From contig JAFQZR010000002.1 of the NCBI GenBank assembly GCA_017405785.1, positions 1 to 59,108 of the forward strand: 59,108 nt of DNA, written 5' to 3'. Within the stretch, counting starts at the first letter, position 1, and every line of letters begins with the position of its first letter. This DNA is from Erysipelotrichaceae bacterium (lineage in GTDB: Bacteria > Bacillota_I > Bacilli_A > Erysipelotrichales > Erysipelotrichaceae). The notes beneath the pieces are model-generated. The model had not been told where the DNA came from and did no database searches. It saw only the letters and a program-made list of their open reading frames with translations. This document shows positions 1 to 59,108 of the stretch, one piece after another. Position numbers and translations under genes: made by a program.

Positions 1-1
1 C

Positions 2-2365
2 ATCTCTGGATTCGTCAACAACGAAACCGCAACATTCACAGTAACAGGCAGCCAGACATTAGTCGGTGAAAGTGATAACACTTACAGCCTCGTATGGGAT
101 GGCACAGCAAGAGAGAGCGACTACAAGTTAGCTGAAACAATTGGTACACTGAAAGTCACTCAAACAACTAAAGAATTAGCTATCGAGTCATCAACTAAGA
201 GCTGGCAGTACGATGGAACAGTACATACTGATGAAGTCTATACTGTAACATTCGGTGGAGAAGCAGTAACATCTGAAGACGGTTATGTATTCACTCTGCC
301 AACAGGTGATAAGGTAACTATCACAGCTACCGCACCTGGTGTTAAGGACTATGACGAAAGCTATAAGGAAAACAACACTTATACTTACGTATTAGAGAAT
401 GCTGATCAGTATGCTAATGTTACTACTAAGACTGGTACATTAAGCATTACCAAGGCTCCTCTAACAATCACTGCAGATAGCGATTCCAAGGAATATGATG
501 GTACACCATTAACTAACGATGGCTTCACTAACAGCGATCTGGTCAAGGGTGACAGCATTGAAAGCGTAACAGTAGTTGGTTCAATCACTGAAGTCGGTAC
601 TGAAGAGAACATCCCAAGCGATGCAATCATCAAGAACGAAGACGGTGACGATGTAACCAAGAACTACGAGATCACTTATGTAAACGGTGAATTAGAGATC
701 ACTCAGAGCACTAAGGAACTGGTAATCGAATCTTCAACTAAGAGTTGGGAATACGACGGACAGTTACATACTGATGAAGTCTACTCCGTAACATTCGGCG
801 GTGAAGAGGTCAAGGCTGATGAAAGCGGCAAGGTATTCACTCTGCCTACAGGCGATAAGATCACTATCACAGCTACAGCTGAAGGTGTTAAGGATTACAG
901 TGATGATTACAAGGAAAACAACACTTACACTTATGTCTTAGAGAATGAAGATCAGTTCGCTAACGTAACAGCTAAGGTTGGTACTCTGAGCATCTACAGA
1001 AAGGCCGTTACAATCACAGCCTTAGATGCTGACAAGACTTACGACGGTAAAGCCTTAACTCAGCCTGAATTCACAGCGACTGAACTGGCAGAAACCGATG
1101 ATCATGAATTCACAGTAGTCATGACAGATGACAGCACGATCACTAATGTAGGCGAACAGCCGAACGTAATCGCAACTGTTGACGGTGTAGAAGTCAAGAC
1201 TGGTGAAGAGACAGCTGTTGGTAACTACTTAGTTACAACAGTTGATGGAACATTAACAGTTGAACCTAAGAAGGTAACAATCACTGCACAGGATGCTGAA
1301 AAGGTCTATGACGGCAAGGCACTGACTCAGCCAGAATTCACAGCCAGCGAGCTTGAAGAAGGCGATGACCATGAGTTTACAGTTGTTATGACTGATGACA
1401 GCACAATCACTAATGTTGGTGAACAGGCTAACGTTATTGCAACTGTTGACGGTGTCGCAGTTAAGACCGGTGAAGAGACAGCAGTAGGCAACTACTTAGT
1501 CACAACAGTCGACGGTACATTAACAGTTACCAAGAGAGAAATCACTGTAACAGTTGAAGGTAATTCAGACGTAGTAGTCTATGACGGTGAAGAACATACT
1601 GTTGAAGGCTATGAATTATCAAGCGATGATGAACTGTTCGATGAAGACAGTGTTGTATTCGACGGTGAAGCCGTTGCAACTGGCGCAGATCCAGGCGTCT
1701 ACAACATGGGCTTAGGCGAAGACCAGTTCACATACGATGATGACAACTTCACAGTCACATTCGTAGTCAAGGACGGCGAACTGACAATCAATGCACCAGA
1801 TCATGTAAACTACAAGGTTGAACATTATCTGCAGGATCTTGAAGGTGAAGGATTCACATTAGCTGAAACAGAGAACCTGTCAGGCGAATTTGACGAAGTA
1901 GTCAAGGCACAGCCTAAGGACTTCGAAGGATTCACATTCGATGATTCAATCGAAGGAACAGTATTATCTGGCACATTAAAGCTCGATGATCAGTTAGTTC
2001 TGAAACTGTACTACACAAGAGATACATACACTATCAGATATGTACTCAATGGCGGTATTTATGATGGTTCTGAAGAAGACATCGTTGAATACCACAAGTA
2101 CGGTGAAGTGATCACAATCCATGAAGCACCGACAAGAGAAGGTTACGACTTCGATTACTGGGAAGGCTCTAAGCATTATCCTGGTGATCAGTACGAAGTA
2201 ATCGGTGACCATACATTCACAGCACAGTGGAATAAGACTGACGTTCCAGAAACATCAGATGCATCCAACATTGCAGTATGGGCATCAATGTTCGGTATCT
2301 CAATGGTCAACTCATTAGGTCTGGCATATGTCTCACTGAAGAGAAAGAAAGAAGAAGAGGAATAA
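2..2365 (+). CDS. Large cell-surface repeat protein, 3' part (5' end outside window)
   Basis: The frame is open from base 2 to the TAA at 2363-2365, giving 787 residues with no start in the window. An internal ATG at 1121 lies inside a repeat and is not a real start. In order the protein shows two near-identical repeats of about 95 residues (bases 170-454 and 713-1000), YDG/MBG-like repeats (one between the pair, two in tandem at 1007-1540), another Ig-like stretch, a MucBP-like segment (VNYKVEHYLQD) near 1806, and a Listeria-Bacteroides (InlB B) repeat near 2030-2230. The end is VPETSD, a hydrophobic segment, then LKRKKEEEE. This is the architecture of a wall- or membrane-anchored adhesin; ligand and function are unknown. 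VPETSD resembles a sortase motif, but no sortase gene is visible here. A strong terminator follows directly. Confidence 0.85.
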   Translation: MSGFVNNETATFTVTGSQTLVGESDNTYSLVWDGTARESDYKLAETIGTLKVTQTTKELAIESSTKSWQYDGTVHTDEVYTVTFGGEAVTSEDGYVFTLPTGDKVTITATAPGVKDYDESYKENNTYTYVLENADQYANVTTKTGTLSITKAPLTITADSDSKEYDGTPLTNDGFTNSDLVKGDSIESVTVVGSITEVGTEENIPSDAIIKNEDGDDVTKNYEITYVNGELEITQSTKELVIESSTKSWEYDGQLHTDEVYSVTFGGEEVKADESGKVFTLPTGDKITITATAEGVKDYSDDYKENNTYTYVLENEDQFANVTAKVGTLSIYRKAVTITALDADKTYDGKALTQPEFTATELAETDDHEFTVVMTDDSTITNVGEQPNVIATVDGVEVKTGEETAVGNYLVTTVDGTLTVEPKKVTITAQDAEKVYDGKALTQPEFTASELEEGDDHEFTVVMTDDSTITNVGEQANVIATVDGVAVKTGEETAVGNYLVTTVDGTLTVTKREITVTVEGNSDVVVYDGEEHTVEGYELSSDDELFDEDSVVFDGEAVATGADPGVYNMGLGEDQFTYDDDNFTVTFVVKDGELTINAPDHVNYKVEHYLQDLEGEGFTLAETENLSGEFDEVVKAQPKDFEGFTFDDSIEGTVLSGTLKLDDQLVLKLYYTRDTYTIRYVLNGGIYDGSEEDIVEYHKYGEVITIHEAPTREGYDFDYWEGSKHYPGDQYEVIGDHTFTAQWNKTDVPETSDASNIAVWASMFGISMVNSLGLAYVSLKRKKEEEE
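170..1000 (+). repeat. Pair of ~95-codon coding repeats (type A)
   Basis: Codons at 170-454 and 713-1000 encode closely matching units. Both contain a KSWxYDG core, then HTDEVY, TVTFGGE or SVTFGGE, LPTGDK and KENNTYTYVLEN. The units are separated by a YDG-type domain, so the period is 543 bases, and the second copy has one extra codon. Many differences are at third codon positions. Confidence 0.85.
1007..1540 (+). repeat. Tandem 267-bp coding repeat (type B, YDG/MBG-like)
   Basis: Units 1007-1273 and 1274-1540 are exactly 89 codons each and adjacent. Both encode a YDGKALTQPEFTA core and an MTDDSTITNVGEQ core. The nucleotide differences are mostly synonymous, so the DNA has diverged more than the protein. 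Confidence 0.88.
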
Positions 2366-2410
2366 GATCCAAAGCTTCTGAGAGAATGATCAAGTCATTC
2401 TGACAACACA

Positions 2411-2446
2411 AAAAGAAGGTTCAATTCAGGTTGAACCTTCTTTTAA
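2411..2446 (+). terminator. Intrinsic terminator of the surface repeat gene
   Basis: A perfect 14-bp stem (2411-2424 with 2431-2444) has a 6-base loop and a T-rich 3' arm. It lies 45 bases after the stop codon. Confidence 0.85.
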
Positions 2447-2515
2447 AATGCCTTTTCCCATATAATGAAATTGGAAAGAACCAAATACATAATCAATTAG
2501 GGAAAGGAATACAGT

Positions 2516-4141
2516 ATGGGAAACAGAAAAGTAGTTATTGTGGGCGGTGTAGCAGCAGGGGCTTCATGTGCCGCCAGATTAAGAAGACTTGATGAGTTTG
2601 CGGATATCATAATTCTTGAGAAAAGCAGTAATGTATCATATGCCAACTGTGGCATGCCTTATTACATCGGCAAGGACATTTCTGATGCTTCATCTTTAAT
2701 TGTACAGTCACCGCAAAGCCTTTATAAACGTTTCAGAATCGATGTCAGATGTAATTCTGAAGTTGTATCAGTTGATACTGTCAATAAGATGGTGACCGTC
2801 AGAGACGATGAAAAGGAATATCAGGAATCATATGATCAGCTGGTATTAACTCCGGGCTGTCATCCAAGGAAACTGTTTGTCAGTCTTCCTTCATTAAGGA
2901 ATGTTGAAGATGCCGTGAGGATACGGGAGAGCCTGGATAATGCTGAGTCAGTGGGAGTAATCGGTGGTGGTTTCATTGGTATTGAAGTGGCTGAGAACCT
3001 TGTTAAAAGAGGAAAGAAGGTTACCTTATTTGAATATGCTGATCACATCCTGACTAACCTGGATCCTGACATTGTTTCCTATCTGGAAGATCAGTTAAAG
3101 TCAAACGGTGTTGAACTGCTGACATCCGCAAGGATCTTCAGTGTTACCAGAGATGAGAATGGCTATACCGTTGAGTTTAATGATGGTTCAACATGTCGTG
3201 AGGATTATATTGTCATGGCAGCTGGATTACTGCCTTCAACAGGTTTCCTGGAAGACAGCGGTATATTACTGGATGAACAGGGATATATTGAAGTTGATGA
3301 ACACATGAGAACAAATGTTGATGATGTTTATGCAGCTGGTGATGCAGTAAGTGTTATAAATCTGGTTACTGGTAAGAAAGCACACATACCATTAGCCGGA
3401 CCTGCCAACAGACAGGGAAGGATCATAGCTGATAATCTCTGTGGTATTGAAAGCACTTATGAAGGTTCTCTTGGTACCAGTATCATCAGAGTATTCGGTT
3501 TATCAGGTGCTTCAGTAGGCTTGAATACAGCACAGATATTGAAAGAATACGGTAAGTGTGAAACCATATGCACACATCCTTCATCACATGCCACATACTA
3601 TCCGGGTTCTTCACCGTTACACATAAAGATCTTCTATGATAAGGACACCAGAAAGATATACGGTGCTCAGGCTGTAGGCAAGGAAGGTGTGGACAAGTTC
3701 ATAGATGTCATCTCAACGGTTATGATACTTAAGGGTACGGTAGATGATTTGGCCAGGCTGGAACAGGCTTATGCGCCGCCATTTTTGAGCGCCAAGTCAC
3801 CGGCAAACTATCTGGGATTTGTTGCCGGTAATGAGAAGGAAGGACTGGAGGAACTTGTAACGGTTGAACAGGCCTTATCTGATGGCAATGTCCTGCTTGA
3901 TGTCAGAACTGACAGAGAGTACTCTCTGGGTGCTTTTAAGAACAGTGTTCATATTCCTGTAGATGAACTGAGAGACAGAATTGATGAATTGTCAGAGTAT
4001 AAAGACAGAATCATTGATGTATACTGTGCTGTTGGTGTCAGGGGACATATTGCCTGCAGGATACTTAAAGCTTACGGTTTCAAAGCCAGAAACATTACAG
4101 GAGCATATACAACCTATAAGGCAATGAAACTTGATGACTGA
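2516..4141 (+). CDS. cdr: CoA-disulfide reductase / NADH oxidase-like flavoprotein fused to rhodanese domain
   Basis: A 541-residue cytoplasmic flavoprotein. The N-terminus has the FAD Rossmann motif VIVGGVAAGASCAARLRR and the active-site segment YANCGMPYY (Cys45), the position used by CoA-disulfide reductases. A second dinucleotide-binding motif, GVIGGGFIGIEVAENL, lies near residue 145, followed by the FAD-closing AAGDAV motif and a dimerisation domain. From about residue 450 a rhodanese domain begins (VLLDVRTDREY) with a candidate catalytic Cys504 in VYCAVGVRG. The fused layout matches the CoADR-RHD subfamily, which acts on CoA disulfide, persulfide or polysulfide. ATG 2516 follows GGGAAAGG with an 8-base gap, and a TATAAT lies at 2461. 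The gene stands alone between two terminators. The exact substrate cannot be read from sequence. Confidence 0.88.
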   Translation: MGNRKVVIVGGVAAGASCAARLRRLDEFADIIILEKSSNVSYANCGMPYYIGKDISDASSLIVQSPQSLYKRFRIDVRCNSEVVSVDTVNKMVTVRDDEKEYQESYDQLVLTPGCHPRKLFVSLPSLRNVEDAVRIRESLDNAESVGVIGGGFIGIEVAENLVKRGKKVTLFEYADHILTNLDPDIVSYLEDQLKSNGVELLTSARIFSVTRDENGYTVEFNDGSTCREDYIVMAAGLLPSTGFLEDSGILLDEQGYIEVDEHMRTNVDDVYAAGDAVSVINLVTGKKAHIPLAGPANRQGRIIADNLCGIESTYEGSLGTSIIRVFGLSGASVGLNTAQILKEYGKCETICTHPSSHATYYPGSSPLHIKIFYDKDTRKIYGAQAVGKEGVDKFIDVISTVMILKGTVDDLARLEQAYAPPFLSAKSPANYLGFVAGNEKEGLEELVTVEQALSDGNVLLDVRTDREYSLGAFKNSVHIPVDELRDRIDELSEYKDRIIDVYCAVGVRGHIACRILKAYGFKARNITGAYTTYKAMKLDD

Positions 4142-4161
4142 AAATAAACTATAGTGACAAT

Positions 4162-4186
4162 AAACCTCTTTTAAAAGAGGTTTTTA
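4162..4186 (+). terminator. Terminator of CoA-disulfide reductase gene
   Basis: An 11-bp inverted repeat (4162-4172 with 4173-4183) is followed by a short T run, 20 bases after the stop. The A/T-rich symmetric form may also work on the other strand. Confidence 0.75.
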
Positions 4187-4341
4187 TAATGAACGTAATT
4201 TATGATTACTGATTGTTAGTTCTTTTTTAGTGGTTTTATGGATAAATTATTATATATGTGCAATAATTTATATGAAAAAACAGTTTGAATAATGATGATT
4301 CTGAATTTGAGGGTTAGAGGACTACTTGAATAGTATTTAAT

Positions 4342-4373
4342 CTGCGACATCAATGTTGCAGTTTTGTTTTTGT
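4342..4373 (+). terminator. Terminator-like hairpin in the leader of the first CWB2 gene
   Basis: Bases 4342-4349 and 4354-4361 form an 8-bp stem (one G-U pair) with a TCAA loop, followed by TTTTGTTTTT. It lies about 36 bases before the ribosome binding site of the gene starting at 4422 and well after the previous terminator. It therefore either ends a short untranslated transcript or attenuates the downstream gene. The rest of 4187-4408 is A/T-rich and shows only an AAATTATT/AATAATTT inverted repeat near 4245-4270; no gene is seen there. Confidence 0.5.
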
Positions 4374-4421
4374 AGAATATCTTTCTGGATAGTTGAGTAT
4401 AGATCAACAGGAGGTAGTTAT

Positions 4422-7400
4422 ATGAAATTGAAAAAGTTCTTTGCCGGTTTGATGGCAGTGTTGATGTGCTTTAGTGCAGGTAATTTTGCTTATGCTGAGG
4501 AAGCAGAAACTTATGAAATGGAAGATAATGCCAAGTTTATGATAATTATCTCCTCACTATCACAGCAGCTCGGAACGACCGGTTCGGTAAAAGGTGTTGT
4601 ATACAATGACTATCACGGTGAACTGACAGTAACAGGTGAACAGGTCAATGACGGTAATGTCACCGTTGACCTGTGGATGCAGAATGTGGCTTCTCTGCAC
4701 GTTGATTCCTTAAGACACTATACAGCTTCAGTTAACAGAGAAAACGGTGTAGAACACGCCTTACGGACTCTGACAAGCGCTGTATTTGATGGGCTGATCG
4801 GAAAATCACTGACAGGCATCTGCGGTGATGCAAAAGCTACTTATACTATCAGTAAGTCCGAAGGTGATGAGTATAAACTGATCGCTGATGTTAAGGAAAA
4901 TGATGCCAGAGCATTATGGCAGGCTCTGATCAATGAGAATACAGTCAACTCATATACCGGTGAAGATAACAGTAAGATCATCATAGCTCATGGCTCCTGG
5001 ATCAATCTCGGGGATGAGAAACTGGTCTTTGAAGATGACTACAATAATGATCTCGTACTTGACGATTTCAATAAGCTGTCAGAAATGAAACAGGGAATGA
5101 AGGATGCTCTGAAGATCACAGAGGGTGACGGAAGCGTAACTATCTATCTTGAAAAAGGCAGCATTCTCTCTGTTGGCGAAAGCAAAGTTGAACTTCTTGA
5201 TGACTTAAGAGTAACTCTAAGCGTCGATGGTTCAGTATATCAGAGTGCTTTTACAGATATAAGCAAAGCTCCTGACGAAGAATTATTAGGCAAGATGTTC
5301 GGAATTCTTGTAAGAACCATAGATAATCTTGAGGAGAATACCGATGTGACATTTGAATTCGGCCATATATACACTCAGGAAGTCTCATACGAATGGTCAG
5401 AAGATTACAGCAAGGTAACCGCTACAGCCATATGTGACAATAATCCAGAGCATGTACTTACCGAAACAGTAAATACCACCAGCAAGGTCAGCAAGCCTGC
5501 TACCTGCCTGGAAAAAGGTGAAACTACATATACCGCAGAGTTTGAAAATGAAATATTCAAGACTCAGACCAAGACTGTGGTAAACATCGATCTTACCGGA
5601 CATACTGCTGGTGAACCAAAGCACGAAAACGAAGTAGAACCTACCTGTACAGAGGAAGGTTCATATGATGAAGTTGTCAGATGTACCGTCTGCAACGAGA
5701 TCATCTCAACTGAGCATAAGACAACTGCAGCATTAGGTCACAGCTGGGGTGAGTGGTCCGTTACAAAAGAGCCAACCTGCAGCGAAGAAGGCGAAGAGAC
5801 CAGAACATGCTCAAGATGCAATGCTAAGGAAACCAGATCTTTGGATAAAGTTGAACATGACTGGGATGATGGAAAGATCATTGTTGAACCTACATTCTCC
5901 AATACAGGTCTGATTGAGTACACCTGCAGAAAATGCGGAGAAAAGAAACAGGAAGAACTGCCTAAGGGCAAGGTCATCAACATGACTGTCGGCGGTGATG
6001 AATCATTCACGATTGCGGTCACTGAAGACAGGATCATGACATTTGTTCCTGAGAATGCTCAGATAGCCAATGCTGAAGTCATTTCCGTAGGAACGATGAC
6101 ATCTACATCAGGCACAAGATATACCAGAAAGATCAGAGTGATCGCTGACTCTGTCGGCTTCACCAAGATCGCCATGAAAGTCGGTAACAGTACACTGGCA
6201 TACATCTATGCAATAGTAACAGCCGGCAGCGAAGATGTCAGCGGCTGCGTAGGCGATACAAAAGTTTTAACTTTAATCACTTACAGCAACCAGTCATTCA
6301 AGGTTTCCGGTTCTGATGCCAAACTTTCTGTCAGCAAGGAAATGAAGATCATTAAAGTCTCCATGGGCAATGAGACAGTAGAAGCTCCGGCTTATTACAA
6401 CACTCTTACCGTGACATTTGAAAAGCCTGTAAATAATCAGAAGGTGGTTATTTCAACTGAAAAAGGTGAGGTCTACTACATTAATGCCAATATCTCAGAG
6501 CATTCCTGGGGCGGTTGGACATATGACGGTGAAGCTGCAAGAACACATACTCATGTATGCTCAAAAGATCCTTCTCATATCGAAACCAAGCCTTGCGAAT
6601 TTGATGACGGGGTCATCAACGGCAATACCATCATTTATACCTGCACAGTATGCGGCGGCACTTACAGGGAATACATTGAGAATCCGGAAGTCAACGGTGT
6701 AATAAGAGTCGCCGGTGATAACAGATTCGGTACCAGCCAGAAGATCGCCACGGCATACAGACGCAATGCTGGCCTGGAGAAGGTTGATGCAGTCATCCTG
6801 GCTAACGGTGATGTCTTTGCGGATGCTTTGGCCGGATCATATCTGGCAGCAGTAAAGGATGCTCCAATCATCATTACCAGAAGCGGTAAGGAAGCTGAAG
6901 TTAACGCCTATATCAGATCCATTCTGAAAGAAGGCGGAGCCATCTATGTATTAGGCGGTACCGCTGCTGTAGCTGAGTCGTGTCTGAGTGGACTGACAGG
7001 ACAGGGATATTCAATTACCAGACTCTGGGGTACCAACAGATATCTCACCAATCTGGACATTCTGGACTATATTGGCATTCAGGGTAATAAGATCCTGGTA
7101 GCTACGGGCAATAACTTTGCGGACTCCTTAAGCGCCTCCGCAACCGGATTACCGATTCTCCTGGTAAAGGATGCCGGACTGACTGATGAACAAAGAGAGT
7201 TCTTGGGAAGAAACATTGGTAAGGAATTCATTATCTTAGGTGGAACCAATGCGGTAAACAGCACAATTGAATCACAGCTGAAGTCATACGGAACTGTCAG
7301 AAGAATCCGGGGTGATAACAGAGCCAAGACATCAATTGAGATCGCTAAGGAATTCTTCCCTGAGGCCCAGCTGGCAGTTGTGGCATACTCTCATGAGTTC

Positions 7401-7613
7401 CCTGATGGCTTATGCGGAGGACCGTTGGCTTATCAGATCGATGCCCCGTTACTGCTGACAAGAGATCGGAATGCTGACGATACGGCAGCTTATCTGAGAT
7501 CCAAAGGCATTAATAACGGATATGTTCTGGGTGGAACGGTAAGACTGCAGGATTCACTGGTCAGAAAGGTATTCGGCCTTGATTCAACAGATACAATAAT
7601 TGAGTTTAAGTAA
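4422..7613 (+). CDS. Secreted cell-wall protein with three CWB2 repeats (paralogue 1)
   Basis: A 1063-residue protein. ATG 4422 is chosen because AGGAGG (4409-4414) sits 7 bases upstream and the product then opens with a signal peptide (MKLKKFF, hydrophobic core, likely cleavage after AYA, residue 25). The frame is open further upstream without a site. Residues about 35-320 form a module with the landmarks NDYHGELTV, DLWMQNV, VDSLRHY and LEKGSIL that recurs in the next gene; I do not recognise its family. Residues about 320-520 and 690-755 carry GHxW/CxxC repeats (GHSWGEW, TCSRCNA). Residues about 759-1063 are three cell wall binding type 2 repeats (PF04122 type) with FADALAGSYLA, FADSLSASA and FPDGLCGG. 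CWB2 repeats attach proteins non-covalently to wall polymers. It is a structural surface protein or adhesin; the ligand is unknown. Confidence 0.87.
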   Translation: MKLKKFFAGLMAVLMCFSAGNFAYAEEAETYEMEDNAKFMIIISSLSQQLGTTGSVKGVVYNDYHGELTVTGEQVNDGNVTVDLWMQNVASLHVDSLRHYTASVNRENGVEHALRTLTSAVFDGLIGKSLTGICGDAKATYTISKSEGDEYKLIADVKENDARALWQALINENTVNSYTGEDNSKIIIAHGSWINLGDEKLVFEDDYNNDLVLDDFNKLSEMKQGMKDALKITEGDGSVTIYLEKGSILSVGESKVELLDDLRVTLSVDGSVYQSAFTDISKAPDEELLGKMFGILVRTIDNLEENTDVTFEFGHIYTQEVSYEWSEDYSKVTATAICDNNPEHVLTETVNTTSKVSKPATCLEKGETTYTAEFENEIFKTQTKTVVNIDLTGHTAGEPKHENEVEPTCTEEGSYDEVVRCTVCNEIISTEHKTTAALGHSWGEWSVTKEPTCSEEGEETRTCSRCNAKETRSLDKVEHDWDDGKIIVEPTFSNTGLIEYTCRKCGEKKQEELPKGKVINMTVGGDESFTIAVTEDRIMTFVPENAQIANAEVISVGTMTSTSGTRYTRKIRVIADSVGFTKIAMKVGNSTLAYIYAIVTAGSEDVSGCVGDTKVLTLITYSNQSFKVSGSDAKLSVSKEMKIIKVSMGNETVEAPAYYNTLTVTFEKPVNNQKVVISTEKGEVYYINANISEHSWGGWTYDGEAARTHTHVCSKDPSHIETKPCEFDDGVINGNTIIYTCTVCGGTYREYIENPEVNGVIRVAGDNRFGTSQKIATAYRRNAGLEKVDAVILANGDVFADALAGSYLAAVKDAPIIITRSGKEAEVNAYIRSILKEGGAIYVLGGTAAVAESCLSGLTGQGYSITRLWGTNRYLTNLDILDYIGIQGNKILVATGNNFADSLSASATGLPILLVKDAGLTDEQREFLGRNIGKEFIILGGTNAVNSTIESQLKSYGTVRRIRGDNRAKTSIEIAKEFFPEAQLAVVAYSHEFPDGLCGGPLAYQIDAPLLLTRDRNADDTAAYLRSKGINNGYVLGGTVRLQDSLVRKVFGLDSTDTIIEFK

Positions 7614-7624
7614 AGATGTTACGA

Positions 7625-7659
7625 AGCACTTTCCATAACTGTGAAAAGTGCTTTTTTTG
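7625..7659 (+). terminator. Terminator of CWB2 paralogue 1
   Basis: AGCACTTT (7625-7632) pairs with AAAGTGCT (7645-7652) and is followed by a run of seven T. Confidence 0.8.
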
Positions 7660-7793
7660 AGGCTTTAAGTGCTGATGTGTGAATAATCATTTGCTTTGAA
7701 GGTTTGTAATTATAATATAAATAGATTATCATAGAAGTGATAAATATAGATTTGATCTATACGGGAAATAATAGAAAAGGAGCATTAGGTTTT

Positions 7794-10700
7794 ATGGGAT
7801 TTTCTAAAATGATAAAACAACTAATGAAGGTTTTATTAGTTGTTTTTATGTCGTTAACCGTAATAGTACCAGACGGTATTCTTACTGTTAGGGCAGAAGA
7901 GAACACTATCACAACCGATAAGGATGAATATGAGGTTGGAGAACCTATCTATGTCACAGCTTCTACCAGTTATAGTGGGGCATGGGTATCTATCATCGAA
8001 GAATCAGATGGATGGAATGCCACATCATACTACTGGTATTACGTTGATGGCAGAGAAGGAATATCTTCATATTACATCTGGAAAAATGGTGAAACTTACA
8101 ATATTTTTGATACATGCTGCAGTAAAAGAGGCGGTTATTCAAAGGGTTGGAATTTGCCAGCAGGTAATTATAAGGTCGCCATTCTGAAAGGTAATTATGA
8201 GCATGTTGTTCATAAGTCAATTACAATAGTTGATGGCACATCCGAAGAAAGCATCACTGCTGAGAAAACCACGTTTGCGGCAAATGAACCGGTAAACATT
8301 GTAACCAATACACATCATACTGATGGCAAGCCATATGTTGGTATTTATGCCGGAAAAGATACAACTACCGGTGATTTGTTGGCATGGTATTATGCATCGT
8401 TCTCAAATGGTATAACTGTTAATGCCAGACAGTTCTATGATTTTGCGGATGGTGATTATACCGCAGTTTTATATGGAGTTGATGAGAAATACGTCAGTTT
8501 CACAGTTGCTAAGGCAAATGATATAACACTGACTTTCGACAAGGAAGGAAACAAACCAGTATACAAATACGGTGAATCAGTCAATGTTACCATAGAAGAC
8601 TATGTTAACAGTGAAGCCTTTATCGGTGTTTATCCGGAAACAGCAGATTATGAGATTGATCAGGATTTCCTTTTCTTATGCAAACTGAATGGTAATGAGG
8701 TTACTGTCGATGTTGTTAAGGAAGCCAAGGACAGAGGTATTGATCTGACTCCTGGCAATTATATCGTACATTTATACAATCCTGACAGATTCAATCTGTT
8801 TACTTCTGATGGTTATGATGGAAACTCATGGGAAATTGTCAAGAGTAAGGCATTTACCATAGCTGTAACTTATGATGATGATCCTGATAACATTGAATGG
8901 ACATTATCTGAAGATCATACTGCTTCAACAATTACCCTAAAGCAGCTTGACGATCCTACCAAGACTGTTACTTATAATGCTGTTGTGGGAGATAAAGTGA
9001 CCGTAGAACCAACATGTACAGAAAAAGGCTCTGATACATATCCTGTAAGTTTCTCGTTCCCTGAAGGAGAAGAACTTGTTACTGTTAATGACACAACAGA
9101 ATTCACATATGACTTTGTTGAGGAAATAGCCGCATTAGATCATGACTGGGTATTCGATGGTTATGAGAGTAACGATAACAATACAACAGTATATGGTGAT
9201 TACACATGTTCTCGTTGTGATGACACCAAGCAGGAAGTAGTTTTATCTGTAGATAAGGCATCATACTCTGTTGATGAACCGGTAATGACCACTGTAAACT
9301 ATCCTAGCAATAACAGCCAGTGGGTGGGATTATATAAACTTGACGAATCATATAATCCAAACAGCGGTGGAGAAAAATCCATATTCTGGGCATATGTCAG
9401 TGAGGTAACCAGTCCGTTTGACATGCTGAAGACCAGAAATGAAAACGGCAGAGCCAGAGACTATGGTGGAGGCAAATATAAGATTGTTTTATTCAAGGAC
9501 GGTAACTATAACCCTGATATTTACGTCGAATTTGAAGTAAAACCATTCTCATCAATTACCACTGATAAAGACACTTATAAGTACGGAGAGAGTATTACCG
9601 TAACAACAACATCAGTATATGGTACTCCATGGGTTGGTTTATATGAATATGACAATAGTGATCCATTGAATGAAACCTTATTGAAATACTATTATCCTGA
9701 CAATGCTGAATATACTAAGGTAATACCTAGTGACTGGATTGATATCTTAGTTCCAGGACACTATAAGTTTATACTCTTTAAGTTTGATGATTATGTAATT
9801 GATGAAACAGAGGATAACGTTTTAACTATTAAGAGCTTTTTTGTAGAAAGAGTATATAAAGCTCCTGAAGTGGTTATTGCTGCTGATAATAGTAAGGCAA
9901 CATTCACATTTGTTCCAACTGACCCGGCAGGTGAGAACCTTGTTAAGGAAGTTGAAATGATTGGTGAGATCACCACACCTGCTACTTGTGAAGCTGATGG
10001 TGAAAAGACATACACTGCCGAACTTGACATGGGTGAAGGCTTCGTCTGTGAAAACGGTGAAACAGTGTTTACCGCAACAGCTACTGAAGTTGTTGAAAAG
10101 ACAGGCCATGACTGGAATGAACCAGAGTGGACATGGGATGATACAGATTCAGCAGTTGCCAAGTTCGTATGTAAGAATGATGAAGAACATGTAGTAGAAG
10201 TAAATGCTGAAATCAAATCATCTACAGATAACTACACTATTACTTATATCGCAACCGTAACCGGACCTGATGGTAAAGAATACACTGATACAAAGACTGC
10301 TGCTGAACTTGAAGATGATATGAAGTTCAGAATCAGAGTTTCATCAAGAGAAGGCGATAGTGTCGGCAGTGTGACTGCAACAGTATTTGCGGACTATCAC
10401 GGTGAAGTCGCCATCAAGGGTGACCTTGTAAACGAAAACAACGTTAAGGTTGAAATGTGGATGCAGAACGTCGGTTCATTAGGAGTTGACAGCTTAAGAT
10501 ACTACGGTACTGAGTTTGCTCCTAGTTCACAGAGTGTTCCTCATTCACTGGATACAATCAAGCCTTTATTTGAAGATCTGGTAGATAATACCCTCATCTG
10601 CATCAAGGTCGGTGAAGATTCTGTTACTTACAGTTTCGGTAAGGCCAGAAACAGATATACAATTGACCCAAGCAGTGAAGATAAGGCCCGCACTGTATGG

Positions 10701-12827
10701 CAGGACTTATTCAATGAAGAAACAATCGAAGTACTGTCAGAAGGCGATGAAGACAGCAGGATCTTTATCGCTGAAGGCTCATACATAATGATCAGAGAAG
10801 ACAGACTGCAGTTTGAAGAAGGTAAGGGCGGTCTGGAAATCAACGGCCTCAACGATCTTGAAGCCCTGGATAAGGTAATCAGAGATCATATTGAACTGGT
10901 AACTGAAGAAGGCAATGATACCGTTGAATTCTTCCTGGAAAAGGGAACGATCCTCAAGGTTGGCCAGAGCCAGGTCAAGCTGTTAAAGGAAGTCAAGGCT
11001 ACAGTTGATATCGATCCTGCAGCTCTGGAAGGTGAATTGGAGAAGTTCAGAGATCCGGAAGAAGGCAGCAGCCTTATCGGCCAGACCTTTGCATTAGTTC
11101 TGAAGGTCATGGGTGAGATTCAGGGCAAAAAGACAACAGTTACAATTGAATTAGGCCATGAAATGATCGCTCATGAAGCTGTTGAAGCAACCTGCACAGA
11201 AGAAGGTGTTGAAGCATATTGGGAATGCACAGTATGCGGCAAGCTGTTCGCTGACGAAAACGGTGATAAGGAAATCGAAGAACCGGTAATCATTGAAGCA
11301 TTAGGCCATGAAATCGTTCATCATGAAGCTGTTGAGGCAACATGTGAAGAAGACGGATGCAAGGAATACTGGGAATGCACAAAATGTGGTCTGTTATTCG
11401 CTGATGAAAAACTTGAAACCGAAGTCAAGGCAGAAGACTTAGTCATCGCTGCTATTGGCCATGACTGGGAAGAACCGACATATACATGGTCAGAAGATTA
11501 CTCAGAAGTAACAGCTACCAGAGTATGCAAGAACAATAAGGAACATAAGGAAACCGAAACTGTCAAGACAACTTCTGATGAAAAGAAGGCTACCTGTGAA
11601 AAAGCAGGTTCAATCACTTATACTGCTAAGTTCAAGAACAAAGCCTTCCGGAAGCAGACTGAAACTGTTACGGTTGAAGCTTTAGGACACCGGTGGGGTG
11701 AACCTGAATGGACATGGACTGAAGCCAAGGACGGCACTTTATCCGCAACGATCAAGTTCGTCTGTGCCAATGATGAAAAGCATGTCTACGAAGAAAAGGC
11801 TGAAGTAACAAGCACAGTTGATGGCGATACCATCAAGTATGAAGCAGTTGCCAAGGGACCGGATGGAAAAGAATACAAGGATACCAGGGAAGTCGTAAAG
11901 ACCGGTGTATTGCGTATCTATGGTGACAACAGATACGATACAGGCATGAAGGTCGCTGATTACCTGGCTGAATTAAAGGGTGTTGAAAAGTTTGACAACG
12001 TTGTCTTAACAACCGGACGGAATTTCCCTGATGCCTTAAGCGGTGCATATCTGGCAAATCAGTTAGGTGCTCCAATTCTGCTGATCAGAGACAACGACAA
12101 GACAATCAAGGATGTTCAGAAGTACATTGAAGAACATCTGAATGAAAGCGGTAAGATCTTCGTTCTTGGCGGTGTCAACGCCGTTAAGGATGAATGGTTA
12201 GGAGATCTGGCTAAGAAGTATACTGTTACAAGAGTACGGGGCAACAACAGATATCTGACCAACATTGATATCCTCAATAAGGCTGGCTACACTGGCGGTG
12301 ACATCTTAGTATGCACAGGCAAGGACTATGCAGACTCATTAAGCGGCTCTGCCGTAGATATGCCTATCCTGCTGGTTAACGATGCTTTAAGCAAAGAACA
12401 GAAAGAATACCTGGGCAAGATCAAGGGTGCTAAGTTCCATATCGTCGGCGGCAAGAACGCTGTAAGCGAAGCTGTTGAAAAAGAACTTGGCAAGTACGGT
12501 GAAGTAGTCGAAAGACTGGCTGGTGCCAACAGATATGATACTTCTGCATTACTGGCCAAGAAGTTCTTCCCGGAAGCCAGGAAGGCTGTTCTGGCTTATG
12601 GTGTCAACTTCCCTGATGGCTTATGCGGCGGTGTTATCGCAGCCCAGATGAATGCACCATTAATTGTTACTATTTCAACAGACCGTAAGTCATTTGCTGT
12701 AGACTTCTGCTCTGAACATTCAATTAAGTCAGGTATTGTCCTTGGCGGATCAGGCCTGATTGATGATGCAGCAGTCAGAAAGATCTTCGCAATGAGTGCA
12801 AAGGACACGATTGAAATCTATAAATAG
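7794..12827 (+). CDS. Very large secreted cell-wall protein with three CWB2 repeats (paralogue 2)
   Basis: A 1677-residue protein. ATG 7794 is preferred because AAAGGAG (7776-7782) lies 11 bases upstream. A GTG at 7737 is in frame but has no site and lies close behind a TATAAT at 7711. The signal peptide ends near VRA (residue 34). Five related repeats of about 100 residues follow (starting near residues 40, 150, 243, 482 and 588). Each has a TxDKxxYxxGE opening, a WVGLY-like strand and a YKxxLFK-like strand, which suggests beta-sandwich folds. Residues about 839-1119 repeat the paralogue 1 module (ADYHGEVAI, MWMQNVGSLGVDSLRYY, FFLEKGTIL). GHxW/CxxC repeats run to about 1372, and the C-terminal 305 residues are three CWB2 repeats. 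It probably forms an extended wall-attached surface structure. Confidence 0.87.
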   Translation: MGFSKMIKQLMKVLLVVFMSLTVIVPDGILTVRAEENTITTDKDEYEVGEPIYVTASTSYSGAWVSIIEESDGWNATSYYWYYVDGREGISSYYIWKNGETYNIFDTCCSKRGGYSKGWNLPAGNYKVAILKGNYEHVVHKSITIVDGTSEESITAEKTTFAANEPVNIVTNTHHTDGKPYVGIYAGKDTTTGDLLAWYYASFSNGITVNARQFYDFADGDYTAVLYGVDEKYVSFTVAKANDITLTFDKEGNKPVYKYGESVNVTIEDYVNSEAFIGVYPETADYEIDQDFLFLCKLNGNEVTVDVVKEAKDRGIDLTPGNYIVHLYNPDRFNLFTSDGYDGNSWEIVKSKAFTIAVTYDDDPDNIEWTLSEDHTASTITLKQLDDPTKTVTYNAVVGDKVTVEPTCTEKGSDTYPVSFSFPEGEELVTVNDTTEFTYDFVEEIAALDHDWVFDGYESNDNNTTVYGDYTCSRCDDTKQEVVLSVDKASYSVDEPVMTTVNYPSNNSQWVGLYKLDESYNPNSGGEKSIFWAYVSEVTSPFDMLKTRNENGRARDYGGGKYKIVLFKDGNYNPDIYVEFEVKPFSSITTDKDTYKYGESITVTTTSVYGTPWVGLYEYDNSDPLNETLLKYYYPDNAEYTKVIPSDWIDILVPGHYKFILFKFDDYVIDETEDNVLTIKSFFVERVYKAPEVVIAADNSKATFTFVPTDPAGENLVKEVEMIGEITTPATCEADGEKTYTAELDMGEGFVCENGETVFTATATEVVEKTGHDWNEPEWTWDDTDSAVAKFVCKNDEEHVVEVNAEIKSSTDNYTITYIATVTGPDGKEYTDTKTAAELEDDMKFRIRVSSREGDSVGSVTATVFADYHGEVAIKGDLVNENNVKVEMWMQNVGSLGVDSLRYYGTEFAPSSQSVPHSLDTIKPLFEDLVDNTLICIKVGEDSVTYSFGKARNRYTIDPSSEDKARTVWQDLFNEETIEVLSEGDEDSRIFIAEGSYIMIREDRLQFEEGKGGLEINGLNDLEALDKVIRDHIELVTEEGNDTVEFFLEKGTILKVGQSQVKLLKEVKATVDIDPAALEGELEKFRDPEEGSSLIGQTFALVLKVMGEIQGKKTTVTIELGHEMIAHEAVEATCTEEGVEAYWECTVCGKLFADENGDKEIEEPVIIEALGHEIVHHEAVEATCEEDGCKEYWECTKCGLLFADEKLETEVKAEDLVIAAIGHDWEEPTYTWSEDYSEVTATRVCKNNKEHKETETVKTTSDEKKATCEKAGSITYTAKFKNKAFRKQTETVTVEALGHRWGEPEWTWTEAKDGTLSATIKFVCANDEKHVYEEKAEVTSTVDGDTIKYEAVAKGPDGKEYKDTREVVKTGVLRIYGDNRYDTGMKVADYLAELKGVEKFDNVVLTTGRNFPDALSGAYLANQLGAPILLIRDNDKTIKDVQKYIEEHLNESGKIFVLGGVNAVKDEWLGDLAKKYTVTRVRGNNRYLTNIDILNKAGYTGGDILVCTGKDYADSLSGSAVDMPILLVNDALSKEQKEYLGKIKGAKFHIVGGKNAVSEAVEKELGKYGEVVERLAGANRYDTSALLAKKFFPEARKAVLAYGVNFPDGLCGGVIAAQMNAPLIVTISTDRKSFAVDFCSEHSIKSGIVLGGSGLIDDAAVRKIFAMSAKDTIEIYK

Positions 12828-12855
12828 TAAAACACTCAATTGGAATGAGTAAAGC

Positions 12856-12889
12856 AATGAGAGCAGGTACACCTGTACCTGCTCTCATT
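12856..12889 (+). terminator. Perfect 15-bp hairpin between CWB2 paralogues 2 and 3
   Basis: Bases 12856-12870 and 12875-12889 are fully complementary around an ACCT loop. Downstream is AAGTAG rather than a T run, so rho-independent termination would be weak. It may act as a partial terminator or a 3'-end stabiliser. A smaller ACTCA/TGAGT pair precedes it at 12834-12850. No promoter is obvious before the next gene. Confidence 0.55.
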
Positions 12890-12944
12890 AAGTAGTAAAT
12901 AACGTAAAAAACTATCACATTAACTGTGAATAGGAGAGTGTATT

Positions 12945-15900
12945 ATGAACAAATACATTTATAGCAAACCTAAGGCTAAAAAGATCATTACTACTATTAT
13001 AGTTTGTGTAATGCTTCTTTTAGGTACTTTGTCTTCCGGTAATATTGTTTCGGCAGCTGATACGGAAGCAACATGGACAGTTGGAAGTAACACATATACC
13101 AGTCTGTCAGCAGCCATATCTGCAGCAGGCAGCAGTGGTACTATTAAACTGGCATCTGATGGGGTATTGAGTGCCGGTACGTATACAATTCCAAGCGGAG
13201 TAAAGGTCATAATTCCTTACAATGCTTCTTCAAATACCACTCCGGGAAATAAACCTTCCTATGTGGGAAACAGTTATACGACACCTTCACCGTTCCGTAC
13301 CTTAACAATGGCATCAGGGGCCAATATAATCGTATCAAATAACGCAAAACTGCTTGTTGACGGGCGATATTCAGCGATGGGTCAGGCTAATGGTTATAAC
13401 GGAACACCGACCGGTCCTTACGGAAAGATCATTATGGCCCGGGACAGTTCCATTACCATTCAAAGCGGTGGTGAGCTTGATGCCTACGGTTACATAACCG
13501 GTTCGAATAATACTTCAGGAACAGAAAGCGGTACCGTTACTGCCTTATCCGGAGCAACAGTCAGGGAATACATGCAGATCAAGGATTTCCGCGGCGGTTC
13601 AGCGACTCTTAATATTGTTAACAATCATTCAAATAAGGTATTCCCGTTTTCTCAGTATTATATTCAGAATGTTGAAGTACCTCTGAATCTTTATGCCGGA
13701 TCTCATGATTACGTATACAGCGGGATATATGTATCTCTGCTGGGTACTCAGGAAACAGGAGCAGTTGAACTCTTCGGAAGCAGCGGTTCCAAAGGAATGT
13801 TCATAATAAAGTCCGGCTTTATCAGAAAAACATACATTTCCAGTGAGGACAGATTATGTATTGACGTCAACGGTGATGTTGAACTGAACAGTTTCAGCTT
13901 TAAGGTTTATTACACCATAAATACCAGCGAATATGTCATGCCTTTAACCAATAACATGACACTTAATCTGAAGAGCGGAACGACAACCGTTAATCAGGAT
14001 TCATCATTGCTGCCTGGTGTCAGGCTCAATATTGATGAAGGTGCAACACTGAAAGTTTCCAGTGCTAAAAATGTCTATGTCTATGATGTGAATACTTGGA
14101 ATGCCGGACAGTACGTTATTCCGGTAGATGCTAATTCCCATTTTTATCAGCTGAATTATGTTGCTGCCATAAACGGAGCACCTGTACGACGTACACTTGA
14201 TAATGTGATCATTGACAATAACGGTTTGATTGACATTCAGGGCAGTATGTATTCCACATCGGAGAGAACAGTAGTATCTTCTTCAGAGGGGACAGGTGTT
14301 GTCAAGTTCAGTACTGCTGCTCCAGCTGATGGAACAACTTATCAGATAACCCAGGAGGGAACAAACGTCAGTTATGTTTCTATCGGGGTAACATCACTGG
14401 TGCTGACCAACGGTGACAATACTACAACATTAACAAAAGGATCTGCTGCCGGTACAGAGTATTTCTACTGCCAGACACATAACAAATGGGAAAAGGCTCC
14501 GTATCATACTATTACATTCGATCCTAATGGCGGCAGCGGAGATCCATATACCCAGCTGATCTGTCAGAGTCAGTGTCAGTTGATTCCTAATCAGTTTACC
14601 AGAGAAGGATATACCTTTGATGGCTGGAACACAAAAGCAGACGGCAGCGGAACTGCGTATGCAGATCAGGGTAACATAACATCTTCTACTGATTTAACTC
14701 TATATGCTCAGTGGAAAATACATAACCACACATATGAGGTTGTCCAGTGGCGCTGGAATGGATTTACATCAGCGGAAGTGGATGTCAGATGTACTGAAGA
14801 TAATACTCATACAGCTGTTCTACCGGCCACTATAACCAGTGAGATAATTTCAGAACCAACATGTACTGAAGCGGGTTCAAAGGTTTATACCGCAACCGCG
14901 ACTTATCAGAGTCAGACATTTACTGATCCTAAGATAGAAGTTTTAAATGCTCTGGGACATGATCTTGTTTATTCTGAAGAAATATCTACGTCATGTGAAG
15001 AAGACGGTGTGGCTGCTCATTATCAGTGCAGCAGATGCCTGAAACTGTTCAGAGATGCTGAAGGCAACCAGGAAGTTACAGAATCTGAACTTGTCATTAC
15101 CAGAACAGGACATAACTGGGAGTTTGTTGATTTCAGCTGGGATGGTTATGAAAGTGCGATTGCCAACTATAAGTGCCTGAACGACAGCTCTCATACAACG
15201 ACAGAAGCAGCTACTGTAGAGATAGGTGAATCGCAGGCAGCTACTTGTGAGACTGATGGATACAATGTCTATACTGCAGTAATATCTGCAACATCAAGTC
15301 CTGACGGGAAAGAACATACCGAGACTAAACAGGAACCGATTCCTCGGTCAGGGCACAGTTGGGGCGAATGGACTGTTACCAAAGAAGCAACCTGTGAAGA
15401 AACAGGCATAAGATCCAGAACATGTCTCAACTGTGGAAATACAGTAACAGAAGAGATTCCGGCTGTCGGTCATAAATCCGGTGAACCTGTACAGGAAAAC
15501 ATTGTTTCGGCAACATGTACGTCACGAGGATCTTACGATGAAGCGGTATACTGTACTGTATGTGGTAAAGAGTTAAGCAGACAGACAGTTTACACCGAGC
15601 CAACAGGTCATAAATGGCTGGAACCTGAATACATCTGGTCATCAGATAATTCTAAGGTAACTGCCACCAGAGTATGTGAACATGATAATACTCATATAGA
15701 AACAGATACAGCAGAAGTTAAGACAGAAGTAACCGAACCAACCTGTGAAGAAGCAGGCTGGATCAGGTATTCTGCTGAATTCAAAAATGATGCTTTCCGG
15801 AAGCAGACAAAAGAGGAATCCTATGGATCACCTAAGGGACACACACCGTCACAGTCTGTAAAGGAAAACGAAACACATCCTGACTGTGAAAATGCCGGAG

Positions 15901-17111
15901 GCTATGACGAAGTAGTTTACTGTACAGTATGTAAGAAAGAAATAAGCCGAAATCATATAACCATTGAAGCTTTGGGTCACATCTGGCAGTTTGACGGTTT
16001 CATCTGGTCTTCCGGTTACAGCAGTGTTGAAGGCAGGTTTGTCTGTGAAAGAGACAGAAGCCATGTAACAGTGGTTTCCGGTGAAGTCGACAGGCAGGAA
16101 GCAGGTAATAAAATAACGTTTACAGGCACTGTAAAGGGTCCTGACGGCATCACTTACAGCGAAACCAGAGAAGTATCAGTGAATAATGAAATAATAAGAG
16201 TATATGGATCTAACAGATATTACACTGGTTTGAAAACCTCAGAATACCTGAAGGAAACAAGACATACCGAAAAGTATGACAGAATCGTCATTACCACCGG
16301 CAGCAATTTCGCTGATGCCTTAGCCGGATCATATCTGGCCAATAAATACAATGCACCGGTCATACTCATGTCTGACACATCAGCCGGAGCGTTTAATGAC
16401 ATCATCAGTCAGATCAATGACAGCATCTCGGACAACGGCAAGGTGTATATCCTTGGCGGTACCGGTGCCATTCCTGATGAACGGTTAAATGGAATAAAAC
16501 GGACAAAAGAAAGAATCCGGGGAGCCAACAGATATCTGACTAATATTAATATTCTGAAGAAGGTTGGATATAACGGCGGTGAAATACTGGTATGTACAGG
16601 TACGGGTTTCGCTGATTCCTTAAGTGCCTCTGCCGTTGATCTGCCGATCTTGCTGGTAAAAGATAAGCTGACAGATGATCAGAAAGTCTATCTGAAACAG
16701 TTTGATGATATCAGATTCATCATCATCGGCGGTACCAGTGCCGTAAGCAGTGCTATGGAGAAAGAACTGGCCCAGTATGGAACAGTACAGGAAAGAATAG
16801 CCGGTTCCAACAGATTTGCGACATCGGCCGCCATTGCGGCAAGATTCTTCCCTGATGCCAATAACGCCGTGCTGGCTTATGGCAGGAATTATCCGGACGG
16901 ATTAAGCGGGGGACCGCTGGCCTATACGTTAAAAGCACCTCTCTTGTTAGTCGAATCTGTTGACAACAACATAGCTGAGGCTGCACAATATTGTACGGAC
17001 AGAAATATTAAGTCCGGAACGGTATTGGGCGGATCCTCACTGATCAGTGATGAGTATGTCAGAAAGATATTCCATCTGAAATCCGATGCTATCATAAAAG
17101 TATTTGATTAG
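12945..17111 (+). CDS. Large secreted cell-wall protein with three CWB2 repeats (paralogue 3)
   Basis: A 1388-residue protein; ATG 12945 has GGAGAG 7 bases upstream. The signal peptide ends near VSA (residue 37). Residues about 40-510 are Ser/Thr/Gly/Asn-rich with alternating short strands (for example KVIIPYNASSN, IIVSNNAKLLVDG, SITIQSGGELDAYGYI). This resembles a right-handed beta-helix and is unrelated in sequence to paralogues 1 and 2. Residues about 520-593 form a Listeria-Bacteroides repeat (FDPNGGSGD, YTFDGWNTKADGSG). GHxW/CxxC repeats fill about 594-1080, and three CWB2 repeats (FADALAGSYLA, FADSLSASA, YPDGLSGG) form the end. It is probably a wall-bound adhesin with a different binding head on the same anchor. 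The stop codon lies only 13 bases before the queT start. Confidence 0.87.
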   Translation: MNKYIYSKPKAKKIITTIIVCVMLLLGTLSSGNIVSAADTEATWTVGSNTYTSLSAAISAAGSSGTIKLASDGVLSAGTYTIPSGVKVIIPYNASSNTTPGNKPSYVGNSYTTPSPFRTLTMASGANIIVSNNAKLLVDGRYSAMGQANGYNGTPTGPYGKIIMARDSSITIQSGGELDAYGYITGSNNTSGTESGTVTALSGATVREYMQIKDFRGGSATLNIVNNHSNKVFPFSQYYIQNVEVPLNLYAGSHDYVYSGIYVSLLGTQETGAVELFGSSGSKGMFIIKSGFIRKTYISSEDRLCIDVNGDVELNSFSFKVYYTINTSEYVMPLTNNMTLNLKSGTTTVNQDSSLLPGVRLNIDEGATLKVSSAKNVYVYDVNTWNAGQYVIPVDANSHFYQLNYVAAINGAPVRRTLDNVIIDNNGLIDIQGSMYSTSERTVVSSSEGTGVVKFSTAAPADGTTYQITQEGTNVSYVSIGVTSLVLTNGDNTTTLTKGSAAGTEYFYCQTHNKWEKAPYHTITFDPNGGSGDPYTQLICQSQCQLIPNQFTREGYTFDGWNTKADGSGTAYADQGNITSSTDLTLYAQWKIHNHTYEVVQWRWNGFTSAEVDVRCTEDNTHTAVLPATITSEIISEPTCTEAGSKVYTATATYQSQTFTDPKIEVLNALGHDLVYSEEISTSCEEDGVAAHYQCSRCLKLFRDAEGNQEVTESELVITRTGHNWEFVDFSWDGYESAIANYKCLNDSSHTTTEAATVEIGESQAATCETDGYNVYTAVISATSSPDGKEHTETKQEPIPRSGHSWGEWTVTKEATCEETGIRSRTCLNCGNTVTEEIPAVGHKSGEPVQENIVSATCTSRGSYDEAVYCTVCGKELSRQTVYTEPTGHKWLEPEYIWSSDNSKVTATRVCEHDNTHIETDTAEVKTEVTEPTCEEAGWIRYSAEFKNDAFRKQTKEESYGSPKGHTPSQSVKENETHPDCENAGGYDEVVYCTVCKKEISRNHITIEALGHIWQFDGFIWSSGYSSVEGRFVCERDRSHVTVVSGEVDRQEAGNKITFTGTVKGPDGITYSETREVSVNNEIIRVYGSNRYYTGLKTSEYLKETRHTEKYDRIVITTGSNFADALAGSYLANKYNAPVILMSDTSAGAFNDIISQINDSISDNGKVYILGGTGAIPDERLNGIKRTKERIRGANRYLTNINILKKVGYNGGEILVCTGTGFADSLSASAVDLPILLVKDKLTDDQKVYLKQFDDIRFIIIGGTSAVSSAMEKELAQYGTVQERIAGSNRFATSAAIAARFFPDANNAVLAYGRNYPDGLSGGPLAYTLKAPLLLVESVDNNIAEAAQYCTDRNIKSGTVLGGSSLISDEYVRKIFHLKSDAIIKVFD

Positions 17112-17124
17112 AAAGAGGCTTTTG

Positions 17125-17610
17125 ATGAAGGAAAAGAAACTGAGACAGCTGGCTCAGGCGGCTATCATTGCAGCACTGTATGTAGCGTTAACGGTAATAT
17201 TTGCACCGATAGGGTTTGGTGAAGTACAGGTCAGGATTGCGGAAATGCTGACGATACTGCCGATCTTTACACCGGCAGCCATTGGCGGACTGTTTGTCGG
17301 CTGTATTCTGGGAAACCTGTTTGGCGGTGCCATCGTTGTTGATGTTATCTTCGGAAGCATTGCCACTCTGATTGGTGCAATAGGTACATACGCTTTAAGA
17401 AACAGGCAGCCGTATATTGCAGTTTTACCGCCAATCATTTCCAATACCATAATCGTACCGCTGATACTGCGCTATGCTTATCATGTTGATTTACCGGTAT
17501 GGATCATGATGTTAACGGTGGGAGCAGGGGAAGTTGTCTCCTGCGGTCTGTTGGGATTGCTTCTGTATAAGGGAGTAATTACACAGAAAGCAAAGATCTT
17601 TCCGGAATAA
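17125..17610 (+). CDS. queT: QueT-family transporter (ECF S component, queuosine precursor)
   Basis: A 161-residue, very hydrophobic protein with about five membrane segments. It matches the QueT family in the conserved GEVQVRIAEMLTILPIF stretch and the following GCILGNLFGG region. QueT proteins are S components of energy-coupling factor transporters and are linked to uptake of queuosine precursors for tRNA modification. ATG 17125 has AGAGG at 17114-17118. A TTG at 17104 overlaps the preceding stop and lacks a site. Only 13 bases separate it from the CWB2 gene, so read-through transcription is likely. No preQ1 riboswitch was recognised upstream. The ATPase and T subunits of the transporter are not in this window. 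Confidence 0.85.
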   Translation: MKEKKLRQLAQAAIIAALYVALTVIFAPIGFGEVQVRIAEMLTILPIFTPAAIGGLFVGCILGNLFGGAIVVDVIFGSIATLIGAIGTYALRNRQPYIAVLPPIISNTIIVPLILRYAYHVDLPVWIMMLTVGAGEVVSCGLLGLLLYKGVITQKAKIFPE

Positions 17611-17619
17611 CTGATAGTA

Positions 17620-17650
17620 AAAAAGAACAGATTCAAATCTGTTCTTTTTT
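17620..17650 (+). terminator. Terminator after queT
   Basis: AAAAAGAACAGATT (17620-17633) pairs with AATCTGTTCTTTTT, ending in a T run. It is strong and nearly symmetric. Confidence 0.85.
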
Positions 17651-17777
17651 TGACTCAGCATATAAAGCCCATATGATATACTTAAAAAGGATTATTTTGG
17701 AGATTTGTAATATGAAAAGGATAATTGTAGGTATTCTTTTCCGATATTACTATATGGTATTAGAGGTATAATTGAAT

Positions 17778-17808
17778 AATTGACACCACATATGGTGTCA
17801 ATTATAAT
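17778..17808 (+). promoter_or_regulatory. hicAB promoter with embedded operator palindrome
   Basis: TTGACA (17780-17785), a 17-base spacer and TATAAT (17803-17808) make a consensus sigma-A promoter. AATTGACACCA (17778-17788) and TGGTGTCAATT (17793-17803) form a perfect 11-base inverted repeat around CATA, covering the -35 and the spacer. This is the expected place for an antitoxin operator. AAAGGAG follows at 17811 and the hicA ATG at 17824. Confidence 0.88.
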
Positions 17809-17823
17809 TTAAAGGAGAATTAG

Positions 17824-18075
17824 ATGTCTAAATGGGATAAACTAATTAGTTGCATAATGTTAATGCCTGGTGATGTTCGTTTTTCAGAATTGAAAACAAT
17901 TCTTGAATCATATGGATATACAATGAGCAGACCCAGGGGTGGTAGCAGTCATTGTGTTTTTCGAAAAGATGGCTGCTTTCCAATAACGATACCGTTACAT
18001 GAACCAACTAAAAGGGTATATGTGAAGATGGTCAGAGATCTGATAGAGGAGAATAGGAAAAATGAAAACGGTTGA
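17824..18075 (+). CDS. hicA: HicA-family toxin (mRNA interferase)
   Basis: An 83-residue basic protein of the HicA fold. FSELKTILESYGY is followed by RPRGGSSHCVFRK with the family's catalytic His (His43) and then TIPLHEPTKRVYVKMVRDL. HicA toxins are double-stranded-RNA-binding-like nucleases that cut mRNA when freed from HicB. AAAGGAG lies 6 bases before ATG 17824. The 3' end overlaps hicB by 14 bases, which suggests translational coupling. The length is normal and no damage is visible, so the pair looks intact. Confidence 0.92.
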   Translation: MSKWDKLISCIMLMPGDVRFSELKTILESYGYTMSRPRGGSSHCVFRKDGCFPITIPLHEPTKRVYVKMVRDLIEENRKNENG

Positions 18076-18418
18076 AGAGTATATGTCTTTACCATACAGG
18101 ATGGAAATAGTTTCTGATAGCTTAGAAGGTGGTTACGTCATCTCTTATCCAGATCTGCCGGGATGTTTATCCAGTGGAAAAGATATTGCTGAGGCAATCA
18201 GAAATGGTGAAGCAGCTAAAAGAGAATGGTTTGTTGCGGCAATTGAATCAGGATATCAGATCAGTGAACCTGATCGGCTTTCATCTTATTCAGGACGATT
18301 CAAACTCAGAATACCTAAAACCTTACACAGAAAACTCGTGATTCAGGCAAAAAACGAAGGTGTCAGTCTTAATCAGTACTGTGTTTATCTCTTAAGCAAA
18401 AACTCAAACCAAATATAA
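18062..18418 (+). CDS. hicB: HicB-family antitoxin with ribbon-helix-helix C-terminus
   Basis: A 118-residue protein. The N-terminal HicB domain (GGYVISYPDLPGCLSSGKD, AIRNGEAAKREWF) is the degenerate RNase H-like fold that binds HicA. The C-terminus (FKLRIPKTLHRKLVIQAK, VSLNQYCVYLL) reads as a ribbon-helix-helix DNA-binding domain. It is the likely ligand of the palindrome at 17778-17803, giving autorepression. ATG 18062 has AGGAGA about 11 bases upstream inside hicA. A terminator at 18455 closes the operon. Confidence 0.92.
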   Translation: MKTVEEYMSLPYRMEIVSDSLEGGYVISYPDLPGCLSSGKDIAEAIRNGEAAKREWFVAAIESGYQISEPDRLSSYSGRFKLRIPKTLHRKLVIQAKNEGVSLNQYCVYLLSKNSNQI

Positions 18419-18454
18419 CAAACGAAGTAGGAAAATGCATACATATTCAAATAC

Positions 18455-18480
18455 AAAGTCCTTTATCAAAAGGACTTTTT
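18455..18480 (+). terminator. Terminator after hicB
   Basis: AAAGTCCTTT (18455-18464) pairs with AAAGGACTTT (18469-18478) around a short loop, followed by T residues. It lies just upstream of sepF. Confidence 0.8.
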
Positions 18481-18515
18481 ATGATAAAATACTAACAGTA
18501 TGGAGGCTTCATATT

Positions 18516-18911
18516 ATGAATAAATTTGTACAGGGTTTAAAGGATTTAGTATCCACAGAAGAAGAAATCGAAGAAGAAGAAGTTGAAGAAGTCGCAGCTA
18601 CATCAGATTATGAACAGCCTGCTCAGAAGAACATTCTGAAGACAGATGCCAAGATGATGATTTTTGAACCACGTTCATACAGCGATGCTACAGAAATCGT
18701 TAAGTACTTAAAGGTTCAGAAGGCATGTGTTGTCAACATTCACCGTCTGCAGAATGAAGTACGTCAGCGTTTGATCGACGTATTATGGGGCGCTGTATAT
18801 GCTATCGACGGCAAGATCCAGAAGGTAGGAACAGATGTATATCTGTGCACACCGAGAAGTGTCACTGTTGACGGCATGGTAGGCGGACCGGAAGCAGAAT
18901 CTGAAGAATAG
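18516..18911 (+). CDS. sepF: Cell division protein SepF
   Basis: A 131-residue protein. The short amphipathic N-terminus (MNKFVQGLKDLV) fits the membrane anchor of SepF, an acidic linker follows (EEEIEEEEVEEV), and the C-terminal domain carries IFEPRSYSDATEIVKYLK, CVVNIHRL and RQRLIDVLWGAVYAIDGKIQKVG. SepF polymerises, bundles FtsZ and helps tether the Z-ring to the membrane. ATG 18516 is chosen because TGGAGG lies 9 bases upstream; an in-frame ATG at 18435 falls before the hicB terminator. The stop shares one base with the ylmH start. ylmG, often found between these genes, is absent. Confidence 0.93.
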   Translation: MNKFVQGLKDLVSTEEEIEEEEVEEVAATSDYEQPAQKNILKTDAKMMIFEPRSYSDATEIVKYLKVQKACVVNIHRLQNEVRQRLIDVLWGAVYAIDGKIQKVGTDVYLCTPRSVTVDGMVGGPEAESEE

Positions 18912-19663
18912 TGAACAATAACGTATTTCAGCATTTTCAGGGATATGAACTATTAATCAAGACTCTGGAAGAAGGAGTCAGAAGATACAGACGAAACGGT
19001 ATACCTTATGTATACGGTTTTGTTGGCTTAGATGTATGTAACGTTGTTACAAAGTATCTGGGAAATGAAGTGGAATATTTGTTAGATGGGGGATATGATA
19101 AAGCCTTCAGCAAGTATCTGGTAATCGGAGAGGATCTCGATCCGGCTGATTACATTACTTGCCTGAAGGCTCCTTTTAATCCCGAGTATAACAGTATCAG
19201 CCACAGAGACGTGCTTGGAGCAGTTTACTCACTGGGCATTGATGAAAGCCAGTTCGGTGACTTGTGGGTCGAAGATGATGCCATATATCTGTATTGCGAC
19301 AAGAACATGGCCAGCTTCATAATGAACAATCTGACCCAGATAAAAAGGGCCAGAGTTCAGTTAAGCGAACTTGATCATTTACCGCGGCAGATCTTCAGAT
19401 TCCGTGAATTCCAGATCACGGTTTCCAGTATGAGACTGGATACCGTACTATCTTCAATCATCCGAAAATCAAGGGAAAAAGCCCGGAAAATGATCCATGG
19501 ATCGCTGGTTTCGGTGAACTATCAGACTATTGAAGATTGTGATCATCTATGCAATAATAGTGATATATTATCGGTCAGGGGTGTCGGACGTTTCATGATA
19601 GGTGAAACAGTAACCAAAACCCGCAGCGGTAATATGATCATAAAAGCCAGACAGTTTGTCTGA
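18911..19663 (+). CDS. ylmH: YlmH-family S4-domain RNA-binding protein
   Basis: A 250-residue protein that starts at GTG 18911, sharing one base with the sepF stop. The N-terminal two thirds resemble the YlmH body (LGAVYSLGI, IGDLW-like QFGDLWVEDD). Residues about 178-240 form an S4 RNA-binding domain (MRLDTVLSSIIRKSREKARKM, then SVRGVGRFMIGE). The family binds ribosomal or tRNA-like RNA and is linked to the division cluster by position and to rescue of stalled large subunits in related species. Direct evidence here is only family and context. Confidence 0.88.
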   Translation: MNNNVFQHFQGYELLIKTLEEGVRRYRRNGIPYVYGFVGLDVCNVVTKYLGNEVEYLLDGGYDKAFSKYLVIGEDLDPADYITCLKAPFNPEYNSISHRDVLGAVYSLGIDESQFGDLWVEDDAIYLYCDKNMASFIMNNLTQIKRARVQLSELDHLPRQIFRFREFQITVSSMRLDTVLSSIIRKSREKARKMIHGSLVSVNYQTIEDCDHLCNNSDILSVRGVGRFMIGETVTKTRSGNMIIKARQFV

Positions 19664-19677
19664 GGGAGGTGTCATCC

Positions 19678-20157
19678 ATGGATAACTTACAGCGTTTTGA
19701 CATAGTAGATAATGGATACGATATCAACCAGGTCAATAACGAGATTGACAGACTGAATGCTGAGATCGACGAGCTGAATAAGAAGGCCGAGGTCTATCAG
19801 CGTCAGATTTTAACGGTATCAAGACAGTTTAATCAGATCAGAAACCGTTACCGGCAGATAAACAATGAACTGAAAATGAAAGAGAAAGCGGCTGATGATG
19901 TCAGCCGAATGGCTCTGACGGAAGCCAATTCCATCATTGAAACTGCCAACAACAATGCTGAGGACATCGTCAATGAAGCCGGTGTCAAGGCGCAGAGAAT
20001 ACTGCTGGAAGCAGAGCAGTACAGACAGAAAATACTGGAAATCAAGAAAGATCTCAGTAACCAGCTTGAGCTATATCTCAGGACACTACAGGATGTTGAA
20101 GTGCCTGAGGAGCCGAAATTTAACGAAAGACTTCTTGATTACGACATCAATCTTTAA
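19678..20157 (+). CDS. divIVA: DivIVA-like coiled-coil protein
   Basis: A 159-residue protein. ATG 19678 is favoured because GGGAGG (19664-19669) is 8 bases upstream; the GTG at 19669 lies in the site itself. FDIVDNGYDINQVNNEIDRL is recognisable as the DivIVA N-terminal motif, but the usual Phe-Arg pair before GYD is replaced (DNGYD), so the curved-membrane insertion described for DivIVA may be altered. Most of the remainder is a heptad-rich coiled coil with an Ala-rich stretch (DIVNEAGVKAQRILLEAEQY). Its place between ylmH and ileS is the classic divIVA position. It probably organises poles or septum. Confidence 0.82.
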   Translation: MDNLQRFDIVDNGYDINQVNNEIDRLNAEIDELNKKAEVYQRQILTVSRQFNQIRNRYRQINNELKMKEKAADDVSRMALTEANSIIETANNNAEDIVNEAGVKAQRILLEAEQYRQKILEIKKDLSNQLELYLRTLQDVEVPEEPKFNERLLDYDINL

Positions 20158-20177
20158 GAATAAAGGCAGAGAAAAAG

Positions 20178-20386
20178 ACAGGCTGTTAAACAGGGGAATA
20201 CAGAGAACTGATGGTTGGTGAGAATCAGTCAAATGTTTAATAAGATATCACTTTGGAGCCGTGCTTGCGACAGGTAGTGAGCACCGTATATCCGCGTTAA
20301 GGAATTTGAGGGCATATGAGCAATCATATGAACTAAGGTGGTACCGCGTTTTACAGACGTCCTTAGCTGGACGTCTTTATTTGTTT
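20178..20386 (+). promoter_or_regulatory. T-box riboswitch (tRNA-Ile) upstream of ileS
   Basis: The leader has the stem I terminal motif ATGGTTGGTGAGAAT near 20210, the conserved T-box AAGGTGGTACCGCG (about 20335-20348) and a terminator stem AGACGTCC/GGACGTCT (20355-20376) followed by TTTATTTGTTTT. TTAAACA/TGTTTAA define the helix next to the specifier loop, placing ATC at 20247-20249 as the isoleucine specifier. Uncharged tRNA-Ile would favour the antiterminator and switch ileS on. Confidence 0.92.
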
Positions 20387-20402
20387 TAGGAGGGAATTAT
20401 AT

Positions 20403-23156
20403 ATGGACTACAAAGACACGCTGCACATGCCAAATACCGCATTTGAAATGAGAGGCAATCTGCCTCGTAAGGAACCTGGCATTCAGCAGAAATGGGAAGA
20501 AATGAGACTTTATGACAGGATGGTTGCTGCCCGTGAAGGACGGCCACTTTACGTTCTGCATGACGGACCGCCATACGCCAACGGCAACCTGCATATGGGA
20601 ACAGCCATGAACAGATGCCTGAAGGACTTCGTTGTCAAAAGCAGACACATGTCAGGTTATCAGATCAGCTTCTATCCGGGCTGGGATACTCACGGTTTAC
20701 CGATTGAAAATGCCATGCCTAAGCTGGGCTATGACCGCAAGAAGATGTCTACGGCTGATTTCCGCGCCAAGTGCGAGGAATATGCTCTGAAGCAGATCGA
20801 AGTACAGAAGGCAACGGAGAAAAGACTGGGAACAGTCGCTGATTTTGACAATCCATATATTACCCTGCAGAAAACCTTTGAAGCTGACCAGATCAGAACC
20901 TTCGGCAAGATGGCTCTTAAGGGACTCATCTTCCAGGGCATGAAGCCTATTTACTGGTCACCGGAAAGAGAGAGTGCTGTCGCTGACAGTGAAATAGAGT
21001 ATCACGACAAAAAGGACCCGACTGTCTTCGTTACTTTTGACGTCAAGGACGGAAAGGGCATTCTTGACGGCGATGAGAAGTTTGTCATCTGGACAACCAC
21101 GCCATGGACCTTACCTGGAAACACCGCCATCACTTTACATCCGCAGTTTGAATATGCTGTAGTGCAGTGTGAAAAGGGTAAACTGATCATGTTAAGAAGC
21201 CTGGTAGTTACTCTAATGCAGAAGTTTGGCTTCGAAAACTATGAAATTATCAAGACTTACAAGGGTAAAGACCTCGAATACATCACCTGCAGGCATGTTC
21301 TGTATCCTGATACCAGAGAATCACTGATATGTAACGCTGACTACGTTACCGATGAAGACGGTACCGGATGTGTTCATACTGCCGGCGGTCATGGTCTTGA
21401 CGACTTCATGACCACGACCAGATACGGCTTACCGCCATTATGCCCGGTTGATGAAAAGGGCTGCATGACCGCAGAAGCCGGTGACTGGCTACAAGGACAG
21501 TTTGTCTTTGATGCCAACAAGACCATCGTTGTCAGACTGGAAGAGATCGGACATCTGCTGAAGATGGAATGGATCACCCACAGCTATCCTCATGATGAAA
21601 GAATGAAGAAGCCTGTCATCTTCCGTGCCACTACTCAGTGGTTTGCGTCAATCGAGAAGATCAAGGATCAGTTACTGAAAGCTGTTGATGATACCACATG
21701 GCATAATGAATGGGGTCACACCCGCATCTATAACATGATCAAGGACCGCAAGGACTGGTGCATTTCCCGTCAGAGAGTCTGGGGCGTACCAATTCCAATA
21801 ATCTATGATGAAGCTCATAAGCCGATCATTGATGAAGTGATCTTTGAACATGTCGCCCAGTTATTTGAACAGTACGGTTCCAATGTCTGGTTTGAAAGAG
21901 AAGCCAAGGATCTGTTACCGGAAGGATACACAAACCCTGGTTCACCTAACGGTATCTTTACCAAGGAAACCGACATAATGGACGTCTGGTTTGACTCCGG
22001 TTCATCACATAACACCTTCGCCAGAAGAGGTCTTCCTTATCCATGTGACTTGTACCTGGAAGGCAGCGACCAGTACAGAGGCTGGTTTAACTCCTCATTA
22101 TCAGTTGGCGTAGCCACTCATGACGGCCTGGCGCCTTATAAGGCTGTTCTGTCTCACGGTTATGTCGTTGACGGCAAGGGCATGGCCATGCATAAGTCCG
22201 TCGGCAATACTGTTGACCCAATGAAGGTCATGGAACAGTATGGCGCTGACATCTTAAGACTGTGGGCTACTCTGGTAGACTTCAAGCAGGACATGAGATG
22301 TTCTGATGACATCCTGAAGCAGGATGCTGAATTCTATAAGAAAGTGCGTAACACCTTCAGATATCTGTTAGGCAACTGTAATACCACGACCAAGCAGGGC
22401 GATAAGGATTTCGTCTATGAAGAAGACAGAGTTCCTTACGAAAAGCTGGAAAGCCTGGATCAGTACATCATCTGCTTACTCAATGATGTTATTGAAAAGG
22501 TCAGAAATGCCTACGACAGTTATAACTTCATTGAAGTCAGCACGACCATGATCAACTTCATGACCAATACGATGAGTGCCTTCTACATGGACTATGCCAA
22601 GGATATCCTGTATATCGAAAAGCTTGATTCCTTAAGAAGAAGACAGGTTCAGACCGTATTCTATGAAGTTACCGATGCCTTAGTCAGACTGTGGGCACCG
22701 ATCCTGTCATTCACATCTGAAGAGATCTATTCAATGTTCAAGCCGGAAGTTGAATCAGTATTTTTGACCAGATTCCCTGAGGTTGTCAAGCATGAAAACG
22801 CTGAACAGCTGAAGCGGAAGTGGGGCAAGTACATGGATATCAGAGATGACGTTCTCAAGGCTCTGGAAGAAGCCCGTAACAGCAACCTCATCGGCAAGGC
22901 TCTGGAAGCCAAGGTCTTCTACAAGCCAAAGGAAGAATACAAGGCTGCCATTGAAGGCTTAAGCGAACATGATCTGGCTCAGTTAGTCATCACATCACAG
23001 TTTGAAGTATGCGATGAGGAATTCGATGAATATCCTACCGGCTGGATCAAGATCGAGAAGTTTGAAGGATATACATGTCCGAGATGCTGGAACGTTGTCA
23101 GTCATGTTGACGAAAACGGTCTGTGTGACAGATGTCACGATATTCTGAATAAGTAG
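20403..23156 (+). CDS. ileS: Isoleucyl-tRNA synthetase
   Basis: A 917-residue class I synthetase that charges tRNA-Ile in the cytoplasm. PPYANGNLHMGTAMN is the HIGH-type motif. The editing domain lies in the middle (WTTTPWTLPGNTA near residue 230). DWCISRQRVWGVPIP and DVWFDSGSSH are typical of IleRS. The KMSKS position (residues 595-599) reads AMHKS, so the first Lys and the first Ser of the consensus are changed. The C-terminal zinc site CPRCW...CDRC is present, as in the bacterial type with full C-terminus. ATG 20403 has AGGAGG 9 bases upstream, and expression is under the T-box. A weak hairpin follows. Confidence 0.95.
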   Translation: MDYKDTLHMPNTAFEMRGNLPRKEPGIQQKWEEMRLYDRMVAAREGRPLYVLHDGPPYANGNLHMGTAMNRCLKDFVVKSRHMSGYQISFYPGWDTHGLPIENAMPKLGYDRKKMSTADFRAKCEEYALKQIEVQKATEKRLGTVADFDNPYITLQKTFEADQIRTFGKMALKGLIFQGMKPIYWSPERESAVADSEIEYHDKKDPTVFVTFDVKDGKGILDGDEKFVIWTTTPWTLPGNTAITLHPQFEYAVVQCEKGKLIMLRSLVVTLMQKFGFENYEIIKTYKGKDLEYITCRHVLYPDTRESLICNADYVTDEDGTGCVHTAGGHGLDDFMTTTRYGLPPLCPVDEKGCMTAEAGDWLQGQFVFDANKTIVVRLEEIGHLLKMEWITHSYPHDERMKKPVIFRATTQWFASIEKIKDQLLKAVDDTTWHNEWGHTRIYNMIKDRKDWCISRQRVWGVPIPIIYDEAHKPIIDEVIFEHVAQLFEQYGSNVWFEREAKDLLPEGYTNPGSPNGIFTKETDIMDVWFDSGSSHNTFARRGLPYPCDLYLEGSDQYRGWFNSSLSVGVATHDGLAPYKAVLSHGYVVDGKGMAMHKSVGNTVDPMKVMEQYGADILRLWATLVDFKQDMRCSDDILKQDAEFYKKVRNTFRYLLGNCNTTTKQGDKDFVYEEDRVPYEKLESLDQYIICLLNDVIEKVRNAYDSYNFIEVSTTMINFMTNTMSAFYMDYAKDILYIEKLDSLRRRQVQTVFYEVTDALVRLWAPILSFTSEEIYSMFKPEVESVFLTRFPEVVKHENAEQLKRKWGKYMDIRDDVLKALEEARNSNLIGKALEAKVFYKPKEEYKAAIEGLSEHDLAQLVITSQFEVCDEEFDEYPTGWIKIEKFEGYTCPRCWNVVSHVDENGLCDRCHDILNK

Positions 23157-23164
23157 TATTATGA

Positions 23165-23199
23165 AAAGGGCTGAAACTGTAAATGGTTATCAGTCCTTT
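23165..23199 (+). terminator. Probable weak terminator after ileS
   Basis: AAAGGGCTGA (23165-23174) pairs with TCAGTCCTTT (23190-23199) with one G-U pair and a long loop. The downstream T stretch is broken (ATTTATG). Confidence 0.5.
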
Positions 23200-23245
23200 A
23201 TTTATGATAGAATGATAAAGGTAAGGTAATGAAAGGATGATCCAG

Positions 23246-23971
23246 ATGGTAATCAATTCAACTGAAAACAGCCGTATTATAAAATATGCCAAACTTAAGC
23301 AGAAGAAATACCGTGATCTGTATAAGCTTTTCATTGTGGAAGAAAAGCATCTGATTGAGGAGGCTATTAAGGCTGATTTACTTGATACGCTGATCATCAG
23401 AGAGGGATGTGACAATCCTTTTGACCAAGAAGCATTATGGGTATCGGAAGCTGTGATGAAGAAGATGTCCAGCAATGTATCGCTTAATGACTGCATAGGC
23501 ATATGCCGAATACCTGAAGAAAAAGATCTGAAAGGAATTTCATTCATCATTCTCGAAAACGTTCAGGATCCGGGAAATGTCGGAACGATCATCCGTACGG
23601 CATATTCGCTTGGGTATGATGCCGTACTTTTAAGTAAAGCATGTGCCTCACCTTACAGTTATAAGACAGTACAGTCAACCCAGGGTGCATTGTTTCATAT
23701 CCCGGTAATAACCGGTGAAATAGAAACACTTATTGAGAAAGTGAAACAGCTTGGCTGTAGGGTATATGCCACCACACTTGACAGCAGCCATTCTCTGAGG
23801 GAAACCGTCAAGACGGAGAAGTATGCACTGTTAATGGGAAATGAAGGTCAGGGGCTCTCAGAGAAGGCGATAGGCCTTTCTGATGAAAACATCAGAATCG
23901 AAATGGCAAACTTTGAGTCATTGAATGTTGCCATAGCCATGGGCATCTGTGCCTACTGGTTCAAGCACTGA
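23246..23971 (+). CDS. TrmH/SpoU-family RNA 2'-O-methyltransferase
   Basis: A 241-residue protein. The N-terminal segment (KYAKLKQKKYRDLYKLFIVEE) is the substrate-binding domain seen in rRNA methylases of this group. The SPOUT knot has its three signatures: NVQDPGNVGTIIRTA, LLMGNEGQGLS and FESLNVAIAMGICAY. It uses S-adenosylmethionine to methylate a ribose in rRNA or tRNA; the target base cannot be assigned. ATG 23246 is favoured because GAAAGG lies 9 bases before it; an ATG at 23237 directly abuts that site. TATGAT at 23203 may be a -10. Confidence 0.9.
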   Translation: MVINSTENSRIIKYAKLKQKKYRDLYKLFIVEEKHLIEEAIKADLLDTLIIREGCDNPFDQEALWVSEAVMKKMSSNVSLNDCIGICRIPEEKDLKGISFIILENVQDPGNVGTIIRTAYSLGYDAVLLSKACASPYSYKTVQSTQGALFHIPVITGEIETLIEKVKQLGCRVYATTLDSSHSLRETVKTEKYALLMGNEGQGLSEKAIGLSDENIRIEMANFESLNVAIAMGICAYWFKH

Positions 23972-24015
23972 GTATATAATATAAACGGAGACAATAATTC
24001 AGGAAAGGTAATAAT

Positions 24016-25122
24016 ATGAAGAAAGAACACAAATTATATCTGGCCAGTCCGTTATGCTTCTATCCTAACGGCTATTCTATGTGGAACAGCTACCGTAAGG
24101 AAGCGGAGTTCTACGGTTTTACGGTAACCATGCCTAATGACAATAAGCTTGTTGAAGAGGGTGAAACCGTCAGTAAGCGGGAAATGAGCGACAGGATCTT
24201 CCAGAACTGTGTCTGGGGAATTACCGGTGTTGACGGCATTCTGGTCAATCTGGAAACCTACCGCGGCAGTGAACCTGACGGAGGCTCCATCTATGAGATG
24301 GGCATGGCTTACGCTGTCGGGGCCAGATGCTACGGCTATACCAGAGATAAGAGAACTGTAGGTGTCAAGTATCAGGCTGCCAGATATAACGAAGAAGTAA
24401 CAGGTGCCTATGATATCAACGGCAATGTATTAGGCCATCATGAGTTACCGTTCTCAGTAGATGTTTGTGCAGCTGCCAAGATCATTGAAGGCAATTTTTC
24501 CGACTGTCTGATGATCTACAGAACCGACCTGGAAGAAGAAAGCAAGCTCCAGGGGGTCCGCGGTTATAAGTGCGTTAAGGATGAACCGAAGGTTACCATT
24601 GAAAAGGGTGACAGACCGGTAGTCTATGTCTCAACCAGTGACCGTGACAATCCGGATGCAGCTGAGAAATATGAACAGTGGCGTAAAGTTTTAAACGATG
24701 CCGGATTTGAAGCATATTTCCCGACAGATAAGGCAGCAGGAGTGGAAGACATCGAAACTGATGACATCTACACAAAGGCCTATAACCTGTTTGACCGCTA
24801 TACTCAGCATGTCCGCAACTGTGACATCATCATTCTGGATCTCAACGATTACAGAGGAGGCTATGAGCCTAACAGCGACGTAGCATTTGAAGCAGGCTTT
24901 GCCTACATGCAGGGCAAGAAGATGTATGGATATATGGATGACGTAAAGCCAATGATCGAGAGAATTCCTAATGTTCTGACGGCAGAGGACAGCCGTGACT
25001 TCAACGGTATGAACGTAGAAAACTTCGACGGTCCGCTGAATCTGATGTTCGGTGCCAGCGTGAAGCTGTTTGATGACGAATTCCCGGAAATGATCAGAAA
25101 GATCGCTGAGGATCTGAAATAA
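24016..25122 (+). CDS. Tandem-domain nucleoside 2-deoxyribosyltransferase-like protein
   Basis: A 368-residue protein made of two nucleoside 2-deoxyribosyltransferase (PF05014-type) domains. Domain 1, residues about 5-180, has KLYLASPLCFYPNG, GVDGILVNLETYRG and GGSIYEMGMAYAVG. Domain 2, residues about 200-345, has PVVYVSTSDRDNPD, CDIIILDLNDYRGG and SDVAFEAGFAYMQG. The nucleophilic Glu position of the family is kept in both (Glu94 and Glu292). Family members move a deoxyribose between bases for salvage, and relatives hydrolyse nucleotides. AGGAAAGG precedes ATG 24016 and a strong terminator follows, so it is probably monocistronic. The substrate is not predictable. Confidence 0.82.
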   Translation: MKKEHKLYLASPLCFYPNGYSMWNSYRKEAEFYGFTVTMPNDNKLVEEGETVSKREMSDRIFQNCVWGITGVDGILVNLETYRGSEPDGGSIYEMGMAYAVGARCYGYTRDKRTVGVKYQAARYNEEVTGAYDINGNVLGHHELPFSVDVCAAAKIIEGNFSDCLMIYRTDLEEESKLQGVRGYKCVKDEPKVTIEKGDRPVVYVSTSDRDNPDAAEKYEQWRKVLNDAGFEAYFPTDKAAGVEDIETDDIYTKAYNLFDRYTQHVRNCDIIILDLNDYRGGYEPNSDVAFEAGFAYMQGKKMYGYMDDVKPMIERIPNVLTAEDSRDFNGMNVENFDGPLNLMFGASVKLFDDEFPEMIRKIAEDLK

Positions 25123-25126
25123 TAAG

Positions 25127-25150
25127 AAAAAGCCCAGATGGGCTTTTTTT
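25127..25150 (+). terminator. Terminator of the deoxyribosyltransferase gene
   Basis: AAAAAGCCC (25127-25135), loop AGAT, GGGCTTTTT (25140-25148) and further T residues. Confidence 0.9.
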
Positions 25151-25209
25151 CTGTGGTTTGAGCAGAGGAGTGTTGTTGTATAATCTAATTAGGATTTGCA
25201 GGTGGATTT

Positions 25210-28200
25210 ATGAAGAAGTTATTAGTTGTATTATTGACAGTTATCATGATAATGGGACAGTTCATGCTGGTCACAACAGATGCAGAGACATCCCGGGACA
25301 AACCGTCCAGTGCCGATATTTATGAAATCGAATACTATAATTACAATAAGGTCGTTTCTCTGGGTAACAGGGAAGTTCTCTATGACAAGAAAGGGAGGCT
25401 GTTCTATGATGGCTTGTGCTACACATTTTATGATGGCAATGATCATCTCATAGACATTTCCTATGCATATAACATCTATGCCACTTTCTTTCTGATCACC
25501 AAACCAGACAATATACAATATGATTTTAATTCCTTTGGCTCCGTAACGAGCTTCAGATTTCCTATGGGTGAAATTCAGTTTACTTATGATTCCAAAAAGA
25601 ACATAGAAACTGTAAAGCGTTTCTCCGATGGTTATCTGCTCAGCCAGACAACATATTCATATGGCAAGAACGGAAAGATAATCAGTACGTATTCTGAATA
25701 CATGACAATGACGAACTGGAATAAGACCTCATATTATACTTACGATGGCAATCAGATAACTTCAATAAAAACAGAAGCAATGATGATTGGAACAAAGTAC
25801 AACACTTCTGTCAAGCTGTCATACAGAGGAAATCAGCTTGAAAGAATGGAAGCAGTCGATGGAGCAGGATCATTTACCAATGAGGAGCTTATCTATTCAT
25901 TTGACGGTTCAAACAGACTGACCGGCTGTAAGCACTCCCTATGGGGAAAAGGTGAGGAAGGCTACAAGCTTGAATACAAATATGCCGGAACTCCGAAAAA
26001 AGCCGAAAGTACCAATGGCATAAAGATCTACAGAATAACACCAGCCAGCGGTAAGCAGGGAGAGTATTTCCCGACAACAATTGAGATAACATTCACCGGA
26101 GGTTATGATATTAGAGACATTCATAACCCTGAATATGGTATAGCCATAGTTGATGCTGAAAACGATGAAATAGTCTATGCATGGGGATATAATAATCCAT
26201 ACAATTCGCACACGGCCAATTCCAGCGGATCTATTTCCTATAAGGGAAGTACCATGACTTGGTATATTCCTCATGCCAAAACAGAAAACAGTCCGTTTAA
26301 AAAGGGACACACTTACTATCTGAGAATATATTCAGATCTCATTGATTTTGAAGGAACGGACAAGAAATTCGAGTCTTCGGGATTCTGGCAGTATACTTTG
26401 GATTCTGAAGAAGTATATCAGTTCAATTTCACTTCCTCTGGTTCCCCGGCCAAGACCATGTCTTCATACTGCTACTACACTGATAAATACTTTGAAGAAA
26501 ACGGCTACAGTTATAATTCCCGACTGGCTACCGCTTCCTTATGTATGGCAATGTCTGCATATAATGACCTGAGAGCTTCAACAGGGTATAAGAACGTTGA
26601 GGACTTCATGGGAAAACTGGGCTTTGAGAACATCTGGCACAACAGCGACTACGAATCCCCAACAAGAACCGACAGTACCGGTGTGGCTTTTGGCTCTAAA
26701 AAACTGGATGACGGTACGACACTGGTAGTGGTTGCGGTAAGAGGTGGCCATTACAATAATGAATGGGGAGGAAACTTCGTCGTTGATGCTCAGGGAGATC
26801 ACAGAGGATTTGAAATTGGCAAGAACAATGTCAAAAATGCCATTACGGAATACTTCAATGAACAGGCCGGTAAAAATGTTACCGGTCATATAAAGATCTG
26901 GATTATGGGTTATAGCCGCGGCAGTGCCATAGCCAATTTGACAGCGGCTACACTGGATGAAGGCATGAGTATCCGTTCTGACATTACCTATCAGCCGGAA
27001 GATGTTTATGCATACTGCTTCGAGGTACCAAACTGCACGGTAGATGATAATGCTCATGCCGGTTTGTACAATAACATTTACTGCATAATAAATCCATTGG
27101 ATATTGTGCCAAGGATACCGTTATCCTCATGGGGATTCACACATTATGGAAATGAACTTTACCTGCCAATTATCGGTTCAGATAATTATTACAGTGTGTA
27201 TTTCAACCAGGTAAAACAGACATTCAAATCATTTTACCCTGATATAACCACGCTTATTTCTCCTAATCAGATGCGGGCTATAAGAATTCTCACCTACAGT
27301 ATTGGCAAGAAGGTTGACAGGGCAAAGTATAACAGCAAGTTCCAGGAAAACCTTGTTTCCAAGTGGGATGATGCGACAGACGATACAGTCTGGAAACTCT
27401 GGGATGAGGTTATCTCTCTGTTTTTTGTGACTAATTTCTACGACGTGGACAATGAAGTAGCAAGATTCTCAGGATTCAGCAAGAAAGAAACCGGTTCACC
27501 ATTTGAATTACTGTTGTATTCTCATTATTCAGAGTATACTCTTGCCTGGATGCGTGCCATGGAGAATACCGGATTCTTGGAAAACGATCTTTCTGAGGAA
27601 CAGTACTACCGGTATCTTGGACAGAAGGCTTCAAAGGTTATGAGAGGATTGTCTACGATTGTTTCCTTCCATTGCCCGGTCAATGTCAGTGTAATCAGCA
27701 ATACTGGCATTACTTTGGCCTCAATCAAGAAAGGCGAGATCTATATCAATGAAGATGACATTTATGTGGGGGCTGAATATCTTGATGATGGAACAATGAA
27801 ATTCTATATTCCTGAAGATGAAGAAGTCAGTTTCAGCATTGAGCCTTACAATGACGGAAACATGTCCGTTGAAGTTGTTGAATACAATATTATTGAAGAC
27901 AGATATGGCTATACGGTTACCTATCCAAATATTGAGGTTAAAAAAGGCAGGGAACTGACCATGGACCTTGAGACTACGGGTTCTGAATCAAGTTTCCATG
28001 TAGAACTCGGTATTGATGGATACACATATATTCCTGAACTTGAGAAGTATTATGATGAAGAACGGGAAGATTATTTCATAAGTGTTCAGATAGAAGGTGA
28101 TGGATTTGTCTGTGGCGACAGTTCAATGTACAGTTATGGGTTTGCTACTTTACAAGCATATGGGGCTAATGAAGATGAATTCGTCGGATGGTATGATTCT

Positions 28201-28380
28201 GAAGGAAACCAGCTTTCCACAAGCAGTGAGTATACGTTCATGGTTACCCAGGATATGGAATTAACCGCCAGGTTTGCGAAAGCCAAAAAGATATCAATAG
28301 CTATTCCGGTAATTGCTGCAGGAATAGCAGTAGCGGCAGCTGCAGCTGTGCTGATACTGAAAAAGAAAAACAAAAAGTAA
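25210..28380 (+). CDS. Membrane-anchored surface protein with class 3 lipase domain
   Basis: A 1056-residue protein. The signal peptide (MKKLLVVLLTVIMIMGQF) is followed to about residue 265 by YD/RHS-like strands (FTYDSKKNIETVKRF, YSYGKNGKIIS, YSFDGSNRLTGCKH). A beta domain spans about 275-400. An alpha/beta hydrolase domain spans about 430-660 with the nucleophile elbow GYSRG (Ser569), an acid in NPLDIVPRIP (Asp631) and the triad His645 in GFTHYGNEL, in the order and context of class 3 lipases (PF01764 type). An InlB-like repeat (FVGWYDSEGNQLS) precedes the C-terminal membrane helix and KKKNKK tail. It is probably an extracellular, cell-attached lipase or esterase. TATAAT at 25179 and AGGTGG at 25199-25204 support ATG 25210. 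Confidence 0.82.
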   Translation: MKKLLVVLLTVIMIMGQFMLVTTDAETSRDKPSSADIYEIEYYNYNKVVSLGNREVLYDKKGRLFYDGLCYTFYDGNDHLIDISYAYNIYATFFLITKPDNIQYDFNSFGSVTSFRFPMGEIQFTYDSKKNIETVKRFSDGYLLSQTTYSYGKNGKIISTYSEYMTMTNWNKTSYYTYDGNQITSIKTEAMMIGTKYNTSVKLSYRGNQLERMEAVDGAGSFTNEELIYSFDGSNRLTGCKHSLWGKGEEGYKLEYKYAGTPKKAESTNGIKIYRITPASGKQGEYFPTTIEITFTGGYDIRDIHNPEYGIAIVDAENDEIVYAWGYNNPYNSHTANSSGSISYKGSTMTWYIPHAKTENSPFKKGHTYYLRIYSDLIDFEGTDKKFESSGFWQYTLDSEEVYQFNFTSSGSPAKTMSSYCYYTDKYFEENGYSYNSRLATASLCMAMSAYNDLRASTGYKNVEDFMGKLGFENIWHNSDYESPTRTDSTGVAFGSKKLDDGTTLVVVAVRGGHYNNEWGGNFVVDAQGDHRGFEIGKNNVKNAITEYFNEQAGKNVTGHIKIWIMGYSRGSAIANLTAATLDEGMSIRSDITYQPEDVYAYCFEVPNCTVDDNAHAGLYNNIYCIINPLDIVPRIPLSSWGFTHYGNELYLPIIGSDNYYSVYFNQVKQTFKSFYPDITTLISPNQMRAIRILTYSIGKKVDRAKYNSKFQENLVSKWDDATDDTVWKLWDEVISLFFVTNFYDVDNEVARFSGFSKKETGSPFELLLYSHYSEYTLAWMRAMENTGFLENDLSEEQYYRYLGQKASKVMRGLSTIVSFHCPVNVSVISNTGITLASIKKGEIYINEDDIYVGAEYLDDGTMKFYIPEDEEVSFSIEPYNDGNMSVEVVEYNIIEDRYGYTVTYPNIEVKKGRELTMDLETTGSESSFHVELGIDGYTYIPELEKYYDEEREDYFISVQIEGDGFVCGDSSMYSYGFATLQAYGANEDEFVGWYDSEGNQLSTSSEYTFMVTQDMELTARFAKAKKISIAIPVIAAGIAVAAAAAVLILKKKNKK

Positions 28381-28393
28381 GTGAAGTATAAGA

Positions 28394-28419
28394 AAAACAT
28401 GAATTAGTATTCATGTTTT
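28394..28419. terminator. Bidirectional terminator between the lipase gene and glnA
   Basis: AAAACATGAAT (28394-28404) and ATTCATGTTTT (28409-28419) form a perfect 11-bp stem with A and T flanks on each side, placed between convergent genes. Confidence 0.82.
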
Positions 28420-28434
28420 CTTTCGTTTAATAGT

Positions 28435-30528
28435 TTAGTCTACTCCGAATAAAAGGTCCTTATATGTCGGCATTGGCCAGTAACTGCGGTCTGTCAGAGT
28501 TTCCAGCATGTCACAGTTGTATCTGATGGAATTCATCAGAGGAATGATGCGGTCATGGAAATACCAGGCAATGGTAAGCGGATCATCTCCCTTATCCTGA
28601 GCCAGAAGCTTTTCCAGATCTTCAACGTCATTGGAAATGGCTTTCTGCAGAGCAGTGATATGCTTGAATGATTTGTAGCTGTAGCCGTTGGAATCCATGA
28701 CACCGAATTCATATTCGTTGCGCAGGCTGATGATCAGTTCCTTAGCATAACGTGCCGTAGCAGGGAGGACGTCCTTCTTCATCATGTCAAGCAGTGTATG
28801 AGCTTCGATGTTGATAGTTTTATAGTACTTCTCCAGGTAGATCTCATAGCGGGATTCACATTCCGTTCTGGTAAGAACGCCGTTGTTGACGAATACGTCA
28901 ACGTTTTTCTTATCCAGATAATGAGCCAGAGCTTCAGGTGTTGAACGGTAATTGCTCAGGCCTCTTCTTTCAGCTTCCGCGATCCAGCTTTCATCATACC
29001 CGTTGCCGTTGAAGATGATACGCTTGTGATCTCTGATGGTTTCCTTGATCAGCTCCTGAATACCGGCATTGACATCTTCACAGTTTTCCAGTCTGTCAGC
29101 AAATTGTTTGAGTTCTTCAGCTACAACAGTATTGAGAATGGTATTAGGAGTAGCTATTGAAGCACTTGAGCCAGGCATACGGAATTCAAACTTATTGCCG
29201 GTGAAAGCGAAAGGTGAAGTTCTGTTGCGGTCAGTGTTGTCCTTAGGGAATGACGGCAGGGCATGTACGCCTAACTGGAACGGTTCTCTCTTATGACCGA
29301 CAATTACGGAATCGTTCTCAATACTTTCAATGATCTCGGTGAGTTCATCGCCTAAGAAGATGGAAACGATGGCAGGAGGGGCTTCGGAACCGCCCAGACG
29401 GTGGTCGTTGCCCGCTGAAGCAATGCTGATCCTGATCAGGTCCTGATATTCATCAACGGCCTTGATGATGGCACATAAGAAGATAAGGAACTGAGCATTC
29501 TCGCCAGGGGTTTCGCCTGGATCCAGAAGGTTAACGCCGGTATCAGTTTTTAATGACCAGTTGTTATGCTTGCCGGAACCGTTGATTCTGGCAAACGGCT
29601 TCTCATGCAGTAAGCATTCTAATTGATGTTTCTTGGCAACCTTTTTCATGATCTCCATGGTCAGGTTGTTCTGGTCAACGGAAACGTTGATAGTCATGAA
29701 GATGTTGGCCAGTTCATGCTGAGAAGGGGCAACTTCATTATGTTCGGTCTTGGCCTGAATGCCAAGCTTCCAGAGTTCTTCATTCAGATCATGCATGAAT
29801 TCCAGTACTCTGACCTTGATCTGTCCATAGTAGTGGTCGTTCATTTCCTGTCCCTTAGGAGCAGGAGCACCGATCAGTGTACGTCCTGTTAAGATCAAAT
29901 CTTCTCTTTTATCGTATAATTTCTTGTCTACCAGGAAGTACTCCTGTTCGGCACCGGCTGTGGCCTTGACATGGTCGACATCGTCATTGCCGAAGAAATG
30001 AAGGATTCTCTTGGCCTGAGTGTTCAGGGCTTCCATTGATCTAAGTAATGGTGTCTTATGGTCCAGCGCTTCACCGCTGTAGGAAATGAAGACGGTAGGA
30101 ATACATAAGATGCCGTCCTTGATGAAGGCATATGATGTCGGGTCCCAGGCGGTATAGCCTCTTGCTTCAAAGGTGTCTCTCAAGCCGCCGGAAGGGAATG
30201 ATGAGGCATCAGCTTCACCCTTGACCAAATTGCTTGGTGAAAACTCCAGGATGACGCTGCCACCGCCGGCAGTGGATATGAAGCTTTCATGTTTTTCAGC
30301 GGTAGCACCACTTAATGGATGGAACCAGTGAGTAAAGTGAGTTGCACCGTTTTCCACGGCCCATTCCTTCATGGCATTGGCTACTTCCTGGGCAATCTCC
30401 GGATTAAGTTGTGTACCGTTCTTTATTGTCCGGTGAAGCTTGTTATAGGTTTCTTCTGTTAATCTTTCTCTCATCACGGCATCATTGAATACCTTGCTGC
30501 CGAATAATTCTATAATTCTGTTTGTCAT
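28435..30528 (-). CDS. glnA: Glutamine synthetase, type III (GlnN)
   Basis: A 697-residue protein, the length of GSIII rather than the ~450-residue GSI. Motifs are THWFHPLSGATAEKHESF, GAEQEYFLVD (Glu ligands), RINGSGKHNNWSLKTD and GNDHRLGGSEAPPAIVS. It makes glutamine from glutamate, ammonia and ATP. ATG at 30528 (minus strand) has TAAGGAGA 6 bases upstream. It is the last gene of the pyrG-purA-purB-guaA-glnA operon, 21 bases after guaA, and no promoter is visible in that gap. The product would feed glutamine to PyrG and GuaA encoded in the same transcript. Confidence 0.95.
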   Translation of the reverse strand: MTNRIIELFGSKVFNDAVMRERLTEETYNKLHRTIKNGTQLNPEIAQEVANAMKEWAVENGATHFTHWFHPLSGATAEKHESFISTAGGGSVILEFSPSNLVKGEADASSFPSGGLRDTFEARGYTAWDPTSYAFIKDGILCIPTVFISYSGEALDHKTPLLRSMEALNTQAKRILHFFGNDDVDHVKATAGAEQEYFLVDKKLYDKREDLILTGRTLIGAPAPKGQEMNDHYYGQIKVRVLEFMHDLNEELWKLGIQAKTEHNEVAPSQHELANIFMTINVSVDQNNLTMEIMKKVAKKHQLECLLHEKPFARINGSGKHNNWSLKTDTGVNLLDPGETPGENAQFLIFLCAIIKAVDEYQDLIRISIASAGNDHRLGGSEAPPAIVSIFLGDELTEIIESIENDSVIVGHKREPFQLGVHALPSFPKDNTDRNRTSPFAFTGNKFEFRMPGSSASIATPNTILNTVVAEELKQFADRLENCEDVNAGIQELIKETIRDHKRIIFNGNGYDESWIAEAERRGLSNYRSTPEALAHYLDKKNVDVFVNNGVLTRTECESRYEIYLEKYYKTINIEAHTLLDMMKKDVLPATARYAKELIISLRNEYEFGVMDSNGYSYKSFKHITALQKAISNDVEDLEKLLAQDKGDDPLTIAWYFHDRIIPLMNSIRYNCDMLETLTDRSYWPMPTYKDLLFGVD

Positions 30529-30549
30529 AGTCGTTCTCCTTATATTGAC

Positions 30550-32082
30550 TTATTCCCATTCAACTGTTCCGGGAGGCTTGGAGGTAATGTCATAGACAAC
30601 GCGTGATATGCCGGCTACTTCATTGATGATACGGTTGCTGGCTCTTTCCAGCAGATCGTATGGCAGTCTGGTCCATTCTGCTGTCATGAAGTCATCCGTA
30701 CTCACACATCTCAAAGCTACGGTATATCCGTATGTTCTGGCATCGCCCATTACTCCGACGGAACGCAGATCAGTTAGTACCGCAAAGTACTGACTGGTAT
30801 CTTCCCTGTGATCATATGCGGTGATCTCTTCTCTGAAGATGGCATCAGCCTCTCTTAAGGTATTCAGCTTTTCTTCAGTGACTTCACCGATTATTCTTAT
30901 TGCCAGCCCCGGTCCCGGGAACGGCTGTCGGAATACCAGATCTTCCGGTAAGCCCAGCTGTCTGCCGACTTCTCTGACCTCGTCCTTGAACAGGTCACGT
31001 AAAGGTTCAATTATTCTTTCAAATCTGATGTTATCAGGCAAGCCGCCGACGTTGTGATGACTTTTTATGGTTGCGGATTCTTCCTTACCGCTCTCCACAA
31101 CGTCAGGATAGATCGTACCCTGAGCCAGAATATCGATCTTACCCAATGAACCGGCAGTTTCCTCAAATACTCTGATGAACTCTTCACCGATTATCTTGCG
31201 TTTTCTTTCAGGTTCAGTCACACCTGATAAACGCTCCAGGAAACGCTTTTGGGCATTGACTCTTAACATGTTGAGGTGAAACTGCGTATTGAAGACTTCC
31301 TCAACCATGTCAGCTTCATTCTTGCGCAATAAGCCGTGATCCACAAATACGCAGGTGAGATTATCACCGATGGCCTTGTTAAGCAGTACGGCTACTACCG
31401 ATGAGTCAACGCCTCCGGACAGTGCCAGCAGTACTCTCTTGTTTTTTAGCTCTTCTCTGTATCTGTTAACACTGTTTTCAATGAAATCTTCCATTCGCCA
31501 TGATTGTTCACAATGACAGATGTTAATTACAAAGTTTTCCAGTATCTTTCTGCCATATTGAGTATGAGTTACCTCAGGATGAAACTGCACGGCATAGATA
31601 CTGCGTTTACTGTCATACATGGCAGCACACGGGCACTTGTCAGTGTGAGCGATGTTTTCAAAGCCTTCAGGAAGTCTGCTGATGAAATCAGTATGGCTCA
31701 TCCAGCAGATACTGTCAGCAGGGACATCAGTGAAAAGGGGATTTGATTCAAAATGTATTTCTGTACGTCCGTATTCACTGGAATCTTCAGCACTTCTAAC
31801 TGTACCATGACATAGGTAGGAGATCAGCTGAGCTCCATAGCATATTCCTAATACCGGAATCCCGATATTGAAGATAGCCGGATCAAAATGAGGGGAATCT
31901 TCAGCATAGACGCTGTTAGGCCCTCCGGTGAGGATGATGCCTTTATAGCCGTTGTCCTTTATCTGCTGAACCTTGATATTACGGTAAGCTTTGATTTCTG
32001 CATAAACATTCAGTTCTCTGACTCTTCTGGCTATCAGCTGATTATACTGACCGCCGAAGTCAAGTACCAGAATTTTATCCAT
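30550..32082 (-). CDS. guaA: GMP synthase (glutamine-hydrolysing)
   Basis: A 510-residue bifunctional enzyme converting XMP to GMP. The N-terminal class I amidotransferase has [20 protein letters not shown], the nucleophile Cys in [12 protein letters not shown] and the HPEVTHT triad part. The ATP-pyrophosphatase domain has [17 protein letters not shown]. The C-terminal dimerisation domain ends in [13 protein letters not shown]. The frame is open 32 codons upstream, but ATG at 32082 is chosen because GAGGTG is 6 bases before it and homologues start here. It lies 10 bases after purB. Confidence 0.96.
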
Positions 32083-32092
32083 AGCATTCACC

Positions 32093-33520
32093 TCACAATT
32101 CAATATTTTCTTCAGAAGAAGCAATGTCTTCCATAAGTGATTCAATTTCTTTAAGATAGGCAGTAACCTGGCTGCCACAGCGGCCGGTATACCTTTCAGG
32201 CTGCATCAGTGCTTCCATTTCCGCACTGTCCAATGTAAATTCCGGATGCCGTGCCAATCTTTCCAGTAAGTCACATGGTCTGCCTTCTTTCATCTGCTTG
32301 ACTGCCTGCATGGAGCACTGTCTGATGATCTCATGAACCTGCTGACGGTCAGCGCCTTTCTTTACGGCTTCCATCATCAGGTTTTCCGTTGTCATAAACG
32401 GCAGATATTCCCGTACTCTGGCAGCTATGATCTTTTCATTTACTTTAAGGCCGGAAACCACATTGTCAGCCAGTATCAGAATACTGTCGGCACTGAGGAA
32501 TAATTCAGGCATGGACATGCGTCTGTTGGCTGAATCATCCAGAGTTCTTTCCAGCCACTGCCGCGAGGCTGTCAGAGCCGGATTAGCAGCTTCAGCGATC
32601 AGATATCGGCTAATGGAACAGATCCTCTCACAACGCATCGGATTGCGTTTGTAAGCCATGGCTGAAGATCCGATCTGAGTATCTTCAAACGGTTCATCGA
32701 TCTCTCTGTCATGCTGCAACAAACGAATATCCTGAGCCATGCGGTAGCAGCTCTGGGCAATAAGTGAAAGGGTATTGCCGATCAGTACGTCCGTTTTACG
32801 CGGATAAGTCTGGGAAGCAATACTGTAACATTTCCTGAAACCGAATTGCTGAGCCAGCATGCTGTTCATTTTATCGATCTTGTCTTCATCATTTTCAAAC
32901 AGATCCATGAAGCTGGCTTCCGTACCTGTGGTACCTCTGCATCCTAAGAAGCTCATTTCATTAAGAACATTATCAAGCTGTTTCAGATCAGTGCACAGAT
33001 CCTGCAGCCATAAACAGGCACGCTTGCCGATGGTGGTTAACTGTGCCGGCTGATAATGGGTATATCCCAGGGCAGGGAGATCCTTATATCTGTCCGCAAA
33101 CTTTGATAGATCTTTAATTACACTTTGAAGTCTTGTTCTGATAATGCTCAATGCATCTCTGTAGATGATCAGATCAGCGTTGTCAGTAACATAGCAGCTG
33201 GTTGCGCCTAAATGGATGATTCCGGCAGCATCAGGTGCCACCTTGCCATAGGCATAGATGTGAGCCATCACATCATGTCTGACTTCCTTTTCACGTTTGG
33301 CAACCACATCATAATCAATATCTGTAATATGCCGTTTCAGTTGCTCAACTTGTTGTTGGGTTATCGGTAATCCCATTTTCATTTCCACATCAGCCAAAGC
33401 AATCCATAACTTACGCCACAGCTGATAGCGGTTATCATCGGAAAACAGGTATTTCATCTTATCCGATGAATATCGTGATACTAATGGAGTTCTGTAGATA
33501 TCGTGTTCACTCATATTCAT
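32093..33520 (-). CDS. purB: Adenylosuccinate lyase
   Basis: A 475-residue fumarase-superfamily enzyme that cleaves SAICAR and adenylosuccinate in purine synthesis. The family signature is [32 protein letters not shown] and [18 protein letters not shown] carry active-site His residues. It is of the longer type that starts TPLVSRYSS. The ATG at 33520 overlaps the purA stop by 3 bases; GCAGG sits better spaced for a second in-frame ATG at 33514, so the start may be two residues later. It is part of the minus-strand nucleotide operon. Confidence 0.95.
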
Positions 33521-34797
33521 GCCTGCTTTCTGATAATGCTTTCACGGGCCGGACCTACAGAAATGTAGGTGACCGGAACCTCAAGAGTTTCCTCTATGAG
33601 ATTTATATAATCTCTGGCGGCTTGCGGTAAGTGATCATATTCTCTTATCTGAGAAATGTCACAATGGAAGCCTTTAACATAACTGATAACCGGTTCAGCT
33701 TTTTCCAGCAGTACCGTGAAAGGGAACCTGTCAGTTATCTGTCCGTCTATCCTGTAACCGGTAATTACCGGTATCTTTTCCATGTAACTCAGTATGTCGA
33801 GTTTGGTCAGGGCTATTTCACTGGCACCCTGAATCTGAACGCCGTATTTCGTGGCTACCAGATCCAAAGGAGCAACTCTTCTGGCTCGTCCGGTCTTGGC
33901 ACCGTATTCGCTGCCGGCTTCTCTGAGTCTGTCAGCGTCTTCACCGGACATCTCTCCGACAAAAGGGCCTTCACCGACGCATGTTGAATACGCCTTGACG
34001 ACACCGATGATCCTGTCAGTTTTCATTGACGGTAATCCTGAACCAATCGGACCGTACCGCGCAAGAGTATTGGATGAAGTAGTGTAAGGATAGATACCGT
34101 AATCAAGATCTCTCAGTGTTCCCAGTTGTGACTCAAACAGAATGTTTTTACCATCTTTTTGGGCTTTGATCAGAAAATCAGTCGTATCAGTAATAAACGG
34201 CTTAAGAGGATCACAGTATGTTTCTATCCATTGATTCAGCTGTTCAACTGTATATCCGTTTTTGTCATAGACTTTCTCAAGGGTCACGTTTTTCCATTCC
34301 AGAAGTTCATCAAGATGTTCTCTTAGATGATCCGGGTAAAACAGTTCACCCGCCATGACGGTTTTCTTCCGGTACTTATCGGAATAGAAGGGGGCGATAC
34401 CCTGTCTGGTTGAACCGTACTTATGGGCTCCCAGACGTTCTTCTTCATAGCCGTCCATATCTCGGTGCCACGGAAGCAGAAGGGAACATCTTTCAGAGAT
34501 CTTCAGATTATAAGGAGTAACCCTGACATCCTGGGCTTTGACAGCTTCAATTTCCTTAAGCAGGTTTTCAGGGTCAAGTGCGACACCATTACCTAAGATA
34601 TTGACAATATTCTTGTGAAATATGCCTGAGGGAAGCAGATGAAGCGCGAATTTACCGTACTGGTTTATGACGGTATGGCCGGCATTGCCACCGCCCTGAT
34701 ATCTGACTACTATGTCATAATCCTGAGCCAGCAGGTCAACCATTCGTCCTTTGCCTTCATCGCCCCAGTTAATGCCGACTATTGAAAGGGTACTCAT
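33517..34797 (-). CDS. purA: Adenylosuccinate synthetase
   Basis: A 426-residue enzyme that joins IMP and aspartate with GTP to give adenylosuccinate. The P-loop-like [27 protein letters not shown] and the TRQGIAP and [11 protein letters not shown] segments are all present. The ATG at 34797 overlaps the pyrG stop in an ATGA, and GGAGG at 34808-34812 (minus strand) serves it from inside pyrG. Together with purB it completes IMP to AMP within one transcript. Confidence 0.96.
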
Positions 34798-36407
34798 GAC
34801 TTACGGGCCTCCATGTATTCTGCAGATGCCTTGACAAGTCCGTTGAATAAAGGATGTGGCTTGTTAGGTCTGGACTTGAATTCCGGATGGAACTGCACGC
34901 CTACGAAATACGGATGATCCTTTAACTCTACAGTCTCAATGATGTATTCATCAGGTGAGGTACCGGAAAGAACCAGTCCGTTTTCGGACATTATCTCTCT
35001 GTAGTCATTATTGAATTCATAACGATGTCTGTGACGTTCATCGATATGAGATTTACCGTATAATTCTATTATTTTTGTGTTTTCCTTTAATTCACACGGG
35101 TAACTTCCTAACCTTAGAGTTCCTCCCATGTTAATGCCGCTATGCTGATCCGGCAGGAAATCTATCACTTTATCATGTGAATTCTCATTAAATTCACGTG
35201 AATTGGCATCTTTGAGTCCGCAGACATTGCGGGCAAAATCAATTACCGCCACCTGCATGCCCAGACATATTCCCAAATAAGGAATGTTACGCTGACGGCA
35301 GTATCCTGATGTCAGGATCATGCCTTCAATGCCTCTTTTACCGAAACCGCCAGGTACGATGATGCCGTCACAGTCTGCCAGTTTTGATTCAATGTTTTCC
35401 GGAGTAAGGAATTCACTGTCGATCCACTTGATCTTTACCTTGGCACTGTTGGCAATACCGCCGTGATGCAGAGCTTCCGCTACTGAAAGATAGGCATCAT
35501 GCAGCTTGACATACTTGCCGACCAGTCCGATGGTTACGTTTCTGTTAAGATGCTTTGAACGTTCTACCATGGCTTTCCAGCGTTCCAGTTTCGGAGGATT
35601 GGCCTTGATGTTCATTTCACGGCAGACAATGTCAGCCATGTGCTGCTTCTCCAGCATCAGAGGTACTTCATATAGATTCTTTATGGTTCTGTTCTCAATG
35701 ACACAGTCTCTCTTGATATTGCAGAAAAGGGCGATCTTCTCAAAGAAGTCCTTTTCCAGATGTTTGACGCAGCGTAAAACGATAATATCCGGTTTGATAC
35801 CGATACCCTGAAGCTCCTTGACGGAATGCTGAGTAGGTTTTGATTTGTGTTCTTTGGATCCTTCCAGATATGGAACAAGAGTTACATGGATGTAAAGGAC
35901 ATCTTCTTTATTGTGCTCCAATCCTATTTGTCTTATGGCTTCCAGATACGGCTGTGATTCGATGTCACCGACGGTACCGCCGATTTCGCAGATCAAAACA
36001 TCAGGATTGCCTTTAGTAGATGCATTATATATGAATTCTTTTATCTCATTGGTTATGTGAGGGATTATCTGAACGGTCTTGCCCAGAAATTCGCCTTTTC
36101 TTTCTTTCTGCAGAACATTCCAGAAAACCTTACCGGTTGTAAGATTGGAAAACTTATTCAGGTTTTCGTTGATGAAACGTTCATAGTGGCCTAAGTCCAG
36201 GTCTGTTTCTGCACCGTCTTCGGTAACATATACTTCACCATGCTGATAAGGGGACATGGTGCCAGGGTCAACATTTATGTAAGGATCGAGTTTCTGTGAA
36301 GCGACTTTAAGGCCTCTGGATTTAAGCAGTCGGCCTAAGGAAGCGGCAGTGATGCCTTTACCTAAACCGGATACAACACCGCCTGTGATGAATATGAATT
36401 TTGACAT
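34794..36407 (-). CDS. pyrG: CTP synthase
   Basis: A 537-residue enzyme that converts UTP to CTP with glutamine and ATP. The synthetase domain has [40 protein letters not shown] and [12 protein letters not shown]. The amidotransferase domain has [15 protein letters not shown], the Cys nucleophile in [12 protein letters not shown] and the HPEFKSRP His/Glu. The frame is open 16 codons upstream, but GGAGGTG directly before ATG 36407 fixes the start. It is the first gene of the operon and is preceded by a promoter and a leader with a terminator-type hairpin. Confidence 0.96.
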
Positions 36408-36423
36408 GTGTACACCTCCGAAA

Positions 36424-36456
36424 TAATAAAAAAACAACATCGTCGCTGATGTCATT
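36424..36456 (-). terminator. Attenuator-type terminator in the pyrG leader
   Basis: Read on the minus strand, AATGACATC (36456-36448) and GATGTTGTT (36441-36433) form a 9-bp stem with G-U pairs and an AGCGAC loop. A run of T follows, ending only a few bases before the pyrG ribosome binding site. Upstream in the leader are the palindromes GTACGGCCGTAC (36522-36533) and CTAGA/TCTAG (36507-36520). pyrG in Bacillota is classically controlled by CTP-responsive attenuation, but the usual initial G run at the start site is not evident. Confidence 0.6.
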
Positions 36457-36552
36457 CCAATGGGGTTTTAAAACCATCTCCACTTTGCTTTCTGTTTGTG
36501 GATCATCTAGATATTTCTAGCGTACGGCCGTACACATAAAAACTACTTTAAC

Positions 36553-36582
36553 AGTATAAACCTGAGAAAAAAAGCTTGTCAA
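36553..36582 (-). promoter_or_regulatory. Promoter of the pyrG-purA-purB-guaA-glnA operon
   Basis: On the minus strand TTGACA (36582-36577), an 18-base spacer and TATACT (36558-36553). The leader to the pyrG start is about 140 bases. Confidence 0.8.
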
Positions 36583-36700
36583 CTGGAAAGATTTAAAAAC
36601 TGTCCAAGATAATTTAAAGTGAAAAATCAGTATCCTTCATGATACAATAATGGTGAAAAAGGTGTTCAAAAAGAGAATATCGATATAGGGAGGATTTATA

Positions 36701-36919
36701 ATGAAAAAAGGTTGGTTCAGCAGTCTGGATCAGGATAAGCAGTTATTGGTTGTTTTAGTTATTCTTGGCCTGTTTATCTGGCTGTTCTTTGGCGGTTCAG
36801 GTTCATCATCAAGCGGTGGAGGCAGCAGAAAGTGCCGGTATTGCGGACAGTCAACAAATTACTACTGCTCTAATCATATGCAATGGGAATGCCCGAGCTG
36901 TCATTCAAGAAGAAAATAA
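36701..36919 (+). CDS. Small membrane protein with C-terminal zinc-ribbon-like motif
   Basis: A 72-residue protein: a short polar start, one membrane helix (LLVVLVILGLFIWLFFG, residues about 15-31), a Ser/Gly linker, then CRYCGQSTNYYC and CPSCHSRRK, giving two CxxC pairs plus another Cys and a His able to bind zinc. The topology probably puts the ribbon on one face of the membrane close to the bilayer. GGGAGG lies about 7 bases before ATG 36701, and TACAAT at 36643 may be its -10. It is flanked by a terminator and divergent from pyrG. No family name is recognised and the function is unknown. Confidence 0.7.
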   Translation: MKKGWFSSLDQDKQLLVVLVILGLFIWLFFGGSGSSSSGGGSRKCRYCGQSTNYYCSNHMQWECPSCHSRRK

Positions 36920-36964
36920 CAACAGTAGTTTATCAAGCATTGTAAAACTGTTATACACATAAAG

Positions 36965-36991
36965 AACCACTTTAAGAAGTGGTTTTCTTTT
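36965..36991 (+). terminator. Terminator after the small zinc-ribbon gene
   Basis: AACCACTT (36965-36972), loop TAAG, AAGTGGTT (36977-36984), then a T-rich tail. Confidence 0.8.
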
Positions 36992-37017
36992 GAATGATTC
37001 AGATTTGAAAATGTAGT

Positions 37018-37046
37018 TTGTTTTTTTACAGTATTCGTTTTATAAT
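37018..37046 (+). promoter_or_regulatory. Promoter of the pheS T-box transcript
   Basis: TTGTTT (37018-37023), a 17-base spacer and TATAAT (37041-37046). Transcription would start just before the T-box leader. Confidence 0.65.
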
Positions 37047-37055
37047 GTTAACAGC

Positions 37056-37262
37056 ACGTTGAACAGGAACATGGTATATGCTCTGATGTCAGAGAGGAAG
37101 CGGTTGGTGGAAGGCTTCTCATTATCATATACGAGTTCACCTGGGAGTGGGACCAATCATCCCCGCATGGCTGCGTTATAGCCTAACGAGTGTGCATTTG
37201 ATAATGCATTAATTAAGGTGGTACCGCGTTTACAGACGTCCTTATGTGGACGTCTTTATTTT
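37056..37262 (+). promoter_or_regulatory. T-box riboswitch (tRNA-Phe) upstream of pheST
   Basis: The stem I motif GCGGTTGGTGGAA is near 37100. The helix GTATATG/CATATAC is followed by GAGTTCAC, so TTC at 37136-37138 is the phenylalanine specifier, with CAGG/CCTG closing the loop below. The T-box AAGGTGGTACCGCG is at about 37215-37228, and the terminator AGACGTCC/GGACGTCT is followed by TTTATTTTTT. The T-box and terminator are almost the same sequence as in the ileS leader. Confidence 0.93.
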
Positions 37263-37279
37263 TTGAAAAGGAGAAAGAT

Positions 37280-38317
37280 ATGAGCCGCAATTGGGATTTA
37301 CTCAGAGAGGAACTGACAGAGAAGATCACGTCAGCTCCAAGTGTCGGGCAGCTTGAACAGTTACGTGTTGAAATGCTTGGCAAAAAGGGTTCCGTCAATG
37401 CTCTGATGCAGGAGATGAAATCTCTGGCACCGGAGGAAAGAAAGGAATTCGGCATGGCTGTCAACAATCTCAAGAAGACTGTTGAAGAGCACATTGCCGC
37501 AAAGATGGCTGAGCTTAAGGAAAACGAACTTAATGAAAAGCTGGCCAAGGACAGAATTGATATTACACTGCCGGCCAACGACTTTACCTATGGCACGCTT
37601 CATCCGCTGACCCTGGTTCAGCAGGAGATCGAAGACATTTTCGTGTCCATGGGATATGCCGTTGTCGAAGGACCGGAAGTTGAATTTGATGTCTATAACT
37701 TTGAAAAGGCCAATATACCTGCTGACCATCCGGCCAGAGACATGCAGGATACTTTCTACGTTGATGTGGAAAGACTGTTAAGAACCCAGACAACAGCCAT
37801 TCAGATGCGTGTTCTGGAAGCCCAGGGTTCACATCTTCCGATTAAGGTTGTCTGCCCAGGTAAGGTTTACAGAAGAGACGATGACGATGCCACCCATTCA
37901 CATCAGTTCGTTCAGATGGAAGGACTGGTAGTAGGGGAAGGCATTACTCTGGCTGACCTCAAGGGCACTCTGGAACTGTTTGCCAGAAGCATGTTCGGAC
38001 CGCAGAGAGAGATCAGATTAAGACAGTCTTACTTCCCGTTCACTGAACCTTCACAGGAAATCGATGTTTCCTGCCATGTATGCGGCGGTAAGGGCTGTCC
38101 GACCTGCAAGGGAACCGGCTGGATCGAGATTCTCGGTTCCGGAATGGTACACCCTCATGTCCTGGAAATGGCTGGCATAGATTCCGAAAAGTATTCCGGT
38201 TTCGCTTTCGGTATCGGCATTGAAAGAACTGCCATGCTGAAGTACGGAATCGATGACATCAGAAATCTTTATCTCAACAACCTGAAGTTCTTAAAGAACT
38301 ACAAGCGTTTTGATTAG
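37280..38317 (+). CDS. pheS: Phenylalanyl-tRNA synthetase alpha subunit
   Basis: A 345-residue class II catalytic subunit. The N-terminal coiled coil (residues about 1-90) is followed by motif 1 around GYAVVEGPEVEFDVYNFE, motif 2 around VYRRDDDDATHSHQFVQMEGL and motif 3 GFAFGIGIERTAML. A CxxC pair (CHVCGGKGCPTCKG) is present, as in many Bacillota PheS. ATG 37280 follows AAAGGAGA; the frame is open 12 codons earlier inside the T-box terminator, which cannot be coding. PheT follows 10 bases after the stop, and both are controlled by the T-box. Confidence 0.96.
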   Translation: MSRNWDLLREELTEKITSAPSVGQLEQLRVEMLGKKGSVNALMQEMKSLAPEERKEFGMAVNNLKKTVEEHIAAKMAELKENELNEKLAKDRIDITLPANDFTYGTLHPLTLVQQEIEDIFVSMGYAVVEGPEVEFDVYNFEKANIPADHPARDMQDTFYVDVERLLRTQTTAIQMRVLEAQGSHLPIKVVCPGKVYRRDDDDATHSHQFVQMEGLVVGEGITLADLKGTLELFARSMFGPQREIRLRQSYFPFTEPSQEIDVSCHVCGGKGCPTCKGTGWIEILGSGMVHPHVLEMAGIDSEKYSGFAFGIGIERTAMLKYGIDDIRNLYLNNLKFLKNYKRFD

Positions 38318-38327
38318 GAGGTGCGTT

Positions 38328-40724
38328 ATGAGAGTTACATATAACTGGTTAAAACAATACATGGATCTGTCTGACATCACTCCTGAGCAGATAGCTGAGA
38401 TCATGACCAGAGGCGGTCTGGAAGTTGAAGGCATGGAGAAAGTTGCCAGCGGCAGTGATCTGGTAATAGGCAAGGTTCTGGAATGCGTACCACATCCAGA
38501 CAGTGACCATCTTCATGTCTGTCAGGTTGATACAGGTGATACAGTAAGACAGATCGTCTGCGGCGCACCTAATGTAGCTGCCGGACAGAAGGTAATCGTA
38601 GCCTTACCTGGATGCATCCTACCAGGTGGTGAGATCAAATCCGGTGTCATCAGAGGACAGAAATCCGACGGCATGATCTGCGCTTTATTTGAATTGGGTG
38701 TCGATAAGAAGCAGTTAACCGAAAAACAGCTTTCAGGCATTGAAGAACTGCCTGAGGATGCTGAGGTAGGTAACAGGGAAGTATTAAAGTATTTAAATCT
38801 TGATGACATCATCTTTGACGTATCACTGACTCCTAACAGAGCTGACTGCCTTTCAATATGGGCATTAGCCAAGGAAGTAGGGGCTTTGCTTAATAAGAAA
38901 GTCGCATTGCCTGATTACAGTTATGAAACAGAAACTGTTCCGGCAACCTTCAAACTGAGCAGTGAGACTGAAAAGTGTCCGTTATTTGAAGGCAAGATCA
39001 TCAATCATGTGGTTATCAAGCCTTCACCTAAGTGGTTGCAGGATCTGCTGCACAGTGCCGGAGTCAAGGCCATCAACAATGTCGTTGATATTTCCAACTT
39101 CGTCATGCTGGAAACCGGTCAGCCATTGCACTTCTATGACCTGGCCAAGATTCCTTTAAGAGAGATCACTGTAAAGACAGGTCTGGAAGAAACATATACG
39201 GCTCTTGACGGCATTGATTATCAGATCAAGCCGGAAGACATCATGATCACTACAGGCGGCAAGGCCATCGGTATTGCCGGTATCATGGGCGGTGATGACA
39301 GTAAGATCGATGATGAGACCAAGGGTATCATCATTGAGGCTGCCACATTCAGTAATGTTCAGATCAGAAATACCGCCAGAAGGCTGGGACTGGATACCGA
39401 AGCCAGCCAGCATTTCAGCAAGGGCATTGATCCGTTAGGCGGTCATAAGGCTGTTGAAAGATCAGTGCAGCTGTTACTTGAACTGGCTGAAGCATCCGGA
39501 ATTGAGGAAACCGTATTATGCGGTGATCCGTCATTTGAACCGATCGTCATTGATGCTCCTGTTAATAAGATCAATGGCTTGCTGGCAACAAAGTTCACAG
39601 CTGAACAGGTCGAATCAGTATTTGAAAGACTGGATTTCCATCCAGAAAAAGTATCAGATGACATCATCAGAGTAACGATTCCTTCATACCGCCGTGACAT
39701 TAAGGTATGGCAGGACCTCTCTGAAGAAGTAGTAAGAATGTTGGGCTATGAGAACATCGGCTCGACATTACCTCTTATCCCGACAATTCAGGGCGGTCTC
39801 TCTGACAGACTGAAAAACAAGAGAGTTCTGCAGCAGTTACTGATGGGCATGGGCATGAATGAGATCGTATCATACTCACTGGTATCAAAGTCCAAGATCG
39901 ATGAAGGCATCCTGAGTGCCGGGGAAGCGGTAGAAGTCTCTAACCGGTTAAGTGATGAAAGAAGATACTTCCGTACATCATTACTGCCAAGCATGCTGGA
40001 AACTGCCGGCTACAACGTAGCCCGTAGCAATGACGAATACGGTCTGTTTGAAATAGCCAATGTGTATAACAACGACAATGAAGAACAGCAGCATCTCTGC
40101 ATTGCCTTAAGCAATAAGAAAACCATATCCAGATGGCAGAAGCTCATCCAGGAAAATGACTTCTATACAATAAAGGGTATTGTGATTGCCATCATGGATA
40201 AGCTTGGATATCCGGAAAAACGCCTTTCTTTCCAGATTGAGAGTAACTCTAAGGCGGTATTACACCCGAATAAGAGTGCTTCTGTCTATCTCGACAGAAC
40301 TCTTGTCGGCAAGATCGGTGTCATTCACCCGGCCTGTGCCAAGAAATACGACCTTGATGAATGCGTTCTTGCTGAACTGAACATGACAGCTATCTACGGC
40401 ATCAGAAACGTCAAGATCAAGTTCACACCTGTTCCTAGATATCCGGCAGTCAGCTATGATTTGGCAATGGTAGTAGATGAGGAAGTAACCGGTGAACAGA
40501 TCGTCAAGACGATCAAGAAGACCGGATCATCACTGTTAAGAGATGTTCAGATCTTCGATATCTACCGTGGAGGCAGTATTGCTGAAGGCAGCAAGTCTGT
40601 CGCTGTAAAGGTAACATATCAGTCTGATGACAGGACATTATCAGAGGATGATATCCGTGATGTACATCAGGGAATCATCGCTGCATTGAAGAACAATCTG
40701 CACGCTGTACTGCGCGACAGTTAG
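38328..40724 (+). CDS. pheT: Phenylalanyl-tRNA synthetase beta subunit
   Basis: A 798-residue protein. It starts MRVTYNWLKQYMDL, has the EMAP/OB-fold tRNA-binding domain (IGKVLECVPHPDSDHLHVCQVD, residues about 40-150), B3/B4 editing and B5 domains in the centre (DVSLTPNRADCLS, NVVDISNFVMLETGQPLHFYD), and the C-terminal anticodon-binding domain (FTPVPRYPAVSYDLAMVVD). It forms the alpha2-beta2 enzyme with PheS and edits mischarged Tyr. AGGAGGTG at 38316-38323 sets ATG 38328. The stop at 40724 is followed by the yebC promoter region; no clear terminator is seen. Confidence 0.96.
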   Translation: MRVTYNWLKQYMDLSDITPEQIAEIMTRGGLEVEGMEKVASGSDLVIGKVLECVPHPDSDHLHVCQVDTGDTVRQIVCGAPNVAAGQKVIVALPGCILPGGEIKSGVIRGQKSDGMICALFELGVDKKQLTEKQLSGIEELPEDAEVGNREVLKYLNLDDIIFDVSLTPNRADCLSIWALAKEVGALLNKKVALPDYSYETETVPATFKLSSETEKCPLFEGKIINHVVIKPSPKWLQDLLHSAGVKAINNVVDISNFVMLETGQPLHFYDLAKIPLREITVKTGLEETYTALDGIDYQIKPEDIMITTGGKAIGIAGIMGGDDSKIDDETKGIIIEAATFSNVQIRNTARRLGLDTEASQHFSKGIDPLGGHKAVERSVQLLLELAEASGIEETVLCGDPSFEPIVIDAPVNKINGLLATKFTAEQVESVFERLDFHPEKVSDDIIRVTIPSYRRDIKVWQDLSEEVVRMLGYENIGSTLPLIPTIQGGLSDRLKNKRVLQQLLMGMGMNEIVSYSLVSKSKIDEGILSAGEAVEVSNRLSDERRYFRTSLLPSMLETAGYNVARSNDEYGLFEIANVYNNDNEEQQHLCIALSNKKTISRWQKLIQENDFYTIKGIVIAIMDKLGYPEKRLSFQIESNSKAVLHPNKSASVYLDRTLVGKIGVIHPACAKKYDLDECVLAELNMTAIYGIRNVKIKFTPVPRYPAVSYDLAMVVDEEVTGEQIVKTIKKTGSSLLRDVQIFDIYRGGSIAEGSKSVAVKVTYQSDDRTLSEDDIRDVHQGIIAALKNNLHAVLRDS

Positions 40725-40728
40725 CATA

Positions 40729-40757
40729 TTGTAATTGAAAGCGTTTTCGTGTAAAAT
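40729..40757 (+). promoter_or_regulatory. yebC promoter with cre-like (CcpA) site
   Basis: TTGTAA (40729-40734), a 17-base spacer and TAAAAT (40752-40757). TGAAAGCGTTTTCG at 40736-40749 matches 13 of 14 positions of the catabolite-responsive element consensus TGWAANCGNTNWCA and fills the spacer, so binding would repress. Confidence 0.6.
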
Positions 40758-40789
40758 ATTTACGGTCAATTTAAAAGGAGGAGATAACT

Positions 40790-41506
40790 ATGGGACGTGC
40801 ACATGAAGTGCGTGCTGCATCAATGGCCAAAACTGCCGCAGCAAAAACAAAAGTATATTCACGTTATGGCAAGGAAATCTACATGGCTGCCAAAGGTGGT
40901 GTTCCTGATCCTTCCATGAATGTGACTTTAAAAAGAGTTATTGAAAAGGCCAAGGCTGCGCAGGTTCCGGCTGATGTAATCAAGAGAAACATTGAAAAAG
41001 CCAAGGGAGGCTCTGCAGAAGCTTACATCGACAACAGATATGAGGGATTCGGTCCAAGCGGATCAACCATCATCATCGACACTCTGTCTGACAACTCAAA
41101 CCGTTCACTCGCTGAGATCAGAAGCTGCTTCAACAAATCACACTGCAACCTGGGGTCATCAGGCAGCGTATCATTTAACTATGATAACTGTGGTATCCTG
41201 TCATTTGCCGGAAGTGAGGAAGAAGTACTGGATATTCTGTTAATGGCTGAGATCGATGTCAAGGACATTGAATCAGATGAGGAAAACGTTACGGTATATG
41301 TCAATCCGACTGATCTGTACGCTGCCAAGGAAGCCATTGAAGCCGAAAAGGGTGAGACACAGTTTGACGTTCTGGAAATCCAGATGCTGCCAAACGACTA
41401 TGTAACACTGGACGGTGAAGACAAGGTGTTATTCCAGAGATTATTATCTCTGCTGGATGAATGTGATGATGTCCAGCATGTCTTCCACAACGTTGAAGGT
41501 ATGTAA
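40790..41506 (+). CDS. yebC: YebC/TACO1-family protein (YeeN subgroup)
   Basis: A 238-residue protein with the family layout. The N-terminal helical domain has SRYGKEIYMAAKGGVPDPS and KRVIEKAKAAQVPADVIKRN, the central part carries RYEGFGPSGSTIIIDTLSDN, and alpha/beta repeats follow. The opening MGRAHEVRAASMAKTAA and the SRYGKEIY wording fit the YeeN-like subgroup rather than the GHSKW-starting one. The family includes DNA-binding regulators and, more recently, factors that ease ribosome stalling; which role applies is open. AGGAGG lies shortly before ATG 40790. A GCAA-loop terminator follows. Confidence 0.93.
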   Translation: MGRAHEVRAASMAKTAAAKTKVYSRYGKEIYMAAKGGVPDPSMNVTLKRVIEKAKAAQVPADVIKRNIEKAKGGSAEAYIDNRYEGFGPSGSTIIIDTLSDNSNRSLAEIRSCFNKSHCNLGSSGSVSFNYDNCGILSFAGSEEEVLDILLMAEIDVKDIESDEENVTVYVNPTDLYAAKEAIEAEKGETQFDVLEIQMLPNDYVTLDGEDKVLFQRLLSLLDECDDVQHVFHNVEGM

Positions 41507-41513
41507 GAAAACT

Positions 41514-41537
41514 GAGCACGCAAGTGCTCTTTTTTTA
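41514..41537 (+). terminator. Terminator after yebC
   Basis: GAGCAC (41514-41519), a stable GCAA tetraloop, GTGCTC (41524-41529), then T residues to 41537. Confidence 0.9.
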
Positions 41538-41630
41538 TATATAAAAATATAAAAATACTTGTAACTTTTACTGTAATTCCATATATTATAATAGCCGGAG
41601 GTAAAATCATACCTCAGGTAAAGCCAACAA

Positions 41631-41982
41631 TCAAAAGACGATCGACAGGGCAATCGCTGCAGATATCTCTGTAGAGGAAAGTCCATGCTCACACTGTCTG
41701 AGACGGCAGTAGTGTTTGTGCTGAATGAATAAATAAGTTCAGGCGTAGACGGCGGTATCAACTCCTAAGGGAAACTATGGACGAGATGCCCTAAGGTGCC
41801 ACAGTGACGTAGCTTATCAGGAAACTGGTAAGGTGGAACGAGGTAAACCCCACAAGTGAGAAACCCAAATTTGGTAGGGGAACCCGATGCTTCGAATTCA
41901 AGAGGCTAGGGACGGTGAAAGCCGTAGATAAATGGTTGCCCCTGGTAACAGGACAGAACATGGCTTACATGTCGATCAACTT
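41631..41982 (+). ncRNA. rnpB: RNase P RNA (bacterial class B)
   Basis: Conserved blocks are in order: the P4/CR-I strand GAGGAAAGTCCATGCTC (near 41674), GTGCCACAGTGACG (near 41796), GGTGGAACGAGGTAAACCCC, GAAACCCAAATTTGGTAGGGGAACCC in two parts near 41860-41886, and the CR-V block ACAGAACATGGCTTACA near 41953-41969. P1 is formed by GATCGACA (41640-41647) with TGTCGATC (41970-41977). The wording follows the Bacillus-type RNA. TATAAT at 41587-41592 is the likely -10, with a small GAGGTA/TACCTC hairpin (41598-41615) in the 5' precursor. The exact mature ends are estimates. It is the catalytic RNA that trims the 5' ends of tRNA precursors. Confidence 0.96.
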
Positions 41983-42007
41983 AAGTGCTGAAAAGCACTT
42001 TTTTTTG
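41983..42007 (+). terminator. Terminator of rnpB
   Basis: AAGTGCT (41983-41989), a GAAA tetraloop, AGCACTT (41994-42000) and a T run. Confidence 0.92.
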
Positions 42008-42077
42008 TTTAACATATATTTGATTGTGTATAATGAAAATAGTATTTTTTTGGGAAATCATAATAGGAGAAGGGTAT

Positions 42078-43031
42078 ATGAGTGATGAAATAAGGAAATG
42101 CCATAGTTGCGGTACGCCAATTACCGATACAGATGAATTCTGCCCAAATTGCGGAGCTAAGATCAAGAAAGAGGAAAAAAAGCAGGAAAGTGTCAGGGAA
42201 ACCCCTGACGGAGGATTCTGCCCGAACTGTGGCAGCCCTTTAACCAGGCATGATACATTCTGTCCGGATTGCGGTTATAAGGTTAAGGATACTCCATATG
42301 TAAAACCTCCGGTACAGAAAAGAGAATCAGGCTTGCCAACGATCATGGTTGCAGGTATTGTTTTCGGACTGGCCCGGCTTTTATTCTTCATTGTAGTCTT
42401 TGGTAAAAATCTGTTGCCTGGAAAGAACTCTAATACACCTAGCTCATCTAACACTCCTAGTTCACAGAATACACCTTCAAGCTCTGAATCATATTTATCA
42501 AAAACTGAACTCGACAGTGCAATGTATGATATTTTTATCGAAAAAATCGAGAACAGACTCAGCAGAAATGATATAGTCGGATATGCGCCGACTATCCTCA
42601 GAAGCAAGAAGATTTCAACTTATGTTTATGAATATTATTTCATCTATCTTAAGTCAAGAGGTTCAAAACAAGCAGACTTTAAAGTCATGAAGTTTACAAC
42701 CACACTGAACCCTGACAGATCAGCATCATATGTTCTTGAAGATAGCGCCAGAGTTGACGTGGTTCTGAAATGCGTTAACACTTCAACGATGAACGTTAGA
42801 CAGAGTGCTTCAACTTCAGCTAAGATAGTTGGATCTCTTGATACTAATGAAAAAGCAACGGTAAGCTATCTGGACTATTCGGATTTTGATAAGGGCGGAG
42901 ACTATATCTGGTACTGTTTACAGAATTCCGGCGGCGGAAAATGGATAGCTGATGGTCTGCGCAACAACAAGGACTATTATGTCTTTGAAAACGGTTTTTC
43001 AACCAAGGGAATGTATTTTGTATTCTGGTAA
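42078..43031 (+). CDS. Membrane protein with two N-terminal zinc ribbons and C-terminal SH3-like domain
   Basis: A 317-residue protein. Residues about 8-28 (CHSCGTPITDTDEFCPNCG) and 47-70 (FCPNCGSPLTRHDTFCPDCG) are zinc ribbons. A membrane helix lies near 93-112 (VAGIVFGLARLLFFIVVF), then an Asn/Thr/Pro/Ser linker and an uncharacterised middle. Residues about 230-290 read as a bacterial SH3 domain (LKCVNTSTMNVRQSAST, GDYIWYCLQN, GGKWIADGL). The likely topology is zinc ribbons in the cytoplasm and the SH3 domain outside, where such domains often bind wall peptides. AGGAGAAGGG precedes ATG 42078. A role in envelope sensing is only an inference. Confidence 0.78.
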   Translation: MSDEIRKCHSCGTPITDTDEFCPNCGAKIKKEEKKQESVRETPDGGFCPNCGSPLTRHDTFCPDCGYKVKDTPYVKPPVQKRESGLPTIMVAGIVFGLARLLFFIVVFGKNLLPGKNSNTPSSSNTPSSQNTPSSSESYLSKTELDSAMYDIFIEKIENRLSRNDIVGYAPTILRSKKISTYVYEYYFIYLKSRGSKQADFKVMKFTTTLNPDRSASYVLEDSARVDVVLKCVNTSTMNVRQSASTSAKIVGSLDTNEKATVSYLDYSDFDKGGDYIWYCLQNSGGGKWIADGLRNNKDYYVFENGFSTKGMYFVFW

Positions 43032-43055
43032 AAGTTTAATACAAATATATAAAAC

Positions 43056-43079
43056 AGCCTGTGTCATACAGGCTTTTTT
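43056..43079 (+). terminator. Terminator after the zinc-ribbon/SH3 gene
   Basis: AGCCTGT (43056-43062), loop GTCAT, ACAGGCT (43068-43074) and a T run. Confidence 0.88.
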
Positions 43080-43191
43080 GTTTTTATACTGCAAAAGATG
43101 TACTACTTGAAATTAAATCTAGTGCGTGTTAAAATGTTAAAGGTTAATATAAAACCAATCTGTGATATACTATTTCTTGAGGTGAGTATTT

Positions 43192-43785
43192 ATGACATTA
43201 CCAAATAAGATATCAATTTTCAGATTAGTACTGATTCCGCTGATCGTCGCAATCTGGATCTTCCCGTTTGCCCAGTTTGGAATCGATTTACCGGTATATC
43301 ACTTTTCACATGTATCAGTAAGCCTGAAGAACATCATTGTCTGCATTTTGTTCGCAATCGGTTCATTCTCTGACTTCCTTGATGGTTATCTGGCCCGTAA
43401 GAACAACCAGGTTACCACATTCGGCAAGTTCATCGATCCAATCGCTGACAAGTGTCTGACAACTACCTTATTCATTCTGCTTGCTGCTTCACAGGTAATT
43501 CCTGTAATACCGGTTGTCGTAATGGTCTGGAGAGATACCATCGTTGACGGCTGCCGAATGATGGCTGCCGGAAAGGGCAGTGTCATGGCTGCCGGTATCC
43601 TTGGCAAGATAAAGACGGCATCTCAGATGTTCTGCATCATCTTTACACTTCTGAACAACTATCCGTTTGAACTGATGGGTATTCCGGTAGCATCAACTCT
43701 GCTGTGGTTCTCAATGATCATTTCCGTATTAGGCGGAATTGACTATTACAACCGGGCCAAGCAGTATATCTGGGAAAGCAAGTAA
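43192..43785 (+). CDS. pgsA: CDP-diacylglycerol--glycerol-3-phosphate 3-phosphatidyltransferase
   Basis: A 197-residue integral membrane enzyme that makes phosphatidylglycerol phosphate, using the CDP-diacylglycerol supplied by CdsA. The CDP-alcohol phosphotransferase signature is complete (SDFLDGYLARKNNQVTTFGK followed by FIDPIADK), and the opening LPNKISIFRLVLIPLIV is typical of PgsA. There are several hydrophobic helices. GAGGTG precedes ATG 43192 and TATACT at 43166 may be the -10. The stop overlaps the cinA start by one base, so pgsA, cinA and recA form an operon, a common Bacillota order. Confidence 0.94.
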   Translation: MTLPNKISIFRLVLIPLIVAIWIFPFAQFGIDLPVYHFSHVSVSLKNIIVCILFAIGSFSDFLDGYLARKNNQVTTFGKFIDPIADKCLTTTLFILLAASQVIPVIPVVVMVWRDTIVDGCRMMAAGKGSVMAAGILGKIKTASQMFCIIFTLLNNYPFELMGIPVASTLLWFSMIISVLGGIDYYNRAKQYIWESK

Positions 43786-44252
43786 TGCAGCAGCTTGTTG
43801 AACTGTTAAAGGAAAAACAGCTTACCATTGCCAGCTGTGAAAGCCTGACCGGCGGACTGTTCTGTGCCGAAATGACCAGGATACCAGGCGTATCTGCTGT
43901 ATTGAAAGGCGGAGTGGTAACATACTGGACACAGATTAAGGAAGATGTAGTTCATGTATCACACCGGACAGTAGAAGAATACGGTGTTGTCAGTGCTGAA
44001 ACAGCATATGAGATGGCTGTTAATGTTAAGAAGCTGTTTGACTGTAACATTGCGGTATCATTCACCGGTAATGCCGGACCGGATGTCATGGAAGGAAAGC
44101 CGGCCGGAAGCGTGTATACATGCATAGCTGTAAACGATAAGACATATGGCTTCCATGATCTGATAAAACGGCCAAGAAATGAAGTAAGAGAAGAAATTGT
44201 ACAAAAAACTGTTAACAGACTTAAGGAATTACTGCTTAACGGAACTATATAG
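43785..44252 (+). CDS. cinA: CinA C-terminal-domain protein (nicotinamide-nucleotide amidase-like, PncC)
   Basis: A 155-residue protein that holds only the C-terminal CinA domain and lacks the N-terminal MoCF-like part found in full-length CinA. Motifs are TIASCESLTGGLFCAEMTRI, GGVVTYWTQIK, GVVSAETAYEMA and AVSFTGNAGPDVMEGKPAGS. This domain deamidates nicotinamide mononucleotide in the family. ATG 43785 shares a base with the pgsA stop. recA follows 21 bases later, the usual competence/SOS-type gene order. Confidence 0.9.
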   Translation: MQQLVELLKEKQLTIASCESLTGGLFCAEMTRIPGVSAVLKGGVVTYWTQIKEDVVHVSHRTVEEYGVVSAETAYEMAVNVKKLFDCNIAVSFTGNAGPDVMEGKPAGSVYTCIAVNDKTYGFHDLIKRPRNEVREEIVQKTVNRLKELLLNGTI

Positions 44253-44273
44253 CTGGTAGACGGAGGGAATACA

Positions 44274-45281
44274 ATGGCTGATAAGAAAACGAATAAGACA
44301 CTTGAAGAAACAGTCAAGGAGATAAAGAAAACACTTGGTGAAGACGCCATCATGTGGGGTAATGAAACGGTCAACGTAGATGTTGATGCGATTTCATCAG
44401 GATCATTGCTGGTCGATAAGGCATTAGGCATCGGCGGTTATCCGCGCGGCAGAATCATCGAAATCTACGGCCCTGAGTCAAGTGGTAAGACCACACTGGC
44501 TTTACATGCAATTGCTGAAGTTCAGAAGACCGGCGGCAAGGCAGCCTTCATCGACGTTGAAAACGCCATCGATCCTGTCTATGCCAAGAATTTAGGTGTT
44601 AATATTGATGACTTATTACTGTCTCAGCCGGACAGCGGTGAACAGGCACTGGAAATCACTTCCATGCTGGTAAGAAGCGGAGCGATCGATCTCATCATCG
44701 TTGACTCCGTAGCAGCACTGGTTCCTCAGGCAGAACTGGACGGCACCATGAGCGATAACTCCATCGGCCTACAGGCCCGTCTGATGTCAAAGGCCTTAAG
44801 AAATCTGGCCCGTGACATGAACAAGAACAAGTGCACCGTTATCTTCATCAACCAGTTAAGAGAAAAAATCGGCATCATGTTCGGCAACCCGGAAACCACA
44901 ACCGGCGGCCGTTCATTAAGATTCTATGCCTCAGTAAGAATTGAGATCAGAAAGGGCGAAGCCATCAAGGCCGGAACCGAGATCATCGGCAACAAGACCA
45001 ATGTCAAGGTTTCCAAGAACAAGGTTGCTCCACCGTTTAAGACAGCTCAGATCGAGATCAGATACGGTGAAGGCATTTCAAGATTAGCTGAGATCATCGA
45101 TCTGGGTGTTGAATACGATCTGCTGGAAAAAAGCGGAACCTGGTTCTCCTACAAGGGAGAGAAGATCGGGCAGGGAAAGGAAAATGCCAGGATCTTCTTA
45201 CAGGAACATCCGGAGATCGCGGAAGAACTGGAAAAGCAGATCAGGGAAATCCTTGTCAAGAAACCAGAACCAGTTGAATAG
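44274..45281 (+). CDS. recA: Recombinase RecA
   Basis: A 335-residue ATPase for homologous recombination and SOS induction. The Walker A motif is [12 protein letters not shown], the Walker B strand [12 protein letters not shown], and the L2 region [18 protein letters not shown] is normal. The usual AEHALDP near residue 98 reads VENAIDP and the L1 side reads [19 protein letters not shown]; these are uncommon substitutions in very conserved stretches. The acidic C-terminal tail is short. CGGAGGG is 7 bases before ATG 44274. No LexA-type box was recognised in the short gap, so transcription probably comes from pgsA-cinA. Confidence 0.96.
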
Positions 45282-45289
45282 AAACATAG

Positions 45290-45322
45290 AGTCCGGTTAT
45301 CCGGGCTTTATTTTGTTTTTTT
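45290..45322 (+). terminator. Terminator after recA
   Basis: AGTCCGG (45290-45296), loop TTAT, CCGGGCT (45301-45307) with one G-U pair, then a T-rich tail. Confidence 0.8.
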
Positions 45323-45332
45323 AAGATTTTTA

Positions 45333-45361
45333 TTGGTTAACCAGTTAAACTATGCTAAAAT
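45333..45361 (+). promoter_or_regulatory. rny promoter (extended -10)
   Basis: TTGGTT (45333-45338), a 17-base spacer and TAAAAT (45356-45361) preceded by TGC, an extended -10 element. Confidence 0.65.
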
Positions 45362-45396
45362 ATTGTCGGTATATAGAAAGTATGAGGGTTTTTATT

Positions 45397-46953
45397 ATGG
45401 ACAGAAACTTAATTAACCTCATCCTATATATTTCTGTTGGCGTAATCATAGGTATTGTCATTATGGAGATAATATCTAAGATGGGTTTAAACAAGAATCA
45501 ACAAAAAGCTGATTTAATTATAAAAGAAGCCAACATCGAAGCAGAGAATGTCAAGAGACAGGCTGTTTTAGATGGTAAGAATGCTGCTTATGAATTAAAG
45601 TTACAGGCTGAAAAAGAGATTAAGAAACAGCGTCAGGAAGTTACCGAACTTGAAAACAAACTGTTGCGCCGTGATGATGCCTTAAGTTTCCGTGAAGAGA
45701 AACTGCAGAACAAGGAAAAGTCACTGGATGACCGTTTGGAAAACGTCAAGAACAAAACTGCAGAAGTAGATAAGATGAGAGAGGATTTGCAGAAGAAGAT
45801 AGATGTTCAGATCGTAGAACTCGAAAGAGTTGCCAATCTGACAGCTGCTGATGCCCGCAAGGAACTTTTTGCCAAGGTTGAACAGCAGGCAGCCAATGAA
45901 ATGGCTGCGATAATGAAGGAAAAGGAAGAAGAGGCCAATGCCAGAGCTTCCGATGTTGCCAGAAACATTATCGGACTCGCTATTCAGAGATATGCACAGG
46001 AAGAGACAATCGAAAGAACCGTATCCGTTGTCGGTCTGCCTTCAGAAGAAATGAAGGGCCGTATCATCGGACGTGAAGGCCGTAACATCAGAGCCATTGA
46101 ACAGGCTACCGGTGTCGACCTTATCATTGACGATACTCCTGAAACAATAACCATTTCATGTTTTGATCCGGTCAGACGTGAAATCGCCCGTCAGACTCTG
46201 GAACATCTGATCAAGGACGGACGTATTCAGCCGGGCCGTATTGAGGAAGTTGTTGCCAAGAAGACTGCCGAACTCAATGAGATCATTCAGAAGACCGGTG
46301 AGGAAGCCGTATTTGAATTAGGCTTAGGCCGTATGGACCGAGAACTTGTCCGTCTTATCGGCCGCTTAAGATACCGTTACAGCTACGGTCAGAACGTCCT
46401 TGAACACAGCAAGGAAGTTGCCAGACTGGCCGGCATGATGGCTGCTGAACTTCATCTGAATCAGAACGTTGCCAAGAGAGCAGGCTTACTGCACGATATC
46501 GGCAAGGCCATTGATACCGAACAGGAAGGTTCACACGTTGAACTGGGTGTCAAGGCAGCCAAGAAGCACGGTGAAAATGAAGTGGTAGTTAACGCCATCG
46601 CATCCCATCACGGTGATGTGGAAGCCAAGAGCGTTATCGCCAATCTGGTTGCCGCTGCTGATGCCTTAAGTGCTGCCAGACCTGGTGCCAGATATGAATC
46701 TCTGGAAAACTATGTTAACAGACTGGAAGAACTCGAAAAGATCGCCAATGGCTTTGAGGGTGTAGATAAGAGCTATGCCATCCAGGCCGGACGTGAAGTA
46801 AGAGTAATGGTATTCCCTGACAAGGTAGATGACATCAACTGCTACCGCATTGCCAAGGAAATCAAGAACAAGATCGAAGATGAACTGACTTATCCTGGCC
46901 AGATCAAGGTTACCGTCATCAGGGAAACCAGAGCCAGTGAAGTTGCCAAGTAG
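45397..46953 (+). CDS. rny: Ribonuclease Y
   Basis: A 518-residue membrane-anchored endoribonuclease that starts mRNA decay. The N-terminal helix ([19 protein letters not shown]) is followed by a long coiled coil to about residue 195, a KH domain ([19 protein letters not shown]), and an HD domain with [19 protein letters not shown] and [11 protein letters not shown] carrying the metal His/Asp pair. ATG 45397 is chosen because GAGGG lies 8 bases before it and the product then starts at the membrane segment; ATG 45382 is possible. The stop is one base from the ymdB ATG. The rny-ymdB pairing is conserved in Bacillus relatives. Confidence 0.96.
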
Positions 46954-46954
46954 T

Positions 46955-47965
46955 ATGAGAGTACTGTTCATTGGAGATATAGTCGGAAAATCAGGAAGGA
47001 ATGCTCTAAGTGAGCATCTTCCTTTTTTGAGAGAGAAATACCATTATGACATGCTGATCGTCAACGGTGAAAACAGTGCCCACGGAAAGGGCATTACCGA
47101 GAAGATCTACAACAGTTTAGTTGACATGGGTGCCGACTGTGTTACTCTTGGCAATCATGCCTTTGCCAAGGAAAACATCTATGATTTCATTGACCGCGCT
47201 GACAGACTGGTCAGGCCGGAAAACATGGAACCGCGCAATGTCGGATCCAGTGCCAGAATCATCAGATACCATGATAAGAAGATCGGTATCTATAACATCT
47301 ACGGTAATGTCTACATGGATAATGCTACCGCTACGCCGTTTGAAACAATGGAGCAGATGATGGAAAAGTATCCGTGTGACATCAGAATCGTTGACTTCCA
47401 CCGGGAAACAACCGGAGAAAAGTATACTTTCCTGCATGGCTTCTATGAAAGCTGTGCCATGATCGTCGGAACTCACACTCATGTACAGACTGCCGATGAG
47501 CAGATTTATAAGGGATGTGCCTTCATCTGTGATGTCGGCATGTGCGGTGCCTATGATTCCGTACTGGGTCGTGACAGCGACGAAGTCGTTGCAACAGCCC
47601 GTACCGGCATACGTACCAGATATGTCGTATCTCAGAACAAGGGCATGGTCTGCGGTGTGGTTGTTGACATTGATCTGGACAGCGGCAGAGCTGAAAGCAT
47701 TGAAAGAATACAATTATTACCGAATATTGAAAAACAGAATGTTCATGCTATAATGAATACAAAGGAAAGAAGGAGTGAAGTTAAAATGCCAGTAGAAGTA
47801 AACAAGGACCTGTGCATAGGTTGTGGTGCTTGTGTCGATGTATGTCCGGTTGGTGCATTACAGCTTGGCGAAGAAGACGGCAAAGCTGAAAGCGATGAAA
47901 ACATCTGCATTGACTGCGGTGCATGCATGGGAACATGCCCAATGGAGGCTATAAGCCAGAAATAA
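46955..47965 (+). CDS. ymdB: YmdB-family metallophosphoesterase read in frame into a ferredoxin
   Basis: A 336-residue open frame. Residues 1 to about 265 are a YmdB/TIGR00282-type phosphodiesterase with the metal ligands in FIGDIVG, VNGENSAHGKG, LGNHAF and GTHTHVQTAD. YmdB of Bacillus is about 264 residues and ends after the IERI strand, which here is IERIQLLPNIEKQ. No stop follows. About 16 residues later the frame enters a complete 2[4Fe-4S] ferredoxin (residues 278-336). The linker DNA carries a promoter and ribosome binding site, so this looks like loss of the ymdB stop rather than an old domain fusion. YmdB hydrolyses cyclic nucleotides such as 2',3'-cAMP in Bacillus. The start one base after the rny stop suggests coupling. 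Confidence 0.85.
   Translation: MRVLFIGDIVGKSGRNALSEHLPFLREKYHYDMLIVNGENSAHGKGITEKIYNSLVDMGADCVTLGNHAFAKENIYDFIDRADRLVRPENMEPRNVGSSARIIRYHDKKIGIYNIYGNVYMDNATATPFETMEQMMEKYPCDIRIVDFHRETTGEKYTFLHGFYESCAMIVGTHTHVQTADEQIYKGCAFICDVGMCGAYDSVLGRDSDEVVATARTGIRTRYVVSQNKGMVCGVVVDIDLDSGRAESIERIQLLPNIEKQNVHAIMNTKERRSEVKMPVEVNKDLCIGCGACVDVCPVGALQLGEEDGKAESDENICIDCGACMGTCPMEAISQK
47727..47754 (+). promoter_or_regulatory. Promoter inside the 3' part of the ymdB frame, for the ferredoxin
   Basis: TTGAAA (47727-47732), a 16-base spacer and TATAAT (47749-47754) preceded by TGC (extended -10). The start of transcription would fall near 47761, just before AAGGAG at 47770-47775. Confidence 0.75.
47786..47965 (+). 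CDS. 2[4Fe-4S] ferredoxin, nested in frame at the end of ymdB
   Basis: A 59-residue reading from ATG 47786, with AAGGAG at 47770-47775 (10 bases upstream) and its own promoter. The two clusters are bound by CIGCGACVDVCPVGA and CIDCGACMGTCPMEA, the classic CxxCxxCxxxCP pairs of clostridial-type ferredoxins; the length and the MPVEVNKDLCIGCG opening are normal for a free-standing one. It is a low-potential electron carrier in the cytoplasm. The same residues also end the ymdB read-through product, so both a free and a fused form are expected. Confidence 0.85.
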   Translation: MPVEVNKDLCIGCGACVDVCPVGALQLGEEDGKAESDENICIDCGACMGTCPMEAISQK

Positions 47966-47990
47966 CCAAGCTCAACCGCTTGGTTTTTTT
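47964..47990 (+). terminator. Terminator after the ferredoxin
   Basis: AACCAAGC (47964-47971), loop TCAACC, GCTTGGTT (47978-47985) and a T run. Confidence 0.88.
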
Positions 47991-48001
47991 AGGATTGGAC
48001 T

Positions 48002-49432
48002 ATGAGCGACTATAAACTGCCTGATTTCATCCGGGCCCGCAAAAGAGGAGCATCATATCAGGCGCCGATCATAAGGGATGCATTAAAGCTGAATGACGTA
48101 CAGAAATCTCTGGGCAGAGATCTCTTTTATCATGTGATAACATATGGCTGTCAGGCTAATGTCAGAGACGGCGAGGTCATCTCCGGTATTCTGGAAGCCA
48201 TGCAGTATACCCATACCGAACTTCTGCAGGAAGCAGACATCATCATTCTGAACACCTGTGCCATCAGGGAAAATGCTGAAAAAAGAGTACTTGGCGAGAT
48301 CGGCTTCCTTCAGAACTACAAGAGATTAAAACCTTCACTTGTTCTTGGAGTATGCGGATGCATGGCTCAGGAAGAAGTGGTTGTACAGAAGATCTTAAAG
48401 AGCTATCCGGTCGTTGACCTGATCTTCGGTACACATAACCTTTTTGAATTACCGCAGATGATTGAAAAGATTCTGGTCAATAACCAGAAAGCTGTAAGTG
48501 TCTATTCATATCAGGGCTCCATCTTTGAAGACATGCCTTCAGTAAGATCACTGCCGCATAAGGCTTCGGTCATGATCATGGACGGCTGTGACAAGTTCTG
48601 TACGTACTGCATTGTTCCTTATACCAGAGGCCAGCAGCGCAGCAGACTGGCTGAAGATGTCATTAAAGAGGTTGTTCAGCGGAAACAGCAGGGTTATAAA
48701 GAAGTTACCCTGTTAGGGCAGAATGTCAACGCCTACGGCAAGGATCTGGAAAACAACGGTGATTTTGGTTATCTGTTAAGGAAAGTGGCCGAAACCGGAA
48801 TTGAAAGAATAAGATTTACGACTTCACATCCGTGGGACTTTACCGAGGAAATGGTAAGTGCCATTGCGGATTACGATAACATCATGCCTTATGTTCATCT
48901 GCCTTTACAGTCAGGCAATGATGAAGTGTTAAGAAGAATGGGCAGAAGATATACATCACGGCAGTATCGTGAATTGTTTGATTCTCTGAAAAACAGGATT
49001 CCTGATGTGGCAATATCCACTGACATCATTGTCGGATTCCCTGGTGAGACCGAAGAGCAGTTTCTGGATACCTTGGCCATGGTAGAATACTGCAAGTATG
49101 ATAATGCCTATTCCTTTGTCTTCTCACCGCGTCCGGGAACACCGGCTGCCAAGATGGAAGACAACGAAAGTGAAGAAGTCAAGAAGCAGAGGCTTTACAG
49201 ACTCAATGAAAGACTTGATTTCTATTCCAAAGCCAATAACGAAAAGTGGGTCGGCAAGACCGTAAAGGTGCTTGTGGACGGCCCTAGCAAGAATAATCCT
49301 GAGATCTATTCCGGCTATTCACCGCAGCAGAAGCTGGTCAACTTTAAACTGAAAGCAGCTGAGGTTGGTGATATAATAGATGTAAGGATCACTGAAGCCC
49401 GTAAGAACTCTCTTAACGGTGAACAGGTATAG
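48002..49432 (+). CDS. miaB: tRNA-2-methylthio-N6-dimethylallyladenosine synthase
   Basis: A 476-residue radical-SAM methylthiotransferase that adds the 2-methylthio group to i6A37 of tRNAs. The N-terminal MTTase domain binds one cluster (TYGCQANVRDGEV, NTCAIRENAEKRV, GVCGCMAQEE). The radical SAM site is DGCDKFCTYCIVPYTRG (CxxxCxxC), followed by TLLGQNVNAYG, and the C-terminal TRAM domain begins near residue 405. ATG 48002 follows a modest AGGATTGG site, close behind the ferredoxin terminator. rnjB follows with an 11-base gap. Confidence 0.94.
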   Translation: MSDYKLPDFIRARKRGASYQAPIIRDALKLNDVQKSLGRDLFYHVITYGCQANVRDGEVISGILEAMQYTHTELLQEADIIILNTCAIRENAEKRVLGEIGFLQNYKRLKPSLVLGVCGCMAQEEVVVQKILKSYPVVDLIFGTHNLFELPQMIEKILVNNQKAVSVYSYQGSIFEDMPSVRSLPHKASVMIMDGCDKFCTYCIVPYTRGQQRSRLAEDVIKEVVQRKQQGYKEVTLLGQNVNAYGKDLENNGDFGYLLRKVAETGIERIRFTTSHPWDFTEEMVSAIADYDNIMPYVHLPLQSGNDEVLRRMGRRYTSRQYRELFDSLKNRIPDVAISTDIIVGFPGETEEQFLDTLAMVEYCKYDNAYSFVFSPRPGTPAAKMEDNESEEVKKQRLYRLNERLDFYSKANNEKWVGKTVKVLVDGPSKNNPEIYSGYSPQQKLVNFKLKAAEVGDIIDVRITEARKNSLNGEQV

Positions 49433-49443
49433 ATAGGAGTAAT

Positions 49444-51105
49444 ATGAGCAGTATCAGAATTGTGGCCCTGGGCGGGCTGGATGAAGACGGCAAGAACCTT
49501 TACTGTATCGACATTGACGGCAGGATCATCATTGTGAATGCCGGTTTAAAGCTTCCGGAAGACAACCAGTACGGTATCAAATATATCGTACCGGATTTCA
49601 ATTACCTGGAAGAAAACAGTGACAGGATCGTCGGTGTAATCCTGACGCATGCCCATGATGACATGATGAACGGTCTGGGACAGCTGTTACTGAAGGTAGA
49701 TGTTCCGGTATACGGACCGGAAATGTGCCGCCGTGTTCTGAAGCACATACTCAAGCCTGTTGACTGGGACAGACTGAACTATCATGTAGTCGGCCGCAAT
49801 GAACAGTTCAAGGTAGGGGAATTTGATGTAACATCATTTGCTCTGACACATGCCACTCCTGATGCTATCGGCATCGCCATTGAAACCGAAAACGGTCAGA
49901 TAGTTGTGGCCGAACAGTTCGTCATTGACTTTGACATGCATGACAGAGCTTTTGACAGTGACATCAGCACCATCGCCGAGATCGGTAAAAAAGGTGTACT
50001 GGCCTTACTGATGGAGGCGTCATATGCCGGTAACAATTTCTTTACTGCTCCTAAACACAGAGTATACGAAATGGTCAAGCCTTTCTTTGAAGATGCAAAG
50101 GGCAGGATCATTGTCACGATATACAACCAGAACTATTTCCGCATCAAGGAGATAATCAATCTGGCCAGAGAATTCAAGCGTTCAGTCTTCTTCTATGATG
50201 AGCGTCTGAAAACAAGATTAAAAGATATGGATGAACTGGGTTACTATTCAGTACCGCGTTCCATGGAAGTCCCTCGTGAAAAGTTCAGCAATGATATTGA
50301 GGATATTGTCATTCTGGTAACGGAAACCGGCGGACATATCTTTAACCTGATGAACCGCATTGCGACCGGTGAAGATGAAACCATCGAACTGAAAGATTCC
50401 GATACGATCATCATTGCTTCTCCGGTGGTATCAGGTACGGAAAAGAGAGCCAGTGCCATGGAAAACGAACTCTATAAGGACGGAGTAACGATCCATAAGC
50501 TTTCAGGACGCGATGTACTGTCACTGCATCCGAGCAGTGAAGACATGAAGATGATGCTTTATCTGCTGAAGCCTAAGTATTTCATTCCGGTAATGGGTGA
50601 ATACCGCAACTTTATTCAGGCTGCCAATCTGGCTTTACAGGTAGGGTTTACTCCGGACAGAGTAATCATCTTGGATAACGGTCAGGTAGCCACGATAAAC
50701 GGCGGTTCTCTGATATCATGTTCTGAAATGATTGAGGTTGGAGAAACTCTCATCGGTGACGATACGGATCGCAATATCACGTCTTTTGTCCTCAAGGACA
50801 GAGAAACACTGTCAACTGACGGTGTCATCATCATCGGTGTGGCAATTGACTACAATACCAAAAAGGTAATAGGGGGGCCGGATATCCAGTCCCGCGGTGT
50901 CATATATGTCAAAGATTCCGAGTATGTCATCAGAAACATCGGAACCATGGTTGTTGACCTGATCAATGAGAAAGTCGCTGACGGAACTTACGAAAACATG
51001 GCAGCCCGTGCCGAACTGCGTGAAAATGTAGCAAGATATGTATTGAGGGAGACCGGTAAAAGACCAATGATCTTACCGGCAATCCTGGAGATCAACCTTA
51101 AATAG
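49444..51105 (+). CDS. rnjB: RNase J-like metallo-beta-lactamase protein with degenerate active site (RNase J2 type)
   Basis: A 553-residue protein with the beta-lactamase, beta-CASP and C-terminal layout of RNase J (LGGLDEDGKNLYCIDIDGRI, PVYGPEMCRRVLK, SRGVIYVKDSEYVIR). Several metal or catalytic positions are changed. HxHxDH reads HAHDDM (His69, His71, Asp73 kept, Met74 for His). The GDF Asp reads AEQF (Gln158). SGH reads SGR (Arg356). The late HGEYR His reads MGEYR (Met384). His136 in HATPD is kept. The gene lies upstream of ftsK, where Bacillus carries rnjB. It is probably a low-activity or inactive partner of an active RNase J1 encoded elsewhere; that complex is an inference. AGGAG precedes ATG 49444. 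Confidence 0.85.
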   Translation: MSSIRIVALGGLDEDGKNLYCIDIDGRIIIVNAGLKLPEDNQYGIKYIVPDFNYLEENSDRIVGVILTHAHDDMMNGLGQLLLKVDVPVYGPEMCRRVLKHILKPVDWDRLNYHVVGRNEQFKVGEFDVTSFALTHATPDAIGIAIETENGQIVVAEQFVIDFDMHDRAFDSDISTIAEIGKKGVLALLMEASYAGNNFFTAPKHRVYEMVKPFFEDAKGRIIVTIYNQNYFRIKEIINLAREFKRSVFFYDERLKTRLKDMDELGYYSVPRSMEVPREKFSNDIEDIVILVTETGGHIFNLMNRIATGEDETIELKDSDTIIIASPVVSGTEKRASAMENELYKDGVTIHKLSGRDVLSLHPSSEDMKMMLYLLKPKYFIPVMGEYRNFIQAANLALQVGFTPDRVIILDNGQVATINGGSLISCSEMIEVGETLIGDDTDRNITSFVLKDRETLSTDGVIIIGVAIDYNTKKVIGGPDIQSRGVIYVKDSEYVIRNIGTMVVDLINEKVADGTYENMAARAELRENVARYVLRETGKRPMILPAILEINLK

Positions 51106-51116
51106 AAGGAGGTAAT

Positions 51117-53294
51117 ATGGCCAGAAAGAAAAAAAAGAATGATACGATGATTCAAGCCTATGCCGGCATTACGGTCGTTTTTTCGCTGATCGTCATGATG
51201 CATGAAAGCACAGGATTTCTGGGACAGTTCTTCTATCAGCTTTCCCGTTTCGTCTTTGGCGATCTGTATTACATCCTCTACATCATAGCCATCCTGTTCG
51301 GATTGGTAGTATTTGTTACCGCATCCATACCAAAGCTGGGCTTCAAGAAAGTTACAGGTCTGGTATTAATGTATATTGGCCTGATGATTATTCTGGCCAT
51401 GCTGAATGACAGCGCAACAGGCAAGGAAGTAATCAACCGTTACTTCGCAGATGCTGCAGAGATCTTTGCAGATGAACTGCCGGCCAAGGGCGGTGTTCTG
51501 GGAGCCTTACTGTATGGCGGAATAAGCATGCTGGTATCCAAGGTGGGAAGCATAATAGTAGCTTCTGCCCTGATCCTGCTTGGCATTGTTCTGATAGTTG
51601 ACTTCAGCAAGCTCAAGGGTGTACCTCGGGCTATCAGCGAAGCTACGGAAAAGACCAGGAAAAAGATCGCTTCCAAGCCTAAGAAGGAAAAGAAGCAGAA
51701 GCCTATCAACGTTGATAAGGACTTTACAATCACTGAAAGCAAGCCAACCGAGTTCCCGGATGTAACCGAGGAAACCCCTGTGGTTCCGGTCAAGGAAGAA
51801 GTCATTCTCTCCGACACAAAGAAGACTGAAACACCTTCAGCCAAGACCACTTCAGTAGGTTATTCAAGGACCGGAAAGAAGTACGTCAAGCCGCGTCTTT
51901 CATTACTGGAAAAGTCAACTTCCATGTCATCCACGGCCAACCGTACAAATGCTTCGGAAAAGGGAAGACTGTTAATTGAGATCCTCGACCAGTTTGATGT
52001 TCCTTGTACCCTGACTGATGCCAAGATCGGCCCGTCAGTAACCAAGTTCTTCGTCAAGCCTGAACCGGGAATCAAGATTTCCAAGATAACTTCATTGCAG
52101 GAAAACATCAAGATGGCTCTGGCCGTTAAAGATGTCCGTATCGAAGCTCCGGTTCCGGGACAGTCCGTAGTCGGCATAGAAATACCTAACGCTGACAGAA
52201 CCAACGTAAAGATGAGTGAGCTTTTATACAAAGTTCCTGAGAAATACAATAAGAACCCTCTGACTGTGGCACTGGGCAAGGACTTATCGGGCGATAACGT
52301 CTATGCCGAGATCAATAAGCTGCCGCACATGCTGATAGCCGGATCCACCGGTTCCGGTAAGTCCGTATGCATAAACAGCATCATTGCCACACTGTTGCTG
52401 AGGGCGACACCTGAAGAAGTTAAACTGCTGTTAATCGACCCGAAGAAGGTTGAATTTACACCATATGAAGACATCCCGCATCTGATCGGACCGGTCATTA
52501 ACGATACTTCCGAAGCAGCCAATGCTTTAAAGAGCATCGTTGAGATCATGGAAAACCGCTATACGGAATTCCACAGAGTAGGGGTAAGAGGCATAACCGA
52601 GTATAACCGGAAAGCCAATACCGATGAAAACATCAAGCACATGGTCTACATCGTCGTAATAATCGATGAGTTAGCTGACCTGATGCTGACTCACGGTAAG
52701 GATGTTGAAGGCTACATCCAGAGGATCACCCAGCTGGCCCGTGCCGCCGGTATCCATCTGATCGTTGCCACTCAGCGTCCAAGTACCGACGTCATTACCG
52801 GTACGATCAAGACCAACATTCCTTCCCGTATTGCCTTTGCTGTATCAAGTGCGATTGACTCCCGCATCATTCTGGACCAGGTCGGTGCCGAAAGACTGAT
52901 CGGTTACGGTGACATGCTGTATGTTCCTATGGGAGAATCAGCAGCCCAGCGTCTGCAGGGTGTATACGTCTCAGACGGTGAGATCAAGGCCATTACCGAT
53001 TTCGTTAAGAGCCAGGGTGCTCCTGAATACGATGATGCCTTTGTGGTAGGGGGCTTAAGCGGCAGTGATGATGAAGGTGTTGAAAGATTCTCACAGGATC
53101 CGGCTTATGAAGAAGTTAAAAGATTTGTAGCCCAGACCAAAAAGGCTTCAACCAGTGCCATCCAACGCCGTTTCGGGTTCGGATATAACCGTGCTGCCCG
53201 CATCATTGATGTTCTGGAACAGCAGGGTGCCATCGGACCGGTTAACGGTTCAAAACCGCGCGAAGTCTATATCACGGAAGCTGACTGTGATTAA
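51117..53294 (+). CDS. ftsK: DNA translocase FtsK/SpoIIIE
   Basis: A 725-residue protein. Four membrane helices occupy about residues 12-165, then a Lys/Pro/Thr-rich linker, then the RecA-like motor with Walker A AGSTGSGKSVCINS, a Walker B VVIIDELADLM strand and TQRPSTDVITGTIKTNIPSR. The gamma winged-helix domain at the C-terminus (TSAIQRRFGFGYNRAARIID) reads KOPS/SRS-like DNA. It moves chromosomal DNA through the closing septum. AGGAGGT directly precedes ATG 51117, and rnjB ends 11 bases earlier. rpsB and tsf, which often precede pyrH, are not here. Confidence 0.96.
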   Translation: MARKKKKNDTMIQAYAGITVVFSLIVMMHESTGFLGQFFYQLSRFVFGDLYYILYIIAILFGLVVFVTASIPKLGFKKVTGLVLMYIGLMIILAMLNDSATGKEVINRYFADAAEIFADELPAKGGVLGALLYGGISMLVSKVGSIIVASALILLGIVLIVDFSKLKGVPRAISEATEKTRKKIASKPKKEKKQKPINVDKDFTITESKPTEFPDVTEETPVVPVKEEVILSDTKKTETPSAKTTSVGYSRTGKKYVKPRLSLLEKSTSMSSTANRTNASEKGRLLIEILDQFDVPCTLTDAKIGPSVTKFFVKPEPGIKISKITSLQENIKMALAVKDVRIEAPVPGQSVVGIEIPNADRTNVKMSELLYKVPEKYNKNPLTVALGKDLSGDNVYAEINKLPHMLIAGSTGSGKSVCINSIIATLLLRATPEEVKLLLIDPKKVEFTPYEDIPHLIGPVINDTSEAANALKSIVEIMENRYTEFHRVGVRGITEYNRKANTDENIKHMVYIVVIIDELADLMLTHGKDVEGYIQRITQLARAAGIHLIVATQRPSTDVITGTIKTNIPSRIAFAVSSAIDSRIILDQVGAERLIGYGDMLYVPMGESAAQRLQGVYVSDGEIKAITDFVKSQGAPEYDDAFVVGGLSGSDDEGVERFSQDPAYEEVKRFVAQTKKASTSAIQRRFGFGYNRAARIIDVLEQQGAIGPVNGSKPREVYITEADCD

Positions 53295-53300
53295 GAATTA

Positions 53301-53330
53301 TTGACAAAAGTCAAAAAATGATATTAATAA
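53301..53330 (+). promoter_or_regulatory. Probable pyrH operon promoter
   Basis: TTGACA at 53301-53306, with TAATAA at 53325-53330 after an 18-base spacer. The -35 is consensus and the -10 is weak. It lies 6 bases after the ftsK stop. Confidence 0.55.
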
Positions 53331-53348
53331 TAAGATTAGGTGATGAAA

Positions 53349-54059
53349 ATGTATAAGAGAGTATTGTTGAAACTTAGCGGAGAGGCTCTGTCAGCTCCTG
53401 ACAACGCCTTTAATCCGGTCTTACTGAAATCATTAGCAGAAGAAATGAAGGAAGTTCTGGGTATGGGTGTTCAGGTCGGCATCGTTGTCGGCGGCGGCAA
53501 CATCATCAGAGGAAAGTTTGCTTCCCAGTTAGGTCTGCCAAGAGTACAGGCTGACAAGATGGGCATGCTGGCAACTTTGATCAATGCCCTGGCTGTACAG
53601 GGCGCTCTGGAAGTCAATGGGGTTCCTGCCTATGTGCAGACAGCCTTTGAAGCTCCAAGAGCTGCCGATGTCGCCGATGCCAGAAAGGCTATCCAGCATC
53701 TGGAAGCAGGTGAAGTCGTCATTTTCGGCGGCGGTACCGGTAACCCATATTTCTCAACAGACTCAGGATCTGCCTTAAGAGCCTGTGAGATTCAGGCTGA
53801 GGTCATTCTGATGGCTAAAAACGGTGTGGACGGTGTCTATACCGCTGACCCAAGGAAGGATCCTACGGCAACCAAATACGAAAAGATTACCTATCAGGAA
53901 GTCCTGGACAAACAGCTGGGTGTTATCGACCTTACAGCTGCCAGCATGTGCCAGGAGAACCATATCGATGCCGTCGTATTCAATATGAACGACATCGCCA
54001 ATATCTCAAGAGCCTGCATGGGCGAAAATATCGGAACGCTAATCACAGGAGGTGAATAG
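53349..54059 (+). CDS. pyrH: UMP kinase
   Basis: A 236-residue amino-acid-kinase-fold enzyme that phosphorylates UMP to UDP. Motifs are RVLLKLSGEAL, VGIVVGGGNIIRGK, VQTAFEAPRAADVADARKAI and FGGGTGNPYFSTDSGSALRA. ATG 53349 is favoured because AGG (53338-53340) is 8 bases before it; a GTG at 53340 and an ATG at 53343 are in frame but too close to that site. The opening MYKRVLLKLSGEAL matches homologues. frr follows with its AGGAGGTG overlapping the pyrH stop region. Confidence 0.96.
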   Translation: MYKRVLLKLSGEALSAPDNAFNPVLLKSLAEEMKEVLGMGVQVGIVVGGGNIIRGKFASQLGLPRVQADKMGMLATLINALAVQGALEVNGVPAYVQTAFEAPRAADVADARKAIQHLEAGEVVIFGGGTGNPYFSTDSGSALRACEIQAEVILMAKNGVDGVYTADPRKDPTATKYEKITYQEVLDKQLGVIDLTAASMCQENHIDAVVFNMNDIANISRACMGENIGTLITGGE

Positions 54060-54060
54060 T

Positions 54061-54603
54061 ATGATAGAACTTGAAATGACTGAACTTGAAATGCAGGAGG
54101 TTATTGACCGTTATGCTACGGCCCTGAACTCCATTAGAACCTCCGGCGCCAATCCGAATCTGGTAGCTCACATCGAGATAGATTACTACGGTATGTCAAC
54201 TCCTATCAACCAGATCTCTTCCATCTCTGTCATCGAAGGCAAGCAGTTACTGATCAAGCCTTATGAAATGAGAATTGTCAAGGATATTGAAAAGGCTATA
54301 TTTGCCGCCAATATCGGTCTTACTCCGCAGAATGAAGGAACACAGATCAGAATCGTTGTTCCGCCATTAACAGAAGAAAGACGTAGAGAATATGCCGGTA
54401 AGGTCAAGGAAATGGCAGAAGAAGCCAAGATCGCTGTCAGAAACATCCGCCGCGAAGCCAATGATGCCATCAAGAAGGACAAGACCATTCCTGAAGATAC
54501 TCAGAAGGACATGCTGGAAGAGGTTCAGGAAATGACCGACAACTCAATCAAGAAAATCGAAGAAGTCTGTGCGAAGAAGAGTGCTGACTTAATGAAGCTC
54601 TAA
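54061..54603 (+). CDS. frr: Ribosome recycling factor
   Basis: A 180-residue factor that splits post-termination ribosomes with EF-G. Typical blocks are LNSIRTSGANPNLV, IDYYGMSTPINQISSISVIEG, ANIGLTPQNEGTQIRIVVPPLTEE in two parts, and ERRREYAGKVKEMAEEAKIA. ATG 54061 is 6 bases after AGGAGGTG (54047-54054). The GTG inside that site (54052) is rejected. The gene starts one base after the pyrH stop. Confidence 0.96.
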   Translation: MIELEMTELEMQEVIDRYATALNSIRTSGANPNLVAHIEIDYYGMSTPINQISSISVIEGKQLLIKPYEMRIVKDIEKAIFAANIGLTPQNEGTQIRIVVPPLTEERRREYAGKVKEMAEEAKIAVRNIRREANDAIKKDKTIPEDTQKDMLEEVQEMTDNSIKKIEEVCAKKSADLMKL

Positions 54604-54604
54604 G

Positions 54605-55300
54605 ATGTCTTCCGTACCGCAGCACATCGCCATCATCATGGATGGTAACGGCCGCTGGGCCAAAGAACAGGGGAAACCGCGCAGCTATGGCCATCTTAAA
54701 GGCGCCGAGAACATCCGTAACATTGCCATCAAGGCCAGTGAAATGGGCGTAAAGGTATTGACCCTTTATGCTTTTTCCACGGAAAACTGGAAAAGGCCGG
54801 CTGAAGAAGTATCGTATCTGATGAATCTGCCTAAGATCTTCTTTGATAAGTATCTTGAAGAATTGATGGCTAATGACATCAGAGTACAGATGATCGGCCG
54901 TAAGGAAGGGTTACCTGAAGAAACCGTCAGCATACTGGACAGGGCAATAGAGAAAACTGCCGGAAATCAGAGCATGACTCTGGTTTTTGCGGTTAATTAC
55001 GGCGGCAGAAGCGAAATTGTTGACGCTGTTAACAGATATGTTTCTGAATACGGTAATACGGAACATCAGTTAACAGAAGAAGAATTCGGTAAATATCTTT
55101 ATACTGCGGATTATCCGGAACTGGAACTGCTGATCAGAACCTCTCTGGATTACCGCATATCTAATTTCCTGCTGTGGCAGCTGTCCTACGCTGAGATGTA
55201 TTTCATTGATAAATATTGGCCGGAGTTTTCTCCTGAAGACCTGGAGAAGATCATCAGTGATTTCACGGGACGCCACAGAAGGTTCGGAGGTTTGGAATGA
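54605..55300 (+). CDS. uppS: Undecaprenyl diphosphate synthase (isoprenyl transferase)
   Basis: A 231-residue cis-prenyltransferase that builds the C55 lipid carrier for wall polymers. IIMDGNGRWAKEQGKPRSYG, TLYAFSTENWKRP and ISNFLLWQLSYAEMYF are diagnostic. The usual SGE triplet before R-x-SNF reads SLD (Leu181, Asp182); in characterised enzymes that Glu helps bind Mg, so Asp is a conservative but uncommon change. ATG 54605 is one base after the frr stop and has no good site of its own, so translation is probably coupled. The end overlaps cdsA by 4 bases. Confidence 0.95.
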   Translation: MSSVPQHIAIIMDGNGRWAKEQGKPRSYGHLKGAENIRNIAIKASEMGVKVLTLYAFSTENWKRPAEEVSYLMNLPKIFFDKYLEELMANDIRVQMIGRKEGLPEETVSILDRAIEKTAGNQSMTLVFAVNYGGRSEIVDAVNRYVSEYGNTEHQLTEEEFGKYLYTADYPELELLIRTSLDYRISNFLLWQLSYAEMYFIDKYWPEFSPEDLEKIISDFTGRHRRFGGLE

Positions 55301-56079
55301 AACAGAGATTTATAACCGCAATCATCATCATAGCCGTATTGGCACCTATACTGTATTTCGGCGGAATTGCCTTCTGGGCTTTAGCCGTTGTTTTCGGTCT
55401 GATCGGCACTTATGAAATGGTATGCATAGCTGAAAAGAACTGGCCGCAGCCGCTGAAGATCCTTTCATATGTCTTTACGCTGGCCTTAATATTCAGTAAT
55501 CTGGGCGGGGTAAACTATTTCTTCCTGGTTGACTGTATCGTTCTGATCTCACTGTTTACAATACTCATTTTCTGCCCAAAAGTGCAAATTGAAGACATCG
55601 GTGTGATGTTTATGTTCTATAACATCATCGGCATGATGATCGGCGGTTTTGTCCGTTTCTATCAGATCAGCAACATCATGCCGTTCTACATGGCATTTGC
55701 AACCTGTTTCACCGATGCCGGTGCTTACTTTGTCGGCCGTTTCATGGGCAAACACAAACTTAACGAAAGAATATCTCCTAATAAGACGATAGAAGGCGCT
55801 GTAGGTGGTTTTATCATCGGGGTTATTGCTTCATTCTTACTGGGCTATTTTGCCCTGGTAAAGCCGGGGAAGCTTCCTTTGAATCTCGTTATCATCGGTT
55901 CCATAACCATGAGCTTCATCGGGCAGATCGGTGACCTGGCTTTCTCCGCAATTAAGAGACATTATGGTATCAAGGACTTCGGAACTCTGTTCCCTGGTCA
56001 TGGTGGTGTCTGTGACCGCATTGACTCCATTTCCTTTAACACCATATGGTTATATGTATTGATGCTGGTAATGCTATGA
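55297..56079 (+). CDS. cdsA: Phosphatidate cytidylyltransferase
   Basis: A 260-residue polytopic membrane enzyme that makes CDP-diacylglycerol from phosphatidate and CTP. The family signature SAIKRHYGIKDFGTLFPGHG, then GVCDRIDSISFN, is complete, and SPNKTIEGAVGG precedes it. It begins in an ATGA overlap with uppS and ends in an ATGA overlap with dxr. Its product is the substrate of PgsA (43192), encoded elsewhere in this window, and its CTP comes from PyrG. Confidence 0.96.
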   Translation: MKQRFITAIIIIAVLAPILYFGGIAFWALAVVFGLIGTYEMVCIAEKNWPQPLKILSYVFTLALIFSNLGGVNYFFLVDCIVLISLFTILIFCPKVQIEDIGVMFMFYNIIGMMIGGFVRFYQISNIMPFYMAFATCFTDAGAYFVGRFMGKHKLNERISPNKTIEGAVGGFIIGVIASFLLGYFALVKPGKLPLNLVIIGSITMSFIGQIGDLAFSAIKRHYGIKDFGTLFPGHGGVCDRIDSISFNTIWLYVLMLVML

Positions 56080-57230
56080 GAAAAAAAGTAATCTTACTGG
56101 GAGCCAGCGGAAACATCGGTTTACAGACCATAGACATAATCAAGCAGCAGTCGGACAGTTTTGAGATCATCGGGGTATCTGTCGGAAAGGATCCCGGTAA
56201 TACTCTGCTGTCAGAGTGTTGTTTTCTTAAAGGTCAGGTCAGATACATCTGTTCATCCGATGTCAGAGATGATCTGAAACAGTATTATCCTGACTGTGAG
56301 TTCTTTCATGGTGATAAAGGGCTGATAGAGCTGACTTCAATAAAGGCTGATCTGATTATCAATGCCTTACAGGGCTTTGTGGGTTTACTGCCGACACTTA
56401 ACGCCATAAGACACAAAACAAACGTTGCCTTAGCCAATAAGGAAACTCTTGTTGCCTGCGGATCCATCGTCATGAAGGAAGCCAGGGAACACGGCGTCAG
56501 CATCATACCGATTGATTCCGAACACTCTGCCATAACGCAGTGCCTGTTAGGTTATGATCACAGCACTGTTGAGAATCTGATCATTACCGCTTCCGGGGGA
56601 AGTTTCCGTGATCTGAGCAGGGAACAGTTAAAGGATGTAACTCTTGAGATGGCCTTAAGCCATCCTAACTGGAGCATGGGAAAAAAGATCACAATAGATT
56701 CAGCTACCATGATGAACAAGGGCTTTGAAGTCATTGAGGCTCACTGGCTGTTTGACATTGATTATGATCATATCAAAACCATACTGCATCCTCAGAGCAT
56801 AGTTCATTCACTTGTTGAATTCAAAGATCATGCGGTATTAGCACAGTTGGGTGTGTCTGACATGCGCATGCCGATACAGTTTGCTCTGAATTATCCTGAC
56901 AGAAAGGGAAACACTTCAGAAAGCCTTGACTTAATTAAAGTAGGATCACTTGATTTCAGAGAACTGTCTCTGGAAAGATATCCTCTGTTAGGATTAGCCT
57001 ATGAGATGGGCAGAGCCGGAGGTATCATGCCGGCAGTAATGAACGGTGCCAATGAACGGGCGGTAAGACTGTTTCTGCAGAAGAGAATCAGTTTTCTGGA
57101 TATAGAAAAACTGATATTTGAAACTGTCAGAGAAGCTGTAAACATTGAAGATACGACCGTCAATGACATCATAGAAAGCGACAGATGGGCACAGAAACAC
57201 GTGCTTGATCTGGTGGAAGGTAGTTTATGA
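56076..57230 (+). CDS. dxr: 1-deoxy-D-xylulose 5-phosphate reductoisomerase
   Basis: A 384-residue enzyme of the non-mevalonate isoprenoid pathway; its products end in the substrates of UppS. The NADPH motif is ILLGASGNIGLQTIDI, followed by ALANKETLVACGSIV, PIDSEHSAITQCL, TASGGSFRDLSREQL and HPNWSMGKKITIDSATMMNKG, which hold the metal and substrate ligands. The frame is open 10 codons earlier, but ATG 56076 overlaps the cdsA stop and matches the family start. It overlaps rseP by 4 bases. Confidence 0.96.
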   Translation: MRKKVILLGASGNIGLQTIDIIKQQSDSFEIIGVSVGKDPGNTLLSECCFLKGQVRYICSSDVRDDLKQYYPDCEFFHGDKGLIELTSIKADLIINALQGFVGLLPTLNAIRHKTNVALANKETLVACGSIVMKEAREHGVSIIPIDSEHSAITQCLLGYDHSTVENLIITASGGSFRDLSREQLKDVTLEMALSHPNWSMGKKITIDSATMMNKGFEVIEAHWLFDIDYDHIKTILHPQSIVHSLVEFKDHAVLAQLGVSDMRMPIQFALNYPDRKGNTSESLDLIKVGSLDFRELSLERYPLLGLAYEMGRAGGIMPAVMNGANERAVRLFLQKRISFLDIEKLIFETVREAVNIEDTTVNDIIESDRWAQKHVLDLVEGSL

Positions 57231-58306
57231 CACTTATATATTTTCTGATCATCCTGGCGGTGATCATCTTCATACATGAACTGGGTCACATGCTGGCGGC
57301 CAAGCTTTTTGGCTGCTATGTAACGGAATTCGCTCTGGGATTTGGCCCGACCATCCTGAAAAAACAGGGCAAGGAAACAGTATATTCACTGCGTGCGGTT
57401 CCATTAGGCGGCTTTACCGGAATGGTGGAGAAGGAGAATACACCGACCAAGTTTGATGAAAACGGCAATCCAATAGAGTTCCTTACAGTTCCGAAAGAAA
57501 GAACACTGTACGGAATAGACACCTGGAAGAGAATAATCATTTTCCTGGCCGGCCCGTTTATGAACCTGTTACTGGCCTGTGTGGTATTCATTATGGTTTT
57601 CCAGATCAACGGATACATAGTTGAGTCTCCGAAACCGATAATTGCGACGGTTACGGAGAATTCACCGGCTCAGGCTGCCGGAATGCTTGCCGGTGATGAA
57701 ATAGTAAAGGTTACTCTTAAAAATGGAGACAGCATTCAGCCGGAGACATTCCAGGATGTTGTGACCAAAATATCTAATTACAACGATGAAATTACTTTTA
57801 CAGTTAACAGAAACGGTCAGAATATAGACATTAGAGTAACTCCAAAGTACGACGAAGAGCTGAAAAGAAGCATAATCGGAATTACATCCATAGATCCTGA
57901 GATCAGAGAGCTGAATTTCCTCAGTGCCATACCAGTGGGTATACAGTATGCATTCATGGCAATTGAAATGACATTCACTGCCATTGTCGGTCTGTTTACC
58001 GGATCTACCGGTCTGGATTCTCTTGGCGGCACAATCTCGATGTACAAGTATACCGAGGAGGCAGCCAGCTATGGTTTTGTGTCATTACTTTCACTTGTTG
58101 GATCATTATCGATAAGCGTTGGAATCATGAACCTTATACCTATCTCCATCTTTGACGGAGGCAGAGTTGTACAGGCCATCGTTGAAAAGATCATCGGACA
58201 CAGACTGTCGGAAAAAGCAGAAACATTCCTGACTATTGCCGGGCTGGCAGTAGTGGTACTACTGTTCCTGTTTGTAACATATCAGGATATAATCAAGCTG
58301 TTCTAA
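57227..58306 (+). CDS. rseP: Site-2 protease RseP/RasP (RIP metalloprotease)
   Basis: A 359-residue intramembrane zinc protease. HELGH (His17-His21) lies in the first membrane helix, a PDZ domain follows in the middle (TVTENSPAQAAGMLAGDEIVK, about 140-225), and the second zinc motif region reads NLIPISIFDGGRVVQAI, where most relatives have LDG. The family cuts anti-sigma factors and signal peptide remnants in the membrane. ATG 57227 overlaps the dxr stop. It is the last gene of the pyrH-to-rseP run; a weak hairpin follows. Confidence 0.95.
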   Translation: MTLIYFLIILAVIIFIHELGHMLAAKLFGCYVTEFALGFGPTILKKQGKETVYSLRAVPLGGFTGMVEKENTPTKFDENGNPIEFLTVPKERTLYGIDTWKRIIIFLAGPFMNLLLACVVFIMVFQINGYIVESPKPIIATVTENSPAQAAGMLAGDEIVKVTLKNGDSIQPETFQDVVTKISNYNDEITFTVNRNGQNIDIRVTPKYDEELKRSIIGITSIDPEIRELNFLSAIPVGIQYAFMAIEMTFTAIVGLFTGSTGLDSLGGTISMYKYTEEAASYGFVSLLSLVGSLSISVGIMNLIPISIFDGGRVVQAIVEKIIGHRLSEKAETFLTIAGLAVVVLLFLFVTYQDIIKLF

Positions 58307-58329
58307 AGGAAGCATCATGTTTCCTTTTT
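58305..58329 (+). terminator. Probable weak terminator after rseP
   Basis: AAAGGAA (58305-58311) pairs with TTCCTTT (58321-58327) across a 9-base loop, with a short T run. The stem is only 7 bp and A/T-rich. Confidence 0.5.
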
Positions 58330-58386
58330 AAATGAAAATAAGGTAAAAATGTTGTAGAATATAAAAGTTAAAAAGAGGTGACCTAT

Positions 58387-59108
58387 ATGATTAATGTATA
58401 TATTGTTTCCGGTTTCCTGGGTGCCGGTAAGACTACCTTCATTCAGAAACTGTTAGGTGAAAAGAAATTTGACAAAGTAATGTTACTGGAAAACGAATTC
58501 GGTGAAGTCGGTGTAGACAGCGCCTTCTTTTCCAAAGGCTTACAGGTAAAGGAAATCAATAACGGCTGTATCTGCTGTTCCTTACAGGGTGATTTTGAAG
58601 ATGCTCTGGAGGAAATAGAAGAAATGGGCATCAGCGATCTTATTATTGAACCGTCAGGTGTGGGCAAGCTTTCGGAAATCATCAATGTCATCAGAGGTGA
58701 TGAGGATTTCCGCATTGTTTCCCATATCTGTATCGTCGATGTCAAGACCTGCCGCAAGTATCACCTCAATTTCAAGGAATACTTTGATGATCAGGTAAAG
58801 GCAGCTAATGCCATAATACTGTCTCACGTTGACGTATGCACTCCTGAACAGCTGAAAAAGGCGGAAGAGCTGATTGCCGAGCTGAATCCGGAAGCTGAAC
58901 TGACCATCATTCCTATCAGTGAATACAGCATTGAGGAACTGCTTGACATAATCGTCAACGGCGGAGATATTCTGCCGGAATTCGAGGAAGACGAAGAACA
59001 CGAACATCACCACCATCATCATGATGAAGAAGATGAAGATGAGGATGAAGAACATGAACATCATCACCATGATGAAGAACATCAGCATCATCACCATCAC
59101 CACCATCA
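58387..59108 (+). CDS. COG0523/CobW-family GTPase with His-rich stretch (3' end outside window)
   Basis: 240 full codons are visible; no stop is reached. The P-loop is VSGFLGAGKTTFIQ, and LLENEFGEVG and NNGCICCSL give the CxCC metal-binding motif of the family (residues about 60-65), followed by LIIEPSGVGK. The usual switch NKxD region reads LSHVDVC. After about residue 200 the chain becomes Glu/Asp/His-rich with several runs of four to six His, and continues to the window edge. Such GTPases deliver metals, often zinc, to client enzymes, and the His tract is a plausible metal store. The client is unknown. GAGGTG lies 5 bases before ATG 58387. Confidence 0.88.
   Translation, partial: MINVYIVSGFLGAGKTTFIQKLLGEKKFDKVMLLENEFGEVGVDSAFFSKGLQVKEINNGCICCSLQGDFEDALEEIEEMGISDLIIEPSGVGKLSEIINVIRGDEDFRIVSHICIVDVKTCRKYHLNFKEYFDDQVKAANAIILSHVDVCTPEQLKKAEELIAELNPEAELTIIPISEYSIEELLDIIVNGGDILPEFEEDEEHEHHHHHHDEEDEDEDEEHEHHHHDEEHQHHHHHHH

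Follow-up and report, generated by a model that had tools for sequence, protein, structure and literature searches.

The window, the whole 59,108-nucleotide stretch of DNA analysed here, carries on its forward strand three genes for CWB2 surface proteins, which we call P1, P2, and P3. P1 (4422..7613; 1063 amino acids) is an open reading frame that starts at an ATG at 4422, preceded by the ribosome-binding site AGGAGG, and comprises a signal peptide, one copy of the module described below, Cys-containing linker repeats, and three CWB2 repeats. P2 (7794..12827; 1677 amino acids from the ATG at 7794, its most likely start) has the same components together with an N-terminal extension of about 800 residues built of other repeats. 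P3 (12945..17111; 1388 amino acids) adjoins P2 and carries a head that recurs as a partner of the module in other genomes; sequence comparison did not find the module in P3. The Pfam family CW_binding_2 (PF04122) matches P1 in three stretches (E 1.9e-45; matches at 6705, 7020, and 7302 within 6705..7556) and P2 likewise (E 2.7e-47; 11913..12770). The CWB2 repeats contain a PILL-type motif of Pro with three Ile/Leu/Val (APIII, LPILL, and APLLL in P1; APILL, MPILL, and APLIV in P2), and both C-termini consist of these repeats and not of a sortase-type signal. Against the SlpA model NF033435, P1 scored 73.8 and P2 49.6 bits (cut-off 650), via the CWB2 part only. The signal peptides predict that the module proteins are secreted.

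Directly behind the module lie linker repeats of the type C..N..H ... TC..G ... GH, at 5367..5987 in P1 and at 11160..11861 in P2, the latter delimited by sequence and by alignment with P1 and other CWB2 proteins. The type is common to P1, P2, P3, and further CWB2 proteins, and the P1 stretch matched no Pfam family above its cut-off. Its fuller pattern, WSEDxSxVTAxxxCxxDxxH ... TCEExG ... TQTKTVEIPALGH, also occurs within 12945-17111 and at loci L014, L021, L111, and L118; it is present in many CWB2 and SLH proteins, with more than 10 copies in the head protein of L023, and had no consistent Pfam family. The P2 extension (7794-10200, residues 1-800) is composed of repeated beta units (TDKDxYxxGExIxVT...), to which repeats in L118 are related, and it gives a partial match to the alpha-2-macroglobulin bait region (E 1e-5). 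Shortly behind P2 is a perfect hairpin, GAGCAGG...CCTGCTC (12860-12887), without a clear T-run, and a similar one lies behind the L021 module gene at about 11320-11347. Matches to Sigma-70 promoters were no better than those in shuffled sequence and were discarded. By eye, the heads of the CWB2 proteins encoded in the 1.96-Mb genome of the window include leucine-rich and CotH-like types. The 57 CWB2 repeats of this genome make up 19 proteins with three repeats each, and about eight of the 19, by a rough pattern, have the linker type, carrying other heads. The module occurs only in P1 and P2 of these 19, which would argue for an interchange of heads on CWB2 proteins.

The first module copy lies at 4527..5366 (P1 residues 36-315; profile E 4.7e-109) and the second at 10317..11159 (P2 residues 842-1122), where both BLASTP and the profile match it. 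The two copies, of about 280 residues each, align over 288 columns with 35% identity and 60% positives (BLASTP, two-sequence comparison, E 2e-51), and their raw score is 414, whereas 500 shuffles never exceeded 69. The unit of about 280 residues that the sequence-only reading saw in two neighbouring CWB2 proteins is thus real, and the borders it gave, 35-320 in P1 and 839-1119 in P2, fit those found here. These borders are constant across the family: most copies open with D or N, one residue, and then K-F or K-V, and close with ...GH, after which linker repeats follow.

The same reading took the module to be mobile because it is N-terminal in one protein and internal in the other. In ORF numbering, P1 residues 47-526 pair with P2 residues 849-1298, and 717-1086 pair with 1318-1696; the alignment thus continues past the module into the linker and anchor, and the C-terminal half of P2 is co-linear with P1. 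Because this alignment runs through module, linker, and anchor, the pair taken alone is explained by gene duplication together with an N-terminal extension of P2, or the loss of that extension from P1, and the difference between the two most plausibly reflects that extension rather than a jump by the module. In a tree of module copies, the two from the window are sisters (support 97/99); with the co-linearity, this weakens the positional argument. The six copies of L021 also form one group, and a deep group of its own (100/99) unites the N-terminal copies of L019, L022, and L024; these groupings indicate that copies multiply inside proteins and that an older N-terminal type exists. Pairwise dN/dS within L021 was 0.12-0.30, which points to probable purifying selection between copies, and was 0.42 between the window copies; many dS values were near saturation. 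For the family at large, mobility is borne out by anchors of either SLH or CWB2 type, copy numbers of one to six, patchy presence, and a genome placed outside the host family by RpoB.

A profile of the two window copies recovered a further three genomes of the host order, and in all we found 16 further copies in six other MAGs, each with one locus: L019 (two copies), L020 (three), L021 (six), L022 (three, one cut), L023 (one, cut), and L024 (one, cut), some being clipped by contig ends. L019, L022, and L023 came up in both the genome search and the later contig scan and are not additional finds. Together with the two window copies these form an 18-member set, which includes the cut copies. Copy number per protein ranges from one to six, the six alternating with linkers in an open frame of 3763 residues. 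The window and L021 proteins have CWB2 anchors, the L019 protein an SLH anchor. The MAG titles at the module loci name Erysipelotrichaceae and Solobacterium, with rumen or duodenum samples as the source of some of these, and otherwise Faecalibacterium, Peptostreptococcaceae (reindeer), and Bacillota. The module is rare, being present in 4 of 272 genomes of the host family and in 1 of 392 genomes of a wider sample, and in none of eight congeners, one of which has a 94.6% identical RpoB. In congeners, the gene behind P3 adjoins other genes, and the neighbourhood in G005 includes a CWB2 protein of 1807 amino acids without the module. Class and phylum samples held no other genome with the module, weak noise aside; the weak matches in G452 and G512 (E 0.004-0.008, 68 positions) were taken as such noise. 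Viral contigs, phages, and plasmids contained no relative of the module. In an RpoB tree the L021 genome falls outside the host family, whose clade has support of 100/100; a MAG bin may, however, be contaminated. RpoB is about 1320-1410 residues long in the host family versus about 1220 in the L021 genome and matches its model in more separate pieces, which suggests family-specific insertions.

That no recognised family covers the module was also borne out. Pfam and NCBIfam gave no domain above cut-off for the P1 and P2 copies; when the 18 members were scanned singly against Pfam, NCBIfam, and PHROGs, no family matched more than one member (best E 0.002-0.006) and no described domain passed its cut-off; and a profile of the 18 members had no match among PDB sequences up to E 10. 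Matches to the ATP synthase delta chain, obtained with a two-sequence profile (E 0.02), vanished with 18 sequences and were attributed to chance. We found no published description of the module in the open-licence literature, and the family has apparently gone unnamed. The module is a genuine extracellular domain family.

With the P2 copy as query and the 18 sequences as alignment, AlphaFold2 produced a beta-rich model with a few helices over 281 residues (pLDDT 87.1, pTM 0.81); prediction from two sequences had been too poor for use (pLDDT 36). This confident stand-alone model, the tandem copies with constant borders, and the lack of a curated family agree with the earlier description of the module as an independently folding unit. 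A comparison with hhalign for an internal duplication, in which a beta-beta-beta-beta-alpha unit would occur twice (about residues 147-191 and 203-268), gave P 2.5e-4 and a probability of 43%, and is suggestive only. Foldseek searches of the PDB returned nothing at E 0.001 or better, and viral structure models nothing better than E 0.01; fluorescent-protein-like Foldseek rows were discarded (TM about 0.1, rmsd 18 Å). The best VIA-align result reached Z 4.3 over 64 residues at 4.5 Å, with the parts beyond residues 1-126 barely tested, and its top row, Mago nashi, was within the range of unrelated models. On the basis of this model and the PDB and viral models searched, a new fold is possible. 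The module might instead be a divergent version of a known fold, missed as the search covered the PDB and viral models, a reading compatible with any of the roles considered below. In its favour, a middling VIA-align Z proves nothing where much of the domain was hardly compared; a confident model of 281 residues that lacks a Foldseek match, the short best alignment, and the failure of any PDB sequence or family model to match the profile or two members speak against it, and we regard it as a real contender that is nonetheless less likely than not.

Across the 18 copies, conservation is highest at W128, Y105, N42, K3, S10, S54, M49, Y27, R61, and N51, and the most conserved stretch is residues 48-61 (WMxNVxSLGVxxxR). 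In the model this stretch forms a turn of lower confidence than its surroundings (mean pLDDT 74 over residues 51-60 versus 89-94 over residues 1-50), and the 18 copies have no invariant enzyme-like set of Asp, Glu, His, or Cys. Because of these two features, binding appears likelier than catalysis, as judged from sequence and model; the conserved loop may, however, be structural rather than functional. K3 and N42 are invariant in 18 of 18 copies (the Lys3 codon is at 4533-4535 and 10323-10325), and an isopeptide bond between them of the CnaA/CnaB type, which pairs Lys and Asn with a nearby Asp or Glu, is conceivable.

The repetition of the module would equally fit a passive spacer role, in which rigid beads and linkers together build a stalk that keeps other heads away from the cell wall. 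The alternation of up to six copies with linkers, the lack of an invariant catalytic-looking residue set, and a C-terminal GH border whose register agrees with that of the linker repeats, which also end in ...GH, are what such a bead would lead one to expect. Yet P1 has only the module beyond its linkers and so has no head to display, linkers already fill the stalk role in module-free CWB2 proteins, and a loop at 48-61 kept down to about 30% overall identity exceeds the needs of a spacer. We consider a purely passive role unlikely.

The recurrent partner of the module is the head of P3 (13149..14495), a region of about 450 residues with 42-52% identity to heads near the module gene in L021 (12911-14239), L019 (2183-3505), and L023 (2024-3328), and found also in L135. 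It had no Pfam match above cut-off and no PDB sequence match, and its repeated short strands suggest a putative beta-helix. The head gene is directly upstream of the module gene in L019 (1337-5995) and L023 (1190-7801), and downstream of it in the window and in L021, there with one 234-residue ORF between; the two genes share a strand at all four loci, which are also all the loci (4/4) with both on one contig. In L020, L022, and L024 the contig ends within the module gene, and in the L024 genome the head is on another contig, whose end falls at the head gene start. The assemblies G786 and G788 contain no partner head, and their module genes run off contig ends (G180/G788 and G786 are module genomes). 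Among the 272 family genomes the head occurs in 7, the module in 4, and both in 3 (Fisher P 4.2e-5, with relatedness ignored and with head and module profiles both built partly from genomes counted in the test); in four other family genomes the head was seen but no module was detected. In L019 both the module protein and its neighbour are SLH proteins, and in the window both are CWB2 proteins. That the module is an assembly domain, pairing either with the P3-type head or with further copies of itself to build a two-protein surface layer or fibre with no outside ligand, would suit the two recurring gene orders and the matching anchors. It seems doubtful given heads in genomes with no detected module, a neighbourhood that common descent, or the transfer of a single cluster, could hold together, and an anchor match drawn from two loci, as one pair member is clipped by the contig end in L021 and L023 and the L023 head protein carries DUF4214 instead.

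We infer a ligand-binding or assembly domain, as the sequence-only reading had proposed, and of the two roles we favour binding. The sequences show module proteins with Cys-containing linkers and with CWB2 or SLH repeats that anchor them to the cell wall, and their signal peptides predict secretion. Being the only domain of P1 apart from linker and anchor, the module would most likely be the distal working part of that protein; candidate ligands are glycans of host or food origin, mucin-like proteins, and surface polymers. Tandem copies in relatives would then provide multivalent binding of higher avidity, and because the head is encoded near the module gene in other genomes too, the module protein would probably cooperate with the neighbouring P3-type protein. 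We give this reading of an extracellular domain family that binds a ligand as a distal, multivalent unit, probably working with a P3-type protein, a probability of roughly 0.45. A more far-reaching version, in which a fold not yet described and a P3-type head form a two-protein surface apparatus whose gene cluster moves from one gut bacterium to another, with CWB2 and SLH anchors exchanged to suit each host, strikes us as improbable. Many gut Bacillota have surfaces dressed with CWB2 and SLH proteins, and the working parts of most of these are obscure; the family described here, apparently unnamed and stably modelled, offers an alignment of 18 copies, candidate residues marked by conservation, and a partner gene that recurs, which makes both ligand and partnership directly testable.

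Multi-copy Gram-positive adhesins present arrays of a varying number of repeats or heads, borne by a stalk and a cell-wall anchor. The module proteins resemble them in the variable number of units on stalk and anchor, and differ in that no known adhesin domain was found above cut-off and in that P1 and P2 end in CWB2 repeats, not a sortase-type signal. SLH-anchored surface proteins are like the L019 module protein and its neighbour; the window proteins differ in being anchored by CWB2 and not SLH. The Cwp family of Clostridioides difficile, with 29 cwp genes and a PILL motif in the CWB2 repeats (PMC5842191), is likewise made up of secreted proteins with three CWB2 repeats, a variable functional region, and many paralogues, of which the window genome has 19 proteins. 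The CWB2 repeats of P1 share the Pro with three Ile/Leu/Val, as in PILL (PMC5842191), whereas the functional region of P1 and P2 differs from that of the Cwp proteins in being the module, joined by Cys-containing linkers.
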